Assembly (NCBI RefSeq): GCF_000484635.1
Contig: NZ_AXVM01000001.1
Location: forward strand, 620,001 to 684,000
Length of the DNA: 64,000 nucleotides
Source of the DNA: Comamonas badia DSM 17552
GTDB lineage: Bacteria; Pseudomonadota; Gammaproteobacteria; Burkholderiales; Burkholderiaceae_C
Direction of reading: 5' to 3'
The notes below the pieces were generated by a model, which was given only the letters and a program-made list of their open reading frames with translations, was not told where the DNA came from and did not search any database. This document shows positions 1 to 64,000 of this stretch, piece after piece; positions within the stretch are counted from its first letter, which is position 1; each line of letters starts with the position of its first letter. The position numbers and the translations under genes were made by a program.

Positions 1-92
1 CGGATGGGGCCTTGAACCACTGGCATGCGCTTTGGTAAAGCGCGTTGACAAGGCAATACTGTAGTGCGCCCGGCACAATATGTTTTACTGAA

Positions 93-161
93 TTTGCCTG
101 ATTTTTCGATTAAAAAAGAATATTTTTCCAAAAATAATCCATCAGTGAAATAATTTCCCGG
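93..161 (+). promoter_or_regulatory. AT-rich leader of the Lrp-family gene
   Basis: This stretch is strikingly A/T-rich against a GC-rich background, with runs of A and T around 110-145, directly ahead of an Lrp/AsnC-type regulator. Lrp-family proteins commonly bind A/T-rich sites in their own promoters, so autoregulation is a reasonable inference. A TTGACA hexamer sits at 45-50, but I see no convincing -10 at the right spacing. Bases 1-92 hold no gene that I can support; the divergent neighbour, if any, lies outside the window. Confidence 0.4.
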
Positions 162-617
162 ATGGACAAAATTGACAGAAAAATCCTCTCCGCACTGCAA
201 GCCAACTCCCGTGCCAGCCTGCAAGAGATCGGCGCCGCCGTCGGCCTGAGCCCCTCGCCCTGCTGGGGCCGCATCAAGAAGATGGAAGAGGCCGGTGTCA
301 TCACCGGCTACACCGTGCGCCTGAACCCCGCGGCACTCGGCCTTGCCGAGACAGTGCTCGTCATGGTCACGCTGGACAGCCATTCGGACAACACGCTGGA
401 AAAATTCGGTCAGGTGCTGGCGACGATTCCGGAAATCGTCGAGGCGCACCTGGTCTCGGGCGAATACGACTACCTGCTGCGCATCGTCGTCAAGGACACG
501 CGCGATTACGAGCGCCTGCTGCGCGAGAAGCTCTACAAGATCAAGGGCATACGCCACAGCCAATCCAGCTTTGTGCTGCGCACGCTCAAATCGGCCGACC
601 TCCCCCTCGACGCATAG
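162..617 (+). CDS. Lrp/AsnC family transcriptional regulator
   Basis: A 151-residue DNA-binding regulator of the feast/famine (Lrp/AsnC) family, the usual length for this family. The N-terminus opens with MDKIDRKILSALQ and continues into a winged helix-turn-helix (about residues 3-60, including LSPSPCWGRIKKMEEAGVI). The C-terminal half (about 65-145) is the RAM/AsnC ligand-binding and oligomerisation fold, with VEAHLVSGEYDYLLRI as the characteristic core. Such proteins sense amino acids and often control an adjacent amino-acid metabolism or transport gene. Here the downstream cluster is purine catabolism and probably belongs to the LysR gene instead, so the target may be itself or a gene upstream of the window. 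Nothing in the sequence fixes the effector. Confidence 0.93.
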   Translation: MDKIDRKILSALQANSRASLQEIGAAVGLSPSPCWGRIKKMEEAGVITGYTVRLNPAALGLAETVLVMVTLDSHSDNTLEKFGQVLATIPEIVEAHLVSGEYDYLLRIVVKDTRDYERLLREKLYKIKGIRHSQSSFVLRTLKSADLPLDA

Positions 618-663
618 CCCTGCGCCAAGCGGTTCACCCGTATAAGGGAAAACCCACCTGTCA

Positions 664-679
664 TATGCCTCGGCGCATA
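664..679 (+). promoter_or_regulatory. Inverted repeat upstream of xdhA, candidate LysR-type operator
   Basis: A perfect 5-6-5 inverted repeat, TATGC-N6-GCATA, lies about 100 bp upstream of the xdhA start. LysR-type regulators bind dyad sites of this general form, and a LysR gene is part of the same cluster, so it is a plausible activator site for purine catabolism. The assignment is inferred from position and symmetry only. Confidence 0.35.
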
Positions 680-780
680 GTCAGTATGAACCCCCAAGGC
701 TGGCATTGCGGCCAGAAGCGTCGCACCATAGGGCATTCGCCTTGAACGAGGCGGTGCGTCGCGCACACACGGAAAACGCC

Positions 781-2328
781 ATGACAGAACCCGCTTCCAC
801 ATCTCCCATCCGCTTCTATTTCCAGGGCCGGATCGTCAACGTCACCGGCGTGCAGACCACGCGCTCGCTGCTGGACTGGCTGCGCGAAAACCGCCGCCAG
901 ATGGGCACCAAGGAGGGCTGCAACGAGGGCGACTGCGGCGCCTGCACCGTGGTGCTGGGCGAGCTCGATGCCCAGGGCGCACTGCAGCTGCAGTCGGTCA
1001 ACGCCTGCATCCAGTTTCTGCCGACGCTGGATGGCAAGGCGCTGTTCACCGTGGAAGACCTCGCCAGCCTCGCCCCCACCGGCAAGGATGGCAAACCGGC
1101 GCTGCACCCGGCGCAGCAGGCGATGGTCGAGTGCCACGGCTCGCAATGCGGCTTCTGCACGCCGGGCATCGTGATGACGCTCTGGGGCAGCTACGAGCAG
1201 CATCTGCAGAGCGGTACACGCCCGACGCGCCAGCAGCTGGCCGATGACCTCTCGGGCAATCTGTGCCGCTGCACCGGCTACCGCCCCATCCTGGACGCCG
1301 GCCAGCGCATGTTCGACCTGCCCGAGGCACGCCTCGCACGCAAGGCGGTGGTCGATGCGCTGCAAGCCATCCAGCGCGACAAGGCACTGGACTACAGCGC
1401 CGCCCATGCCACGCCGCAGGGCGTTCGCACCGACCACTTCCACGCGCCGCGCACGCTCGATGAACTGGCCCGGTTGCGCGCCGACAAGCCCCAGGCGCGC
1501 GTGCTGGCGGGCTGCACGGATATCGGCCTGTGGGTCAACAAGGCCTTCCGCGACGTGGGCGATCTGATCTACGTCGGCAACGTGGCCGAGATGCGCAAAG
1601 TCGAGGAACGCGGCGACCACCTCTGGATCGGCGCCGGCGCCCCGCTGGAAGACGCCTGGCGCGCCCTGGTGCAGCGCGCGCCCAGCCTGATGGATGTCTG
1701 GCTGCGCTTTGCCTCGCTCCCCATCCGCCATGCCGGCACCATGGGCGGCAACGTGGCCAACGGCTCGCCCATCGGCGATTCGCCCCCGATCCTGATGGCG
1801 CTCGATGCCTCCGTTGAACTGCGCAAGGGCAAAACGGTGCGCACCCTGCCCCTGCCCGATCTGTACCTGGACTACATGAAGAACGCGATGCAGGAAGGCG
1901 AATTCGTGCAGGCCATCACCGTGCCGCTCGCGGCCTTTGCGCGCCAGGTGCGCGGCTACAAGATCAGCAAGCGCTTTGACTGCGACATCTCGGCCATCTG
2001 CGCCGGCATGGCCGTCGAGCTGGATGGCGGCATCGTCCGATCGGTGCGCCTGGCCTATGGCGGCATGGCGGGCACCGTCAAGCGCGCGGCGCACGCCGAA
2101 GCCGCGCTGCTGGGCCAGCCCTGGACGCAGGAAGCCGCGCACGCCGCCCAGCAGGCGCTGGCGCAGGATTTTTCACCCTTGACCGACATGCGCGCCACCA
2201 GCGGCTACCGCATGCAGGTGGCGCAAAATCTGCTGCAGCGCCTGTGGCTGGAAACCCGCGCCGTGGCGCCGCTGGCCGGCCACGCCACCAGCGTCTTCAG
2301 CGTGCTGCCGCACGCCGCCACCGTCTGA
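781..2328 (+). CDS. xdhA: Xanthine dehydrogenase small subunit (Fe-S/FAD)
   Basis: A 515-residue subunit carrying the two [2Fe-2S] clusters and FAD of molybdenum xanthine dehydrogenase, which oxidises hypoxanthine to xanthine to urate and passes electrons to NAD+. The plant-type ferredoxin domain has C47, C52, C55 and C76 (GCNEGDCGACTV). The second cluster uses C118/C123/C126 (QCGFCTPG) and C162/C164 (NLCRCTGYRP). The FAD-binding domain occupies roughly residues 200-380 (AGCTDIGLWV, GTMGGNVANGSPIGD), followed by the CO-dehydrogenase-flavoprotein C-terminal domain. I placed the start at 781 because family homology begins there; an in-frame start at 706 would add 25 residues without family character. 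It is followed after 11 bp by xdhB, consistent with one operon. Confidence 0.95.
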   Translation: MTEPASTSPIRFYFQGRIVNVTGVQTTRSLLDWLRENRRQMGTKEGCNEGDCGACTVVLGELDAQGALQLQSVNACIQFLPTLDGKALFTVEDLASLAPTGKDGKPALHPAQQAMVECHGSQCGFCTPGIVMTLWGSYEQHLQSGTRPTRQQLADDLSGNLCRCTGYRPILDAGQRMFDLPEARLARKAVVDALQAIQRDKALDYSAAHATPQGVRTDHFHAPRTLDELARLRADKPQARVLAGCTDIGLWVNKAFRDVGDLIYVGNVAEMRKVEERGDHLWIGAGAPLEDAWRALVQRAPSLMDVWLRFASLPIRHAGTMGGNVANGSPIGDSPPILMALDASVELRKGKTVRTLPLPDLYLDYMKNAMQEGEFVQAITVPLAAFARQVRGYKISKRFDCDISAICAGMAVELDGGIVRSVRLAYGGMAGTVKRAAHAEAALLGQPWTQEAAHAAQQALAQDFSPLTDMRATSGYRMQVAQNLLQRLWLETRAVAPLAGHATSVFSVLPHAATV

Positions 2329-2339
2329 AGGAGACCACG

Positions 2340-4769
2340 ATGAACACCCGTGTTGCCGAAGAACTCCTGCGCAAGGGCGAGCCCTTCGCCGATTACCAGC
2401 ACAACCTCAAGGCCCGTTTCAATACCGGCGCCGAGGCGAATGCGCTGCAAGCCGGCGCGCGCGTGGGCGTCAGCCATCCGCACGAATCGGCCGCCCTGCA
2501 CGTGACCGGCACGGCCACCTATTGCGACGACATTGCCGAGCTGACCGGCACGCTGCACTGCGCGCTCGGGCTTTCGCCCGTGGCAGCGGGCAAGCTGCTG
2601 GAGAGCGATCTTGCCGCGGTGCGTGCCATGCCGGGCGTGGTGCGCGTGTTCACCGCCTCTGATATTCCCGGCGAGAACAACTGCGGCTCGGTGCTGCACG
2701 ACGACCCCATCCTGTGCGACGGCGAGATCCGTTTCCTCGGCCAGCCGGTGTTCGCCGTGGTGGCCGAAACCCGCGATCAGGCGCGCCGCGCCGCCGCGCT
2801 GGCCAGGACCGTGCTCAGGACCGAAGCCGCCGAACCCGTGCTCACGCCGCGCCAGGCGCACGAGAAGCAGCAATACGTCGTGCCGCCCATGCATCTGGCG
2901 CGCAGCGCCTCGGGCAAGGACGAGGCAGGTATCCGTGCGACGATTGAAAAGGCGCCGCACCGCCTCACGGGCAGCCTGGACGTGGGCGGGCAGGAGCAGT
3001 TCTATCTGGAAGGCCAGATCAGCTACGCGCTGCCCAAGGAGGGCGGCGGCATGCACATCCACTGCTCCACGCAGCACCCGAGCGAAATGCAGTTCCTGGT
3101 GGCGCACGCGCTGGGCATCCAGGCGCATGCGGTGCTGGTGGAATGCCGGCGCATGGGCGGAGGCTTCGGCGGCAAGGAATCGCAATCCGGGCAGTTCGCC
3201 TGCATCGCGGCCATGGCCGCGCGCGCGCTGAACCGCCCCGTGAAGCTGCGCCTGGACCGCGACGACGATTTCATGATCACCGGCCGGCGCCACGGCTTCT
3301 GGTACGAATACGACGTGGGCTACGACGACGCCGGCCACATCCTCGGCGTGACGCTGCAGATGGTCTCGCACGCCGGACACTCGGCCGATCTCTCGGCCGC
3401 GGTGATGACGCGCGCGGTCTGCCACTTCGACAACGCCTACTGGCTACCGGAAGTGGCCATGCACGGCTTTTGCGGCAAGACCAACACGCAGAGCAACACG
3501 GCGTTCCGCGGTTTCGGCGGCCCGCAGGGCGCGATCTGCGTCGAGTACATCCTCGACAGCATCGCGCGCACGCTGGGCAAGGACGCACTGGCGGTCCGCC
3601 GCGCCAATTTCTACGGCACGAGCGAGCGCAACGTGACGCCCTACCGCCAGACGGTGACGGACAACATCATCGATGAAGTGGTCGACCAACTGGAGGTCAG
3701 CAGCGACTACCAGGCGCGCCGCGCCGAGGTGGCCGCATTCAACGCGGGCAGCGGAGTGCTCAAGAAAGGGCTGGCGCTGACCCCCGTCAAGTTCGGCATC
3801 AGCTTCAATGTCAAGCACCTGAACCAGGCCGGAGCACTCGTGCATGTGTACGTGGACGGCTCCATCCTCGTCAACCACGGCGGCACCGAGATGGGCCAGG
3901 GCCTGAACACCAAGGTGGCGCAGGTGGTGACGCATGAGCTGGGCGTGAATTTCGCGCGCGTGCGCCTCTCCGCGACCGACACCAGCAAAGTGGCCAACAC
4001 GTCCGCGACCGCCGCCTCCACCGGCGCGGATCTCAACGGCAAGGCGGCACAGGATGCGGCGCGCCAGATCCGCGAGCGCCTGGCGGCCAACGTGGCCCAG
4101 CGCCACGGGGGCAAGCCGGAGGACGTGCGCTTTGCCAACGAAAAGGTGCTCGTGAACGGCAAGCAGCTGGATTTCAGCGCCGTCGTCGCCGACGCCTACC
4201 TGGACCGCGTGCAACTCTGGTCTGACGGTTTTTACGCGACGCCCGGCCTCTCCTGGGACGCCAAGACCATGCACGGCCGCCCGTTCTACTACTACGCCTA
4301 CGGCGCCGCCGTGAGCGAAGTCGTCGTCGATACCCTGACCGGCGAATGGAAGCTGCTGCGCGCCGACCTGCTGCACGACGTGGGCCAGTCGCTCAACCCG
4401 GCGGTGGATATCGGCCAGGTCGAGGGCGGCTTCATTCAGGGCATGGGCTGGATGACGATGGAAGAGCTGGCATGGCATCCCAAGACCGGCCTCTTGATGA
4501 CGCACGCCCCCAGCACCTACAAGATTCCCACGGCCAACGACTGTCCGCCGGTCTTCAACGTCAAGCTGTTCGAGGGCCGCAACACCGAGGATGCCATCCA
4601 CCGCAGCAAGGCCGTGGGCGAACCGCCGCTGCTGCTGCCGTTCTCGGTGTTCTTCGCGATCCGCGATGCGATTGCCGCCGTGGGGAGCGGCAGGGTCAAT
4701 CCGCCGCTGCAGGCGCCAGCGACCAGCGAAGCGATCCTGCGCGCCATCACCACAGTACAGGCCGGCTGA
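2340..4769 (+). CDS. xdhB: Xanthine dehydrogenase molybdopterin-binding subunit
   Basis: An 809-residue catalytic subunit that holds the molybdenum cofactor. Landmarks are the aldehyde oxidase/xanthine dehydrogenase a/b hammerhead domain at about 40-150, the cofactor-binding MGGGFGGKES and FRGFGGPQGA loops, and near the C-terminus AVGEPPLLLPFSVFFAIRDA, which contains the conserved glutamate thought to act as general base. The start at 2340 follows a GGAG-like ribosome-binding site (AAGGAGACC); the longer reading frame from 2244 would overlap xdhA. Normally xdhC, the chaperone that inserts sulfurated molybdenum cofactor, follows xdhB; here a LysR gene follows at 21 bp and no xdhC is present in the window. 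Confidence 0.95.
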   Translation: MNTRVAEELLRKGEPFADYQHNLKARFNTGAEANALQAGARVGVSHPHESAALHVTGTATYCDDIAELTGTLHCALGLSPVAAGKLLESDLAAVRAMPGVVRVFTASDIPGENNCGSVLHDDPILCDGEIRFLGQPVFAVVAETRDQARRAAALARTVLRTEAAEPVLTPRQAHEKQQYVVPPMHLARSASGKDEAGIRATIEKAPHRLTGSLDVGGQEQFYLEGQISYALPKEGGGMHIHCSTQHPSEMQFLVAHALGIQAHAVLVECRRMGGGFGGKESQSGQFACIAAMAARALNRPVKLRLDRDDDFMITGRRHGFWYEYDVGYDDAGHILGVTLQMVSHAGHSADLSAAVMTRAVCHFDNAYWLPEVAMHGFCGKTNTQSNTAFRGFGGPQGAICVEYILDSIARTLGKDALAVRRANFYGTSERNVTPYRQTVTDNIIDEVVDQLEVSSDYQARRAEVAAFNAGSGVLKKGLALTPVKFGISFNVKHLNQAGALVHVYVDGSILVNHGGTEMGQGLNTKVAQVVTHELGVNFARVRLSATDTSKVANTSATAASTGADLNGKAAQDAARQIRERLAANVAQRHGGKPEDVRFANEKVLVNGKQLDFSAVVADAYLDRVQLWSDGFYATPGLSWDAKTMHGRPFYYYAYGAAVSEVVVDTLTGEWKLLRADLLHDVGQSLNPAVDIGQVEGGFIQGMGWMTMEELAWHPKTGLLMTHAPSTYKIPTANDCPPVFNVKLFEGRNTEDAIHRSKAVGEPPLLLPFSVFFAIRDAIAAVGSGRVNPPLQAPATSEAILRAITTVQAG

Positions 4770-4790
4770 CGCCGCAGCTTCGCGACGCCG

Positions 4791-5759
4791 ATGGAGCACC
4801 ACGCGCCACCGACAGCCGCAGGCGCCCCGCATCCGGGCGTCGAGCGCGCGTTCTTCGATCGCGTGGACCTGCACCTGGTCCGCGTGCTGCACACCGTTCT
4901 GACCGAGCGCAGCGTCTCGCGCGCGGCGCTGCGCCTGGGTATGAACCAGCCGGCGGCTTCGGCCGCGCTCAAGCGCCTGCGCGATCTCACCGGCGACCCG
5001 CTGCTGGTCAGAAGCGGCGCCGAGATGGTCGTCACCGACATCGCGCAGCAACTCATCGAACCAGCCGCCGCGGTGCTGCACGCCGCCGAACAGCTCTTCA
5101 CCGGCACGCGTGCCTTCGATGCGAAGACCAGCGCCATCACCTTCAACATCGCCGCCAGCGATTACCTCGACCCGCTGTTTCTGCCGCACCTCGTGACCGA
5201 CATCAAGCGCGAGGCGCCGCTCGCGCACGTGGCCATCCACGCGCTCACGCGCGAGGCCGACTACCGCGCGCAGCTGGCGCAGGGCGAGGTCGACCTGGTC
5301 ATAGGCAACTGGCTGCAGCCGCCGGACGATCTGCACATCGCCCAGCTCTTCAGCGATGAAGCCGTCTCGCTCGTGAGCCGCCACCACCCGGCGGTGGAAA
5401 AAGGCTGGAGCGTGCACGAGTGGCTCGCCGCCGAGCATGTCGCACCCATGCCCACCTTCCCCGGTGCGCGCGGCATCATCGACCAGGTGCTGAGCAGCCA
5501 GGGCCTGGTGCGCAACATCGTGGTGCGCAGCGCCTACTTCGGCCTGATCCCCGAAATGGTGGCGCACAGCCGGCTCGTGCTCACCACCGGGCGCCAGCAT
5601 TGCGAACGCATCGCCGCCGGGCTGCCGCTGGCCATCCTGCCCTGCCCCGTGCCCATGCCGCCGATGCACTACTACCAGCTCTGGCACACACGCAGCCAGC
5701 ATGCGGCCAGCGCGCGCTGGCTGCGCGAGCGCGTGAAAAAAGCCATCCAGGCGCTCTGA
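4791..5759 (+). CDS. LysR family transcriptional regulator
   Basis: A 322-residue LysR-type regulator. The winged helix-turn-helix lies at about residues 26-85 (LTERSVSRAALRLGMNQPAASAALKRLRDLTGDPLLVR), preceded by a roughly 25-residue extension. The periplasmic-binding-protein-like effector domain runs from about 110 to 310 (FNIAASDYLDPLFLPHL onward). It lies co-directionally between xdhB and a purine permease, 21 bp after xdhB, so a role in controlling purine use is likely, and the dyad at 664-679 could be its site. Most LysR regulators are transcribed divergently from their targets; this one is embedded in the operon. The effector is not evident; a purine catabolite is a guess from context. 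Confidence 0.93.
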   Translation: MEHHAPPTAAGAPHPGVERAFFDRVDLHLVRVLHTVLTERSVSRAALRLGMNQPAASAALKRLRDLTGDPLLVRSGAEMVVTDIAQQLIEPAAAVLHAAEQLFTGTRAFDAKTSAITFNIAASDYLDPLFLPHLVTDIKREAPLAHVAIHALTREADYRAQLAQGEVDLVIGNWLQPPDDLHIAQLFSDEAVSLVSRHHPAVEKGWSVHEWLAAEHVAPMPTFPGARGIIDQVLSSQGLVRNIVVRSAYFGLIPEMVAHSRLVLTTGRQHCERIAAGLPLAILPCPVPMPPMHYYQLWHTRSQHAASARWLRERVKKAIQAL

Positions 5760-5802
5760 CCCTTTCACCTTCCCCCACCGGCAACAATACAGGAGACAAC
5801 CA

Positions 5803-7095
5803 ATGCTGGAGCAACTCTTCAAGCTCAAGGAGCACGGGACCACCGTGCGCACCGAGCTGATCGCGGGCCTCACGACCTTCCTCACGATGGCCTACATCAT
5901 CTTCGTGAACCCCTCGATCCTCGGCGATGCCGGCATGCCCAAGGATGCGGTCTTCGTCGCCACCTGCCTGATCGCCGCGCTCGGCACGGCGGTGATGGCG
6001 CTGTATGCCAATTACCCCATCGCGCTGGCCCCCGGCATGGGGCTGAACGCCTATTTCTCGTACGCGGTGGTGCTGCACATGGGCTTCACCTGGGAGGCGG
6101 CGCTGGGCGCGGTGTTCATCTCGGGCTGCCTGTTCCTGTTCGTCACGCTCACCGGCATACGCGGGCTCATCATCAACGGCATACCGCAATCGCTGCGCAT
6201 GGCGATCACCGTCGGCATCGGCCTGTTCCTGTCGCTGATCGCGCTCAAGAGCGCGGGCATCGTCGTCGGCTCGGAGGCCACGCTGGTGACGCTGGGCGAT
6301 CTGCACAAGCCCAGCGTGATCCTGGCCGTCATCGGCTTTCTGATCATGGTGGCGTTCGACCGCATGAAGGTGCGCGGCGCGATCCTGATCGGCATCATCG
6401 CCGTCACCATCCTCTCGTTCTTCTTCGGCGGCAACGAATTCCGCGGCATCTTCTCGGCACCGCCGTCGATCGAACCCACGCTCTTCAAGCTCGACATCCA
6501 CACCGCGCTGACCAAGGGCCTGCTCAACGTCGTGCTGGTGTTCTTCCTTGTCGAGCTGTTTGACGCCACCGGCACGCTGATGGGCGTGGCGCGCCGCGCC
6601 GGGCTGCTGGTGCCGGGCAAGATGGACCGGCTGAACAAATCCCTCTTCGCCGACAGCGCCGCGATCTTCGCGGGATCGCTGCTGGGTACTTCCAGCACCA
6701 CGGCCTATGTGGAGAGCGCCTCGGGCGTACAGGCCGGCGGACGCACGGGCCTGACCGCACTGACCGTTTCAGTGCTGTTTCTCGCAGCGCTTTTCATAGC
6801 GCCTCTCGCAGGCGCAGTACCGGCTTACGCCACGGCACCTGCCCTTTTCTTTGTTGGCTGCCTGATGCTGCGCGATCTGACCGAGCTGGACTGGAACGAA
6901 TCCACCGAGGTCATCCCGGCCGCCATCACCGCGCTGATGATGCCCTTCACCTACTCGATCGCCAACGGCCTGGCGTTCGGCTTCATCTCGTATGCGGCGA
7001 TCAAGCTCTTCACCGGCCGCGTGAAGGAGGTGCACTGGATGGTGTGGCTCATCGCCATCGTGTTCCTGTTCAAGTTTTTCTACGTCGGGGGGTAA
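5803..7095 (+). CDS. AzgA-type (NCS2 family) purine permease
   Basis: A 430-residue polytopic inner-membrane permease of the nucleobase-cation symporter-2 group, AzgA/guanine-hypoxanthine branch. The N-terminal VRTELIAGLTTFLTMAYIIFV and the MALYANYPIALAPGMGLNAY region, together with GTSSTTAYVESASGV, are diagnostic of this branch rather than the UraA/XanQ branch. The sequence shows a dozen or so hydrophobic segments. It probably imports guanine, hypoxanthine or adenine with protons, feeding the adjacent guanine deaminase and xanthine dehydrogenase. A ribosome-binding site (ACAGGAGAC) precedes the ATG. guaD follows after 3 bp, so the two are very likely co-translated. Exact base specificity cannot be read from sequence. 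Confidence 0.92.
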   Translation: MLEQLFKLKEHGTTVRTELIAGLTTFLTMAYIIFVNPSILGDAGMPKDAVFVATCLIAALGTAVMALYANYPIALAPGMGLNAYFSYAVVLHMGFTWEAALGAVFISGCLFLFVTLTGIRGLIINGIPQSLRMAITVGIGLFLSLIALKSAGIVVGSEATLVTLGDLHKPSVILAVIGFLIMVAFDRMKVRGAILIGIIAVTILSFFFGGNEFRGIFSAPPSIEPTLFKLDIHTALTKGLLNVVLVFFLVELFDATGTLMGVARRAGLLVPGKMDRLNKSLFADSAAIFAGSLLGTSSTTAYVESASGVQAGGRTGLTALTVSVLFLAALFIAPLAGAVPAYATAPALFFVGCLMLRDLTELDWNESTEVIPAAITALMMPFTYSIANGLAFGFISYAAIKLFTGRVKEVHWMVWLIAIVFLFKFFYVGG

Positions 7096-7098
7096 GCC

Positions 7099-8373
7099 AT
7101 GCAAGGCTGGCGTGCGCAATTGCTGCGCTTTGATGCGCAGGGTCAGGCACTGTTCGACAGCGACGGTTTGCTCGTCACCGGGCTGGGCACCGATGGCGTG
7201 CAGCGCGTGGTCGATGCCGGGCCTTACCGGGCCGTGGCCGCGCGCCACCCCGGCGTGCCCGTCACGCACCTGGCGGGGCGGCTCATTGCGCCCGGCTTCA
7301 TCGACATGCATGTGCATTACCCGCAGACCGACATCATCGGCTCGCCCGCTGACGGGTTGTTGCCCTGGCTGGAAAACTACACCTTCCCGGCAGAGACGCG
7401 GTTCTCCGATCCCGGCTACGCCGCCGAAGTCGCCAACGTGTTCTTTTCGGAGCTGCAGCGCAACGGCGTGACCACGGCGCTCACCTTTGCCACGGCGCAT
7501 CCTGCTTCGGTGGATGCCTTCTTTCACGAAGCGCACAAGCGCGGCCTGCGCATGATGGGCGGCAAGGTGCTGCAGGACCGCAACTCCCCGGACGGCCTGC
7601 GCGACGAGACCGAGCAAAGCCTGATCGATACCGAAACCCTGATCCAGCGCTGGCACGGCAAGGACCGCCTGGGCTACGCCATCACACCGCGTTTTGCGCC
7701 CACCAGCAGTGCCGCGCAGCTGCGCGGCGCGGGCGAACTGGCGGCGAAGTATGCCGACACCTGGGTGCATTCACATGTGGCGGAAAACCGCGACGAAGTG
7801 CGCTGGGCGGCCGAGTTGTACCCGGGCGCGCGCTCCTACCTCACGGTGTACGAAGACTTCGGCCTGCTGCGTGGGCGCGCGGTCTATGCCCACTGCATCC
7901 ACCTCGATGAAGCGGACCGGGCCCTGATGCACGAGCGCGGCGCCGCCGCCGCCGTCAGCCCCACGAGCAACCTGTTCCTGGGCAGTGGCTTCTTCAACTT
8001 CCGCGCCGCGGATGCCGCCCGGATGCTGCACGGCCTGGCCAGCGACGTGGGCGGCGGCACGAGCTTTTCACCCTTTCGCACCATGCTGGCGGCCTATTTC
8101 GTAGGGCGCGAAGGGCAGAGCAAACCGGGACTGTCGCTGGCGCCTTCGCACCTGTGGTGGCTGCACACCGGCGCCGCCGCGCGGGCACTCGGCCTGGAAG
8201 GCGTGGTGGGCACGCTGGCCACCGGCAGCGAGGCCGACTTCGTCGTGCTCAACCCCGACGCCATCCCCCTGCTGTCGCGCAAGGCCAAGCGGGCGGAGAA
8301 CCTGGAAGAGCTGCTGTTTGCGCTGATCGTGCTGGGCGACGATAGGGTGGTGGAGCAGGTGATAACCGCTTGA
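7099..8373 (+). CDS. guaD: Guanine deaminase
   Basis: A 424-residue zinc amidohydrolase that hydrolyses guanine to xanthine and ammonia, delivering the substrate of XdhAB. Metal ligands are visible as H71 and H73 (IDMHVHYPQTD), a later histidine in SHVAENRDE, another in YAHCIHLDE, and the aspartate of LASDVGGGTSFS. The MHVHYPQTDIIGSPADG and GGKVLQDRNSP segments are specific for GuaD within the amidohydrolase superfamily. The length is typical. It starts 3 bp after the permease stop and ends the purine cluster; a hairpin repeat lies immediately downstream. Confidence 0.96.
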   Translation: MQGWRAQLLRFDAQGQALFDSDGLLVTGLGTDGVQRVVDAGPYRAVAARHPGVPVTHLAGRLIAPGFIDMHVHYPQTDIIGSPADGLLPWLENYTFPAETRFSDPGYAAEVANVFFSELQRNGVTTALTFATAHPASVDAFFHEAHKRGLRMMGGKVLQDRNSPDGLRDETEQSLIDTETLIQRWHGKDRLGYAITPRFAPTSSAAQLRGAGELAAKYADTWVHSHVAENRDEVRWAAELYPGARSYLTVYEDFGLLRGRAVYAHCIHLDEADRALMHERGAAAAVSPTSNLFLGSGFFNFRAADAARMLHGLASDVGGGTSFSPFRTMLAAYFVGREGQSKPGLSLAPSHLWWLHTGAAARALGLEGVVGTLATGSEADFVVLNPDAIPLLSRKAKRAENLEELLFALIVLGDDRVVEQVITA

Positions 8374-8397
8374 GGGAGGTTTGGCGTTCATGAAGAG

Positions 8398-8475
8398 GTT
8401 CAGCGTTCGGCGTTGAGCGTTCGGCGTGGACTGCCGAAAACGCCAACGCTCAACGCTCAACGCTCAACGCTCAAC
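8398..8475. repeat. Heptad-array hairpin repeat (GCGTTGA type), copy 1
   Basis: The junction between guaD and the convergent dedA gene is an imperfect inverted repeat. The left arm is built of GCGTT-containing units (GTTCAGCGTTCGGCGTTGA). The right arm is a run of AACGCTC heptads, about four in tandem, with a spacer near 8428-8440. The right arm runs into the dedA reading frame and supplies its last codons (GLSVER) and stop. A second copy of the same family fills the recO-era spacer at 59349-59420. There is no T-tract, so this is not a classical terminator, though a transcript from either strand could fold. Confidence 0.8.
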
Positions 8476-9113
8476 CCCTTCCCGCGCCCGCTTCTCCAGG
8501 CACCATAGATCGCGATCAGCCCCGGCACCAGAATCAGCGCCCAGATGATCTTCTCCAGATTTTCTTTCACCCACGGCAGGTTGCCGAAGAAGTGGCCGGC
8601 GCTGCAAAGCCCCAGCACCCAGATCAGCGCCCCCAGCACGTTATAGGCGGTGAAGCGCGTGCGGTTCATCGCCGCCACGCCGCCCACGAAGGGCGCGAAG
8701 GTGCGGATGAAGGGCATGAAGCGCGCCAGCACGATGGTGATGCCGCCGTAGCGCTCGTAGAACGCATGCGCCTGGTCGAACGCCTTGCGGTTGAACCAGC
8801 GCGAGTTCTCCCACTGGAATACGCGCGGTCCCAGGTGGTGGCCGATCTGGAAGTTGCATTGGTCACCCAGGATGGCCGCCGCCAGCAGCACCGCGCAGGC
8901 GGCGGAAAAATCCAGCAGACCCGCGCCGCTGAGCGCCCCGGTGATGAAAAGCAGCGAATCGCCAGGCAAAAAGGGCATCACCACCACGCCCGTCTCGACG
9001 AAGACGATGAGAAACAGCAGCGCGTAAACCCACGCACCGTAATTCGCGACGAAGGCGCTCAGATAGCGGTCGACGTGCAGGATGAAGTCGGCCAATTGCA
9101 TCACAATGTCCAT
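8457..9113 (-). CDS. DedA family inner-membrane protein
   Basis: A 218-residue member of the DedA/SNARE-associated (VTT) membrane family. Family marks are FVETGVVVMPFLPGDSLLFITGAL, the glycine-rich ILGDQCNFQIGHHLG, and the RFMPFIRTFAPFVGGVAAM segment, in which arginines flank FxPxxRxxxP-like residues. It has about five hydrophobic segments. DedA proteins are thought to scramble or translocate phospholipids or undecaprenyl phosphate and to affect membrane energetics. The gene is convergent with guaD, and its last six codons lie within the heptad repeat, which suggests that the original 3' end was replaced or extended by repeat DNA. Confidence 0.93.
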   Translation of the reverse strand: MDIVMQLADFILHVDRYLSAFVANYGAWVYALLFLIVFVETGVVVMPFLPGDSLLFITGALSGAGLLDFSAACAVLLAAAILGDQCNFQIGHHLGPRVFQWENSRWFNRKAFDQAHAFYERYGGITIVLARFMPFIRTFAPFVGGVAAMNRTRFTAYNVLGALIWVLGLCSAGHFFGNLPWVKENLEKIIWALILVPGLIAIYGAWRSGRGKGLSVER

Positions 9114-9190
9114 GGCTGGGAATTATCGCGGCTGCGCGCCCAGGCCCATGGCTCCGCTGGTCGCGACAGGCCGGAGGATGCGGCCAGGTC

Positions 9191-9219
9191 TTGACAAAAA
9201 GAGAATGATCGTTCAAACT
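9191..9219 (+). promoter_or_regulatory. RND-efflux operon promoter with candidate TetR operator
   Basis: A consensus TTGACA at 9191-9196 is followed, inside the spacer, by GAATGATCGTTC (9203-9214), a near-perfect 12-bp palindrome with 10 of 12 positions symmetric. A weak -10 (CAAACT) follows at 9214. Operators overlapping the spacer in this way are typical of TetR/AcrR repressors, and a TetR gene is the last gene of the operon. The -35 and palindrome are visible; the repressor assignment is inferred. Confidence 0.5.
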
Positions 9220-9284
9220 ACAAACTTTCCAGCCCTCCCATCCTTTCAGGCACGCCTGCCGTTCAGGTGTCGCAGACTTCACCC

Positions 9285-10469
9285 ATGCCCATGCACTCCC
9301 ACTCTCTGAAGCTCGCCCCATTGGCCCTTGTGGCTCTGCTTGCTGCCTGTGGCGGCGGCAATGAGCCGCCCGCCGCACCAGCGGCTCCGCCGCCGGGCGC
9401 CGTCTCCGTCTTCACCCTGAAGGCGCAGGACGTCGCCCTGACCCGGGAGTTGCCCGGCCGGGTGGCTTCGTCGCTGATCGCGGAAGTCCGCCCCCAGGTG
9501 AGCGGCGTGGTGCAGCGCCGGCTGTTCACCGAGGGCGGGCTGGTCAAGGCCGGCCAGCCGCTGTACCAATTGGACGACGCCAGCTATCGCGCGGATGTCA
9601 ACAGCGCGCGCGCCTCGCTGGCCCGTGCCCAGGCCACGCTGGAATCGGCGCAATTGAAGGCCAAACGCTCGACCGAACTCGTGGCGATCGAAGCCGTGAG
9701 CACGCAGGACCATGAAAATGCCATGGCAGCGCTGCGCGAGGCCCAGGCCGATGTGGACGTGGCCAAGGCCGCGCTGGAGGGGCGCCAGGTACTGCTGAAC
9801 CACGCCCGCATCACCTCCCCGATCAGCGGGCGCATCGGCAGATCGTCGGTCACCCAGGGCGCGCTCGTCACGGCGGCGCAAGGCACGCCGCTGGCGACCG
9901 TGCAGCAGACCGATCCAGTCTATGTGGATCTGACGCAATCGGCCAGCGAGCTGCTGCAGCTGCGCAAGGAACTCTCGGCCGGGAAACTGACCCGGACCAG
10001 CAACGTGCCGGTGCAGATCGTGCTGGAAGATGGCTCGCCCTATGCGCACGCCGGCAAGCTGGACTTCTCCGAGGTCAGCGTGGATCCGGGCACCGGCAGC
10101 TTCGCACTGCGCGTCACGGTCAAGAATCCGGAGGGACTGCTCATGCCCGGCATGTATGTGCGTGCCGTGGTCGGCAACGGTGAGCGCGGCAACGGCCTGC
10201 TCGTGCCGCAGCAGGGCATCGCGCGCGACCCCAAGGGCAATGCCTCCGCGCTCGTGGTCAAGGACGGCAAGGTGGAAGTGCGTCCGGTGCAGGTGAACCG
10301 CACGATCGGCGACAAGTGGCTGGTGGACGGCGGTCTGGCCGCGGGCGATCAGGTGATCGTCGAAGGCCTGCAGAAGGTCAGGCCGGGCATGGCCGTGACG
10401 GTCACCGAAGCGCCAGCCGCAGCCACCTCCGCGGCGCCTGCCGCCCCGGCCGACGGGCCCGCCAAGTAA
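9285..10469 (+). CDS. RND efflux pump periplasmic adaptor (membrane fusion protein)
   Basis: A 394-residue adaptor of the AcrA/MexA family that joins the inner-membrane pump to the outer-membrane channel. It begins with a lipoprotein signal (LAPLALVALLAACGGG; the cysteine of LAAC is the probable lipidation site). The lipoyl/biotinyl-like segment VRPQVSGVVQRRLFTEGGLVKAGQPLYQLD and the coiled-coil hairpin at about residues 95-160 follow. Then come the second lipoyl half (ITSPISGRIGRSSVTQGALV) and the beta-barrel and membrane-proximal domains. Three in-frame starts are possible (GTG 9267, ATG 9285, ATG 9291); 9285 gives a normal signal peptide. First gene of an adaptor-pump-channel-TetR operon. 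Confidence 0.95.
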   Translation: MPMHSHSLKLAPLALVALLAACGGGNEPPAAPAAPPPGAVSVFTLKAQDVALTRELPGRVASSLIAEVRPQVSGVVQRRLFTEGGLVKAGQPLYQLDDASYRADVNSARASLARAQATLESAQLKAKRSTELVAIEAVSTQDHENAMAALREAQADVDVAKAALEGRQVLLNHARITSPISGRIGRSSVTQGALVTAAQGTPLATVQQTDPVYVDLTQSASELLQLRKELSAGKLTRTSNVPVQIVLEDGSPYAHAGKLDFSEVSVDPGTGSFALRVTVKNPEGLLMPGMYVRAVVGNGERGNGLLVPQQGIARDPKGNASALVVKDGKVEVRPVQVNRTIGDKWLVDGGLAAGDQVIVEGLQKVRPGMAVTVTEAPAAATSAAPAAPADGPAK

Positions 10470-10481
10470 GGACGCAGGCTC

Positions 10482-13400
10482 ATGGCACGCTTTTTCATCG
10501 ATCGCCCCATCTTCGCGTGGGTCATCGCGATCATCATCATGCTGGCAGGGGGGCTTGCGATATTCACCCTGCCGATCTCCCAGTACCCGACGATCGCCCC
10601 GCCCACGGTGTCGATCAACGCCAACTACCCGGGCGCATCGGCCAAGGTGGTGCAGGATTCGGTGACCCAGATCATCGAGCAGAACATGAAGGGCCTCGAC
10701 GGCCTGCTGTACTTTTCCTCGACCAGCGAGGGCAACGGCAACGCCACGATCGAGCTGACCTTCGCCAACGGCACCAATCCCGACACCGCGCAGGTACAGG
10801 TACAGAACAAGCTGGCGCTGGCAACGCCGCTGTTGCCGCAGGAAGTGCAGCGCCAGGGCGTCAACGTCACCAAGTCCGCCACCGGCTTCCTGCAGGTGCT
10901 CGGTTTCGTCTCCGAAGACGGCAGCATGACGGTGGACGACATCTCGGACTACGTCGGCGCCAACCTCGTCGATCCGCTCAGCCGCGTTCCCGGCGTGGGC
11001 ACCATCCAGGTTTTCGGCGCCAAGTACGCCATGCGCATCTGGCTCGACCCGAACAAGCTCAACACCTACCGGCTCAGCCCGGCCGACGTGAGCGCAGCGG
11101 TGCAGGCCCAGAACGCGCAAGTGGCGGTGGGTTCGCTCGGCGGTGCGCCAGCCATCAAGGGCCAGCAGATCAATGCCACGATCACCGCGCAGGACCGCCT
11201 GCAGACACCCGAGCAGTTCCGCGAAATCGTGCTGCGCAGCAACCCCGACGGTTCAGTGCTCAAGCTCGGCGACGTGGCGCGCGTGGAAATGGGCGCGGAG
11301 AACTACGAATTCATCACCCGCTACAGCGGCCAGCCCGCCACCGGCGTCGCCATCTCGCTGGCCACTGGCGCCAATGCGCTGGATGCGGCGGTCGGGGTCC
11401 AGAAGACGCTGGACGAGCTGCAGCCCTTCTTTCCGCCCGGCCTGAAGGCCGTGACGGCGTTCGACACCACGCCGTTCGTGCGCGTCTCCATCTCGGGCGT
11501 GGTTCAGACCCTGGCCGAAGCGATCGTCCTGGTGTTCCTGGTGATGTACCTGTTCCTGCAGAATTTCCGCGCCACGCTGATCCCCACGATCGCCGTGCCG
11601 GTGGTGCTGCTGGGCACCTTCGGAGTGCTGGCGGTGCTGGGCTTTTCGGTCAACATGCTGACCATGTTCGCGATGGTGCTGGCGATTGGCCTGCTGGTCG
11701 ACGATGCCATCGTGGTGGTCGAGAACGTCGAGCGCATCATGAGCGAGGAGGGTCTGTCGCCGCTGGAGGCGACGCGCAAGTCGATGTCGGAAATCACCGG
11801 CGCGCTGGTCGGCATCGCGCTGGTGCTCTCGGCGGTGTTCGTGCCGATGGCTTTCATGTCGGGCTCCACGGGCATCATTTACCGGCAGTTCTCGGTCACC
11901 ATCGTCTCGGCCATGGCGCTCTCGGTGCTGGTCGCCATCGTCCTCACACCGGCGCTGTGCGCCACCATGCTCAAGCCCCTCACCAAGGGCGAGCACCACG
12001 GCTCGCGCGGCTTCTTCGGCTGGTTCAACCGCACCTTCGAGCGCGGCAACAAGGGCTACCAGCGCGGCGTCGGCGGCATCCTCTCGCGTTCCAAGCGCGT
12101 GGTGCTGATCTACGCCGCCCTGGTGGTGGCGATGGGCCTGCTGTTCATGCGCCTGCCCAGCTCCTTCCTGCCCGGCGAAGACCAGGGCGTGCTGTTCGCC
12201 CAGGTGCTGGCGCCGGCGGGTGCCACGCAGGAGCGCACCATGGAATCGATCGAAAAGCTGGAGAACCACTTCCTGAATAACGAGAAGGACGCCGTTGAGT
12301 CGATCTTCACCGTGCAGGGCTTCAGCTTTGCCGGCAGCGGCCAGAACAACGGTCTGGCGTTCGTCAAGCTCAAGGACTGGAGCGAGCGCACGACGCCGGA
12401 TCTGAGCGCCAACGCGGTCGCGGGCCGTGGCATGGCCGCGCTCTCCCAGATCAAGGACGCCATGGTGTTCGCGTTCGCTCCCCCGGCGATGCCCGAACTG
12501 GGCACCGCCGCCGGCTTCACCTTCTACCTGAAGGACAACGCAGGCCTCGGCCATGAGGCCCTGGTGGCGGCGCGCAACCAGTTCCTCGGCGCCGCTGGGC
12601 AGGACAAGCTGCTGGTCAACGTGCGCCCCAACGGCCAGGAAGATACGCCCCAATTGCGCCTGGACATCGACAAGGAGAAAGCCAGCGCGCTCGGCCTGTC
12701 GATCGCCAACATCAACGCCACGCTGGCGACCGCCTGGGGCAGCCAGTACATCGACGACTTCATCGACCGGGGCCGCGTCAAGCGCGTCATACTGCAGTCG
12801 GATGCGGCCTACCGCATGGTGCCGGAAGATTTCAGGCAATGGTCGGTGCGCAACAACGCCGGCGAAATGGTGCCGTTCAGCACATTCGCCAGCTCGCACT
12901 GGGACTACGGCTCGCCGCGCCTGGAGCGCTACAACGGCGTGCCCGCGGTCCAGATCCAGGGTGAAGCCGCGCCGGGCGCGAGCTCGGGCGAGGCCATGGC
13001 CGCGGTGGAAAAAATCGCCGCCACGCTGCCCGCGGGCTTCGGCATCGAATGGACCGGCCTGTCCTACCAGGAGCGCCAGGCGGGCGCGCAAACGCCGCTG
13101 CTCTACACGCTGTCGCTGCTGATCGTGTTCCTGTGCCTGGCCGCCCTGTACGAGAGCTGGACCATCCCCACCGCCGTGCTGCTGGTGGCGCCGCTGGGCA
13201 TTCTGGGCACCTCGCTGGCCGCGACCCTGCTGGGCATGCAGCGCGACGTCTATTTCCAGGTGGCGATGCTGACCACGGTGGGCCTGACCAGCAAGAACGC
13301 CATCCTGATCGTCGAGTTCGCCAAGGCCAACCTCGAAGGCGGCATGGAGCTCATCCAGGCCACCCTCACCGCCGTGCGCGACCGCCTGCGCCCGATCCTG

Positions 13401-13670
13401 ATGACCTCGCTGGCCTTCGGCCTCGGCGTGCTGCCGCTGGCGCTCGCCAAAGGGGCCGGCTCGGGCGCGCAGAACGCCATCGGCACCGGCGTGCTCGGCG
13501 GCATGATCGTCGGCACGCTGCTGGGCCTGCTCTTCGTCCCCTTGTTCTTCGTGCTGGTGGAGCGCCTGTTCGTCAAGCGCAGGCCGCCCGTATCGCCTTC
13601 ATTGCCCCCATTGCCCGCATCGACCGATCCGTCCTCGTCTTCCGGCCCGGTCGCAGGAGCCCATTCATGA
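10482..13670 (+). CDS. RND multidrug efflux pump, inner-membrane transporter (AcrB/MexB type)
   Basis: A 1062-residue hydrophobe/amphiphile efflux (HAE-1) transporter, a proton-driven trimer exporting hydrophobic drugs, solvents or dyes. It starts [20 protein letters not shown], the classical first transmembrane helix. The proton-relay aspartates are D407 and D408 ([17 protein letters not shown]), at the same numbering as E. coli AcrB, and the partner lysine is K938 in [16 protein letters not shown]. Two large periplasmic loops are present (about 40-335 and 560-870). The C-terminal tail is proline/serine rich. It starts 12 bp after the adaptor gene, and its stop overlaps the start of the outer-membrane factor (ATGA). 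Substrate range cannot be predicted. Confidence 0.97.
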
Positions 13671-15118
13671 ATCGACCTTTGCTGAGCGCGGCCGCCCTGG
13701 CGGCGAGCCTTTTCCTGGTCGGCTGCGCCTCCCTGGCGCCCGAGCTGCCCCAGGCCGCTCCCGAGACTCCCGCGCAGTGGCCGCTGCCGCCGACCACCGG
13801 GGCTACCACGTACCTGTCCACGGCGCAGACCGCACCGGCGGACACGGATGCCAGCACCGTGGCCGCAGCCGACATCGGCTGGCGCGACTTCTTTGCCGAC
13901 GCCAGGCTGCAGGAGCTCATCGCGCGGGCGCTGCACAACAACCGCGACCTGCGCACGGCGGTGCTGAACGTGGAAAAGGCGCGCGCCCAATACGGCATCC
14001 AGCGCGCCGACCGCCTGCCTTCGCTGGGCGCTGGCGCGCAAGCCGTGCGCAGCGGCGGCGATGCGCCGCAGGTACCGCAGATTTACACCGCCAACCTCAA
14101 TGCGCAGTTCGAACTGGATCTGTTCGGCCGCGTACGCAGCCTCACCGACGCGGCCCTGGCCCGGTATCTGGCCACCGATGAAGCCCGGCGCGCCACGCAG
14201 CTGTCCCTGGTGGCGCAGGTGGCCCAAGTCTATCTGGCGCTGGGCACCGACCAGGCACTGCAGGGCATTGCACAGGCGACCTACGAGAACCAGCAGGCGT
14301 CCTACAAGCTGACCGAACAGCGCAAGCGGCTCGGTGCCGTGTCGGCGCTCGACCTGAGCCAGGCCCGCACGCTGCTGGAAACCGCGCGCACCGACGCCGC
14401 GCGTTTCGCGGGCCAGGTGGCGCAGGACATCAACGCCTTGACGCTGCTGGTCGGCCAGCCGGTCGAAGCCGCCCTGCTGCCCGCCAAGCGCCTGGATCCG
14501 CAGGCCAGCGGGCTGCAGGCGCTGCCGGCCGGGCTGCCGTCGGAAGTGCTGCTGCTCCGCCCGGACATCCTGCAGGCCGAACAGCAGCTGCGCGCGGCCA
14601 ACGCGAACATCGGCGCGGCGCGTGCGGCCTTCTTCCCGTCGATCAGCCTGACGGCGAGCGCCGGCACCTCCAGCACCGAGCTCTCGGGGCTGTTCAACAA
14701 CGGCAGCTTCGGCTGGAGCTTCATCCCGAGCATCAACATTCCGATCTTCCAGGGCGGGCGCCTGCAGGCCGGGCTTGATTCCAGCATCGCCGACCGCGAC
14801 ATCATGCTGGCGCAGTACGAAAAATCCATCCAATCGGGATTTCGCGAAGTGGCCGACGCGCTGGCACTGAGCCACACGCTGGCCGAACAAGGCCGGGCGC
14901 AAAAGGCCTTGCTGGATGCGGCAAGCCAGGCGCATGCGCTGTCCGAGGCCCGCTACAAGGCCGGGCAGGACAGCTACCTGACACTGCTGGACGCGCAACG
15001 CACCTTGTACGCTGCACAGCAAAGTCTGGCGGCCACCGAGTTGCAGACGCAGTCCAACCGCGTCACTCTCTACAAGGTTCTGGGCGGCGGATGGCTGGAG
15101 CAGACGGCACAACGGTGA
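13667..15118 (+). CDS. RND efflux outer-membrane factor (NodT/OprM family lipoprotein)
   Basis: A 483-residue TolC-like channel of the NodT/OprM type. A lipoprotein signal peptide ([16 protein letters not shown]) marks it as a lipidated outer-membrane factor. The two repeated outer-membrane efflux-protein domains follow, recognised by [55 protein letters not shown] and [10 protein letters not shown]. The start codon at 13667 overlaps the pump stop codon (ATGA), indicating translational coupling. A much longer open frame upstream (from 13049) lies inside the pump gene and is rejected. It completes a tripartite system with the two preceding genes. Confidence 0.96.
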
Positions 15119-15750
15119 ACGAACCCAGGCGCACGCCACGGGGCGAAGCGCGGGCGCGGGCGCAGCGCGAGCGCATCCTCGCGGCCGCGCAGAAATGCTT
15201 TGTCGCGCACGGCTTTCACGCGGCCAGCATGGCGCAGATCAGCGAAACCGCGCAGATGAGCGCGGGCCTGATCTACCGCTACTTCAGCAGCAAGAACGCC
15301 ATCATCCTGGCGATCATCGAACGCCAGCTGCAGGAAGCGCAGCACAGCATCGCGGCACTGACATCGAGCTCCGACCTGGTGACCCTGATGACCGAATTGC
15401 TCGAAAACAGGCACAGCAGCGTGGTGGATGTGTTCAACCCGGTGCTGTACCTGGAAATGTCGGCCCTGGCCGACCGCGAACCCGAGGTGGCTGCGGCCCT
15501 GGCCAACACCGACCGGATGCTCAGGGCCGACATGCGCCGTTGGCTGCGGCAGTTCACCCGCACGCAGGGGCTGACGCTGGCCCCGAAAGAAATCGAGCTG
15601 CGCCAGCTGGCGCTGCAATGCTTCTTCGAAGGCCTGGTGGTGCGCTCCGTGCGCAATCCGGATCTCGACCCGCGCGTCCTGGCCGCAGGCCTGGAGGAAT
15701 TTCTTCGCCGCCTGCTGCCGCCGCCGGACCTGCCCGAGAGCGGACGATGA
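15115..15750 (+). CDS. TetR/AcrR family repressor of the efflux operon
   Basis: A 211-residue TetR-family regulator. The N-terminal helix-turn-helix is clear: RERILAAAQKCFVAHGFHAA followed by SMAQISETAQMSAGLIYRYF (about residues 15-60). The all-alpha ligand-binding domain follows. I favour the GTG start at 15115, which overlaps the stop of the channel gene (GTGA); an ATG at 15091 would add eight residues read from inside that gene. Being the last gene of the efflux operon, it probably represses that operon through the palindrome at 9203-9214, with an efflux substrate as inducer. That link is inferred. Confidence 0.92.
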   Translation: MNEPRRTPRGEARARAQRERILAAAQKCFVAHGFHAASMAQISETAQMSAGLIYRYFSSKNAIILAIIERQLQEAQHSIAALTSSSDLVTLMTELLENRHSSVVDVFNPVLYLEMSALADREPEVAAALANTDRMLRADMRRWLRQFTRTQGLTLAPKEIELRQLALQCFFEGLVVRSVRNPDLDPRVLAAGLEEFLRRLLPPPDLPESGR

Positions 15751-15802
15751 GCGGCGCCCACCTCTGCTGCGGACAGGCACGACCCTTCCATCTTCCAGAA
15801 CC

Positions 15803-17106
15803 ATGTCCATCCGCATGAATACCCCTCCCAGAATCCTCATCGTCGGCGGCGGGATCGCCGGGCTGATGCTGGCGACCCAGCTGGGCAACCGGCTGGGGCG
15901 CAGCGGCAGCGCCGACATTTCGCTGATCGACCGCAGTGCCACCCATGTCTGGAAACCGATGCTGCACACCATCGCGGCCGGAACCTGGGATGTGCACCAG
16001 CAGCAGCTGAGCTACATCGCCCATGCCCGCGCACACCACTTCACCTACCAGCCGGGCCACATGGGAGCGCTGGACCGGGACGCACGCCATGTCGTGCTCG
16101 ACCCCATCACCGGGCCTGCCGGGGAGGTACTGGTGGAGCAGCGCGCCCTGCCCTACGACGTACTGGTGCTCAGCATCGGCAGCCGTGCCAATGATTTCGG
16201 CGTGCCCGGCGTGGCGCAGCACTGCCACTTCATCGACAGCCAGGCCCAGGCCGAGGCGTTCAACCTGACCCTGCGCGGGCGGCTGCTGCGCTCGTGGTGC
16301 GCGACGAGGGCCTGCGCGTGGCCATCGTGGGCGCCGGCGCCACCGGGGTCGAGCTGTCGGCCGAGCTGTGCAGCCTGCTCGACCAGGCCGCGGGCTACGG
16401 CGACAAGGCCATCCGCCAGCGGCTGCAACTGTCGCTGATCGAGAGCGGTCCGCGCATCCTGGCGGCCTTCCCCGAGCCGGTCGCGGCCTCCAGCGCCGAG
16501 CAGCTCAGCCGTCTGGGCGTGCAGATTCACACCAGCGCCCGCGTGGTCGGCGCCGACGCCGGAGGGTTTCTGCTGGGTGACGGCAGCCGCATCGACGCGG
16601 ATCTGCTGGTCTGGGCCGCCGGCGTGAAGGGTCAGGGCCAGGCCGCCACCGCCGACACCCTGCAGGCCAATCGAAGCGGGCAGCTGCTGATAGCCCCCAG
16701 CCTGCAAAGCCTGGACGACCCGCAGATTTTCGGGCTCGGCGATTGCGCCAGCCTGACCCTGCCCGGCAGCGAACGGCCGCTGCCCCCGACCGCGCAGGTC
16801 GCCAACCAGCAGGCGCGGCATCTGGCCAAGCACCTCGGTGCCTGGCTGAACAACGCCCCGCTGCCGGATTTTTCCTTCCAGGACCTGGGGGCGCTGGTAT
16901 CGCTCAGCCAGTACAACGCCTTCGGCACGCTGGGAAAGTTCGGCTTCTTCAAGGGCGGCTTCATCCGCGGCCGCTTTGCCCAGCTGAGCCATGTCTTCCT
17001 GTACCGCCAGCACCAGGTGGGCCTGCACGGCGTGCCCCGCGCGAGTGGCCTGTGGCTGGCCGAGAAAATCAACAACTGGGTGCGCCCGTCCATTCGCCTG
17101 AGCTGA
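15803..17106 (+). pseudogene. ndh: Type II NADH dehydrogenase (FAD-dependent oxidoreductase), frameshifted
   Basis: Two overlapping open frames together make one protein of about 434 residues in the NDH-2/Ndh family, a monotopic enzyme passing electrons from NADH to quinone without proton pumping. Frame 1 (15803-about 16290) carries the FAD-binding RILIVGGGIAGLMLATQLG and DVLVLSIGSRANDFGVPGV. Frame 2 (about 16276-17106) resumes with VRDEGLRVAIVGAGATGVEL (NADH-binding Rossmann motif), FGLGDCASL, and a C-terminal membrane-associated part. The frames separate between about 16274 and 16294, near the bases coding GRLLR, where one missing base or two extra would explain the shift. Either a true pseudogene or a sequencing error. 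An alternative start is the ATG at 15815. Confidence 0.85.
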
Positions 17107-17141
17107 GTGGCGGTCCCGCAGGGCTGGGGCGCGGCGCTTTC

Positions 17142-17147
17142 TAGAAT
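17142..17147 (+). promoter_or_regulatory. -10 element placed for a leaderless mutL transcript
   Basis: TAGAAT ends only 6 bp before the mutL ATG at 17154. If transcription starts the usual 7 bases after the -10, the first base of the message would be the A of the start codon, giving a leaderless mRNA. No Shine-Dalgarno sequence is seen before the ATG. I find no good -35. Confidence 0.4.
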
Positions 17148-17153
17148 CGCCCC

Positions 17154-19031
17154 ATGACCACCGATCCCCGCCGCCCCATCCACGAACTGCCCGACGAGCT
17201 GATCAGCCAGATCGCCGCCGGCGAGGTGGTCGAGCGCCCGGCCTCCGTGGTGCGCGAGCTGGTGGACAACGCGCTCGATGCCGGCGCCACCCAGGTTACC
17301 GTGCGGCTGCTCGCCGGGGGCGTGCGCCTCATCACGGTGGAAGACGACGGCTGCGGCATCGCGCAGGCCGAGCTGGTGCTGGCGCTGCGCCGCCACGCGA
17401 CGAGCAAGATCGCCAGCCTCGGCGACCTCGAATCGGTCGCCACCATGGGCTTTCGCGGCGAGGCGCTGGCGGCGATCGCCTCGGTATCGGAGCTTTCCAT
17501 CCTCTCGCGCACCGCCGACCAGGCCAGCGCCTTCCTGCTGCATGCCCGCAGCGGCGAGCTGCGCCCGGCGGCACGCGGCATCGGCACCACGATCGAGGTC
17601 AAGGAGCTGTTTTTCTCCACCCCCGCGCGGCGCAAATTCCTCAAGAGCGACGCGACCGAGCTGGCCCACTGCATCGAAGCCGTGCGCCGCCACGCGCTGG
17701 CCCGCCCCGATGTCGGCTTCGCCATCTGGCACGAGGGCAGGCTGGTGCGGCAGTGGCGCGCCAGCTTCACGCCGGGCACGGCACCCGATGGCGACGCGCT
17801 GCAGCGGCGCATGGGCGATGTGCTGGGCGAGGAATTCATCGCCGCATCGCTGCCGGTGCACCACCAGGCGGGGCCGCTGCTCATCACCGGGCGCGCCGGG
17901 CTGCCTACTGCCTCGCGCGCGCGCGCCGACCAGCAGTACAGCTATGTCAACGGCCGCTTCGTGCGCGACAAGGTGCTGCAGCATGCGGCACGCGCCGCCT
18001 ACGAAGACGTGCTGCACGGCCAGCGCCAGCCGGTCTATGTGCTCCATGTGGAAATAGCGCCCGAGCGTGTGGACGTGAACGTGCACCCGACCAAGATCGA
18101 GGTGCGCTTTCGCGACAGCCGCGAGGTGCACCAGGCCGCGCTGCACGCGCTGCAGAACGTGCTGGCCGCGCCGCGCGCGCAGCTGCTGGCCCACAACGCC
18201 AAGCCCGCACCAGTGCAGGATCAGGCATCAAAAATGCCTTCAACGCCCGCCCGGCCTGCGCAAGCAGCTCTACATTTAGGAGAACCCAGCGGCCACCGCG
18301 TGGCAGACCTTTCAGCGCTCTGGTCGCCCGCGCCTGCTCCACCCGCTTATGCGCCCGCACCTGAGGCGGCCCGCGCGCCAGTTTCCGCGTGGGCGCCGGC
18401 GCCCGCCCAAACGTTCGCGGCCGCCTCCGGCCCCGATCCAGCCCCCTGGCCGCTGGGCCGCGCCATCGCGCAGATCCACGGTGTCTACATCCTCGCGGAA
18501 AGCGCCCAGGGCCTGGTCATCGTCGACATGCATGCCGCGCATGAGCGCATCGTCTACGAGCGGCTGAAGGCGCAGCTGGACGGCACGCAGCGCATCGCCA
18601 GCCAGCCGCTGCTGATCCCCGCCACGTTTGCCGCCACCCCCGTCGAGGTGGCCACGGCCGAAGCGCAGGCAGAGACGCTCGCCACGCTGGGGCTGGAAAT
18701 CACGCCGTTTTCCGCCCGCACCCTGGCCGTGCGCGCCGTGCCCACCACCCTCGCACAGGGGGATGCGGTGGAGCTTGCGCGCAACGTGCTTGCCGAACTC
18801 GCCCAGCATGAGGCCAGCACCGTCATCCAGCGCGCACGCGACGAAATTCTGGGCACCATGGCCTGCCACGGCGCGGTGCGCGCCAACCGCCAGCTCACCC
18901 TGCCCGAGATGAACGCACTGCTGCGCCAGATGGAAACCACCGAGCGCTCCGACCAGTGCAACCACGGCCGCCCGACCTGGCGCCAGCTGTCGATGAAAGA
19001 GCTGGACGCGCTGTTCCTGCGCGGACGTTAA
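17154..19031 (+). CDS. mutL: DNA mismatch repair protein MutL (endonuclease type)
   Basis: A 625-residue MutL homologue, the matchmaker between MutS and downstream excision. The GHKL ATPase domain shows the classic motifs: SQIAAGEVVERPASVVRELV with catalytic Glu and Asn, DDGCGI, RHATSKI and GFRGEALAAIASV. The transducer domain ends near residue 340. A variable proline/alanine-rich linker (about 345-435) contains an insertion resembling the dispersed hairpin repeat. The C-terminal domain has the metal-dependent endonuclease motif DMHAAHERIVYE at residues 458-469, fitting D-(Q/M)-H-A-x2-E-x4-E, plus MACHGAVRANR and CNHGRPTWR. MutL proteins with this motif nick DNA themselves, as expected where MutH is absent. 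Confidence 0.97.
   Translation: MTTDPRRPIHELPDELISQIAAGEVVERPASVVRELVDNALDAGATQVTVRLLAGGVRLITVEDDGCGIAQAELVLALRRHATSKIASLGDLESVATMGFRGEALAAIASVSELSILSRTADQASAFLLHARSGELRPAARGIGTTIEVKELFFSTPARRKFLKSDATELAHCIEAVRRHALARPDVGFAIWHEGRLVRQWRASFTPGTAPDGDALQRRMGDVLGEEFIAASLPVHHQAGPLLITGRAGLPTASRARADQQYSYVNGRFVRDKVLQHAARAAYEDVLHGQRQPVYVLHVEIAPERVDVNVHPTKIEVRFRDSREVHQAALHALQNVLAAPRAQLLAHNAKPAPVQDQASKMPSTPARPAQAALHLGEPSGHRVADLSALWSPAPAPPAYAPAPEAARAPVSAWAPAPAQTFAAASGPDPAPWPLGRAIAQIHGVYILAESAQGLVIVDMHAAHERIVYERLKAQLDGTQRIASQPLLIPATFAATPVEVATAEAQAETLATLGLEITPFSARTLAVRAVPTTLAQGDAVELARNVLAELAQHEASTVIQRARDEILGTMACHGAVRANRQLTLPEMNALLRQMETTERSDQCNHGRPTWRQLSMKELDALFLRGR
18227..18279 (+). repeat. Dispersed hairpin repeat (TCAAAA...AGCTATCAA family) inside mutL
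   Basis: The bases coding about residues 358-376 of MutL read ATCAAAAATGCC, then an AACGCCC/TGCGCAAGCAGC core, then ATTTAGGA. This resembles the intergenic repeat copies at 26590, 31581, 46736 and 57387. It falls in the non-conserved linker between the ATPase and endonuclease domains and keeps the reading frame open. The match is by eye and imperfect. Confidence 0.5.
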
Positions 19032-19089
19032 TTTTTGACTTTCTGACCCCGTTTTTCTCCAGGCCAGCACTCGCCCGCAGAAATCAAAC

Positions 19090-19117
19090 GCATGAATACA
19101 TGCTTTTTTGGCATAAT
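19090..19117 (+). promoter_or_regulatory. Candidate gdhA promoter with inverted repeat
   Basis: A GCATG-AATA-CATGC dyad (19090-19103) lies just upstream of a CATAAT -10-like hexamer (19112-19117), about 35 bp before the gdhA start. The dyad overlaps the expected -35 region and could bind a nitrogen- or carbon-responsive regulator. No regulator can be named. Confidence 0.35.
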
Positions 19118-19152
19118 GCTGCGTCGCATCAATTTTCCTGAAGGTGTTTTAC

Positions 19153-20499
<1,347 letters not shown>

Positions 20500-20550
20500 G
20501 AGCCTGATGGTCGTCGAGCGGTCGCACGGACTGCGGCGAGCCCCCAAGGG

Positions 20551-20919
20551 CTACGCGGCGACGATGCGGAACTCGGTGGCCTTGGCCACGGGGCGCACGG
20601 TGTTGCTTTCGCGCTTGAGATCGACGATGCCGTAATTGGACATGGTCTTGAGTGTGCGCGACAGGTTGCCCGGCTTGCGCCCGGTAGCCTGCGCCAGCGC
20701 CGAGATCGATTCGGGCTCGGTTTCGGCGATGACACGCAGCAAGGCGCGGTTGTCGTCGCTCAACACTTCGGCCAACGATTTCATTGAGGTGAACCAGACC
20801 TTGGGCTCGCCCGGCTTGGGCTTGTAGTCGCCACGCGCAATGGCCAGCACGCGCTGGCGAATCTGCTCTTGGGGCAGGATGCCGATGACGATGGATTTAG
20901 TAAAACCTGCGGTTTTCAT
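20551..20919 (-). CDS. tumA: TumA-type (HVO_A0114 family) antitoxin/HTH protein
   Basis: A 122-residue MarR-like helix-turn-helix protein of the HVO_A0114 family, the antitoxin and autoregulator of TumE-TumA toxin-antitoxin pairs. Characteristic segments are KVWFTSMKSLAEVLSDDNRA, then the helix-turn-helix SISALAQATGRKPGNLSRTLK and the wing GIVDLKRESNTVRPVAKATE. Its ATG overlaps the TGA of a degraded tumE frame (ATGA), the usual tumE-tumA arrangement. Because the toxin gene is broken, this antitoxin looks like an orphan survivor, perhaps kept as a regulator or simply not yet decayed. Confidence 0.8.
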   Translation of the reverse strand: MKTAGFTKSIVIGILPQEQIRQRVLAIARGDYKPKPGEPKVWFTSMKSLAEVLSDDNRALLRVIAETEPESISALAQATGRKPGNLSRTLKTMSNYGIVDLKRESNTVRPVAKATEFRIVAA

Positions 20920-21060
20920 GGCTTGCTCACCTCCAACAGCACGCGGTCAACGTCCGCGAAAAAGTCCTACAGCAGCTGCTGGGCATTTGCGTGCACCACC
21001 ATTCGAGCGGCCCGCCCTCGTCTCCAGTGCATTGCACAAGCGCTGCGATGCCACCGTGTA
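20916..21060 (-). pseudogene. tumE: Decayed tumE toxin gene (DUF6516), 3' remnant
   Basis: On the minus strand, directly overlapping the tumA start, the reading frame ends with DFFADVDRVLLEVSKP and stop (20916-20966), which matches the C-terminal end expected of TumE/DUF6516 toxins. It is preceded in frame by QQLL and then an amber stop (TAG at 20967-20969) in place of a sense codon. Further upstream, to about 21060, a shifted frame gives only faint resemblance to the family's conserved YDNE-GKGDH region. No intact start or full frame exists. The toxin therefore appears inactivated by at least one nonsense change and probably frameshifts. Confidence 0.6.
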
Positions 21061-21356
21061 GTTGCAGGCGAAGCAGATTATGAGAAAGCAAGCAAGCGCA
21101 AAGCAGGGTCAAGTTGGCAAATCCAATAGCGCTTTGCGCTTTGCCAGCGGGTGCTGGAGGCCGATTTGGCTTGAAAAATTCCAGGCGGCATCGTTTTGTG
21201 CCGTCAGCCCATCGCATGCGCCACCCCGCTGTCTCCATCACCCATCCGCAGCCACACCACTTCTGGGCGAACGCTGCATGCGCCGCACCAGTAGGCGAAC
21301 TGAAGTTGAAGTCCATGCCTTGGCTTCGAGGGGAACAACGTGTTGAGAAACTACAG
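21061..21356. other. Gene-free stretch between tumE remnant and MarR gene
   Basis: About 300 bp in which I cannot support a gene. A 96-codon plus-strand frame (21114-21404) and a 151-codon minus-strand frame (20927-21382) are open, but both overlap recognisable sequence and neither resembles a known family. It may contain further decayed mobile or toxin-antitoxin DNA. Confidence 0.5.
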
Positions 21357-21833
21357 CTAGCGGCCCATGCTCGCGGTAGCAATCTTCCAGAGCAATTCCA
21401 TTAGGACTAGACGCTCCCCTCGACTGAGACTGTTTAGCAGGTCAGTCTCCATCGTGGACGCAATGTCCAGGGCTTTGCCGACGAGTTGCTCTCCGGACTT
21501 CGAAAGCCTCAGGTGCTGAAATCGCTTGTCCACATCGCTCTGCTCTCGTGCAATCAAGTCACGCTCGCTAAGACGGTCAAGAAGCAGTGACATTCTCGCC
21601 GCTGAACTCGCGAGCGCTTGGCATAGCTGCTTGCTCGTGGCGCCTGGATTGCTGTGGATGAGAACGAGGATCGAGAACTCCACCTGCGTCACCTTGAATG
21701 GCTTGCCGATGTTGGAGACAAAGATCCTGAGCGTCGGGACGGAGGCCTGGGCCAAGTTGTAGCCCAACAAGGTCAACAGCTTCGAATGATCCAGCCCACC
21801 CGGAATTTCTTGTTGCACGCAATCCCCCTCCAT
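21357..21833 (-). CDS. MarR family transcriptional regulator
   Basis: A 158-residue MarR-type winged-helix regulator. The DNA-binding part reads SKQLCQALASSAARMSLLLD followed by RLSERDLIAREQSDVDKRFQHLRLSKSGEQL, which includes the beta-wing with the DKR motif. I placed the start at 21833 (MEGDCVQQ); the frame extends to 21944 but the extra residues are not family-like. It is divergent from a tannase/feruloyl esterase gene, a common arrangement in which a MarR repressor responds to an aromatic acid released by the enzyme. A perfect palindrome in the shared upstream region (22003-22014) could be its operator. Confidence 0.9.
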   Translation of the reverse strand: MEGDCVQQEIPGGLDHSKLLTLLGYNLAQASVPTLRIFVSNIGKPFKVTQVEFSILVLIHSNPGATSKQLCQALASSAARMSLLLDRLSERDLIAREQSDVDKRFQHLRLSKSGEQLVGKALDIASTMETDLLNSLSRGERLVLMELLWKIATASMGR

Positions 21834-21989
21834 GCGCGTGAGTCTAAGGCACGGCGCAGTTGGCTTCGGGCACCCGGGTTTATACCAATGGACCCACAAA
21901 TCGCCGTCACCTACATTAGTTATCAGAAAGAACTTATTTGTCACAAAATTTTATCGTTCTTCCTAATGAAGATAGATAGATTGATTATT

Positions 21990-22014
21990 TATAATAGTTT
22001 TTTTGATATATCAA
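21990..22014 (+). promoter_or_regulatory. Promoter and perfect palindrome upstream of the tannase gene
   Basis: The intergenic region 21834-22075 is very A/T-rich. It holds a consensus -10 hexamer TATAAT (21990-21995), and immediately after, around the expected transcription start, a perfect 12-bp palindrome TTGATATATCAA (22003-22014). MarR proteins usually bind short A/T-rich palindromes that overlap the start of the gene they repress, so this is a good operator candidate. No clear -35 is present. A GGAG ribosome-binding site lies at about 22064-22067, nine bases before the ATG. Confidence 0.6.
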
Positions 22015-22075
22015 TCGTCCGTGTAATACCGACTCGAAGCTCGGAACGAAAGACAGAATCCATTGGAGATAGCAC

Positions 22076-23812
22076 ATGAGAATTTTTAGGCCTTTTTCGA
22101 CTGTCGGTGCGATCCCACTCGCTAGCGCATTACTCATTGCGGGGTGTGGTGGCGGCTCTGATCCGACTCCTACGCAGCCAGGGCAGCCCGAGCTGCCTCG
22201 GTTGTCAGCAGCAGTTGGCGCACCGCTTCAGGGCACTTGCGACGCTCTCTTGTCGTTCAGCTTTCCTAATACGGCCATCTCATCCGTCACGACGGCTGTC
22301 GCTGGGTCACTGAAAGTAGCTGGGAAAGACATTGGCGCGCACTGCGTTGTCACCGGGAAGATGAATGAGCGCGTGAGCCCTGTAGACGGTCAAACATATG
22401 CTGTTAGCTTCCAGATGCGGCTCCCACTGGATTGGAATGGTCGCTATCTCTACCAAGGCAATGGGGGAACGGACGGCAGTGTGTCGAGTGCGACCGGCGC
22501 TGTGGGCAGTGGCGGCCCGTTGACCAACGCCCTTTACCGCGGGTTTGCCGTCATCTCATCTGATGCAGGGCACAGCTCCTCGCAAAACCCTCTATTCGGC
22601 ATGGACCCGGAAGCCCGCATTGACTACGGCTACGGAGCCGTAAAGAAATTGACCCCAATGGCCAAAGCCCTGATCAAGGCGGCATATGGGAAGGAACCCG
22701 ATAGGTCTTACGTCGGCGGCTCGTCGAACGGCGGCCGACACGCGATGGTCACGGCAGCTCGTCTCCCGCAGGACTACGATGGGGTGTTGGCGAACTCACC
22801 CGGCTTTAACCTGCCAAAAGCTGCCGCCGCTCAGCTGTACACCGCGCAGCAGTTCCGCAAGGTAGCGACAGACGAGAATGACTTGGCTACCGGCTTCACC
22901 GTCGCAGAGCGGCAAATAGTTGCGAAGAAGATTCTTGAACGTTGCGATGGTCTCGACGGAGTAACGGATGGACTTGTTCAGGACGTAGAAGCCTGCCAGA
23001 CGGCGTTCAACATTTTTGACCATGTACCCACCTGTTCCGGTGCGAGAGACGGAACCTGCCTCACGGTGGCGCAGAAGAGCGCCATCGATCTCATGTACGC
23101 AGGTCCGGTCAATAGCCGCGGTGAACGCCTTTATGCGACCCAGCCCTACGACCCTGGTCTGGCAGGCTCGGGGTGGGCGAGCTGGAAGTTCAGCAGTTCT
23201 GTGGGGGCGTCGCGCGATCCAGTCGCTGTCGGCATCATCTTCCAAGTGCCGCCGGACCCGACGATAGTGAGTAACACTCGTGCCTTCGCATTCAACTACA
23301 ACTTCGACATGGACTACCCGAAACTGTTTCAGACGAACGCGACCTATACGGAGAGTTCCTGGTCTTTCATGACGCCACCGAACCCCACGAAGCTGGACGC
23401 CTTGCGGGACAGGGGCGGCAAGATGATCGTCGTTCAGGGCGTTTCTGATGGTGTGTTTTCGATTGATGACACCAAGCGCTGGTACGACGAACTCGACACC
23501 GAGAACAAGGGTAAGGCCGCTGACTTCGCGCGCTTCTTTCGTGTGCCTGGCATGAATCACAGCAGCGGCGGAATTTCTACGGACCAGTACGACGCTCTCG
23601 ACGCATTAGTCAAATGGGTTGAGAAGGGCATCGCGCCTGATCAAATTGTTGCAACCGCTAGGGGCGAGGGCAACGCGGGCGGCGCGAATAGAGAAGTTCC
23701 GGCAGATTGGGCCGTGGACAGAACTCGCCCGCTCTGCCCTTATCCGTTGATTGCTCGTTACAACGGCACAGGGGACAGTGAGCGCGCTGAAAACTTTACC
23801 TGCAAGAAGTGA
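22076..23812 (+). CDS. Tannase/feruloyl esterase family lipoprotein
   Basis: A 578-residue alpha/beta hydrolase of the tannase/feruloyl-esterase family, expected to cleave esters of hydroxycinnamic or gallic acid. A lipoprotein signal (LASALLIAGCGGGSDPTP) predicts attachment to the outer membrane or periplasmic face. The nucleophile is S217 in GGSSNGGRHAM, the acid D458 (QGVSDGVFS) and the base H495 (PGMNHSSGG). In the family the residues beside the nucleophile and the histidine are normally cysteines forming a disulfide; here both are serine (S216, S496). CDGLDGVTDGLVQDVEAC is the usual lid-domain loop. Codon use is less GC-biased than its neighbours', suggesting transfer. Likely regulated by the divergent MarR gene. 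Confidence 0.88.
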   Translation: MRIFRPFSTVGAIPLASALLIAGCGGGSDPTPTQPGQPELPRLSAAVGAPLQGTCDALLSFSFPNTAISSVTTAVAGSLKVAGKDIGAHCVVTGKMNERVSPVDGQTYAVSFQMRLPLDWNGRYLYQGNGGTDGSVSSATGAVGSGGPLTNALYRGFAVISSDAGHSSSQNPLFGMDPEARIDYGYGAVKKLTPMAKALIKAAYGKEPDRSYVGGSSNGGRHAMVTAARLPQDYDGVLANSPGFNLPKAAAAQLYTAQQFRKVATDENDLATGFTVAERQIVAKKILERCDGLDGVTDGLVQDVEACQTAFNIFDHVPTCSGARDGTCLTVAQKSAIDLMYAGPVNSRGERLYATQPYDPGLAGSGWASWKFSSSVGASRDPVAVGIIFQVPPDPTIVSNTRAFAFNYNFDMDYPKLFQTNATYTESSWSFMTPPNPTKLDALRDRGGKMIVVQGVSDGVFSIDDTKRWYDELDTENKGKAADFARFFRVPGMNHSSGGISTDQYDALDALVKWVEKGIAPDQIVATARGEGNAGGANREVPADWAVDRTRPLCPYPLIARYNGTGDSERAENFTCKK

Positions 23813-23858
23813 CGGACAACTGCGACCTGAAGGCGCCCGCATAACGGCGCCCCTCGTG

Positions 23859-23894
23859 CCCTGCCAGAGAGTTTCTCCCTTGGCGGGGTTTCTT
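23859..23894 (+). terminator. Terminator after the tannase gene
   Basis: CCCTGCCA and TGGCGGGG pair around an inner GAGA/TCTC stem, followed by TTTCTT. The position, 47 bp after the tannase stop, and the hairpin-plus-T form fit a rho-independent terminator. Confidence 0.6.
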
Positions 23895-23938
23895 CTGTCT
23901 CTCCGGATGTACTATAGACCCGGCAATTAAGAATTGCA

Positions 23939-24121
23939 TCAGGCGGCATATTTGATCTTCGGGTCTTCGAAGTATGAGCGCGCACGCTGCGGGTTGTTGC
24001 CCAGCATGTTCATGTGCGCTTCTGTGGCGCGGCGCAGCTTATCTTTGGTGCGCACCTGCACACGTGAATCCAGCGCGTACTTGAGATCGGCATTGAGCCG
24101 CTCACCCTCACACGGGGTAGC
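23939..24121 (-). mobile_element. 3' remnant of an IS630-type transposase
   Basis: Sixty codons on the minus strand encode PCEGERLNADLKYALDSRVQ, then VRTKDKLRRATEAHMNMLG and a terminal RARSYFEDPKIKYAA. This is the C-terminal end typical of IS630-group transposases (N-x-DLK, a basic T-K/H-M-x-L region, YF-x-P-x-I-x-YAA). The rest of the transposase is missing: upstream in the same frame the sequence is already the stop codon of the ABC gene at 24122. Just beyond the 3' end a GCAATT-AAG-AATTGC dyad (23923-23937) and TA dinucleotides may mark the element's end. It bounds the lower-GC islet on its right side. Confidence 0.65.
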
Positions 24122-24784
24122 TCAGACACCCAACCGGACGATCTGTCCCCATTTCACCTCCGGCATCTCCTCAAAATTCGCCACCACGCACACGCGCTGG
24201 TGGTGTTTTGCTTCTTCAGCCAAAGCCCGATGCAGATAGCGGATCGACGTTGCATCCAGCGCCGCCTCGGGCTCGTCGATCAGCGTGAGCGGCGCGCCAC
24301 TGGCCAGCGCCGCCGCCAGCAGCACCTTGCGCTTGCCGCCGGTGGACAGGCGAAACATCTCCTTGTGCAGATGCTCCTGCAGCCCCAGGCCCTGCGCATG
24401 CGCCTGCCAGGCGGTTTCGCTCCAATCGGGATAGCGCATGGCCTGTTGCCGCGCCCACTGCACGGGTGAAATGTCCGGCCAATCGGCGCGCGGATCGCGC
24501 CAGAACACCAGCGCAGGATTGCTGCGCACCTGCGCGCGCAGATCGCTGCCCTGCCACAGCACGGCGCCGGTCTCGGGCGCCGTCTCGCCTGCCAGCAGAC
24601 GCAGCAGCGCGGTCTTGGCCTCGCCCTCTGCATCGACGATGAGGGACAGACCGGGTGGGAAGCCCGCACTCCAATGCTCCTGCCGCCCATAGCCCGGCGT
24701 GCCAAAGTCAATGCTGCAAGCCTGCAACGGCATTTGAGTCGATTCGCTCACAAGTCTCTCCTGGAGATATCCATGCAAGGACAC
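24122..24784 (-). CDS. ABC-type ATP-binding protein with degenerate P-loop
   Basis: A 220-residue stand-alone nucleotide-binding domain of the ABC class. The signature region LSTGGKRKVLLAAALASGAP and Walker B LTLIDEPEAALD are recognisable, and the layout resembles CcmA-like half-size subunits. The Walker A position reads VDAEGEAKTALL instead of G-x4-GK(S/T), with both glycines lost though the lysine and threonine remain. No permease gene lies beside it in the same direction; the next gene, divergent, is a complete ABC exporter. It may have low ATPase activity or a regulatory role. The start could also be a later ATG (MPLQACSIDF), since the first 17 residues look atypical. Confidence 0.7.
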   Translation of the reverse strand: MSLHGYLQERLVSESTQMPLQACSIDFGTPGYGRQEHWSAGFPPGLSLIVDAEGEAKTALLRLLAGETAPETGAVLWQGSDLRAQVRSNPALVFWRDPRADWPDISPVQWARQQAMRYPDWSETAWQAHAQGLGLQEHLHKEMFRLSTGGKRKVLLAAALASGAPLTLIDEPEAALDATSIRYLHRALAEEAKHHQRVCVVANFEEMPEVKWGQIVRLGV

Positions 24785-24807
24785 CCCTTGTTTTTACACT
24801 GAGCGCC

Positions 24808-26589
24808 ATGTCTTCGACCACTGCCCCGCGCCCTGCCCCGCACGCCCTGCGCGCGCTGCTGCCCTTTCTGCGCCCCTACCGCTGGCCGATCGCCGCGGCG
24901 CTCGCCTTCCTGCTGCTTGCCGCGCTGGCCACGCTGGCGTTTCCGCTGGCGCTGCGCCAGCTGATCGACCAGGGCATGCCGGGCGGCGGCGATGCCGGGC
25001 GGCTGCGCACGCACTTTGGTCTGCTGTTTGGCGTGGCGGTGGCGGTGGGCGTGTTTTCGGCGGCGCGCTATTACATGATGAGCTGGCTGGGCGAACGCGT
25101 GACGGCGGATCTCAGAAGTGCGGTCTACGCCCACGTGCTGCGCCAGAGCCCGCAGTTCTTCGAGACCACGCAGACCGGCGAGGTGCTCTCGCGCCTCACC
25201 TCGGACACCACGCTGGTGCAGACCGTCATCGGCTCATCGTTTTCGCTCGGACTCCGTAATGCCGTGCTGGGCCTGGGCGCACTCATCATGCTGGTCTGGA
25301 CCAACCCCTTCATCATGTCGGTGGCGCTGGCCGCCGTGCTGGTGGTGGTGCTGCCCGCGATGTGGATAGGGCGCAGCGTGCGCCGCCTGTCGCGCGCCAG
25401 CCAGGACCGCGTGGCCGACACCAGCGCCATCGCCGCCGAGGTGCTGGGCGCCATTCCCGTGGTGCAGGGCTTTGTGGCAGAGCCGCGCGAGGCGGCGCGC
25501 TTTGCGGCGGCGGCGGAAAGCGCGTTTCGCACCGCCGTGCGCCGCAGCGGCGTGCGCGCGGCGCTGGTGGCGTTCATCATCATCGCCAACGCCGCGCTGC
25601 TGCTCTGGGGCCTGTACCGCGGCAGCGTGGCGGTGATCGCCGGGCAGATGAGCGCCGGCAACCTGGGCCAGACCATCGTCTATGCGCTGTTCCTGGCCGG
25701 TGCCGTGGCGGTGCTGGGCGAGGTCTACGGCGACCTGCTGCGCGCCGCTGGCGCCACCGAGCGGCTGATGGAATTGCTGGCCACCGAGCCCGCGATCCGC
25801 GCGCCCCAGCCACCGGCACTGCGGCAGATAGCGCCTGGGCGTGCGCTGGATGTGGCCTTCGAAGCGGTGCAGTTTCACTACCCCTCGCGCCCGGATCGCG
25901 CCGCGCTGGCGGATTTCACGCTGCGCCTGGCACCGGGCGAAACCGTGGCGCTGGTGGGCGCCAGCGGCGCAGGCAAATCCACGGTGTTCCAGCTGCTGCA
26001 GCGCTTCTACGACGTGGGCGGCGGGCGCATTCTGGTGGGCGGTGAAGACCTGCGCGCGCTGGCTCCGCACGCGCTGCGCCAGCGCATTGCGACGGTGCCG
26101 CAGGAGGCGGTGATTTTTTCGAGCAGTGCCCTGGAAAACATCCGCTACGCCCGCCCCGAAGCCACGCGCGCGGAGGTGCTGGCCGCCGCGCGCGCCGCCT
26201 TTGCCGACGAGTTCATCACCGCGCTGCCGCAGGGCTATGACACCTTTCTGGGCGAGCACGGCGTGCGCCTCTCGGGCGGGCAGCGCCAGCGCATCGCGAT
26301 TGCGCGCGCGCTGCTCAAGGATGCGCCCATCCTGCTGCTCGATGAGGCCACCAGCGCGCTCGACGCCGCCAGCGAGCGCGCGGTGCAGCAGGCGCTGGAT
26401 GCCGCGCTGCACCAGCACGCAAGCCACCGCATCACGCTGGTGATCGCGCACCGGCTGGCGACCGTGCAGCATGCGGACCGGATCATCGTGCTGGAGCATG
26501 GCCGCGCCATCGAGCAAGGCAGCCACGCGCAGCTGGTGGCCGCGGGCGGCGCCTATGCACGGCTGGCGGCGCTGCAGTTCACGATTTAA
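24808..26589 (+). CDS. ABC exporter, fused permease and ATPase (MsbA/ABCB type)
   Basis: A 593-residue half-transporter with an N-terminal six-helix membrane domain (about 20-310) and a C-terminal ATPase domain (about 345-590). The ATPase has Walker [10 protein letters not shown], the Q-loop in TVPQEAVIF, the signature [16 protein letters not shown], Walker [13 protein letters not shown] and the H-loop VIAHRLATV. The ABCB/MsbA branch exports lipids, peptides or drugs as a homodimer. I start it at 24808 (MSSTTAPRP); the open frame from 24655 overlaps the divergent ABC gene. Repeat DNA follows the stop directly. Substrate unknown. Confidence 0.93.
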
Positions 26590-26641
26590 ACAAAACTGGC
26601 TGTAGCGCATGCCAGCAAAGCGATAGCAGCTATCGATAGAA
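26590..26641. repeat. Dispersed hairpin repeat, intergenic copy A
   Basis: The whole spacer between the ABC exporter and the convergent oxygenase gene is one copy: CAAAACTGGCTGTAGCGC, then GCCAGCAAAGCG, then ATAGCAGCTATCGATAG. Related copies lie at 31581, 46736 and 57387. The GCGC...AAGCG core can fold back on itself. Confidence 0.75.
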
Positions 26642-26644
26642 TAG

Positions 26645-27256
26645 TTACCCAGGCATTTCATCGGTGCGCAGCCAGCCCGTCACACTCCAGCGCGTGCTGC
26701 GGCACGGCAGCACCGCATGCGGCATCAGACCGCTGACGAACACCGCCAGACGCGCGCTCAATGGCGCAAAGCGCGCCAGCTCGATGTCCGGGTTCGTCGG
26801 CTGGTAGAAGCACAGCTCGCCGCCATCGGACTCATTCCACCCATCGTTGAGGTACAGCACGATGGAAATCTTGCGCACATGGCTGCCGCGGTGCTGGTCC
26901 AGATGCTTGCGGTAGCCGCGTCCCTCGGGGTAGCGGGCAAAGTGAAATTCCTGGCTGCGCAGGCCCATGGCAAAGCGCTCGTTCAAGACTGCCCGCAGGC
27001 CTGCCATCCAGTCGAAGAAAGGGTGGCGCGCGAGGCGCGAGCCCGGGGGCACCCAGCAGATCGCGTCACCGCGCACTTCAGGTTCTTTGCCACCTGCGGG
27101 GTCGAGACCGAACTCGCCCGGCTCGAAGCAGTTGGCCGTCCACAGCTCTTGCGCATAGCTACGCAATGCATCGCACCAGGCGGGCGCGACGGCAGCGTCG
27201 CTCACGCTCCAGCCCTGCCGGTTGAGCGCGCTGATGATGGCGTCGTATTCACCCAT
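26645..27256 (-). CDS. 2OG-Fe(II) oxygenase (prolyl 4-hydroxylase-like)
   Basis: A 203-residue member of the 2-oxoglutarate/Fe(II) dioxygenase superfamily. The iron ligands are H118 and D120 (YRKHLDQH) and H180 (LMPHAVLP); R189 in the same region would bind the 2-oxoglutarate carboxylate. The LYLNDGW-x4-DGGELCFY block is typical of the P4Hc branch. Related bacterial proteins hydroxylate protein side chains, but the substrate here is unknown. The gene is convergent with the ABC exporter and separated from it only by a repeat copy. Confidence 0.88.
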   Translation of the reverse strand: MGEYDAIISALNRQGWSVSDAAVAPAWCDALRSYAQELWTANCFEPGEFGLDPAGGKEPEVRGDAICWVPPGSRLARHPFFDWMAGLRAVLNERFAMGLRSQEFHFARYPEGRGYRKHLDQHRGSHVRKISIVLYLNDGWNESDGGELCFYQPTNPDIELARFAPLSARLAVFVSGLMPHAVLPCRSTRWSVTGWLRTDEMPG

Positions 27257-27410
27257 GGTTCATCGCTCTTGGATTCTGAAAATTTTCCTGTCACGCAGCG
27301 CAGTCTGCCCGCATCCAATAATGCAACGAGGGGAACAAAAAGCCCGGTTCTCCCCACCGACATCCAGATGGATGCCAAAGATTCGGGCCTTGTGATTGAA
27401 GGAGAAAATC

Positions 27411-27722
27411 ATGACCAAGCTCTATTCCACCATCGCTCTTGCCGCTGGCCTCATGTTCGCTGGTTCCGCTTTCGCCGCAGGCACGCAACCTGCCGCTGGC
27501 AACGCACCCTATTTTGACGAAGGCCAAAGCATGACGAGCACGCTGCAACGTGCCGACGTGCGCAATGCCGCCATCGCGCACCGGCCTGCCTCCGGCATGA
27601 TGAATGCCACACCGGCACCCGACACGCCCAGCACGCTGACACGCGCGCAGGTGCATGCGAACACCGTGCAGGCCATTCAGAATGGCTTCCATGTCGAATC
27701 CGGCAATCTGACGGCTCTGTAA
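27411..27722 (+). CDS. Small secreted protein, DUF4148-like
   Basis: A 103-residue protein with a clear Sec signal peptide (LYSTIALAAGLMFAGSAFAAG; likely cleavage after AFA). The mature part has two short LTRAQV/LQRADV-like segments and ends NGFHVESGNLTAL. The LTRAQVxxxTxxAIxNG pattern recalls DUF4148 proteins, small periplasmic proteins of unknown function that are common in Burkholderiales. A strong ribosome-binding site (AAGGAG, 27399-27404) precedes the ATG at 27411, so the TTG at 27396 is rejected. It is followed by a strong terminator, so it is probably monocistronic and well expressed. Confidence 0.8.
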   Translation: MTKLYSTIALAAGLMFAGSAFAAGTQPAAGNAPYFDEGQSMTSTLQRADVRNAAIAHRPASGMMNATPAPDTPSTLTRAQVHANTVQAIQNGFHVESGNLTAL

Positions 27723-27747
27723 TCGCACGCCTGCCAAGACGGGAATG

Positions 27748-27781
27748 AATGGCCTGGCCGGCACTGGCCAGGCCATTTTTT
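27748..27781 (+). terminator. Strong rho-independent terminator
   Basis: A perfect 12-bp stem (AATGGCCTGGCC / GGCCAGGCCATT) with a 6-base loop, followed by six T residues, 25 bp after the stop of the small secreted protein gene. Confidence 0.92.
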
Positions 27782-27826
27782 GTGCTGGCGCCAGCGGGGA
27801 CATGGCGGTGGTGCATCATCGCCGCC

Positions 27827-29185
27827 ATGTCCGTGAGCATCACTTTCCTCGGCGGTGCCGGCACCGTCACCGGCTCCAAATACCTCGTGCGCCACGGCGG
27901 CAAGGCGCTGCTCGTGGACTGCGGGCTGTTCCAGGGCTACAAGCTGCTGCGCGAGCGCAACTGGCAGCCCTTGCCGGTGGCACCCGCCGCCATCGATGCC
28001 GTGGTGCTGACCCATGCCCATCTGGACCACAGCGGCTACCTGCCGCTGCTGGCCCGCGCGGGGTTTGGCGGCCCCGTGTTCTGCACCGCCGGCACGCGCG
28101 ATCTGTGCGCCATCCTGCTGCCCGACAGCGGCCATCTGCAAGAGGAGGATGCGGCCTACCTGAACCGCCACCGACTCAGCAGGCACCAGCCCGCGCTGCC
28201 GCTCTACACGCGCCAGGATGCATTGCACAGCCTGCATCTGCTGCAACCCAGGCCCTGGCAGCGGACCTTCGAGCCGCTGCCAGGCTGGCAAGTGCGCTTC
28301 AGCCGCGCCGGTCACATCCTGGGCGCGGCCAGCGTGCTGCTGCAGGTGGATGGCCGGCGCATTCTGTTTTCGGGCGATCTGGGGCGGCCGGACGATCTCC
28401 TGATGCGCGCGCCGGAGCCGCCGCCGCCGGCCGATGCGGTGCTGGTGGAATCCACCTACGGCGACCGCAGCCACCCGGCCAGCAGCGTGCTGGACGATAT
28501 CGCCGCGCCGCTGTCGCGGCTTGCGGCGCGCGGCGGGGTGGCGGTGGTGCCGGTATTTGCCATCGGGCGCGCGCAGACGGTGCTGCATGCGATCGCCCAG
28601 CTCAAACAGCACGGCGCCCTGCCTTCGGCGCTGCCGGTGTTTCTCGACAGCCCGATGGCGGTGCAGGCCACGCAGCTCTACCAGGACCACCGCGGCGAGC
28701 ACCGGCTGGACAGCGCCGCCTTGCAGGCCATGGCGCGCGGCACGACGCTGGTTCACAGCGTGGAGGAATCCAAGGCGCTGGCGCGCCTGCACGGCCCGCG
28801 CGTCATCCTCTCCGCCAGCGGCATGACTACCGGCGGGCGCGTGCTGCACCATCTGGCGCTGTACGCGGGCGACCACCGCAACATGATCCTGCTGACCGGA
28901 CACCAGGCCGGCGGCACGCGCGGTGCGCGCATCGCCGCGGGGGAGAAGACCATCAAGCTGCTGGGGCGTGAGCTTGCCATCCGCGCCGAGGTCGTGCAGC
29001 TCGCCAGCGCCTCGGCGCATGCCGATGCGCAGCAGATCGAGCAGTGGCTCACCGGCATGCAGCCGCGGCCAGGCCAGGTTTTTCTGGTGCATGGCGAGCC
29101 GCAGGCGACGCAGGTATTGCAGGCGCGACTGACTGGCCATTGCAAGGTGCGGATACCGGAATACGGCGAAACCGTCGCCCTTTGA
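27827..29185 (+). CDS. MBL-fold beta-CASP metallo-hydrolase (RNA-processing exonuclease type)
   Basis: A 452-residue metallo-beta-lactamase-fold enzyme of the beta-CASP (CPSF-like) group, predicted to act on RNA. The zinc motif HAHLDHSG is present, followed by the RAGHILGAASVLL and ESTYGDRSH segments. The beta-CASP insertion contains FLDSPMAVQATQLY and SASGMTTGGRVLHHL, and the C-terminal RMMBL region has LASASAHADAQQIEQWL and VHGEPQA. Start at 27827 (MSVSITFLGGAGTVTG), where homology begins; the frame from 27749 runs through the terminator. In bacteria such proteins are often called MBL-fold RNA-specificity-domain proteins; the biological substrate is unproved. Confidence 0.92.
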   Translation: MSVSITFLGGAGTVTGSKYLVRHGGKALLVDCGLFQGYKLLRERNWQPLPVAPAAIDAVVLTHAHLDHSGYLPLLARAGFGGPVFCTAGTRDLCAILLPDSGHLQEEDAAYLNRHRLSRHQPALPLYTRQDALHSLHLLQPRPWQRTFEPLPGWQVRFSRAGHILGAASVLLQVDGRRILFSGDLGRPDDLLMRAPEPPPPADAVLVESTYGDRSHPASSVLDDIAAPLSRLAARGGVAVVPVFAIGRAQTVLHAIAQLKQHGALPSALPVFLDSPMAVQATQLYQDHRGEHRLDSAALQAMARGTTLVHSVEESKALARLHGPRVILSASGMTTGGRVLHHLALYAGDHRNMILLTGHQAGGTRGARIAAGEKTIKLLGRELAIRAEVVQLASASAHADAQQIEQWLTGMQPRPGQVFLVHGEPQATQVLQARLTGHCKVRIPEYGETVAL

Positions 29186-29329
29186 CAGGGCAAGCCAGGC
29201 ACATCACACCTGCTGGCGCAAGGACCAAGCCGATGCCTGCGCAAGGCCTTCCTGCCGGTGTTCCAGCCGCAAGCCATGGCACCGCCTAAAATTCACCGGT
29301 TGAACCCACGCAATAGGCCTATCAGCACC

Positions 29330-30751
29330 ATGGGACGCACCCTGTACGACAAAGTCTTCGACGAGCACGTCGTCCATACCGAAGAAGACGGCACCGCCCT
29401 GCTCTATATCGATCGCCATCTGGTGCACGAAGTCACCAGCCCGCAGGCATTCGAAGGGCTGCGCGAGGCGGGCCGCCCGGTCTGGCGCACCAGTTCCATC
29501 GTTGCCACGGCAGACCACAACACGCCGACCACCGGCTGGGAGCAGGGCTACGACGGCATCGCCGACCCGATCAGCAAGCTGCAGATCGAGACACTGGACG
29601 AGAACATCCACAAGAGCGGCGCGGCCGCCTTCTTCCCCTTTCTTTCGAAGCGCCAGGGCATCGTGCATGTCATCGGCCCGGAAAACGGCGCCACGCTGCC
29701 CGGCATGACCGTGGTCTGCGGCGACAGCCACACCAGCACGCATGGCGCCTTCGGCGCGCTGGCCCACGGCATAGGCACGAGCGAGGTGGAACACGTTCTC
29801 GCCACGCAATGCCTGCTGGCCAAGAAGGCCAAGAACATGCTGGTGCGCGTGAACGGCCATGTCGCGCCGGGCATCACCGCCAAGGACATCGTGCTGGCCA
29901 TCATCGGCAGGATCGGCACGGCGGGCGGCACCGGCTACACCATCGAATTCGGCGGCGAGGCGATCCAGGCGCTGTCGATGGAAGGCCGCATGACGGTGTG
30001 CAACATGGCGATCGAAGCCGGTGCGCGCGCCGGCATGGTGGCCGTCGATCAGAAGACGATCGACTACGTCAAGGGCCGCCCCATGGCGCCCACCGGCGTG
30101 GAATGGGACCAGGCCGTGGCGTACTGGAAGACGCTGCATTCCGATGCGGACGCGCATTTCGACGCGGTCGTCAACCTTGCCGCAGCCGACATCGAGCCAC
30201 AGGTCACCTGGGGCACCAACCCCGAAATGGTGGTCAACGTCGGCGCCCGCGTGCCCGACCCGGAGAAGGAAAAAGACCCGGTGATCCGCCACGCGATGGA
30301 GCGCGCTCTCACCTACATGGGGCTGGAGCCCGGCAAGCCGATGCAGGACATCTTCGTCGACAAGGTGTTCATCGGCTCGTGCACCAACAGCCGCATCGAA
30401 GACCTGCGCGCCGCCGCCGCGGTGGTGAAGAAGCTGCACCAGAAGGTGGCGAAAAACATCAAGCTGGCGATGGTGGTGCCGGGCTCGGGCCTGGTGAAGG
30501 AGCAGGCCGAGCGCGAGGGCCTGGACAAGATTTTCACGGCGGCCGGTTTCGAATGGCGCGAGCCGGGCTGCTCGATGTGTCTGGCGATGAACGCCGACCG
30601 GCTGGAAGCAGGCGAGCGCTGCGCGTCCACCTCCAACCGCAATTTCGAAGGCCGTCAGGGTGCGGGCGGTCGCACCCATCTGGTCAGCCCCGCCATGGCG
30701 GCGGCGGCGGCCATCCACGGTCATTTTGTTGATATCCGCAGATTTGCCTGA
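29330..30751 (+). CDS. leuC: 3-isopropylmalate dehydratase large subunit
   Basis: A 473-residue aconitase-family subunit that, with LeuD, isomerises 2-isopropylmalate to 3-isopropylmalate in leucine synthesis. The [4Fe-4S] ligands are the cysteine in [13 protein letters not shown] and the two in [29 protein letters not shown] and [15 protein letters not shown]-like segments are standard. The start at 29330 ([15 protein letters not shown]) matches the family; the frame from 29258 adds 24 unrelated residues. A TAAAAT -10-like hexamer lies at 29287-29292. First gene of a leuC-(entericidin)-leuD-leuB cluster. Confidence 0.97.
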
Positions 30752-30762
30752 AGGAGTTATCC

Positions 30763-30888
30763 ATGAAAAAAATCGCTGTGTTCATCCCCGTCCTGCTCGC
30801 CATTTTTCTGGCCGGCTGCAACACCGTCAAGGGCGTCGGCCAGGACGTGCAGAAGGCCGGCGGCGCCATCGAGAAATCCGCCAAGTAA
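30763..30888 (+). CDS. Entericidin A/B family small lipoprotein
   Basis: A 41-residue lipoprotein with signal IFLAGCNTV (lipobox cysteine at residue 19) and a short mature peptide, [20 protein letters not shown], matching the entericidin (EcnA/EcnB) family of tiny membrane lipoproteins linked to stress and cell lysis. A strong AAGGAG ribosome-binding site lies 7 bp upstream of the ATG. It sits 11 bp after leuC and 17 bp before leuD, inside the leucine operon. Whether it functions as a toxin or antidote here is unknown. Confidence 0.88.
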
Positions 30889-30905
30889 GCGCCCCAGCCA
30901 TTGCC

Positions 30906-31559
30906 ATGCAGAAGTTCACCGTGCACAAGGGGCTGGTCGCGCCCATGGATCGCGAGAACGTCGATACCGACGCGATCATCCCCAAGCAGTTTCTCAAGTC
31001 CATCAAGCGCACCGGCTTCGGCCCCAACCTGTTTGACGAGTGGCGCTACCTGGATCAGCCCGGCAGACCCGGCATGCCGGAAGCCAAGCGCAAGCCCAAC
31101 CCGGACTTCGTGCTGAACCAGAGCCGCTACAAAGGCGCGAGCATCCTGCTGGCACGGCAGAACTTCGGCTGCGGGTCGAGCCGCGAGCATGCGCCCTGGG
31201 CGCTGCAGCAATACGGCTTTCGCGCCATCATCGCGCCCAGCTACGCCGACATCTTCTTCAACAACTGCTTCAAGAACGGACTGCTGCCGATCCGCCTGCC
31301 GGAACCCACCGTGGCTCGCCTGTTTGACGAAGTGGCCGCCTTCCCGGGCTACGAGCTCACGATAGACCTTGAGCGCCAGGTGGTGGTGGAGCCGCAGGGC
31401 GCCGAAATCCCGTTCGAGGTCGAGTCCTTCCGCCGCTACTGCCTGCTGGGCGGGCTGGACGATATCGGCCTGACCCTGCGCCACAAGGACAAAATCAAGG
31501 CCTTCGAGGCCGAGCGCCTGGCCACCAAGCCCTGGCTGGCGCATGTGATGCAGTCCTGA
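30906..31559 (+). CDS. leuD: 3-isopropylmalate dehydratase small subunit
   Basis: A 217-residue swivelling-domain subunit that pairs with LeuC. Family marks are [20 protein letters not shown] near the N-terminus, [19 protein letters not shown] and [20 protein letters not shown]. The start at 30906 (MQKFTVHKG) agrees with homologues; an open frame from 30660 runs through the entericidin gene in another frame and is rejected. A dispersed repeat lies between this gene and leuB. Confidence 0.97.
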
Positions 31560-31580
31560 CAGCACCGCCAACCATCTACG

Positions 31581-31630
31581 TCAAAAAAGGCTCTGGCGCT
31601 TGTCCATCAAGCGGTTACAGCTATCAAAAC
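31581..31630. repeat. Dispersed hairpin repeat, intergenic copy B
   Basis: This copy occupies most of the leuD-leuB spacer: TCAAAAAAGGCTCTGGCGCT, then TGTCCATCAAGCGGTT, then ACAGCTATCAAAAC. It is the clearest full-length copy and serves here as the reference for the family. The TGGCGCTTG and CAAGCG halves are complementary around TCCAT. leuB starts 10 bp beyond it. Confidence 0.8.
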
Positions 31631-31639
31631 AAAGAAGTC

Positions 31640-32710
<1,071 letters not shown>

Positions 32711-32720
32711 CCCCTGACGA

Positions 32721-37925
<5,205 letters not shown>

Positions 37926-37959
37926 CCTTCGTTGAAACCCGATGGAACCGGGCATCCAC

Positions 37960-37965
37960 TAAAAT
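37960..37965 (+). promoter_or_regulatory. -10 hexamer for the asd leader transcript
   Basis: TAAAAT lies 10 bp before the leader-peptide ATG at 37976, in the position for a short-leader transcript. TTGAAA at 37932-37937 is too far away for a standard -35, so the promoter is uncertain. Confidence 0.35.
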
Positions 37966-37975
37966 ACTTCGCCAT

Positions 37976-38077
37976 ATGTTTCTCGCGAGCGCGCCCTCCC
38001 CCCACATCGTGACCGACCACCCGGCCACGAAGGCAGCGCGCGCATCCACCACCAAAACCACGACCATTACGGGCTGA
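37976..38077 (+). CDS. Threonine-rich leader peptide ahead of asd (candidate attenuator)
   Basis: A 33-codon open frame starting 11 bp after a TAAAAT hexamer and ending about 100 bp before asd. Its last codons read STTKTTTITG: six threonines in nine codons, strongly recalling the ThrL leader of the E. coli threonine operon (which contains TTITTTITITTG). Aspartate-semialdehyde dehydrogenase makes the common precursor of threonine, methionine and lysine, so ribosome stalling at threonine codons is a sensible control. No clear Shine-Dalgarno is present. Compact size, threonine run, pathway match and downstream hairpins support the call; it is inferred, not proved. Confidence 0.55.
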   Translation: MFLASAPSPHIVTDHPATKAARASTTKTTTITG

Positions 38078-38160
38078 AGCAGCTCCGGCATCGTCGTGCG
38101 CCCTCCTCCGGCCCTGACGAGCCGGGGCAAAAAGCAGCGCCGGATGGTGCAAGACTTTTT
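38078..38160 (+). promoter_or_regulatory. Candidate attenuator hairpins upstream of asd
   Basis: Downstream of the leader ORF, GTCGTGCGCC (38093-38102) can pair, with one mismatch and one G-T, with GGTGCAAGAC (38146-38155), which is followed directly by TTTTT (38156-38160), like a terminator. An inner hairpin CTCCGGC/GCCGGGG (38106-38112 with 38121-38127) is nested within it. An alternative pairing, CCGGC (38085-38089) with GCCGG (38139-38143), starts just after the leader stop and overlaps the terminator region. Such mutually exclusive folds are what attenuation requires. asd begins 20 bp later. Confidence 0.45.
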
Positions 38161-38179
38161 AATCTGAAAGGGCAATGCA

Positions 38180-39292
38180 ATGAGCAAGCAACTGGTAGGC
38201 CTCGTCGGCTGGCGCGGCATGGTCGGCTCCGTGCTGATGGAGCGCATGCAGGCCGAGGGCGACTTCGACCTGATCGAGCCGGTCTTCTTTTCCACTTCCA
38301 ACGCCGGCGGCAAGGCGCCGGCATTGGCCAAGGCGCACAAGGAACTGCACGACGCCAATGACGTGGCAGCCCTCACGAAGTGCGACATCATCATCTCCTG
38401 CCAGGGCGGCGACTACACCAAGGAAGTCTTCCCCAAGGTGCGCGCCTCCGGCTGGCAGGGCCACTGGATCGACGCTGCCAGCGCGCTGCGCATGCAGGAC
38501 GACGCGGTCATCATCCTCGACCCGGTCAACGACGATCTGATCAAAACCAGGCTTGCCGCGGGCGGCAAAAACTGGATCGGCGGCAACTGCACCAACTCCA
38601 TCCTGCTGATGGGTCTGGTGGGCCTGTTCAAGGCGGGGCTCGTCGAATGGGTCAGTTCCATGACCTACCAGGCGGCGTCGGGCGGCGGCGCCAACCACAT
38701 GCGCGAACTGCTCAAGGGCATGGGCGTGATCCACGGCGCGGTCGCGAGCGAACTCGCCACACCCGCGTCGGCGATTCTGGAGATCGACCGCAAGGTGGCG
38801 CAAACCATCCGCGAGGACGTGCCGCGCGAATTCTTCGGCGCGCCGCTGGCCGGTGGCCTGATCCCATGGATTGACGCACAGCTGGAGAACGGCCAGTCCA
38901 AGGAAGAATGGAAGGGCAAGGCCGAGATCAACAAAATTCTGGGCACGCCCACGCCGATTCCGGTGGACGGCCTGTGCGTGCGCATCGGCGCGATGCGCTG
39001 CCATTCGCTGGCGCTCACGCTCAAGCTCAAGAAGGATGTGCCGCTCGCGGAAATCGAGGCCCTCATCAAGGGTGGCAACCCCTGGGTCAGTTTCGTGCCC
39101 AACGAGCGCGAGCAGACCGTCAGGGAACTGACGCCCGCGGCCATCACCGGCGGCCTGCAGATCGCCGTCGGGCGCGTGCGCAAGCTCAACATCGGGCCGG
39201 AATACGTCTCGGCCTTCGTCGTTGGCGACCAGCTCCTGTGGGGCGCGGCCGAGCCGCTGCGGCGCATGCTGCGCATCCTGCTCAAGGCCTGA
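38180..39292 (+). CDS. asd: Aspartate-semialdehyde dehydrogenase
   Basis: A 370-residue enzyme reducing aspartyl phosphate to aspartate semialdehyde, the branch point to lysine/diaminopimelate, threonine and methionine. It starts [20 protein letters not shown] (NADP-binding). The catalytic cysteine is in [13 protein letters not shown], and the active-site histidine region [20 protein letters not shown] is clear. The length and [10 protein letters not shown] form match the proteobacterial Asd class of about 370 residues. A GAAAGGG ribosome-binding site precedes the ATG. The threonine-rich leader suggests attenuation control. In related genomes asd is expected directly after leuB; here the helicase fusion separates them. 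Confidence 0.97.
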
Positions 39293-39415
39293 TTTCCACG
39301 ATTGCCGCACGGCGTGCCCGAGGACATGCCGTGCGCCAGTGTTGCCCGTTGCCAACAGGCCTGACCATCCGAATCAGTGATAACGGCGGGAAAAAACCTG
39401 AACTTCGTTCTTAGC

Positions 39416-39444
39416 TTGTCAGTGCAACACATTGATGCTAAGGT
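39416..39444 (+). promoter_or_regulatory. Sigma-70-like promoter for fimV
   Basis: TTGTCA (39416-39421), a 17-bp spacer and TAAGGT (39439-39444) form a reasonable sigma-70 promoter about 90 bp before fimV. A short hairpin, CACCTG-TCTT-CAGGTG (39450-39465), follows in the early leader. The rest of 39293-39533 shows no gene. Confidence 0.45.
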
Positions 39445-39533
39445 GCTTTCACCTGTCTTCAGGTGCTTCAGTGCTCCCGTTTTAAAAGCGCAAGGCCTAC
39501 CCAACAGACGCAACGCACACTGCCCCACCATCC

Positions 39534-42179
39534 ATGCATCGCTGCAAACCCACTCTCCTGGCCGCCGCGGCCGCCCTGTCGATGGGGCTGTACGCCTCCA
39601 ATGCAAGCGCGCTGGCGCTCGGCCGGGTCACCGTGCAGTCTGCACTTGGCGAACCCTTGCGTGCCGAAATCGCCTTGCCCCAGGTCAGTGCGGTCGAGGC
39701 GGATTCGCTGAACGTCACCATCGCCAGTCCCGACGTTTTCCGCGCGCAGGGCCTTGAATATTCGGCTGCGGTCAAGGGCATCCGGCTTGACCTCAGGCGC
39801 GAGGCCAACGGCAAGATGGTGCTGCGCCTGAGCAGCAACCAGACCATCACCGATCCCTTCATCGACCTCGTCGTGGACGCGGCCTGGAATGCCGGCCACA
39901 TCGTGCGCAGCTACACCATGCTGTTCGATCCGCCAGGGCTGCGCAGCGCGCCGGCGCCGATCGCGCCACTCGCACCGCAGGCGGATACGCCCACGCGCGG
40001 CAGCGCATCGGCCGCTCCCGTGCGCACGCCCCAGGTGGCCGCTGCGCCTGCGCCAGCTCCGGCCAGCGCACCGGCCTTGGCACGCAAGATTGAAGCAAGC
40101 CCCGGCGAAGTCAAGGTGCGCTCCGGCGACACCGCCGGCGCCATCGCCAGCGCGCACCGCCCCAGCGGCATTTCGCTCGACCAGATGCTGGTCGCCCTGG
40201 TGCGCGCCAACCCCCAGGCCTTCATCGATGGCAACGTCAATCGCCTGCGTGCCGGCAGTGTGTTGCAGATACCGGACCAGGCGAGCGCCGAGGCGACACC
40301 CGCCGCCGAAGCCCGCAAGATCGTTGCCGCCCAGAGCCGCGACTTCAATGCCTTCCGGCACCGCCTCGCCGGCGCAGCGCCCGCAGCAGGCGTGGAAGCC
40401 GCATCGCGCGCCAGCAGCGGCAAGGTGCAGACCCAGGTGGCTGAATCCAGGCCCGAAGCCGCCAGCGCCGACAAGCTGACCCTGAGCAAGGGCGGTGCCG
40501 CCGGCGAAAAGGCCGATGCCGAGACCGCGCAAACCAAGCAGGCAGACCAGGCATCGGCCCGCATGGCGGAACTGTCCAAGAACATTTCCGAGCTCAAGGC
40601 CTTGAGCGATGGCGCAACCGACGCCAAGGCAGCGCCCGCGGCGCAGCCCGCGCCAGGCGAGGCCGCAAAACCCGGAGTGGAAATGGCAGCGCCCGCGGCA
40701 CCGGCCACCGATGCGACTCCGGCGCCGCGGACCCAGGAAAGCGCAACACCCGCCGCACCGCCGGCGGCGGAACCTCCTGCGCCGGCTGCAGCCCCCGAGC
40801 CGGAACCTGCCGCCGCAGCCAAGGCGCCCGCCGAGGAGCCGCCCAAGCCTGCCCCCGCTGTTTCCGCGCCGGCGCCGGAACCGCAGGAAGAGCCCGGGTT
40901 GCTCGCCTCGCTCACGGAAAGCCCAATGGCGGCTGGCGGCGCTCTGGCCCTGGTACTGCTCCTGCTCGGCTGGGGCGGCTACCGCTGGCAGCAGGGGCGG
41001 CGCAAAACGGAGAGCCCGGAAACCACTTTTGCCAGCGAGGCGGACCACCCCGATTCCTTCTTCGCCGAAAGTGGCGGCCAGGAAGTGGACACGACGAGCA
41101 GCGATCTGACGACCGGTTCCACCTCCACGCTGTATTCGCCCAGCCAGCTTGACCAGACGGGCGATGTCGATCCGATTGCCGAGGCCGATGTCTACCTTGC
41201 GTATGGCAAGGACCCGCAGGCCGAGGAAATCCTGAAGGAGGCATCCGTCCACCATCCGGAGAAAGCGGCCATCCCGGCCAAGCTGGCCGAGATTTATGCC
41301 AAACGCCAGGACCGCGCGGCGCTTGAAGGTGCGGCGCGGCAAGTGCACGCACTCGCCCACGGCGAAGGGCCAGATTGGGAGCGGGTGCGGGAGCTGGGGC
41401 ACAGCATCGACCCGGAGAACCCGTTCTACCAGACCAGCGCGCCGCAGCCCGATGCCTTGGCGTTCATTCCACCGGCAGCCGAGCCGGCCGCCGATGCGGC
41501 CGCGCTGCCCGAAATTCCCGCCGTGCCGATGGCCGAGGCTGCGCAGACGGGCGCGGCCGACTCCGTGCTTCCGTCAATCGACCTGGATCTGGACCTCGCC
41601 CCCTCCGCTCACACGGCGTCCGCGGACACGGCGCACGCTGCATCGGCGAGCGCGTTCACCGCGGCGGCTGTCAGTGCCGCACAGCAGGCGCTGGAAGTGC
41701 CGGCTGAGCCCGACAGCGGCATCGGCGGCCTGACATTGCCCGCTGCGCTGACGGAGACCATGCCTTCCGCGGCACACCTGCCTGAAACCATGGGGGAACC
41801 ACTGGAGTTCCCTACCGAAGGTCTTGCGTTGGCGGATTCCGGCCCCATGCCGCTGTCGCCCAAGGAGATGGCCCCGACCGAACCTGCCCCGCTCGAATTC
41901 GACTTCGGCGGGCTCTCTCTGGACCTGGACCGTCCTTCCGCCGCAGCGCCCCACACGCCTGCCGCCGTGGATCTGCCTTCGCTGCCCGAACTGCCGTCCG
42001 AGGCCGCGGCAGATGCCCCGCTGCCCGATGACCCGCTGTCCACCAAGCTGGCGCTGGCCGAGGAGTTCAAGACCATTGGCGACAGCGAAGGGGCCCGCGC
42101 GCTGATCGAAGAAGTGCTCGCGGAAGCATCCGGCGAGGTCAAGGCCCAAGCCGAGCGTCTGCTGGGAACGCTGGGCTGA
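39534..42179 (+). CDS. fimV: FimV/HubP-type polar assembly protein
   Basis: An 881-residue bitopic protein of the FimV/TspA/HubP family, which organises type IV pilus machinery and cell-pole proteins. A signal sequence (residues 1-25, ending ASNASA) leads into the FimV N-terminal domain, beginning [21 protein letters not shown] LysM-like segment follows ([14 protein letters not shown]), so peptidoglycan binding is likely. Then come a coiled-coil-like stretch and a long Ala/Pro/Glu-rich region, a single transmembrane helix at about 463-482 ([18 protein letters not shown]), and an acidic cytoplasmic tail with a TPR-like part near 545-610. The C-terminal FimV motif ([20 protein letters not shown]) lies at about 840-860. 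The proline-rich region is low complexity. Confidence 0.93.
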
Positions 42180-42192
42180 ACCCCTTTGGCCC

Positions 42193-42227
42193 AAGCCCGG
42201 ATGCGGCCAAGGCCGCATCCGGGCTTT
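42193..42227 (+). terminator. Perfect long hairpin after fimV
   Basis: AAGCCCGGATGCGGCC pairs perfectly with GGCCGCATCCGGGCTT around a two-base AA (effective loop slightly larger). Only three T residues follow, so termination may be partial; truA starts 35 bp later. Confidence 0.75.
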
Positions 42228-42261
42228 GCCATTTGATCCCACCGTTCTCTGCAAGGATTCC

Positions 42262-43086
42262 ATGCGCATCGCCCTTGGTGTGAGCTACAACGGCCAGCCT
42301 TGGCGCGGCTGGCAAAGCCAACCTTCGAGGCAGACGGTGCAGGACGCGCTGGAAGCAGCGCTGGAGCGCTTTGCCACGGCTCCCATCCGCACCGTCTGCG
42401 CCGGACGCACGGATGCGGGCGTGCACGGCCTGATGCAGGTCGTTCACTTTGATACCGCCATCGACAGGCCGGAATTCTCCTGGGTGCGCGGCCCGAACAG
42501 CTTTTTGCCACCCGGCATCGCCGTGCAATGGGCGCGGCGCGTGCCCGATGAATTCCACTCGCGCGCCTGCGCCACGGCACGCCGCTACGCCTACGTGCTG
42601 CTGCAATCGCCGGTACGCCCCAGCATCGAGGCAGGGCGCGCCGGCTGGGTATTCCAGGCGCTGGATCAGACCGCCATGCGCGAGGCCGCGGCGCACCTGA
42701 TCGGCGAGCACGACTTCACCTCGTTTCGCGCCGCCGAATGCCAGGCGAAGAGCCCAGTCAAACATCTCGCCCACATCGCCATCACGCGCCGTGGAGCCTT
42801 CCAGCCACCGCCCGCGGGCAGCGAAGGCTGTCCCACCGGCTACTGGCGTTTCGAATTCGAAGGCAATGCCTTCCTGCACCACATGATCCGCAACATCATG
42901 GGCTGCCTCGTCGCCGTCGGGCAGGGAGTCAGGCCCAGCGGCTGGATGCGCGAAGTGCTCGAAGCGCGCTCGCGCAGCAAGGCGGCGCCGACCTTCATGG
43001 CCGACGGCCTGTACTTCCTCGGACCGCGCTACGACCCGGCCTGGGGTCTGCCGGAGCGCAGCGCTGCGTATGATTGGCTGCCATGA
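42262..43086 (+). CDS. truA: tRNA pseudouridine synthase A
   Basis: A 274-residue enzyme forming pseudouridine at tRNA positions 38-40. It starts [20 protein letters not shown]. The catalytic aspartate lies in [35 protein letters not shown] and [20 protein letters not shown] are characteristic. The start at 42262 matches the family; the frame from 42226 adds 12 residues read from the terminator region. Its stop overlaps the trpF start (ATGA), so the two are translationally coupled. Confidence 0.96.
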
Positions 43087-43793
43087 ACCAGCGCACCCGC
43101 ATCAAGGTCTGCGGCCTCACGCGCGAGCAGGATGTGGACGCGGCCGTCGCCAGCGGCGCGGACGCGATCGGCTTCGTGCTCTATCCGAAAAGCCGGCGTT
43201 ACGTGAGCCCCGAGCGCGCCGCAGCGCTGGCCCGGCGCCTGCCGCCGTTCGTGACGCCCGTACTGCTGTTCGTCAATGCAGAAACTATGGATGTGATAGC
43301 TGCTTGCACAGATGTGGCGGGCGCCACAGCCCAATTTCATGGAGATGAATCGCCCGAAGATTGCTGGCTCGCAAGCGACAGAGGCGCCATCCCCTTCATC
43401 CGCGCCGCGCGCATTCCACTGGGTGCTGCGGGGGCCCGGTTTGACCTCGTAGAATACGCCCACGATTACTCTCACGCCCGCGCCATCCTGCTCGACGCGC
43501 ATGTCGACGGCTATGGCGGGGGCGGCAAGACATTCCATTGGTCACTGCTGCCACCAAACGTCAATGCTCACCTCGTTTTGTCTGGTGGACTCACACCTGC
43601 AAACGTGGGCGATGGCATCAAGGAGGTACGGCCGCGTTGCACGACGCTGGCCGTTGATGTGAGCTCCGGCGTGGAACTGGATGCAGCGGACGGAACCACC
43701 GTCCACGGCACCAAGGACGCCGGCAAGATTGAACGCTTCATCGCCGCCGTGCGCGCGGCCGATGCAGTCCACACCCCTTTGATGAGACCATGA
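43083..43793 (+). CDS. trpF: Phosphoribosylanthranilate isomerase
   Basis: A 236-residue (beta/alpha)8 barrel that isomerises phosphoribosylanthranilate in tryptophan synthesis. It begins with [20 protein letters not shown] (catalytic cysteine in KVCG) and contains [46 protein letters not shown] (catalytic Asp position replaced by the local FHW segment) and [12 protein letters not shown] place the start at 43083, overlapping the truA stop (ATGA). The DNA coding [18 protein letters not shown] resembles the dispersed repeat family in reverse orientation although the protein length is normal. Its stop overlaps the trpB start. Confidence 0.95.
43293..43338. repeat. Repeat-like sequence within trpF
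   Basis: Read on the minus strand, this stretch gives TTGGGCTGTGGCGCCCGCCA, then CATCTGTGCAAGC, then AGCTATCACA, close to repeat copies A, B and D. It codes a poorly conserved strand-helix segment of TrpF with no change of expected length, so it may be chance or an old copy adapted to coding. Confidence 0.35.
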
Positions 43794-45043
43794 TCGACTA
43801 CCACCAACCCGACAGCCACGGCCATTTCGGCCCCTATGGCGGCACCTTCGCCAGCGAGACGCTGACGCACGCGATCGCCGAACTGCGCGATGCCTACGCG
43901 CACTACCAGCGCGACCCGGCGTTCATCGCCGAATTCCAGAGCGAGCTGGCGCACTATGTGGGCCGGCCCTCCCCGGTCTACCACGCGTCGCGCATGAGCC
44001 GCGAGTTGAAAGGCGCGCAGATCTACCTCAAGCGCGAAGACCTCAACCACACCGGCGCGCACAAGATCAACAACGTGATCGGCCAGGCCATGCTGGCCAA
44101 GCGCATGGGCAAGCCGCGCATCATCGCGGAGACCGGCGCCGGCCAGCACGGCGTGGCCACGGCCACCATCTGCGCGCGCTACGGCCTGGAGTGCGTGGTC
44201 TACATGGGCAGCGAGGACGTCAAGCGCCAGAGTCCCAACGTCTACCGCATGAAGCTGCTGGGCGCCACCGTGGTGCCGGTGGAATCGGGCAGCCGCACGC
44301 TCAAGGACGCGCTCAACGAAGCCATGCGCGACTGGGTGGCCAACGTGGACAACACCTTCTACATCATCGGCACCGTGGCCGGCCCCCACCCCTACCCGAT
44401 GATGGTGCGCGACTTTCAGAGCGTGATCGGCACCGAGTGCCTCACGCAGATGCCCGAGCTGCTGGGCAAGGACCGCCAGCCCGATGTGGTGGTCGCCTGC
44501 GTGGGCGGTGGCAGCAACGCGATGGGCATCTTCTACCCCTACATCCCCAATGAAAAGGTCAGGCTCATCGGCGTGGAAGCCGCCGGGCTGGGCCTGGATT
44601 CCGGCAAGCATTCGGCCAGCCTGGAGCGCGGCAGCCCCGGCGTGCTGCACGGCAACCGCACCTACATCCTGCAGGACGAGAACGGCCAGATCACCGAAAC
44701 GCACTCGATCAGCGCCGGGCTGGACTACCCCGGCGTCGGCCCCGAGCACGCCTGGCTGCAAGAGATTCACCGCGCCGAATATGTCGGCATCACCGACGAT
44801 GAAGCACTCGCCGCCTTCCACCACCTGTGCCGCACCGAGGGCATCATTCCTGCCCTCGAATCCAGCCACGCCGTGGCCTACGCCATGAAGCTGGCGCCTA
44901 CGCTGCCGCCCGAGCAATCCATCCTCGTGAACCTCTCGGGCCGGGGCGACAAGGACATAGGCACCGTGGCCGATCTGGCCGGCGCCCAGTTCCACGACCA
45001 GCCCAGCCAGGGCGGCCACCAGGTGAAGGGGGGCAAGCCATGA
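43790..45043 (+). CDS. trpB: Tryptophan synthase beta chain
   Basis: A 417-residue PLP enzyme condensing indole with serine. The PLP lysine is in [20 protein letters not shown], and [41 protein letters not shown] and [18 protein letters not shown] are all present. Its start overlaps the trpF stop (ATGA), and its own stop overlaps the trpA start. The trpF-trpB-trpA-accD order is standard for Burkholderiales. Confidence 0.98.
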
Positions 45044-45849
45044 GCCGTATCGCCGCCACCTTCGAGGCGCTGCTCGCCAAAGGCCGCAAGGCGCTGATTC
45101 CCTACGTGACGGCCGGTTTCCCCTTTGCCGACATCACCCCCGCGCTGATGCACGGCATGGTCGAGGCCGGGGCCGACGTGATCGAGCTGGGCGTGCCGTT
45201 TTCCGACCCCATGGCCGACGGTCCGGTGATCCAGAAGGCCGGTGAAAAGGCCTTGCAGTTGGGCATAGGCCTCACCGAGGTGCTGGAGATGGTGCGCGTC
45301 TTCCGCCAGCGCAACCAGACCACACCGGTGGTGCTCATGGGCTACGCCAATCCGGTCGAGCGCTACGCGCAGCGCCACGGCAGCGGCAGCTTTGCGCGCG
45401 ATGCCGGTGCGGCGGGCGTGGATGGCGTGCTGGTGGTGGATTACCCGCCCGAGGAATGCGAACAATTCGCCGTGGATCTGCGGGCGCACGGCATCGACCT
45501 GATCTTCCTGCTCGCGCCCACCTCCACGCCCGAGCGCATGCGGCAGGTGGCGCGCGTGGCCAGCGGCTATGTCTACTACGTCTCGCTCAAGGGCGTGACC
45601 GGCTCCGGCGCGCTCAACACCGATGCGGTGGCGGCGATGCTGCCGCGCATCCGCGAACACGTGAAAATTCCCGTCGGCGTGGGTTTCGGCATCCGCGATG
45701 CCGAAACCGCCAAGGCGATTGGCCGCGTCGCCGACGCGGTGGTCATTGGCAGCCGCATCATCACGCTCATCGAAGAGCAGCCGCACGAACGCGTCGTCGG
45801 CGTCACCATCGACTTCCTACGCCAGATCCGCAAGGCGCTGGACAGCTGA
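45040..45849 (+). CDS. trpA: Tryptophan synthase alpha chain
   Basis: A 269-residue barrel enzyme cleaving indole-3-glycerol phosphate to indole. Catalytic residues are in [20 protein letters not shown] (glutamate) and [14 protein letters not shown] (aspartate), and the phosphate site is in [12 protein letters not shown]. The start at 45040 ([12 protein letters not shown]) overlaps the trpB stop; a longer frame from 44827 lies within trpB and is rejected. accD begins 12 bp after the stop. Confidence 0.97.
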
Positions 45850-45861
45850 AAGGAACACCCC

Positions 45862-46734
45862 ATGTCCTGGCTGGAAAAACTTCTCCCCTCCAAGATTCAC
45901 CAGACCGACCCGGCCGAGCGCCGCCAGATGCCCGAGGGCCTCTGGGTCAAGTGCCCGAGCTGCGACACGGTGCTCTACAAGACCGATCTGGAGCACAACC
46001 AGAACGTCTGCCCGCACTGCGGCCACCACCACCGCATCGGCGCGCGCGCGCGGCTCAACGCGTTTCTCGACGGCGAAGGCCGCTACGAGATCGGGCAGGA
46101 AGTCCTTCCGGTCGACGCCCTCAAGTTCAAGGACAGCCGCAAATACCCCGAGCGCCTGAAAGAAGCGCTGGAAAACACCGGCGAAACCGACGCACTGATC
46201 GTCATGGGCGGCGCCGTCAAAAGCGTCAGTGTGGTGGTCGCCGCCTTTGAATTCGACTTCATGGGCGGCTCGATGGGCTCGGTTGTCGGCGAACGCTTCG
46301 CGCGCGGCGTGGAAAACGCCATCGAGCAGAAAGTGCCCTTCATCTGCTTCACCGCCACCGGCGGCGCGCGCATGCAGGAAGGCCTGCTCTCCCTCATGCA
46401 GATGGCCAAAACCAACGCCGCCCTGACGCGCCTGGCCAAGAAAGGCCTGCCCTACATCAGCGTGCTCACCGATCCGACCATGGGCGGCGTCTCGGCCGGT
46501 TTTGCGTTCATGGGCGACATCGTGATCGCCGAACCGGGCGCGCTGATCGGCTTTGCCGGCCCGCGCGTGATCGAATCCACCGTGCGCGTGACGCTGCCCG
46601 AAGGCTTTCAGCGCGCCGAATTCCTGCAGACCAAGGGCGCGGTGGACATGATCGTGGACCGGCGCGAGCTGCGCGACACCGTGGCCAGGAACCTCGCCAT
46701 GCTGCAGCGCCTGCCAGCGGATGCCATTGCTTGA
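45862..46734 (+). CDS. accD: Acetyl-CoA carboxylase carboxyltransferase subunit beta
   Basis: A 290-residue subunit of the carboxyltransferase that, with AccA, makes malonyl-CoA for fatty-acid synthesis. The N-terminal zinc ribbon uses C31, C34, C50 and C53 (KCPSCDTVL...CPHCGHH). The crotonase-fold domain contains [36 protein letters not shown] and [33 protein letters not shown] ribosome-binding site precedes the ATG. Repeat copy C begins 2 bp after the stop codon. Confidence 0.98.
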
Positions 46735-46735
46735 A

Positions 46736-46783
46736 TTTGATAGCTTGCAGCGCTTATCCAATATGGGTTTAAACGCTATTTGA
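46736..46783. repeat. Dispersed hairpin repeat, intergenic copy C
   Basis: Immediately after the accD stop: TTTGATAGCTTGCAGCGC, then TTATCCAATATGGG, then TTTAAACGCTATTTGA. It is in reverse orientation relative to copy B. It nearly fills the convergent accD-yggT spacer. Confidence 0.75.
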
Positions 46784-46791
46784 CCACTAAT

Positions 46792-47334
46792 TCAAAATAG
46801 CGCGCCACGCTGCAGATTGCCCAGCACGATCAGGCAGACCTGCAGCAGCACCAGCACGATCAGCGGCGAAAGATCCACGCCGCCCATCGCCGGCAGCAGG
46901 CGGCGTACGGGCGCCAGCAGGGGCTCGGCCAGCAGCGCCAGCAGGCCGGCGATACTTGAGCGGGTGGGCACCCAGGAAAGCACCGCGTGCAGGATGACCA
47001 GCAGCATCAGCCCCCAGACCGCCACCCGCACCGTTCCGAACACCACCAGCCACGGCAGCAGGGAAAGGCCGCTGCCCAGCAGCAGCATCAGCGCCAGATA
47101 CTGCGCCAGTTGCGCCAGCACGGCACCGACCAGGCAGGCCGCATCCCAGCCGCCCAGCGCGGGCACCAGCTTGCGCAGCGGCAGCACCAGCCAATCGCTG
47201 AACACAAACACCATCTGCCCCATGGGGTTGCCGAACGGTACACGCCGGCGCTGCATGTACAGGCGCAGCAGGCAGGCGCCGGTGATCAGGCCGCCCGCGA
47301 CATTCAGCAGGAAGGAAGCAATTTCGTAGAGCAT
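46792..47334 (-). CDS. YggT family membrane protein
   Basis: A 180-residue integral membrane protein with a duplicated YggT unit: an N-terminal half with SFLLNVAGGLITGACLLRLY and NPMGQMVFVFSDWLVLPLRK, and a C-terminal half with VILHAVLSWVPTRSSI and EPLLAPVRRLLPAMGGVDLS. Four to five hydrophobic helices are evident. The family is linked to osmotic tolerance and cell-division or photosystem organisation in various organisms, but its function here is unknown. It is divergent from the Lon-domain gene, with an inverted repeat between them. Confidence 0.92.
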   Translation of the reverse strand: MLYEIASFLLNVAGGLITGACLLRLYMQRRRVPFGNPMGQMVFVFSDWLVLPLRKLVPALGGWDAACLVGAVLAQLAQYLALMLLLGSGLSLLPWLVVFGTVRVAVWGLMLLVILHAVLSWVPTRSSIAGLLALLAEPLLAPVRRLLPAMGGVDLSPLIVLVLLQVCLIVLGNLQRGALF

Positions 47335-47362
47335 GCAGGCATTCGTCTCGCAATATTGGCGC

Positions 47363-47408
47363 GATGATCCCAGATTTCCACGAGCGTCTTCTGGAATCTG
47401 GGATCATC
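47363..47408. promoter_or_regulatory. Long inverted repeat between yggT and the Lon-domain gene
   Basis: GATGATCCCAGATTTCCA (47363-47380) and TGGAATCTGGGATCATC (47392-47408) are complementary over 17 bp with a single extra T on the left, around an 11-base loop. It lies in the divergent spacer and overlaps the first possible ATG (47364) of the Lon-domain frame, which argues that translation starts later. Possible roles are a dyad for a regulator of both genes or a 5' hairpin. No T-tract follows. Confidence 0.7.
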
Positions 47409-47417
47409 GTGCCCACC

Positions 47418-48038
47418 ATGATGACTGACCTGCCGCTGTTTCCGCTCGCCACCGTGCTCTTCCCGGGAGGCTTGCTCACTCTGCAGGTCTTCGAGGTGCG
47501 CTACCTGGACATGATCGGCGCCTGCCAGGCAAGCGACCGTCCGTTTGGCGTGGTGGCCCTGGCGAGCGGCCACGAGGTGCGCAGAGCAGGCGCCGCCCCC
47601 GAGCAGCTGTGCGAGGTCGGCACGCTGGCGGCCATAGAGCACTGCGAGCGCCCCCAGCCCGGGCTGATGCTGCTGAGCTGCCGTGGCGTGCAGCGCTTTC
47701 GCCTGCACCAGCCGCACTGCCTGCCACACGGCCTGTGGCAGGCCAGCGCCGAATTGCTGGCCGATGACGCCCGCATCGCCATCCCCGCAGATCTGCGGCA
47801 CACCAGCGACCGCCTGCGGCAGGTGTTGCATGAAATCCGCCAGCGCCATCCCGGTGTTGCCGAGCCCACCGAGGCCCAGCTGGCCGATTGCGGCTGGGTG
47901 GCCAACCGCTGGTGCGAGCTGATCCCCACCCAGCTCGCCACCAAGCAGCAGCTGATGTCGCTGCAGAGCCCGTTGCTGCGCCTCGAGTTGGTGACCGACC
48001 TCCTGGACAGCCTCCGGCCTGAACCAGGCAACTCTTAG
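47418..48038 (+). CDS. Lon-protease substrate-binding-domain protein
   Basis: A 206-residue protein consisting of the Lon N-terminal (LAN/substrate-binding) domain without ATPase or protease parts. DLPLFPLATVLFPGGLLTLQ and VFEVRYLDMIGACQASD are the signature opening. Such stand-alone proteins are common in proteobacteria, and their role is uncertain. I start it at 47418 (MMTDLPLFPL), because the upstream in-frame ATG at 47364 sits inside a long hairpin and the intervening residues are not family-like; 47421 is equally possible. The stop codon overlaps a TAGAAT hexamer that may serve lysS. Confidence 0.88.
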   Translation: MMTDLPLFPLATVLFPGGLLTLQVFEVRYLDMIGACQASDRPFGVVALASGHEVRRAGAAPEQLCEVGTLAAIEHCERPQPGLMLLSCRGVQRFRLHQPHCLPHGLWQASAELLADDARIAIPADLRHTSDRLRQVLHEIRQRHPGVAEPTEAQLADCGWVANRWCELIPTQLATKQQLMSLQSPLLRLELVTDLLDSLRPEPGNS

Positions 48039-48086
48039 AATCGCGGGTTCCCTTCGCGCAGCCCACCAACGAGCGCCCCACCCGCC

Positions 48087-49634
<1,548 letters not shown>

Positions 49635-49635
49635 C

Positions 49636-50241
49636 GTGCTGTTGCGCCTGAAGGCCTGGCTGCCGCCCTGGATGCACGACTGGCTGGACGTCATCGTTCC
49701 GGCCCTGCAGATCCTGCTGATCGTGGCGGTGGCGCTCGTGCTGCACCACCTGCTGCGGCGGTTGATCCTGCGCGCCAGCGACCACTACCAGTTCCCGCAC
49801 GAGCTGCTCAGGCCGATCAATGCAATCGTGCGCGTGCTGGTGCTGGGCGGCGCGCTGCTGCTGGTGCTGGAGCGCCTGGGCGTATCCGCCAGCGTGCTGT
49901 GGACGGCATTCACCAGCTTCGCCGCCGTGGGCGCGATAGCGTTCTTTGCCGCGTGGAGCGTGCTCTCCAACATTTTTTGCGCCTTCCTGATCTTCATGGT
50001 CGGCCCGTTTCGCGTCGGCGACCACATCGAGCTGCTCGACACCAACACCGAAAAACCCGGCCCCACCGGCCAGGTGGTCGGCATCAACCTGCTCTACACC
50101 ACACTGATCGATGCCAGCGATCCTGGGCAGCGGCGCCAGCTGCAGATACCCAATGCACTGATCTTCCAGCGCGTACTGCGCCGCTGGCAGCCAGCCGGCT
50201 CCGCAACGCCGCCAGCCCCTTTACCAGAAAAATCGCCCTGA
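49636..50241 (+). CDS. Small MscS-type mechanosensitive channel protein
   Basis: A 201-residue MscS-family membrane protein. Three hydrophobic segments precede the pore-lining and beta-domain region, of which WTAFTSFAAVGAIAFFAAWS, LSNIFCAFLIFMVGPFRVGD and the QLQIPNALIFQRVLRRW strand are recognisable. It is shorter than canonical MscS (about 286 residues) because the C-terminal alpha/beta vestibule domain is largely missing. The GTG start lies 1 bp after the lysS stop, so the genes are probably co-transcribed. Ends in a proline-rich tail. Confidence 0.85.
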   Translation: MLLRLKAWLPPWMHDWLDVIVPALQILLIVAVALVLHHLLRRLILRASDHYQFPHELLRPINAIVRVLVLGGALLLVLERLGVSASVLWTAFTSFAAVGAIAFFAAWSVLSNIFCAFLIFMVGPFRVGDHIELLDTNTEKPGPTGQVVGINLLYTTLIDASDPGQRRQLQIPNALIFQRVLRRWQPAGSATPPAPLPEKSP

Positions 50242-50260
50242 AAATCCCTTGCAGACTCAG

Positions 50261-50296
50261 GTTTACCCCGTTGCCAAACGCTGTCAAACGGGTAAC
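50261..50296. promoter_or_regulatory. Inverted repeat upstream of livK
   Basis: GTTTACCCCGTT (50261-50272) and AACGGGTAAC (50287-50296) are complementary apart from one bulged base, about 70 bp before the livK start. The site could be an operator or part of the leader. No regulator gene is adjacent, so its role is open. Confidence 0.4.
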
Positions 50297-50367
50297 CTTG
50301 CTCCTCTCGCAGGCGCTTACCGGCGCCGCAGAGGTTTTTCATTCCTATCCACTTGAAAAGAGACTGT

Positions 50368-51480
50368 ATGAAATTTCGCATGCACACCCTGGTTGCCACG
50401 CTGGGTCTGGCCGGTGCTTCGCTGCTGTTGCCCGCACACGCGCAGATCAAGATCGCCATGGTGATTCCGGCCACGGGTCCGCTCACGCAGTATGGCGACA
50501 TGATCAAGGAAGGCGTGCTCACGGCCGTTGAAATGGTCAACGCCGGCGGCGGCATCAAGGGCCAGAAGGTCGAAACGGTGATCGTCGATGACGCCTGCGA
50601 ACCCAAGCAAGGCCCCGTCGCCGCCAACCGCGTGGTCAATGACAAAATCCACTACGTCGTCGGCCCGGTGTGCTCGGGCGCTTCCATCGCCGCCGCACCG
50701 ATCTACAACAACGAAGGCGTGGTCGTCGTCACCCCGTCCGCCACCTCTCCGGCGCTGACCGACGGCAAGAACTTCCACTTCATCTTCCGCACGATTGGCC
50801 GTGACGACCAGCAGGGTCCGTCGGCCGCCAAGTTCATCGTTGAAAAGATGAAGCCCAAGAAGGTCGCCGTGCTGCATGACAAGCAGTCCTACGGCCAGGG
50901 CATCGCCACCAACGTGCGCGACGACCTGAAAAAGGCCGGCGTGGACGTCGCGCTGTTCGAAGGCATCAACGCCGGCGACAGCGATTATTCCGCCGTCATC
51001 ACCAAACTCAAGAGCGCGGGCGTCGATTTCGTCTACTACGGCGGCTACCACCCCGAAATGGGCCTGCTGCTGCGCCAGGCCGGCGAGCAGGGCCTGAAGG
51101 CCAAGTTCATGGGACCGGAAGGCGTGGGCAACCCCGAAATCAACGCCATCGCCGGTCCGGCTGTTGAAGGCATGCTGCTGACCCTGCCGGCCGACTTCTC
51201 CACCAACCCCAAGAACGCCGCGGTGGTGAAGGCCTTCAAGGACAAGAAGCGCGACCCGGCAGGCGCCTTCCAGATGACCTCCTACGCTGCGGCCGAAGTC
51301 ATCATGGACAGCATCAAGGCCGTGGGCGACGACGCCAAGAAGGTAGCCGACCACATGCACAAGACCACCTTCGAGACGCCGCTGGGCGCCACGAGCTGGG
51401 ATGCCAAGGGCGACCTGAAGGCCTTCGAATTCCAGGTCTTCGAGTGGCACAAGGACGGCTCCAAGACCCTCGTCAAGTAA
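50368..51480 (+). CDS. livK: Branched-chain amino acid ABC transporter, substrate-binding protein
   Basis: A 370-residue periplasmic binding protein of the Leu/Ile/Val type I fold. A signal peptide (TLVATLGLAGASLLLPAHAQ) is cleaved after AHA. The mature N-terminus, IKIAMVIPATGPLTQYGDMI, and VDDACEPKQGPVAANRVVND, VVTPSATSPALTDGKNFHFI and GRDDQQGPSAAKFIVEKMKP are typical. The start at 50368 is preferred over the TTG at 50353. First gene of a complete livKHMGF operon; a hairpin separates it from livH, which would allow higher expression of the binding protein than of the membrane parts. Ligand range (Leu/Ile/Val or others) is uncertain. Confidence 0.95.
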   Translation: MKFRMHTLVATLGLAGASLLLPAHAQIKIAMVIPATGPLTQYGDMIKEGVLTAVEMVNAGGGIKGQKVETVIVDDACEPKQGPVAANRVVNDKIHYVVGPVCSGASIAAAPIYNNEGVVVVTPSATSPALTDGKNFHFIFRTIGRDDQQGPSAAKFIVEKMKPKKVAVLHDKQSYGQGIATNVRDDLKKAGVDVALFEGINAGDSDYSAVITKLKSAGVDFVYYGGYHPEMGLLLRQAGEQGLKAKFMGPEGVGNPEINAIAGPAVEGMLLTLPADFSTNPKNAAVVKAFKDKKRDPAGAFQMTSYAAAEVIMDSIKAVGDDAKKVADHMHKTTFETPLGATSWDAKGDLKAFEFQVFEWHKDGSKTLVK

Positions 51481-51497
51481 GCCTGCAATCAGGCTGG

Positions 51498-51527
51498 ACG
51501 CCGCCTCCGCATCGCCGGGGGCGGCGT
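51498..51527 (+). terminator. Intercistronic hairpin between livK and livH
   Basis: ACGCCGCC and GGCGGCGT form an 8-bp GC stem, extendable by further G-C and G-T pairs, around a loop. There is no T-tract, so it is more likely an mRNA-processing or stabilising hairpin, or a partial terminator, than a full stop. Such hairpins after binding-protein genes are common in ABC operons. Confidence 0.55.
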
Positions 51528-51558
51528 TGTCGTATCCGCTTCTGACCGAGGGCCTTCC

Positions 51559-52487
51559 ATGTCGGACTTCCTGCCCCAGCTGCTGCAGCAGCTCTTCAAC
51601 GGCCTTTCGCTCGGCGCCATCTACGCGCTGATCGCGATCGGCTACACGATGGTGTACGGCATCATCGGCATGATCAATTTCGCGCACGGCGAGATTTACA
51701 TGATCGGCGCCTACGTGGGCCTGGTCACGCTGTCCGCCGTCGGCGTGCAAAGCGGCCTGCCGGTATGGCTGGTGATCGCGCTGATGCTGATCGTCGCGGT
51801 GCTGGTCACCGCCGTCTACGGCTACGTGATCGAACAGCTCGCCTACAAGCCGCTGCGCGACAGCCCGCGCCTGGTGCCGCTGATTTCGGCCATCGGCATG
51901 TCGATCTTCCTGCAGAACTGGATGGCGCTGGGCCAGGGCGCGCGCGACATGGCGGTACCCGCCCTGATTCCAGGTGCGATGCGCTTTGGCGGCGAAGGCG
52001 GCGGCTTTGAAATCTTCATCCCCTACGCCCGTGTGCTGGTGATCGCCGTCACCGTGGTGCTGATGGTGCTGCTCACGCTCTACATCCGCAACTCGCGCAT
52101 GGGCCGCGCCTCGCGCGCCTGCTCGCAGGACATGCACATGGCCAACCTGCTGGGCATAGACACCAACCGCGTGATCTCGTTCACCTTCATCCTGGGTGCG
52201 ATGCTGGCGGCCGTCGGCGGCATTCTGATCGCGCTGGCGGTGGGCAAGCTCAACCCCTTCATCGGCTTCATCGCCGGCATCAAGGCCTTCACCGCCGCGG
52301 TGCTCGGCGGCATCGGCAGCGTCCCTGGCGCGATGCTGGGCGGTGTGATCCTGGGCGTGGCCGAAACACTGGCCGCCGCCTACATCTCATCCGAATACAA
52401 GGACATCGTGGCCTTCGCGCTGCTGGTGCTGATCCTCATGTTCCGCCCCACGGGACTGCTGGGCAAACCCGAAGTGGAGAAAGTCTG

Positions 52488-52488
<1 letters not shown>
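51559..52488 (+). CDS. livH: Branched-chain amino acid ABC transporter permease
   Basis: A 309-residue inner-membrane permease of the LivH type, with about eight transmembrane helices. The opening [20 protein letters not shown], then [20 protein letters not shown], is diagnostic, as are the [15 protein letters not shown] coupling helix (EAA-like loop) and [20 protein letters not shown]. Its stop overlaps the livM start (TGATG). Works with LivM as the membrane channel of the operon's transporter. Confidence 0.97.
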
Positions 52489-54501
<2,013 letters not shown>

Positions 54502-54502
<1 letters not shown>

Positions 54503-55221
54503 TGGCGGCATCCACCCCCATGCTGGAGGTGCGAAAGCTCTCCACCCACTACGGCGCGATCTGCGCCGTCAACGAAGTCAGCCTGCATGTGAACCAGGGC
54601 GAGATCGTCTCGCTGATCGGTTCCAACGGCGCCGGCAAGACCTCGCTCCTGATGACCATCTGCGGCACGCCGCGCGCCAGCGGCGGCAGCGTGCTGCTGC
54701 AAGGGCAGGACATCACGCCACTGCCCACGCATGAAATCATGCGCAAGGGCATCGCCATCTCCCCGGAGGGCCGACGCGTGTTTCCCCAGCTCACGGTGGT
54801 GGAAAACCTCAAGATGGGCGGCTTCTTTCAGGACAAGGCCGCCAGCGACAAGGGCGTGGCGCATGTGTTCGAGCTGTTTCCGCGCCTGAAGGACCGCGCC
54901 AGTCAGCGCGCAGGCACCATGAGCGGCGGCGAACAGCAGATGCTGGCCATAGGCCGCGCGCTGATGAGCGAACCGCGCCTGCTGCTGCTCGACGAGCCGA
55001 CGCTGGGCCTGGCGCCGCTCATCATCGCGCAGATCTTCGAGATCATAGAAACCATACGCGCCGACGGCGTGACCGTGTTTTTGGTCGAGCAGAACGCCAA
55101 CCGCGCGCTCTCCATAGCCGACCGGGGCTACGTGCTCGAAAACGGCCATCTGGTGCTGGAAGACACGGGCAAGAGCCTGCTGGCCAACCCGGATATCCGC
55201 AAAGCCTATCTGGGCGGGTGA
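54502..55221 (+). CDS. livF: Branched-chain amino acid ABC transporter ATP-binding protein
   Basis: A 239-residue ATPase of the LivF type. Walker A is GSNGAGKTSLLMTICG, the signature MSGGEQQMLAIGRALMS, Walker B RLLLLDEPTLGLAP and the H-loop position FLVEQNANRALSIAD, with Q in place of the usual histidine as is normal for LivF. ISPEGRRVFPQLTVVENLKM is also characteristic. The start at 54502 overlaps the livG stop; the longer frame from 54142 is within livG. It ends 10 bp before the convergent pfkA. Confidence 0.97.
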
Positions 55222-55231
55222 CCTCGGCGCC

Positions 55232-56293
55232 TCAATCGCCCAGGCAGACACCGATATCACGCGCCATGACCACGAGTTCATGTTCCGGCGTGACCTTGCG
55301 CTGCACATTCGCCACCGCGGCGATCGGCACACTGCCGATGCGCGCGCCATCGAGCGTCACCATCTCGCCGAAACGCTGCGCCAGCACCAGCTCGGCGGCA
55401 TGGTGGCCAAAGCGGGTCGCGAGCACGCGGTCAAACGGCGTCGGATCGCCGCCGCGCTGCACATGGCCGAGCACCGTGGTGCGCACCTCGCTCCTGAGGT
55501 GGGGCTGCAGCTGCATGCGCAGCACATGGCCGACACCGCCCAGACGCACCGGGTCGGGGCTGCCCGTCACCTGCTCGCGCACCGTCAATGCATCGCCCCT
55601 GGCCTTGGCGCCTTCGCCGATGCAGATGATGGTGTAGCGCTGGCGCTGCTCGCGCGCGCGGCAGTGGGCTGCGACGGCGCCGACGCTGTAGTCGATCTCG
55701 GGCAGCAGGATGACGTCGGCGGCACCGGCCAGGCCCGCTTCCAGCGCCAGCCAGCCAGCATGGCGGCCCATGGTCTCGACGATCATCACGCGGTGGTGGC
55801 TGCTGGCGGTGCTCTCTATGCGCCGCAGCGCCTCGGCCGCGGTCGCCACCGCGGTATCAAAGCCGAAGCTGCGCTCGCAATGCGCAATGTCGTTGTCTAT
55901 GGTCTTGGGCACACCAACACACTGAATACCCGTCGCCTGGGCCACGCCATGCGCCAGGCTCATGGTGCCGTCGCCGCCGATGGCGATCACCACGTCCAGC
56001 CCCAGCATGCGCACATTGCCGGCCACCTGATCCAGCGTGGCAGCATCGCGCAGCGGATTGGCGCTGTTGCTCGTACCCAGAATGGTGCCGCCCACATGCA
56101 GGATGCCGGAAACCCGCTGCCAGTCCAGCAGCTCAACGCGCGGCACAGGCGCCATCAGGCCCTCGAAGCCGTCTTGTATGCCCAGCACTTCGCACTGCCC
56201 GTGGCGGATCAGGGATTTGGCGACGGCCCGGATCACCGCGTTCAGGCCAGGGCAGTCGCCGCCGCCGGTCAGAACGCCGACACGTAGGCTCAT
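55232..56293 (-). CDS. pfkA: 6-phosphofructokinase with mixed ATP/PPi signature
   Basis: A 353-residue phosphofructokinase, phosphorylating fructose 6-phosphate to the 1,6-bisphosphate. It begins RVGVLTGGGDCPGLNAVIRA. The phosphoryl-donor loop is GGDGT with G109 where ATP enzymes have glycine and PPi enzymes aspartate. The second discriminating site is PKTIDND with K130, the PPi-type lysine where ATP enzymes have glycine. D133 would be the catalytic base. ETMGRHAGWLALEAGLAG and LGHVQRGGDPTPFDRVLATR are standard. Donor specificity therefore cannot be decided. Its ATG overlaps the nagZ stop, so it is the tail gene of the large minus-strand operon. Confidence 0.92.
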   Translation of the reverse strand: MSLRVGVLTGGGDCPGLNAVIRAVAKSLIRHGQCEVLGIQDGFEGLMAPVPRVELLDWQRVSGILHVGGTILGTSNSANPLRDAATLDQVAGNVRMLGLDVVIAIGGDGTMSLAHGVAQATGIQCVGVPKTIDNDIAHCERSFGFDTAVATAAEALRRIESTASSHHRVMIVETMGRHAGWLALEAGLAGAADVILLPEIDYSVGAVAAHCRAREQRQRYTIICIGEGAKARGDALTVREQVTGSPDPVRLGGVGHVLRMQLQPHLRSEVRTTVLGHVQRGGDPTPFDRVLATRFGHHAAELVLAQRFGEMVTLDGARIGSVPIAAVANVQRKVTPEHELVVMARDIGVCLGD

Positions 56294-57372
56294 GGCAACC
56301 GCTCCAGCGCATGCACGTAGGCAGGGTGCAGCATGAGCGCATCCCAGGGCAGCGGCGGCATTTGCGGCAGCAGCGCCAATCGCCTGGCCTCGCTTGCCTC
56401 TTCCGGCAGCCAGCGGCCTTCGTCGCGGGCCCGTGCCAGACCGTCGATCAGCGCATCCACGGCTTTCCCGTCACCCAGGCTCTGGTTGCACAGCAGCACC
56501 ATGTCACAGCCGGCCTGCAGCGCCAGCAGCGCGGCATCGCAGTAACTGAGCGCCTGTCCATCGATATGGCGTGCGCCTTCCATGCTCAGGTCGTCGCTGA
56601 AGATGGCCCCGCCAAAACCCAGGCGCTCGCGCAAGATTTCCTGCAGCCAGCGGCGGGAAAAGCCCGCGGGACGCGTATCCACCTTCGGGTAAACGACATG
56701 CGCAGGCATCACGCTGGTGAGCGTGGTCGAAAGCCACGGATAGGGCGCGGCATCATCGGTCAGGATCGCCTTGAGGCTGCGGCGGTCCACCGGCACTTCG
56801 GTGTGTGAATCGGCCGCGACAAAGCCGTGCCCAGGGAAATGCTTGCCGCAATTGGCCATGCCTGCCAGCAGCAGGCCATGCATGAGCGCGCGGGAAAGCG
56901 CCGCCACCACCCGCGGATCGCGGTGAAAGGCGCGGTCGCCGATGACGCTGCTGGCGCCGTAATCCAGATCGAGTACCGGCGTGAACGAGAAATCGACGCC
57001 GCAGGCACGCAGCTCGGCAGCCAGCACATAGCCGGTGGCGGTGGCGGCATCGAGCGCACGCATCGCGCCGCTGCCCTCCCCGCCTTTGGCATCCCGCATC
57101 CAGAGTTCACCGAGCCGGTGCATGGGCGGCAGGTGCGTGAAACCGTCGCCGCGAAAGCGCTGCACGCGCCCGCCTTCGTGGTCCACACAGACCAGCACGT
57201 CGCCGCGGACTGCCTTGACATCGGCAACCAGATGCACGAGCTGCGTTCGATCGGCCCAGTTGCGCGCAAACAGGATCAAGCCGCCCACCAACGGGTTTTT
57301 CAGCCGGCGCCGATCGGCGGCGCTCAGCGACGTGCCGGCCATGTCGATGATCAAAGGGGATTGGGTGTTCAT
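56290..57372 (-). CDS. nagZ: Beta-N-acetylhexosaminidase NagZ
   Basis: A 360-residue glycoside hydrolase family 3 enzyme of peptidoglycan recycling, removing GlcNAc from GlcNAc-anhydroMurNAc peptides in the cytoplasm. KHFPGHGFVAADSHTEVPVD contains the catalytic Asp-His pair region, and FSDDLSMEGARHIDGQALSY contains the nucleophile aspartate. GLILFARNWADRTQLVHLVA is also typical. It lies after acpS across repeat copy D, in the conserved recO-pdxJ-acpS-nagZ order, and overlaps the pfkA start. Confidence 0.96.
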   Translation of the reverse strand: MNTQSPLIIDMAGTSLSAADRRRLKNPLVGGLILFARNWADRTQLVHLVADVKAVRGDVLVCVDHEGGRVQRFRGDGFTHLPPMHRLGELWMRDAKGGEGSGAMRALDAATATGYVLAAELRACGVDFSFTPVLDLDYGASSVIGDRAFHRDPRVVAALSRALMHGLLLAGMANCGKHFPGHGFVAADSHTEVPVDRRSLKAILTDDAAPYPWLSTTLTSVMPAHVVYPKVDTRPAGFSRRWLQEILRERLGFGGAIFSDDLSMEGARHIDGQALSYCDAALLALQAGCDMVLLCNQSLGDGKAVDALIDGLARARDEGRWLPEEASEARRLALLPQMPPLPWDALMLHPAYVHALERLP

Positions 57373-57386
57373 CCAATATCTTTCAT

Positions 57387-57431
57387 ATTGATAGCTGCAA
57401 GCGCTTTATGGATAAGCGTCAAAGGCCTATT
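57387..57431. repeat. Dispersed hairpin repeat, copy D, reaching into acpS
   Basis: ATTGATAGCTGCAAGCGC, then TTTATGGATAAGCG, then TCAAAGGCCTATTT, in reverse orientation to copy B. It fills the nagZ-acpS gap and its last part encodes the end of AcpS (IGL and stop), so the repeat appears to supply the acpS stop codon. Confidence 0.75.
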
Positions 57432-57826
57432 TCATTCATTTTTTCGACCACGCAAAAGCTGGCGGCGTAGTCGCTCTCGTCGCTCAGGCTGATATGGCAG
57501 CGCAGCCCCCGCTCGCCAAACCATTGCGCCAATGGACCATGCAGCCGCACCGCAGGCTGGCCGCTGGGCAGGTTGACGATCTCGCAGGCGCGCCAGGTCA
57601 TGGGCATGACCATGCCCAGGCCGATCGCCTTGGAAAACGCCTCTTTGGCAGAAAAACGCGTCGCCAGGTAGCGCACGCCGCGCTCCGGCCAGCGCTGGCT
57701 GCGGGCGCGCCAGACCGTCAGTTCCGCCTCGCAAAGAATCCTGGCGGCAAAGCGTTCGCCGTGGCGGTCAAGCGATGCCCGAATGCGGCGTATGTCGCAG
57801 ATGTCGTTGCCGATGCCGTAGATCAT
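57419..57826 (-). CDS. acpS: Holo-[acyl-carrier-protein] synthase
   Basis: A 135-residue phosphopantetheinyl transferase that activates acyl carrier protein using Co[13 protein letters not shown] holds the metal-binding aspartate near the N-terminus, and [15 protein letters not shown] holds the second acidic motif. The C-terminus MNEIGL is encoded partly by repeat copy D, so the last residues may not be original. Its start overlaps the pdxJ stop (ATGA). Confidence 0.96.
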
Positions 57827-58590
57827 CCGTGTCCGGCCTCGGCTTGGTCAATGCACTGCAGGTAGGCGTTCACGGCGGCGCCATAGCCTCTTTCCAGCGC
57901 ATCGCCAATGAAGGCGTGGCCTATGGACACTTCCAGAACGCCAGGCACGCGGGCAAGGAAGGCGCCGAGGTTGTGCAGGTTCAAATCATGCCCGGCGTTG
58001 ACGCCCAGGCCCGCCTCCAGCGCCGCCTGCGCCGCGGCGGCATAGCGCCGCATCTCCCGCTCCTGTCCTTCGCTGCCCCAGGCGGCGGCATAAGGCTCGG
58101 TATAGAGCTCCACCCGGTCCGCGCCTGCAGCCCGGGCCGCCTGCATCTGCCCGGGCAGCGGATCCATGAACAGGCTCACACGCACACCCAGTTCGCGGCA
58201 CTCGGCGATCAAGGGCTTGAGGCGCCCGGCATCCTGCGGAAAGTTCCAGCCATGGTCACTGGTGAACTGATCTTCGCTGTCGGGCACAAAGGTCGCCTGG
58301 CTGGGCCGCACGCGGCGGATGAACGCCATCAGGTTCTGCGTCGGATTGCCCTCGATGTTGTACTCCGCCTGCGGCCAGGCCTTGAGCAGCCCGGCCAGAT
58401 CAAGCACGTCCTGCGGCCGGATGTGGCGCTGATCCGGCCTGGGATGCACCGTGATGCCGTGCGCGCCCGCGGCAAGGCAGAGTTCGGCCGCCCGCACGAC
58501 GCTGGGGATGCCCAGATGGCGCGTATTGCGCACCAGCGCCACCTTGTTCACATTGACCGAAAGCTGGGTGCGGGAAGAAGCGGAAGTCAT
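57823..58590 (-). CDS. pdxJ: Pyridoxine 5'-phosphate synthase
   Basis: A 255-residue barrel enzyme that condenses 1-deoxyxylulose 5-phosphate with 3-amino-2-oxopropyl phosphate in vitamin B6 synthesis. It begins near [20 protein letters not shown] and contains [44 protein letters not shown] and [15 protein letters not shown] start it at 58590 (MTSASSRTQ), overlapping the recO stop; the longer frame to 58761 lies within recO. Coupled to acpS downstream. Confidence 0.97.
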
Positions 58591-59348
58591 AAGGTCTGCA
58601 AATCCATAAGGAGCTGGCGCGTGCGCAGCACCGGCGAGCCGCAATGGTATTGCAGCACTGCACGCAATGGCGGCTTGAGTTCGGCCGTTACCGCGGCGCA
58701 GGCACGCAGCACGGCGACAAAGCCCTGTGGCGATTGCAAGGCGGATTCCAGCGAACGCCATGCATCGCCAGCCATGCCGCGTTCACCCTGCAGGGCCTGG
58801 CGCAAGCCGCCCTCGGCGAGCAGGACGTACACACGCTCTGGCGCCACCCGCATCTGCGTCGCAGTCTCATGGCCCAGGGCAGGAAGCAGGCCCAGCAGGC
58901 GCAGCAACGAGAGCTCGAACGCCCGCAGCACCGGCTCCAGCGCCTCGCCATGCTCGCCACTGCCCAGCACCCGAACGACACCGGCGTACACATCAAACAA
59001 GGCCGCCTGCGGGTCGTCGCGCGCCAGCAGCCGCATCAGCAACTCATTGAGATAAAGGCCCGAGAGCAGCGCATCGCCCACCGGCATGACATGGCCACCC
59101 ACCCATTCCGCCCCCTTGAGCGTGTGCACCTCGCCATCCCCGCTCCCGCCCACGCTCCAGGACAGGCGCAAGGGCTGCAAGGGCAGCAGCACGGGGCGGA
59201 AGTTGGACGTGGGCTTCTTGGCGCCCTTGGCCAGCAGCACCACCCGGCCATGGCTGCGGGTGAATACCTCCAGGATCAGACTGGACTCGCTGAACGGATA
59301 GCCGTGCAGGATGTAGGCCGGTTCATCGGCGATGCGGCGGACAGCCAT
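58587..59348 (-). CDS. recO: DNA repair protein RecO
   Basis: A 253-residue RecO homologue, acting with RecR/RecF to load RecA on SSB-coated gaps. The OB-fold N-terminal part reads [20 protein letters not shown], then [20 protein letters not shown]; the helical C-terminal part includes [20 protein letters not shown]. The zinc finger found in some RecO proteins is absent. Its 5' leader is entirely heptad-repeat DNA, and the bases before the ATG (ACCTCTCC) contain no Shine-Dalgarno, so translation may rely on other signals. Overlaps pdxJ (ATGA). Confidence 0.95.
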
Positions 59349-59420
59349 GGAGAGGTTGAGCGTTGGGCGTTGGGCATTGGGGTTTACGCTGAACGCCGAA
59401 CGCTCAACGCTGAACCCCGC
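59349..59420. repeat. Heptad-array hairpin repeat (GCGTTGA type), copy 2
   Basis: The complete 72-bp spacer between era and recO. The left half is GGTTGAGCGTTGGGCGTTGG; the right half CTGAACGCCGAACGCTCAAC, then GCTGAACCCC. The halves are roughly complementary around a TTTACG loop. It shares the unit and the hairpin plan of the copy at 8398-8475, 51 kb away. Confidence 0.8.
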
Positions 59421-60359
59421 CTACTCATAGCCAAACGAGCGCACACGCGCCTCGTCATCCGCCCAGCCCGAGCGCACCTTGACCCAGATTTCAAGAAACA
59501 CCTTGGCTTGCATCAGGCGTTCCAGCTCCTGGCGCGCCTCGGAGCCTATGCGCTTGAGCAGTTCGCCCTTGTCGCCAATCACCATGGCCTTGTGGCTGTC
59601 GCGTTCGACGATGATGGTCGCGGCAATGCGCACGAAGCGCCCATGCCTGGGGCTGGGTTCCTCCTGGAATTGCTCGATGACGACCGTGGAGGTGTAGGGC
59701 AGCTCATCGCCGGTGAGCCGAAACAGTTTCTCGCGCACCGTTTCGCTGGCGAGGAATTTTTCGCTGCGATCCGTGAGTTCATCCTCTTCGTGCCACCAGT
59801 CCTGTTCGGGCAGGTATTTTTCCACGATGGCCAGCAGCCGCTCGATGTCGGCCGGCTTCTTGGCTGTCATCGGCACGAATTCGGCAAACGGGTGGCGCTC
59901 CTGCATGTCGCGCAGCCAGGGGGCAATCTCCGCGCGGCGGTGCACGGTATCGAGCTTGTTGGCCACCAGCAGCGTGGGAATATTCTCCTTGAGCAGGCTC
60001 AGCACCTTGGCATCGTGCAGCGTGAAACGCCCTGCCTCCACCACGAAGAGCACCACATCCACATCGCTCACCGCGCCCATCACCGCCTTGTTGAGCGACT
60101 TGTTCAGCGCCGAGCCGTGGCGGGTCTGGAAGCCCGGGGTATCGACGAACACGAACTGCGCAGCGCCTCGCGTGCGTATGCCCATGATGCGATGGCGCGT
60201 GGTCTGCGCCTTGCGGCTGGTGATGGAGATTTTCTGGCCCACCAGCGCGTTCATCAGCGTCGATTTGCCGACATTGGGCTTGCCGACGATGGCGATCAGC
60301 CCGCAGCGCCGGTGCGCGGCATCTGCCGCCTGGGGCAAAGTGGATTCAGGATCGGTCAT
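59421..60359 (-). CDS. era: GTPase Era
   Basis: A 312-residue Ras-like GTPase required for 16S rRNA maturation and 30S assembly. G1 is [21 protein letters not shown]3 DTPGF, G4 NKLD and G5-like MTAKK. A C-terminal KH domain (about 220-300; [30 protein letters not shown]) binds the 3' end of 16S rRNA. The start overlaps the rnc stop (ATGA). The rnc-era-recO order is widely conserved; here a repeat has expanded the era-recO spacer. Confidence 0.98.
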
Positions 60360-61039
60360 GGGTGCGTTTCCAGACGTTGCAACATGGCACGGGCCGCCAC
60401 CTGCTCGGCTGCGCGGCGCGAGGGGCCCCGTCCATTTTCAACCAACTGTCGCTCCACCACCTCGCAGCGCACTTCAAAAATCTGCTCATGCGCCTCACCG
60501 TTCGTGCGCACGACCTCGTAGCGTGGCAATTGCATGCGTCTGCCCTGCAGCCATTCCTGCAGCGCGGTCTTGGCATCCTTGGCCGCGGTCTGCAGGCGCG
60601 CATTGAGCTGCACCCCTTCGAACAGGCGCTCCACCAGCTGCCGCGCGGCATCGTAGCCAGCGTCAAGAAAAACCGCGCCAATCAGAGCCTCCACCGCATC
60701 GGCGAGGATGGAAGGGCGTTCGCGCCCGCCCGAGCGCGCCTCACCCTCGCCCAGGCGGATGACCGGGGGCAGGCGCAGGCCCAGCGCGATGCGGTGCAGC
60801 GAATCCTGGCGCACCAGCAGCGCCCGCACGCGCGAGAGTTCTCCCTCCGGCAGATCCTGCATGTGCGTGAACAGCAGGTTGGAAACCGCCAGCTCCAGCA
60901 CCGCATCGCCGAGGAACTCCAACCGCTCGTTGTGCTCGGCGCCAAAGCTGCGGTGCGTCACGGCCTGCCGCAGCAGGCGTTGACTGGAAAAACGGTGCTG
61001 CAGCCGCTGCTGCAGCGCATCCAGCAAAGAGGTATCCAC
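60356..61039 (-). CDS. rnc: Ribonuclease III
   Basis: A 227-residue double-strand-specific endoribonuclease for rRNA and mRNA processing. The catalytic signature [17 protein letters not shown] is at about residues 37-53, with the later acidic [17 protein letters not shown]. The dsRNA-binding domain occupies about 155-225 ([20 protein letters not shown]). A GTG start at 61039 overlaps the stop of the DUF4845 gene (TAGTG). Overlaps era downstream. Confidence 0.98.
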
Positions 61040-61404
61040 TAATCGACAGAATCCTGGAAGCGATAGACCAGATAGGCCGGCCCGAACAGCGCGATCTCGC
61101 GCTCGTATTTGTAGGACACAACCACCTTGTCGTTGCGCTTGGTGATTTCAAGGTCCTTGCCACTGATGGACGTGATGTCGTCAATGGCTGCGGCGCGGTC
61201 AAAATCCGCGCGCACGCCGACGACGGTGGTCTGCTCGCGCGCCGCCTTGGTCGCTGCCTTCTTGATCGCCTGGTTTTCAATCAGGATAGGCACTGACTGG
61301 CCGCCAATCGCGAATATCGCGACAGCAAAAACGCCGATGAATACAAGTCCGAAAAACGACAGCCCGCGCTGCCGCGACCGTAGTGCATTGCGCCGTGCCA
61401 CCAT
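61039..61404 (-). CDS. DUF4845 membrane-anchored protein
   Basis: A 121-residue protein with one N-terminal membrane helix (GLSFFGLVFIGVFAVAIFAI), topologically pilin-like, and a small soluble domain (VSYKYEREIALFGPAYLVYR). DUF4845 proteins regularly sit between lepB and rnc in betaproteobacteria. The function is unknown; proximity to signal peptidase suggests an envelope or secretion link, but this is only guilt by association. Confidence 0.93.
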   Translation of the reverse strand: MVARRNALRSRQRGLSFFGLVFIGVFAVAIFAIGGQSVPILIENQAIKKAATKAAREQTTVVGVRADFDRAAAIDDITSISGKDLEITKRNDKVVVSYKYEREIALFGPAYLVYRFQDSVD

Positions 61405-61418
61405 AGTTGCTCCCTTTG

Positions 61419-62387
61419 TCAGTCGAATGAACCAATGCGTTTGAGGTTACCGAAGTTCATCCAGACAAAAAAGGCTTTGCCCACGATATTCGCTTCCGGT
61501 ACAAACCCCCAATAGCGCGAATCGAGCGAATTATCGCGGTTGTCACCCATCATGAAATAGTGGCCCGCCGGCACCTTGCACACCACGCCTTCGATGCTGT
61601 AGGTGCAGTGGTCGCGGTAGTGGAATTCACTCGCCCCCTGCACAAAGGCTGGCACGTCCTTGTTCAAAATGATGTTGTGCGTGTGCAGGCCCAGCTGCTC
61701 CTGCCTCTGGGCGAAATAGCGCATCGCATCCGCGTCGAAGAATTCGGGCAACTCCTTCACCGGCACTTCCTTGCCGTTGATGGTCAGGCGCTTGTTCAGA
61801 TAAGCCACTTCGTCGCCTGGCACGCCCACCACCCGCTTGATGTAGTCCAGGCTCGGCTGCGGCGGGTAGCGAAACACCATCACATCGCCGCGCTGCGGTG
61901 CATTGCCTTGCGTGAGACGGGTATTGAAGACCGGCAGGCGCAGACCATAGGTGTATTTATTGACCAGAATCAGGTCGCCCACCAGCAAGGTGGGAATCAT
62001 GGAGCCCGACGGAATCTTGAACGGCTCGAACAGGAACGAACGCAGCAGAAACACCGCGCAGATCACCGGGAACAGCCCTGCCGTCCAGTCCAGCCACCAA
62101 GGCTGCGCCAGCAGGCGTCCCTGGACCTCCGTGGCGCCGTCGTCGTCCGTTTTCGCGATACCCATGCGCTCGAGTTCGCCGCGCCGCTGCGCCGCCGCCT
62201 GCTGCACCGCCTGCACCGCACGCCTGCGCTGGGGCAGGAAATAAAACCGCTCGGCCAGCCAGTACAGGCCCGTCACCAGGGTTGCCAGCATGAGCAGCAA
62301 GGCGAAATTGCCTTCGATCGCGCCGAAATACCAGGCGCCCACGTAGGCGACAAAGGCCGCGAGCACAACGGCTGTGATGGCTTGCAT
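61419..62387 (-). CDS. lepB: Signal peptidase I
   Basis: A 322-residue leader peptidase that removes Sec/Tat signal peptides. Two N-terminal membrane segments (ITAVVLAAFVAYVGAWYFGA and a second near 25-45) are followed by another near PVICAVFLLRSF, then the serine motif KIPSGSMIPTLLVGDLILVN and the lysine motif LDYIKRVVGVPGDEVAYLN. The box E GDNRDNSLDSRYWGFVPE is present. I start it at 62387 (MQAITAVV); the extra 47 residues of the longer frame lie in the lepA-lepB junction. Downstream of lepA by 5 bp. Confidence 0.97.
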   Translation of the reverse strand: MQAITAVVLAAFVAYVGAWYFGAIEGNFALLLMLATLVTGLYWLAERFYFLPQRRRAVQAVQQAAAQRRGELERMGIAKTDDDGATEVQGRLLAQPWWLDWTAGLFPVICAVFLLRSFLFEPFKIPSGSMIPTLLVGDLILVNKYTYGLRLPVFNTRLTQGNAPQRGDVMVFRYPPQPSLDYIKRVVGVPGDEVAYLNKRLTINGKEVPVKELPEFFDADAMRYFAQRQEQLGLHTHNIILNKDVPAFVQGASEFHYRDHCTYSIEGVVCKVPAGHYFMMGDNRDNSLDSRYWGFVPEANIVGKAFFVWMNFGNLKRIGSFD

Positions 62388-62392
62388 AAACG

Positions 62393-64000
62393 TCAATCCT
62401 CTATTTGCAGGATGGCCAGGAACGCCTCCTGCGGCACCTCGACGGAGCCAATTTGTTTCATGCGTTTCTTGCCCGCCTTCTGTTTTTCCAGCAACTTGCG
62501 CTTGCGCGAAATGTCGCCGCCGTAGCACTTGGCCAGCACGTTCTTGCGCAGCGCCTTCACCGTCTCGCGTGCGATGATGTTGGCACCGATCGCCGCCTGG
62601 ATCGCCACGTCGAACATCTGGCGGCTGATGATCTCGCGCATCTTGGCCACCACCGCACGCCCACGGTATTGCGACTGGCTGCGGTGCACGATGATGGAGA
62701 GCGCATCGACCTTCTCGCCGTTGAGCAGGATGTCCACCTTGACCACGTCGGAGGCGCGGTACTCCTTGAAGGCGTAGTCCATCGACGCATAGCCGCGCGA
62801 AATCGACTTCAGCTTGTCGAAAAAATCAAGCACGATCTCGCCCAGCGGCAATTCGTAGGTCAACATGACCTGGCGGCCATGGTATTGCATGTTGAGCTGG
62901 ATGCCGCGCTTTTGGTTGGCCAGCGTCATCACCGGGCCGACGTAATCCTGCGGCATGTACAGATGCACCGTGACGATGGGCTCGCGCACCTCCTCGATGT
63001 GGCCCGGCTCCGGCATCTTGGCAGGGTTCTCGACGCGTATCACCTCGCCGCCCCCCTTGACCACTTCATACACCACGCTGGGCGCGGTGGTGATGAGGTC
63101 CTGGTCAAACTCACGTTCCAGGCGCTCCTGCACGATCTCCATGTGCAGCAGTCCGAGAAAACCGCAGCGAAAGCCAAAGCCCAGCGCCTGGCTGACCTCG
63201 GGCTCGAAATGCAGCGAGGCGTCGTTGAGTTGCAGCTTCTCCAGCGCGTCACGCAACTGGTCGTACTGGCTGGCCTCGGTGGGATACAGGCCGGCGAACA
63301 CCTGCGGCTGGATTTCCTTGAAGCCGGGCAGCGCCTGCGTGGCCGGCCCGGCGTTGTTCGGCAGCTTTTTTTCCAGCGTGACGGTATCGCCCACCTTGGC
63401 CGCCTTGAGCTCCTTGATGCCGCAGATGAGGTAGCCGACCTCGCCCGCCCTGAGCTCGTCGCGCTGCTGCTGCGCCGGCGTGAACACGCCCAACTGGTTG
63501 GCCTCATAGGCAGCGCCCGTGGCCATGAGCTTGATGCGCTCACCCTTCCTGAGCCGCCCATCCACCATGCGCAGCAGCATCACCACGCCGACATAACTGT
63601 CAAACCACGAATCAATGATCATCGCGCGCAGCGGCCCGTCCGCATTGCCCCGAGGCGGCGGCACCTTGGCGACGACGGCCTCCAGGATGTCATCAATGCC
63701 CATGCCGGTCTTGGCAGAGCAGGGGATGGCATCGCTCGCGTCGATGCCGATCACGTCCTCTATCTCCTGCTTGGCCGTCTCGGGGTCGGCCTGCGGCAGG
63801 TCCATCTTGTTGAGCACCGGCAGCACTTCCACACCCAGGTCCAGGGCGGTGTAGCAGTTGGCCACGGTTTGCGCCTCAACGCCCTGGCTGGCGTCCACCA
63901 CCAGCAATGCGCCCTCGCATGCCGACAGTGAACGGCTGACCTCGTAGGAAAAATCCACGTGGCCAGGCGTGTCAATGAGGTTCAGGTTGTACACCTGCCC
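62393..64000 (-). CDS. lepA: Elongation factor 4 (LepA), 5' end beyond the window
   Basis: The C-terminal 535 or so residues of the ribosomal back-translocase GTPase LepA/EF4, normally about 600 residues; the N-terminus with the G1 P-loop lies past base 64000. Visible G-domain motifs are [18 protein letters not shown] (G3) and [15 protein letters not shown] (G4). [16 protein letters not shown] (G5), the LepA-specific [20 protein letters not shown] and [19 protein letters not shown] follow. The unique C-terminal domain ends [38 protein letters not shown]. It heads the long minus-strand operon. Confidence 0.97.

Follow-up and report, generated by a model that had tools for sequence, protein, structure and literature searches.

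A tannase-family esterase lacking both active-site cysteines, and its natural disulfide-free relatives

In the MHETase of Ideonella sakaiensis, C224 and C529 form the active-site disulfide, and the feruloyl esterase FaeB of Aspergillus oryzae (3WMT), which has the tannase-family fold, carries the bridge C202-C458. The esterase encoded in the hca operon of Acinetobacter, which we take by name and function to be HcaG of A. baylyi ADP1, lacks both cysteines and has T/S or T/T in their place. The bridge counts as one of the family's hallmarks. In excerpts of the published accounts the disulfide is called typical of the family, over 80% conserved and not universal (Palm 2019, PMC6461665), and the ten cysteines of MHETase are called highly conserved across 6,671 sequences (Knott 2020, PMC7568301); published figures below 100% already imply the existence of bridge-less members. 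The MHETase variants C224A/C529A, C224W/C529S and C224H/C529F ended in inclusion bodies or were not expressed, according to an excerpt of the same study (Knott 2020, PMC7568301), and AoFaeB mutants are cited at second hand, in a portion of PMC8861512, as evidence that the bridge is important for activity. The literature searched, with few subscription papers in it, calls the disulfide conserved and describes neither the Cys-less clade that includes the hca-operon enzymes nor all-or-none pairing. Est_1092 was considered as a precedent and set aside as at most a putative member of the family, its paper likening it to a tannase-family enzyme.

The esterase and the register of its active site

The window, that is, the whole stretch of 64,000 nucleotides analysed, encodes an esterase of this family with serine at both cysteine positions. 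The open reading frame starts with ATG, and the features needed first are:

22076 to 23812, plus strand: tannase-family (PF07519) esterase gene, 578 aa (Pfam Tannase match; MHETase as best PDB match)
22136 to 22147, plus strand: lipobox I21-A22-G23-C24, predicted lipoprotein signal (from sequence; conservation of C24 among 62 relatives is 90% or more)
22721 to 22726, plus strand: S216-S217, serine where the bridge-forming cysteine would be, followed by the nucleophile (sequence and MHETase alignment)
23447 to 23449, plus strand: D458, catalytic acid (aligned with MHETase D492)
23558 to 23563, plus strand: H495-S496, catalytic histidine, then serine at the second cysteine position (aligned with MHETase H528-C529)

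The Pfam Tannase profile matched the protein with 487.9 bits (cut-off 29.8) over model positions 1-490 of 490. MHETase, whose structures include PDB 6QGA, 6QZ3 and 8EKG, gave the best matches among solved proteins, with E values from 2e-109 to 2e-104; fungal feruloyl esterases also ranked among the best. An AlphaFold2 model built from 62 sequences (mean pLDDT 92.7, pTM 0.90) superposed on MHETase with Z 47.2 and 1.6 Å over 514 residues, on feruloyl esterases with Z of about 36 (AoFaeB 35.9) and on the A. niger tannase with Z 28.6.

The nucleophile elbow G-x-S-x-G-G is present as G215-S216-S217-N218-G219-G220, and the triad is completed by D458 and H495. Aligned to MHETase, the pairs are S216/C224, S217/S225, D458/D492, H495/H528 and S496/C529; the codons are TCG (S216), TCG (S217), GAT (D458), CAC (H495) and AGC (S496), codon 216 starting at 22721 and codon 496 ending at 23563. 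The register of S216 and S496 is thus fixed by the sequence match and the model alignment together, and the flanking invariant residues agree. The original prediction had named exactly these residues and the span 22721-23563, and had stated that both cysteines of the CS-D-HC motif are absent together while Ser-Asp-His is kept; translation, MHETase register and model bear out each of these statements. A sequencing or alignment artefact, for which nothing was found, has a negligible probability: the register is anchored by the invariant neighbours, and relatives in independent genomes have the same residues, which refutes it. Because the residues flanking the catalytic serine and histidine are S216 and S496 and not cysteines, we assign the protein to the Pfam family only, outside the CS-D-HC enzymes.

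The cysteine pair across the family

The own genome and related genomes supplied 40 relatives and a genome collection 80 loci; further relatives came from 398 genomes of the phylum (with additional stretches), 369 of the class (searched with a distant query), 399 of the order and three plasmid records. Of the 191 family rows, both cysteines are present in 116 and missing in 73, two rows have a gap at one position, and no row has a single cysteine. That the pair is absent is therefore not chance: the two cysteines are gone together in 73 rows, and members with a single cysteine do not occur among the 191. The nearest relatives (84% identity) have S/S or T/S at the positions of 216 and 496.

On a tree of 133 rows filtered to at most 90% identity and built without columns 216 and 496, the pair label needs four changes, forced by well-supported branches, against 39.8 on average for shuffled labels. 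In a tree of 58 rows, 21 Cys-less rows including the window protein split off with ultrafast bootstrap 99 and SH-aLRT 98; all 200 bootstrap trees recovered this clade, which branches from within pair-bearing rows. It takes in Comamonadaceae, Acinetobacter, Mesopusillimonas, Arthrobacter and one Myxococcales MAG. A disulfide-free subfamily had been suspected from the sequence of the window alone, and the monophyly of the Cys-less clade supports it. In the alignment, 18 of 21 fully readable clade rows have Ser or Thr on both sides. For the clade of the window protein, and for a second small Cys-less group, loss of the pair is the simpler reading of the tree. For a large Cys-less group (GGS...HA/HG or GSS...HV) and two outlying rows on long branches, the change may have gone either way. 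Since the pair is lost or absent at three other places of the family tree, its absence is a recurrent variant and not unique to the window protein.

Is the clade still functional? Cysteines 55/90, 290/307, 320/328 and 554/576, the counterparts of the four other MHETase disulfides, are retained throughout the readable clade rows and in almost every family row. The fold, the triad, the oxyanion glycine and the calcium-site acids are likewise shared with MHETase; D291, D294 and D298 align with D304, D307 and D311, which are presumably the calcium-site residues of that enzyme. By the lipobox rule, I21-A22-G23-C24 with its conserved C24 predicts a lipoprotein. dN/dS between the window protein and four relatives is 0.04-0.09, about 0.05, a rough value because dS exceeds 1.6 and is saturated. 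With the eight other disulfide cysteines and the lipobox kept and dN/dS at about 0.05, the protein looks exported and functional, and it very probably has esterase activity.

Two other readings of the missing bridge have to be weighed against these data. Relocation of the enzyme to a reducing compartment, in which disulfides would no longer be useful, fits the loss of one disulfide and recalls the different redox setting that had been proposed; the eight other disulfide cysteines, present in all readable clade rows, and the lipobox cysteine speak against any such change of setting, and we regard relocation as ruled out for practical purposes. A catalytically dead or decaying member, with the disulfide lost under relaxed constraint, is very unlikely. 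The fate of the engineered MHETase variants, as given in the excerpt cited (PMC7568301), would fit decay, and so would a distant Cys-less member, L158, that has no serine nucleophile either; however, Ser, Asp and His of the triad are found in every readable clade row, dN/dS is about 0.05, and the clade spans Betaproteobacteria, Acinetobacter, Arthrobacter and a Myxococcales MAG. Judged from its sequences, the clade is apparently a version of this well-studied active site that occurs in nature without the disulfide and is kept by selection. Whole clades have lost the bridge naturally, always as a pair, in enzymes seemingly under selection, and as engineered removal is reported to be ruinous for MHETase expression, the clade represents a natural disulfide-free scaffold. 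It opens a direct experiment on what replaces the bridge and how this affects substrate, stability and expression.

Aligned family rows keep Ser-Asp-His except for two. L158 (G196:C1:79800-81800), a tannase-family protein, has Gln-Ala at the nucleophile elbow, thus Ala for the catalytic serine, and His-Gln; it may be a non-catalytic member. L095 (Acinetobacter ihumii) is incomplete, the copy looking interrupted by an early end. The copy of Hydrogenophaga palleronii (L028) also looks interrupted, being split over two frames.

Residues in place of the bridge

In 22 clade rows, residue 216 is T in 14, S in five, G in two and N in one, and residue 496 is S in 17, V in two, T and G in one each, with one unread. 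A hydroxyl pair is not required, since G/V and N/G substitutes occur within the clade. Three positions fully separate the clade from 37 pair-bearing sister rows: 216, 496 and 453, the last being V, I or L in 22 of 22 clade rows and Tyr in 37 of 37 sister rows. At position 240, every one of the 37 sister rows has Gly, where the clade has mostly Ser or Asn. In the window protein these sites are:

22793 to 22798, plus strand: N240-S241, end of strand 236-240; mostly Gly followed by Ala, Asp or Asn in pair-bearing enzymes (alignment; strand limits from the model)
23432 to 23437, plus strand: V453-Q454, within strand 449-455; the pair-bearing sister group mostly has Tyr-His here (alignment; strand limits from the model)

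In the AlphaFold2 model, strands 210-216, 236-240 and 449-455 have residues 216, 240/241 and 453/454, respectively, at or close to their ends; the general alpha/beta-hydrolase plan places these strands side by side in the core beneath the active site. Altered residues at these strand ends make a re-packed floor of the active site plausible in the clade. Ser217 and His495 would be positioned without a Cys-Cys bridge, which in the clade would be replaced mainly by a Ser/Thr pair that could hydrogen-bond or simply pack, accompanied by the changed residues at 240/241 and 453.

That these changes structurally compensate for the missing bridge is conceivable, although we would not bet on it. Two other Cys-less groups retain Phe or Tyr at 453, so the co-change there is not general, and the paired tests were non-significant; as a family-wide compensation rule 453 was rejected. 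Position 241 tracks the switch better, in 3.2 of 4 pairs on average, with significance out of reach. The independent-pairs tests are non-significant because there are only four switches. It is tempting to speculate further that the clade has evolved a compensated, disulfide-free tannase/MHETase site in which the bridge was swapped as a unit for Ser/Thr and re-packed strand ends (240/241, 453). If this rather tentative idea were true, it would offer a transferable way to MHETase-like enzymes that do not need a bridge of the C224-C529 type.

Substrate, genomic context and regulation

The Acinetobacter hca-operon esterase belongs to the same clade (99/98), with 63-67% identity to the window protein. 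On the A. indicus plasmid pAI01, the Cys-less relative is the last gene of a full hca-like run that begins with MarR, a transporter, hydroxycinnamoyl-CoA hydratase/lyase, aldehyde dehydrogenase and feruloyl-CoA synthase and continues with acyl-CoA dehydrogenase, an OprD porin, DUF3237 and a thioesterase. The hca cluster of ADP1 is listed as ACIAD1720-1728 in a part of PMC2265553, where a paper on chlorogenate/hydroxycinnamate genes (Smith 2003) is cited. Within the stretches examined, a feruloyl-CoA synthase gene is near 19 of 38 Cys-less loci, all 19 from Acinetobacter, and near 35 of 45 pair-bearing loci. As all 19 Acinetobacter loci have a clade member in an hca operon, the window protein, too, is likely a lipoprotein esterase for hydroxycinnamoyl esters of the chlorogenate or ferulate type. 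Another substrate had also been suggested from the sequence; pair-bearing relatives from Burkholderia sit in an operon similar to hca, and since both forms occur in such operons, the same substrate class appears more likely for the window protein than a new one.

The window gene itself is placed differently. It lies beside a MarR gene only, its neighbours being genes for MarR, an HTH protein and glutamate dehydrogenase; no hca genes were found at this locus, and a feruloyl-CoA-synthase-like gene is on another contig. There (L185, G000:C3:283000-302400) it is part of a beta-oxidation-type cluster with genes for enoyl-CoA hydratase, thiolase, short-chain dehydrogenase, periplasmic binding protein and acyl-CoA dehydrogenase, about 13 kb from a paralogue of the esterase (L013, G000:C3:302513-304189) that is 54% identical and of the same family, but retains CS...HC. 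A search of the own genome at 1e-30 gave no p-hydroxycinnamoyl-CoA hydratase/lyase like that of Acinetobacter. The 19 other Cys-less loci, among them those closest to the window gene, have no feruloyl-CoA synthase gene nearby, and a Pfam scan of the neighbours of L024, L030, L046, L029 and L049 gave no clear common pathway. In L024 and L026, both from Pseudacidovorax, the Cys-less gene adjoins, on the other strand, a further tannase-family gene (37-38% identical) that is of the CS/HC type.

Alternatively, the clade could be specialised for a different ester, such as a gallate, an aromatic diester or an MHET-like compound, the altered site being part of the change. MHETase is the closest solved fold, positions 240, 241, 453 and 454 near the site differ, and at half of the Cys-less loci there is no feruloyl-CoA synthase gene nearby. 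Against this reading, MHETase has S131, E226, H488 and the lid residues F415, S416 and S419; the window protein has G130, N218, Q454 and gaps at these lid positions, with only R380 aligned to R411. R411, F415, S416 and S419 presumably bind the free carboxylate, and MHETase identity was rejected on the lid residues. The Acinetobacter members in hca operons also argue against a different ester, which we consider unlikely, if well above the other rival readings. A hydroxycinnamoyl ester is our best guess for the window protein and has a slight edge over all else. Taken as a whole, the data are best explained by an exported, probably lipid-anchored, disulfide-free serine esterase with the usual triad Ser217-Asp458-His495 on an otherwise unchanged scaffold (the cysteines of four other disulfides, the calcium-site acids), which would most likely cleave hydroxycinnamoyl esters of the chlorogenate or feruloyl type outside the cytoplasm; we hold this explanation to be likely.

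Upstream of the esterase gene are:

21357 to 21944, minus strand: divergent MarR-family regulator gene (Pfam MarR_2, 9.7e-11)
22003 to 22014, no strand: perfect 12-base palindrome TTGATATATCAA in the interval separating the esterase gene from the divergent MarR gene; possible MarR operator

MarR relatives 63-67% identical lie beside the esterase gene in L030 and L046, and a divergent MarR gene is also found in L029. The window MarR is not close to the hca MarR of Acinetobacter (E 0.13), and its match to the NCBIfam family of the Saro_0803 regulator (2.9e-16) is far below the cut-off. Control of the esterase gene by MarR is fairly probable; most likely, the divergent regulator would act as its switch. 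The palindrome TTGATATATCAA has one match in the window against 0.02 expected. It was absent from the intergenic regions of the six related MarR-esterase pairs examined and was therefore rejected as a conserved operator. Near the MarR gene, at 20551-20919 on the minus strand, is the gene of the small HTH protein, which is of the HVO_A0114 type. In the window from 21000 to 24000, G+C is 0.51-0.59 over the MarR-esterase pair versus mostly 0.64-0.72 on either side, a dip that suggests recent acquisition of the pair.
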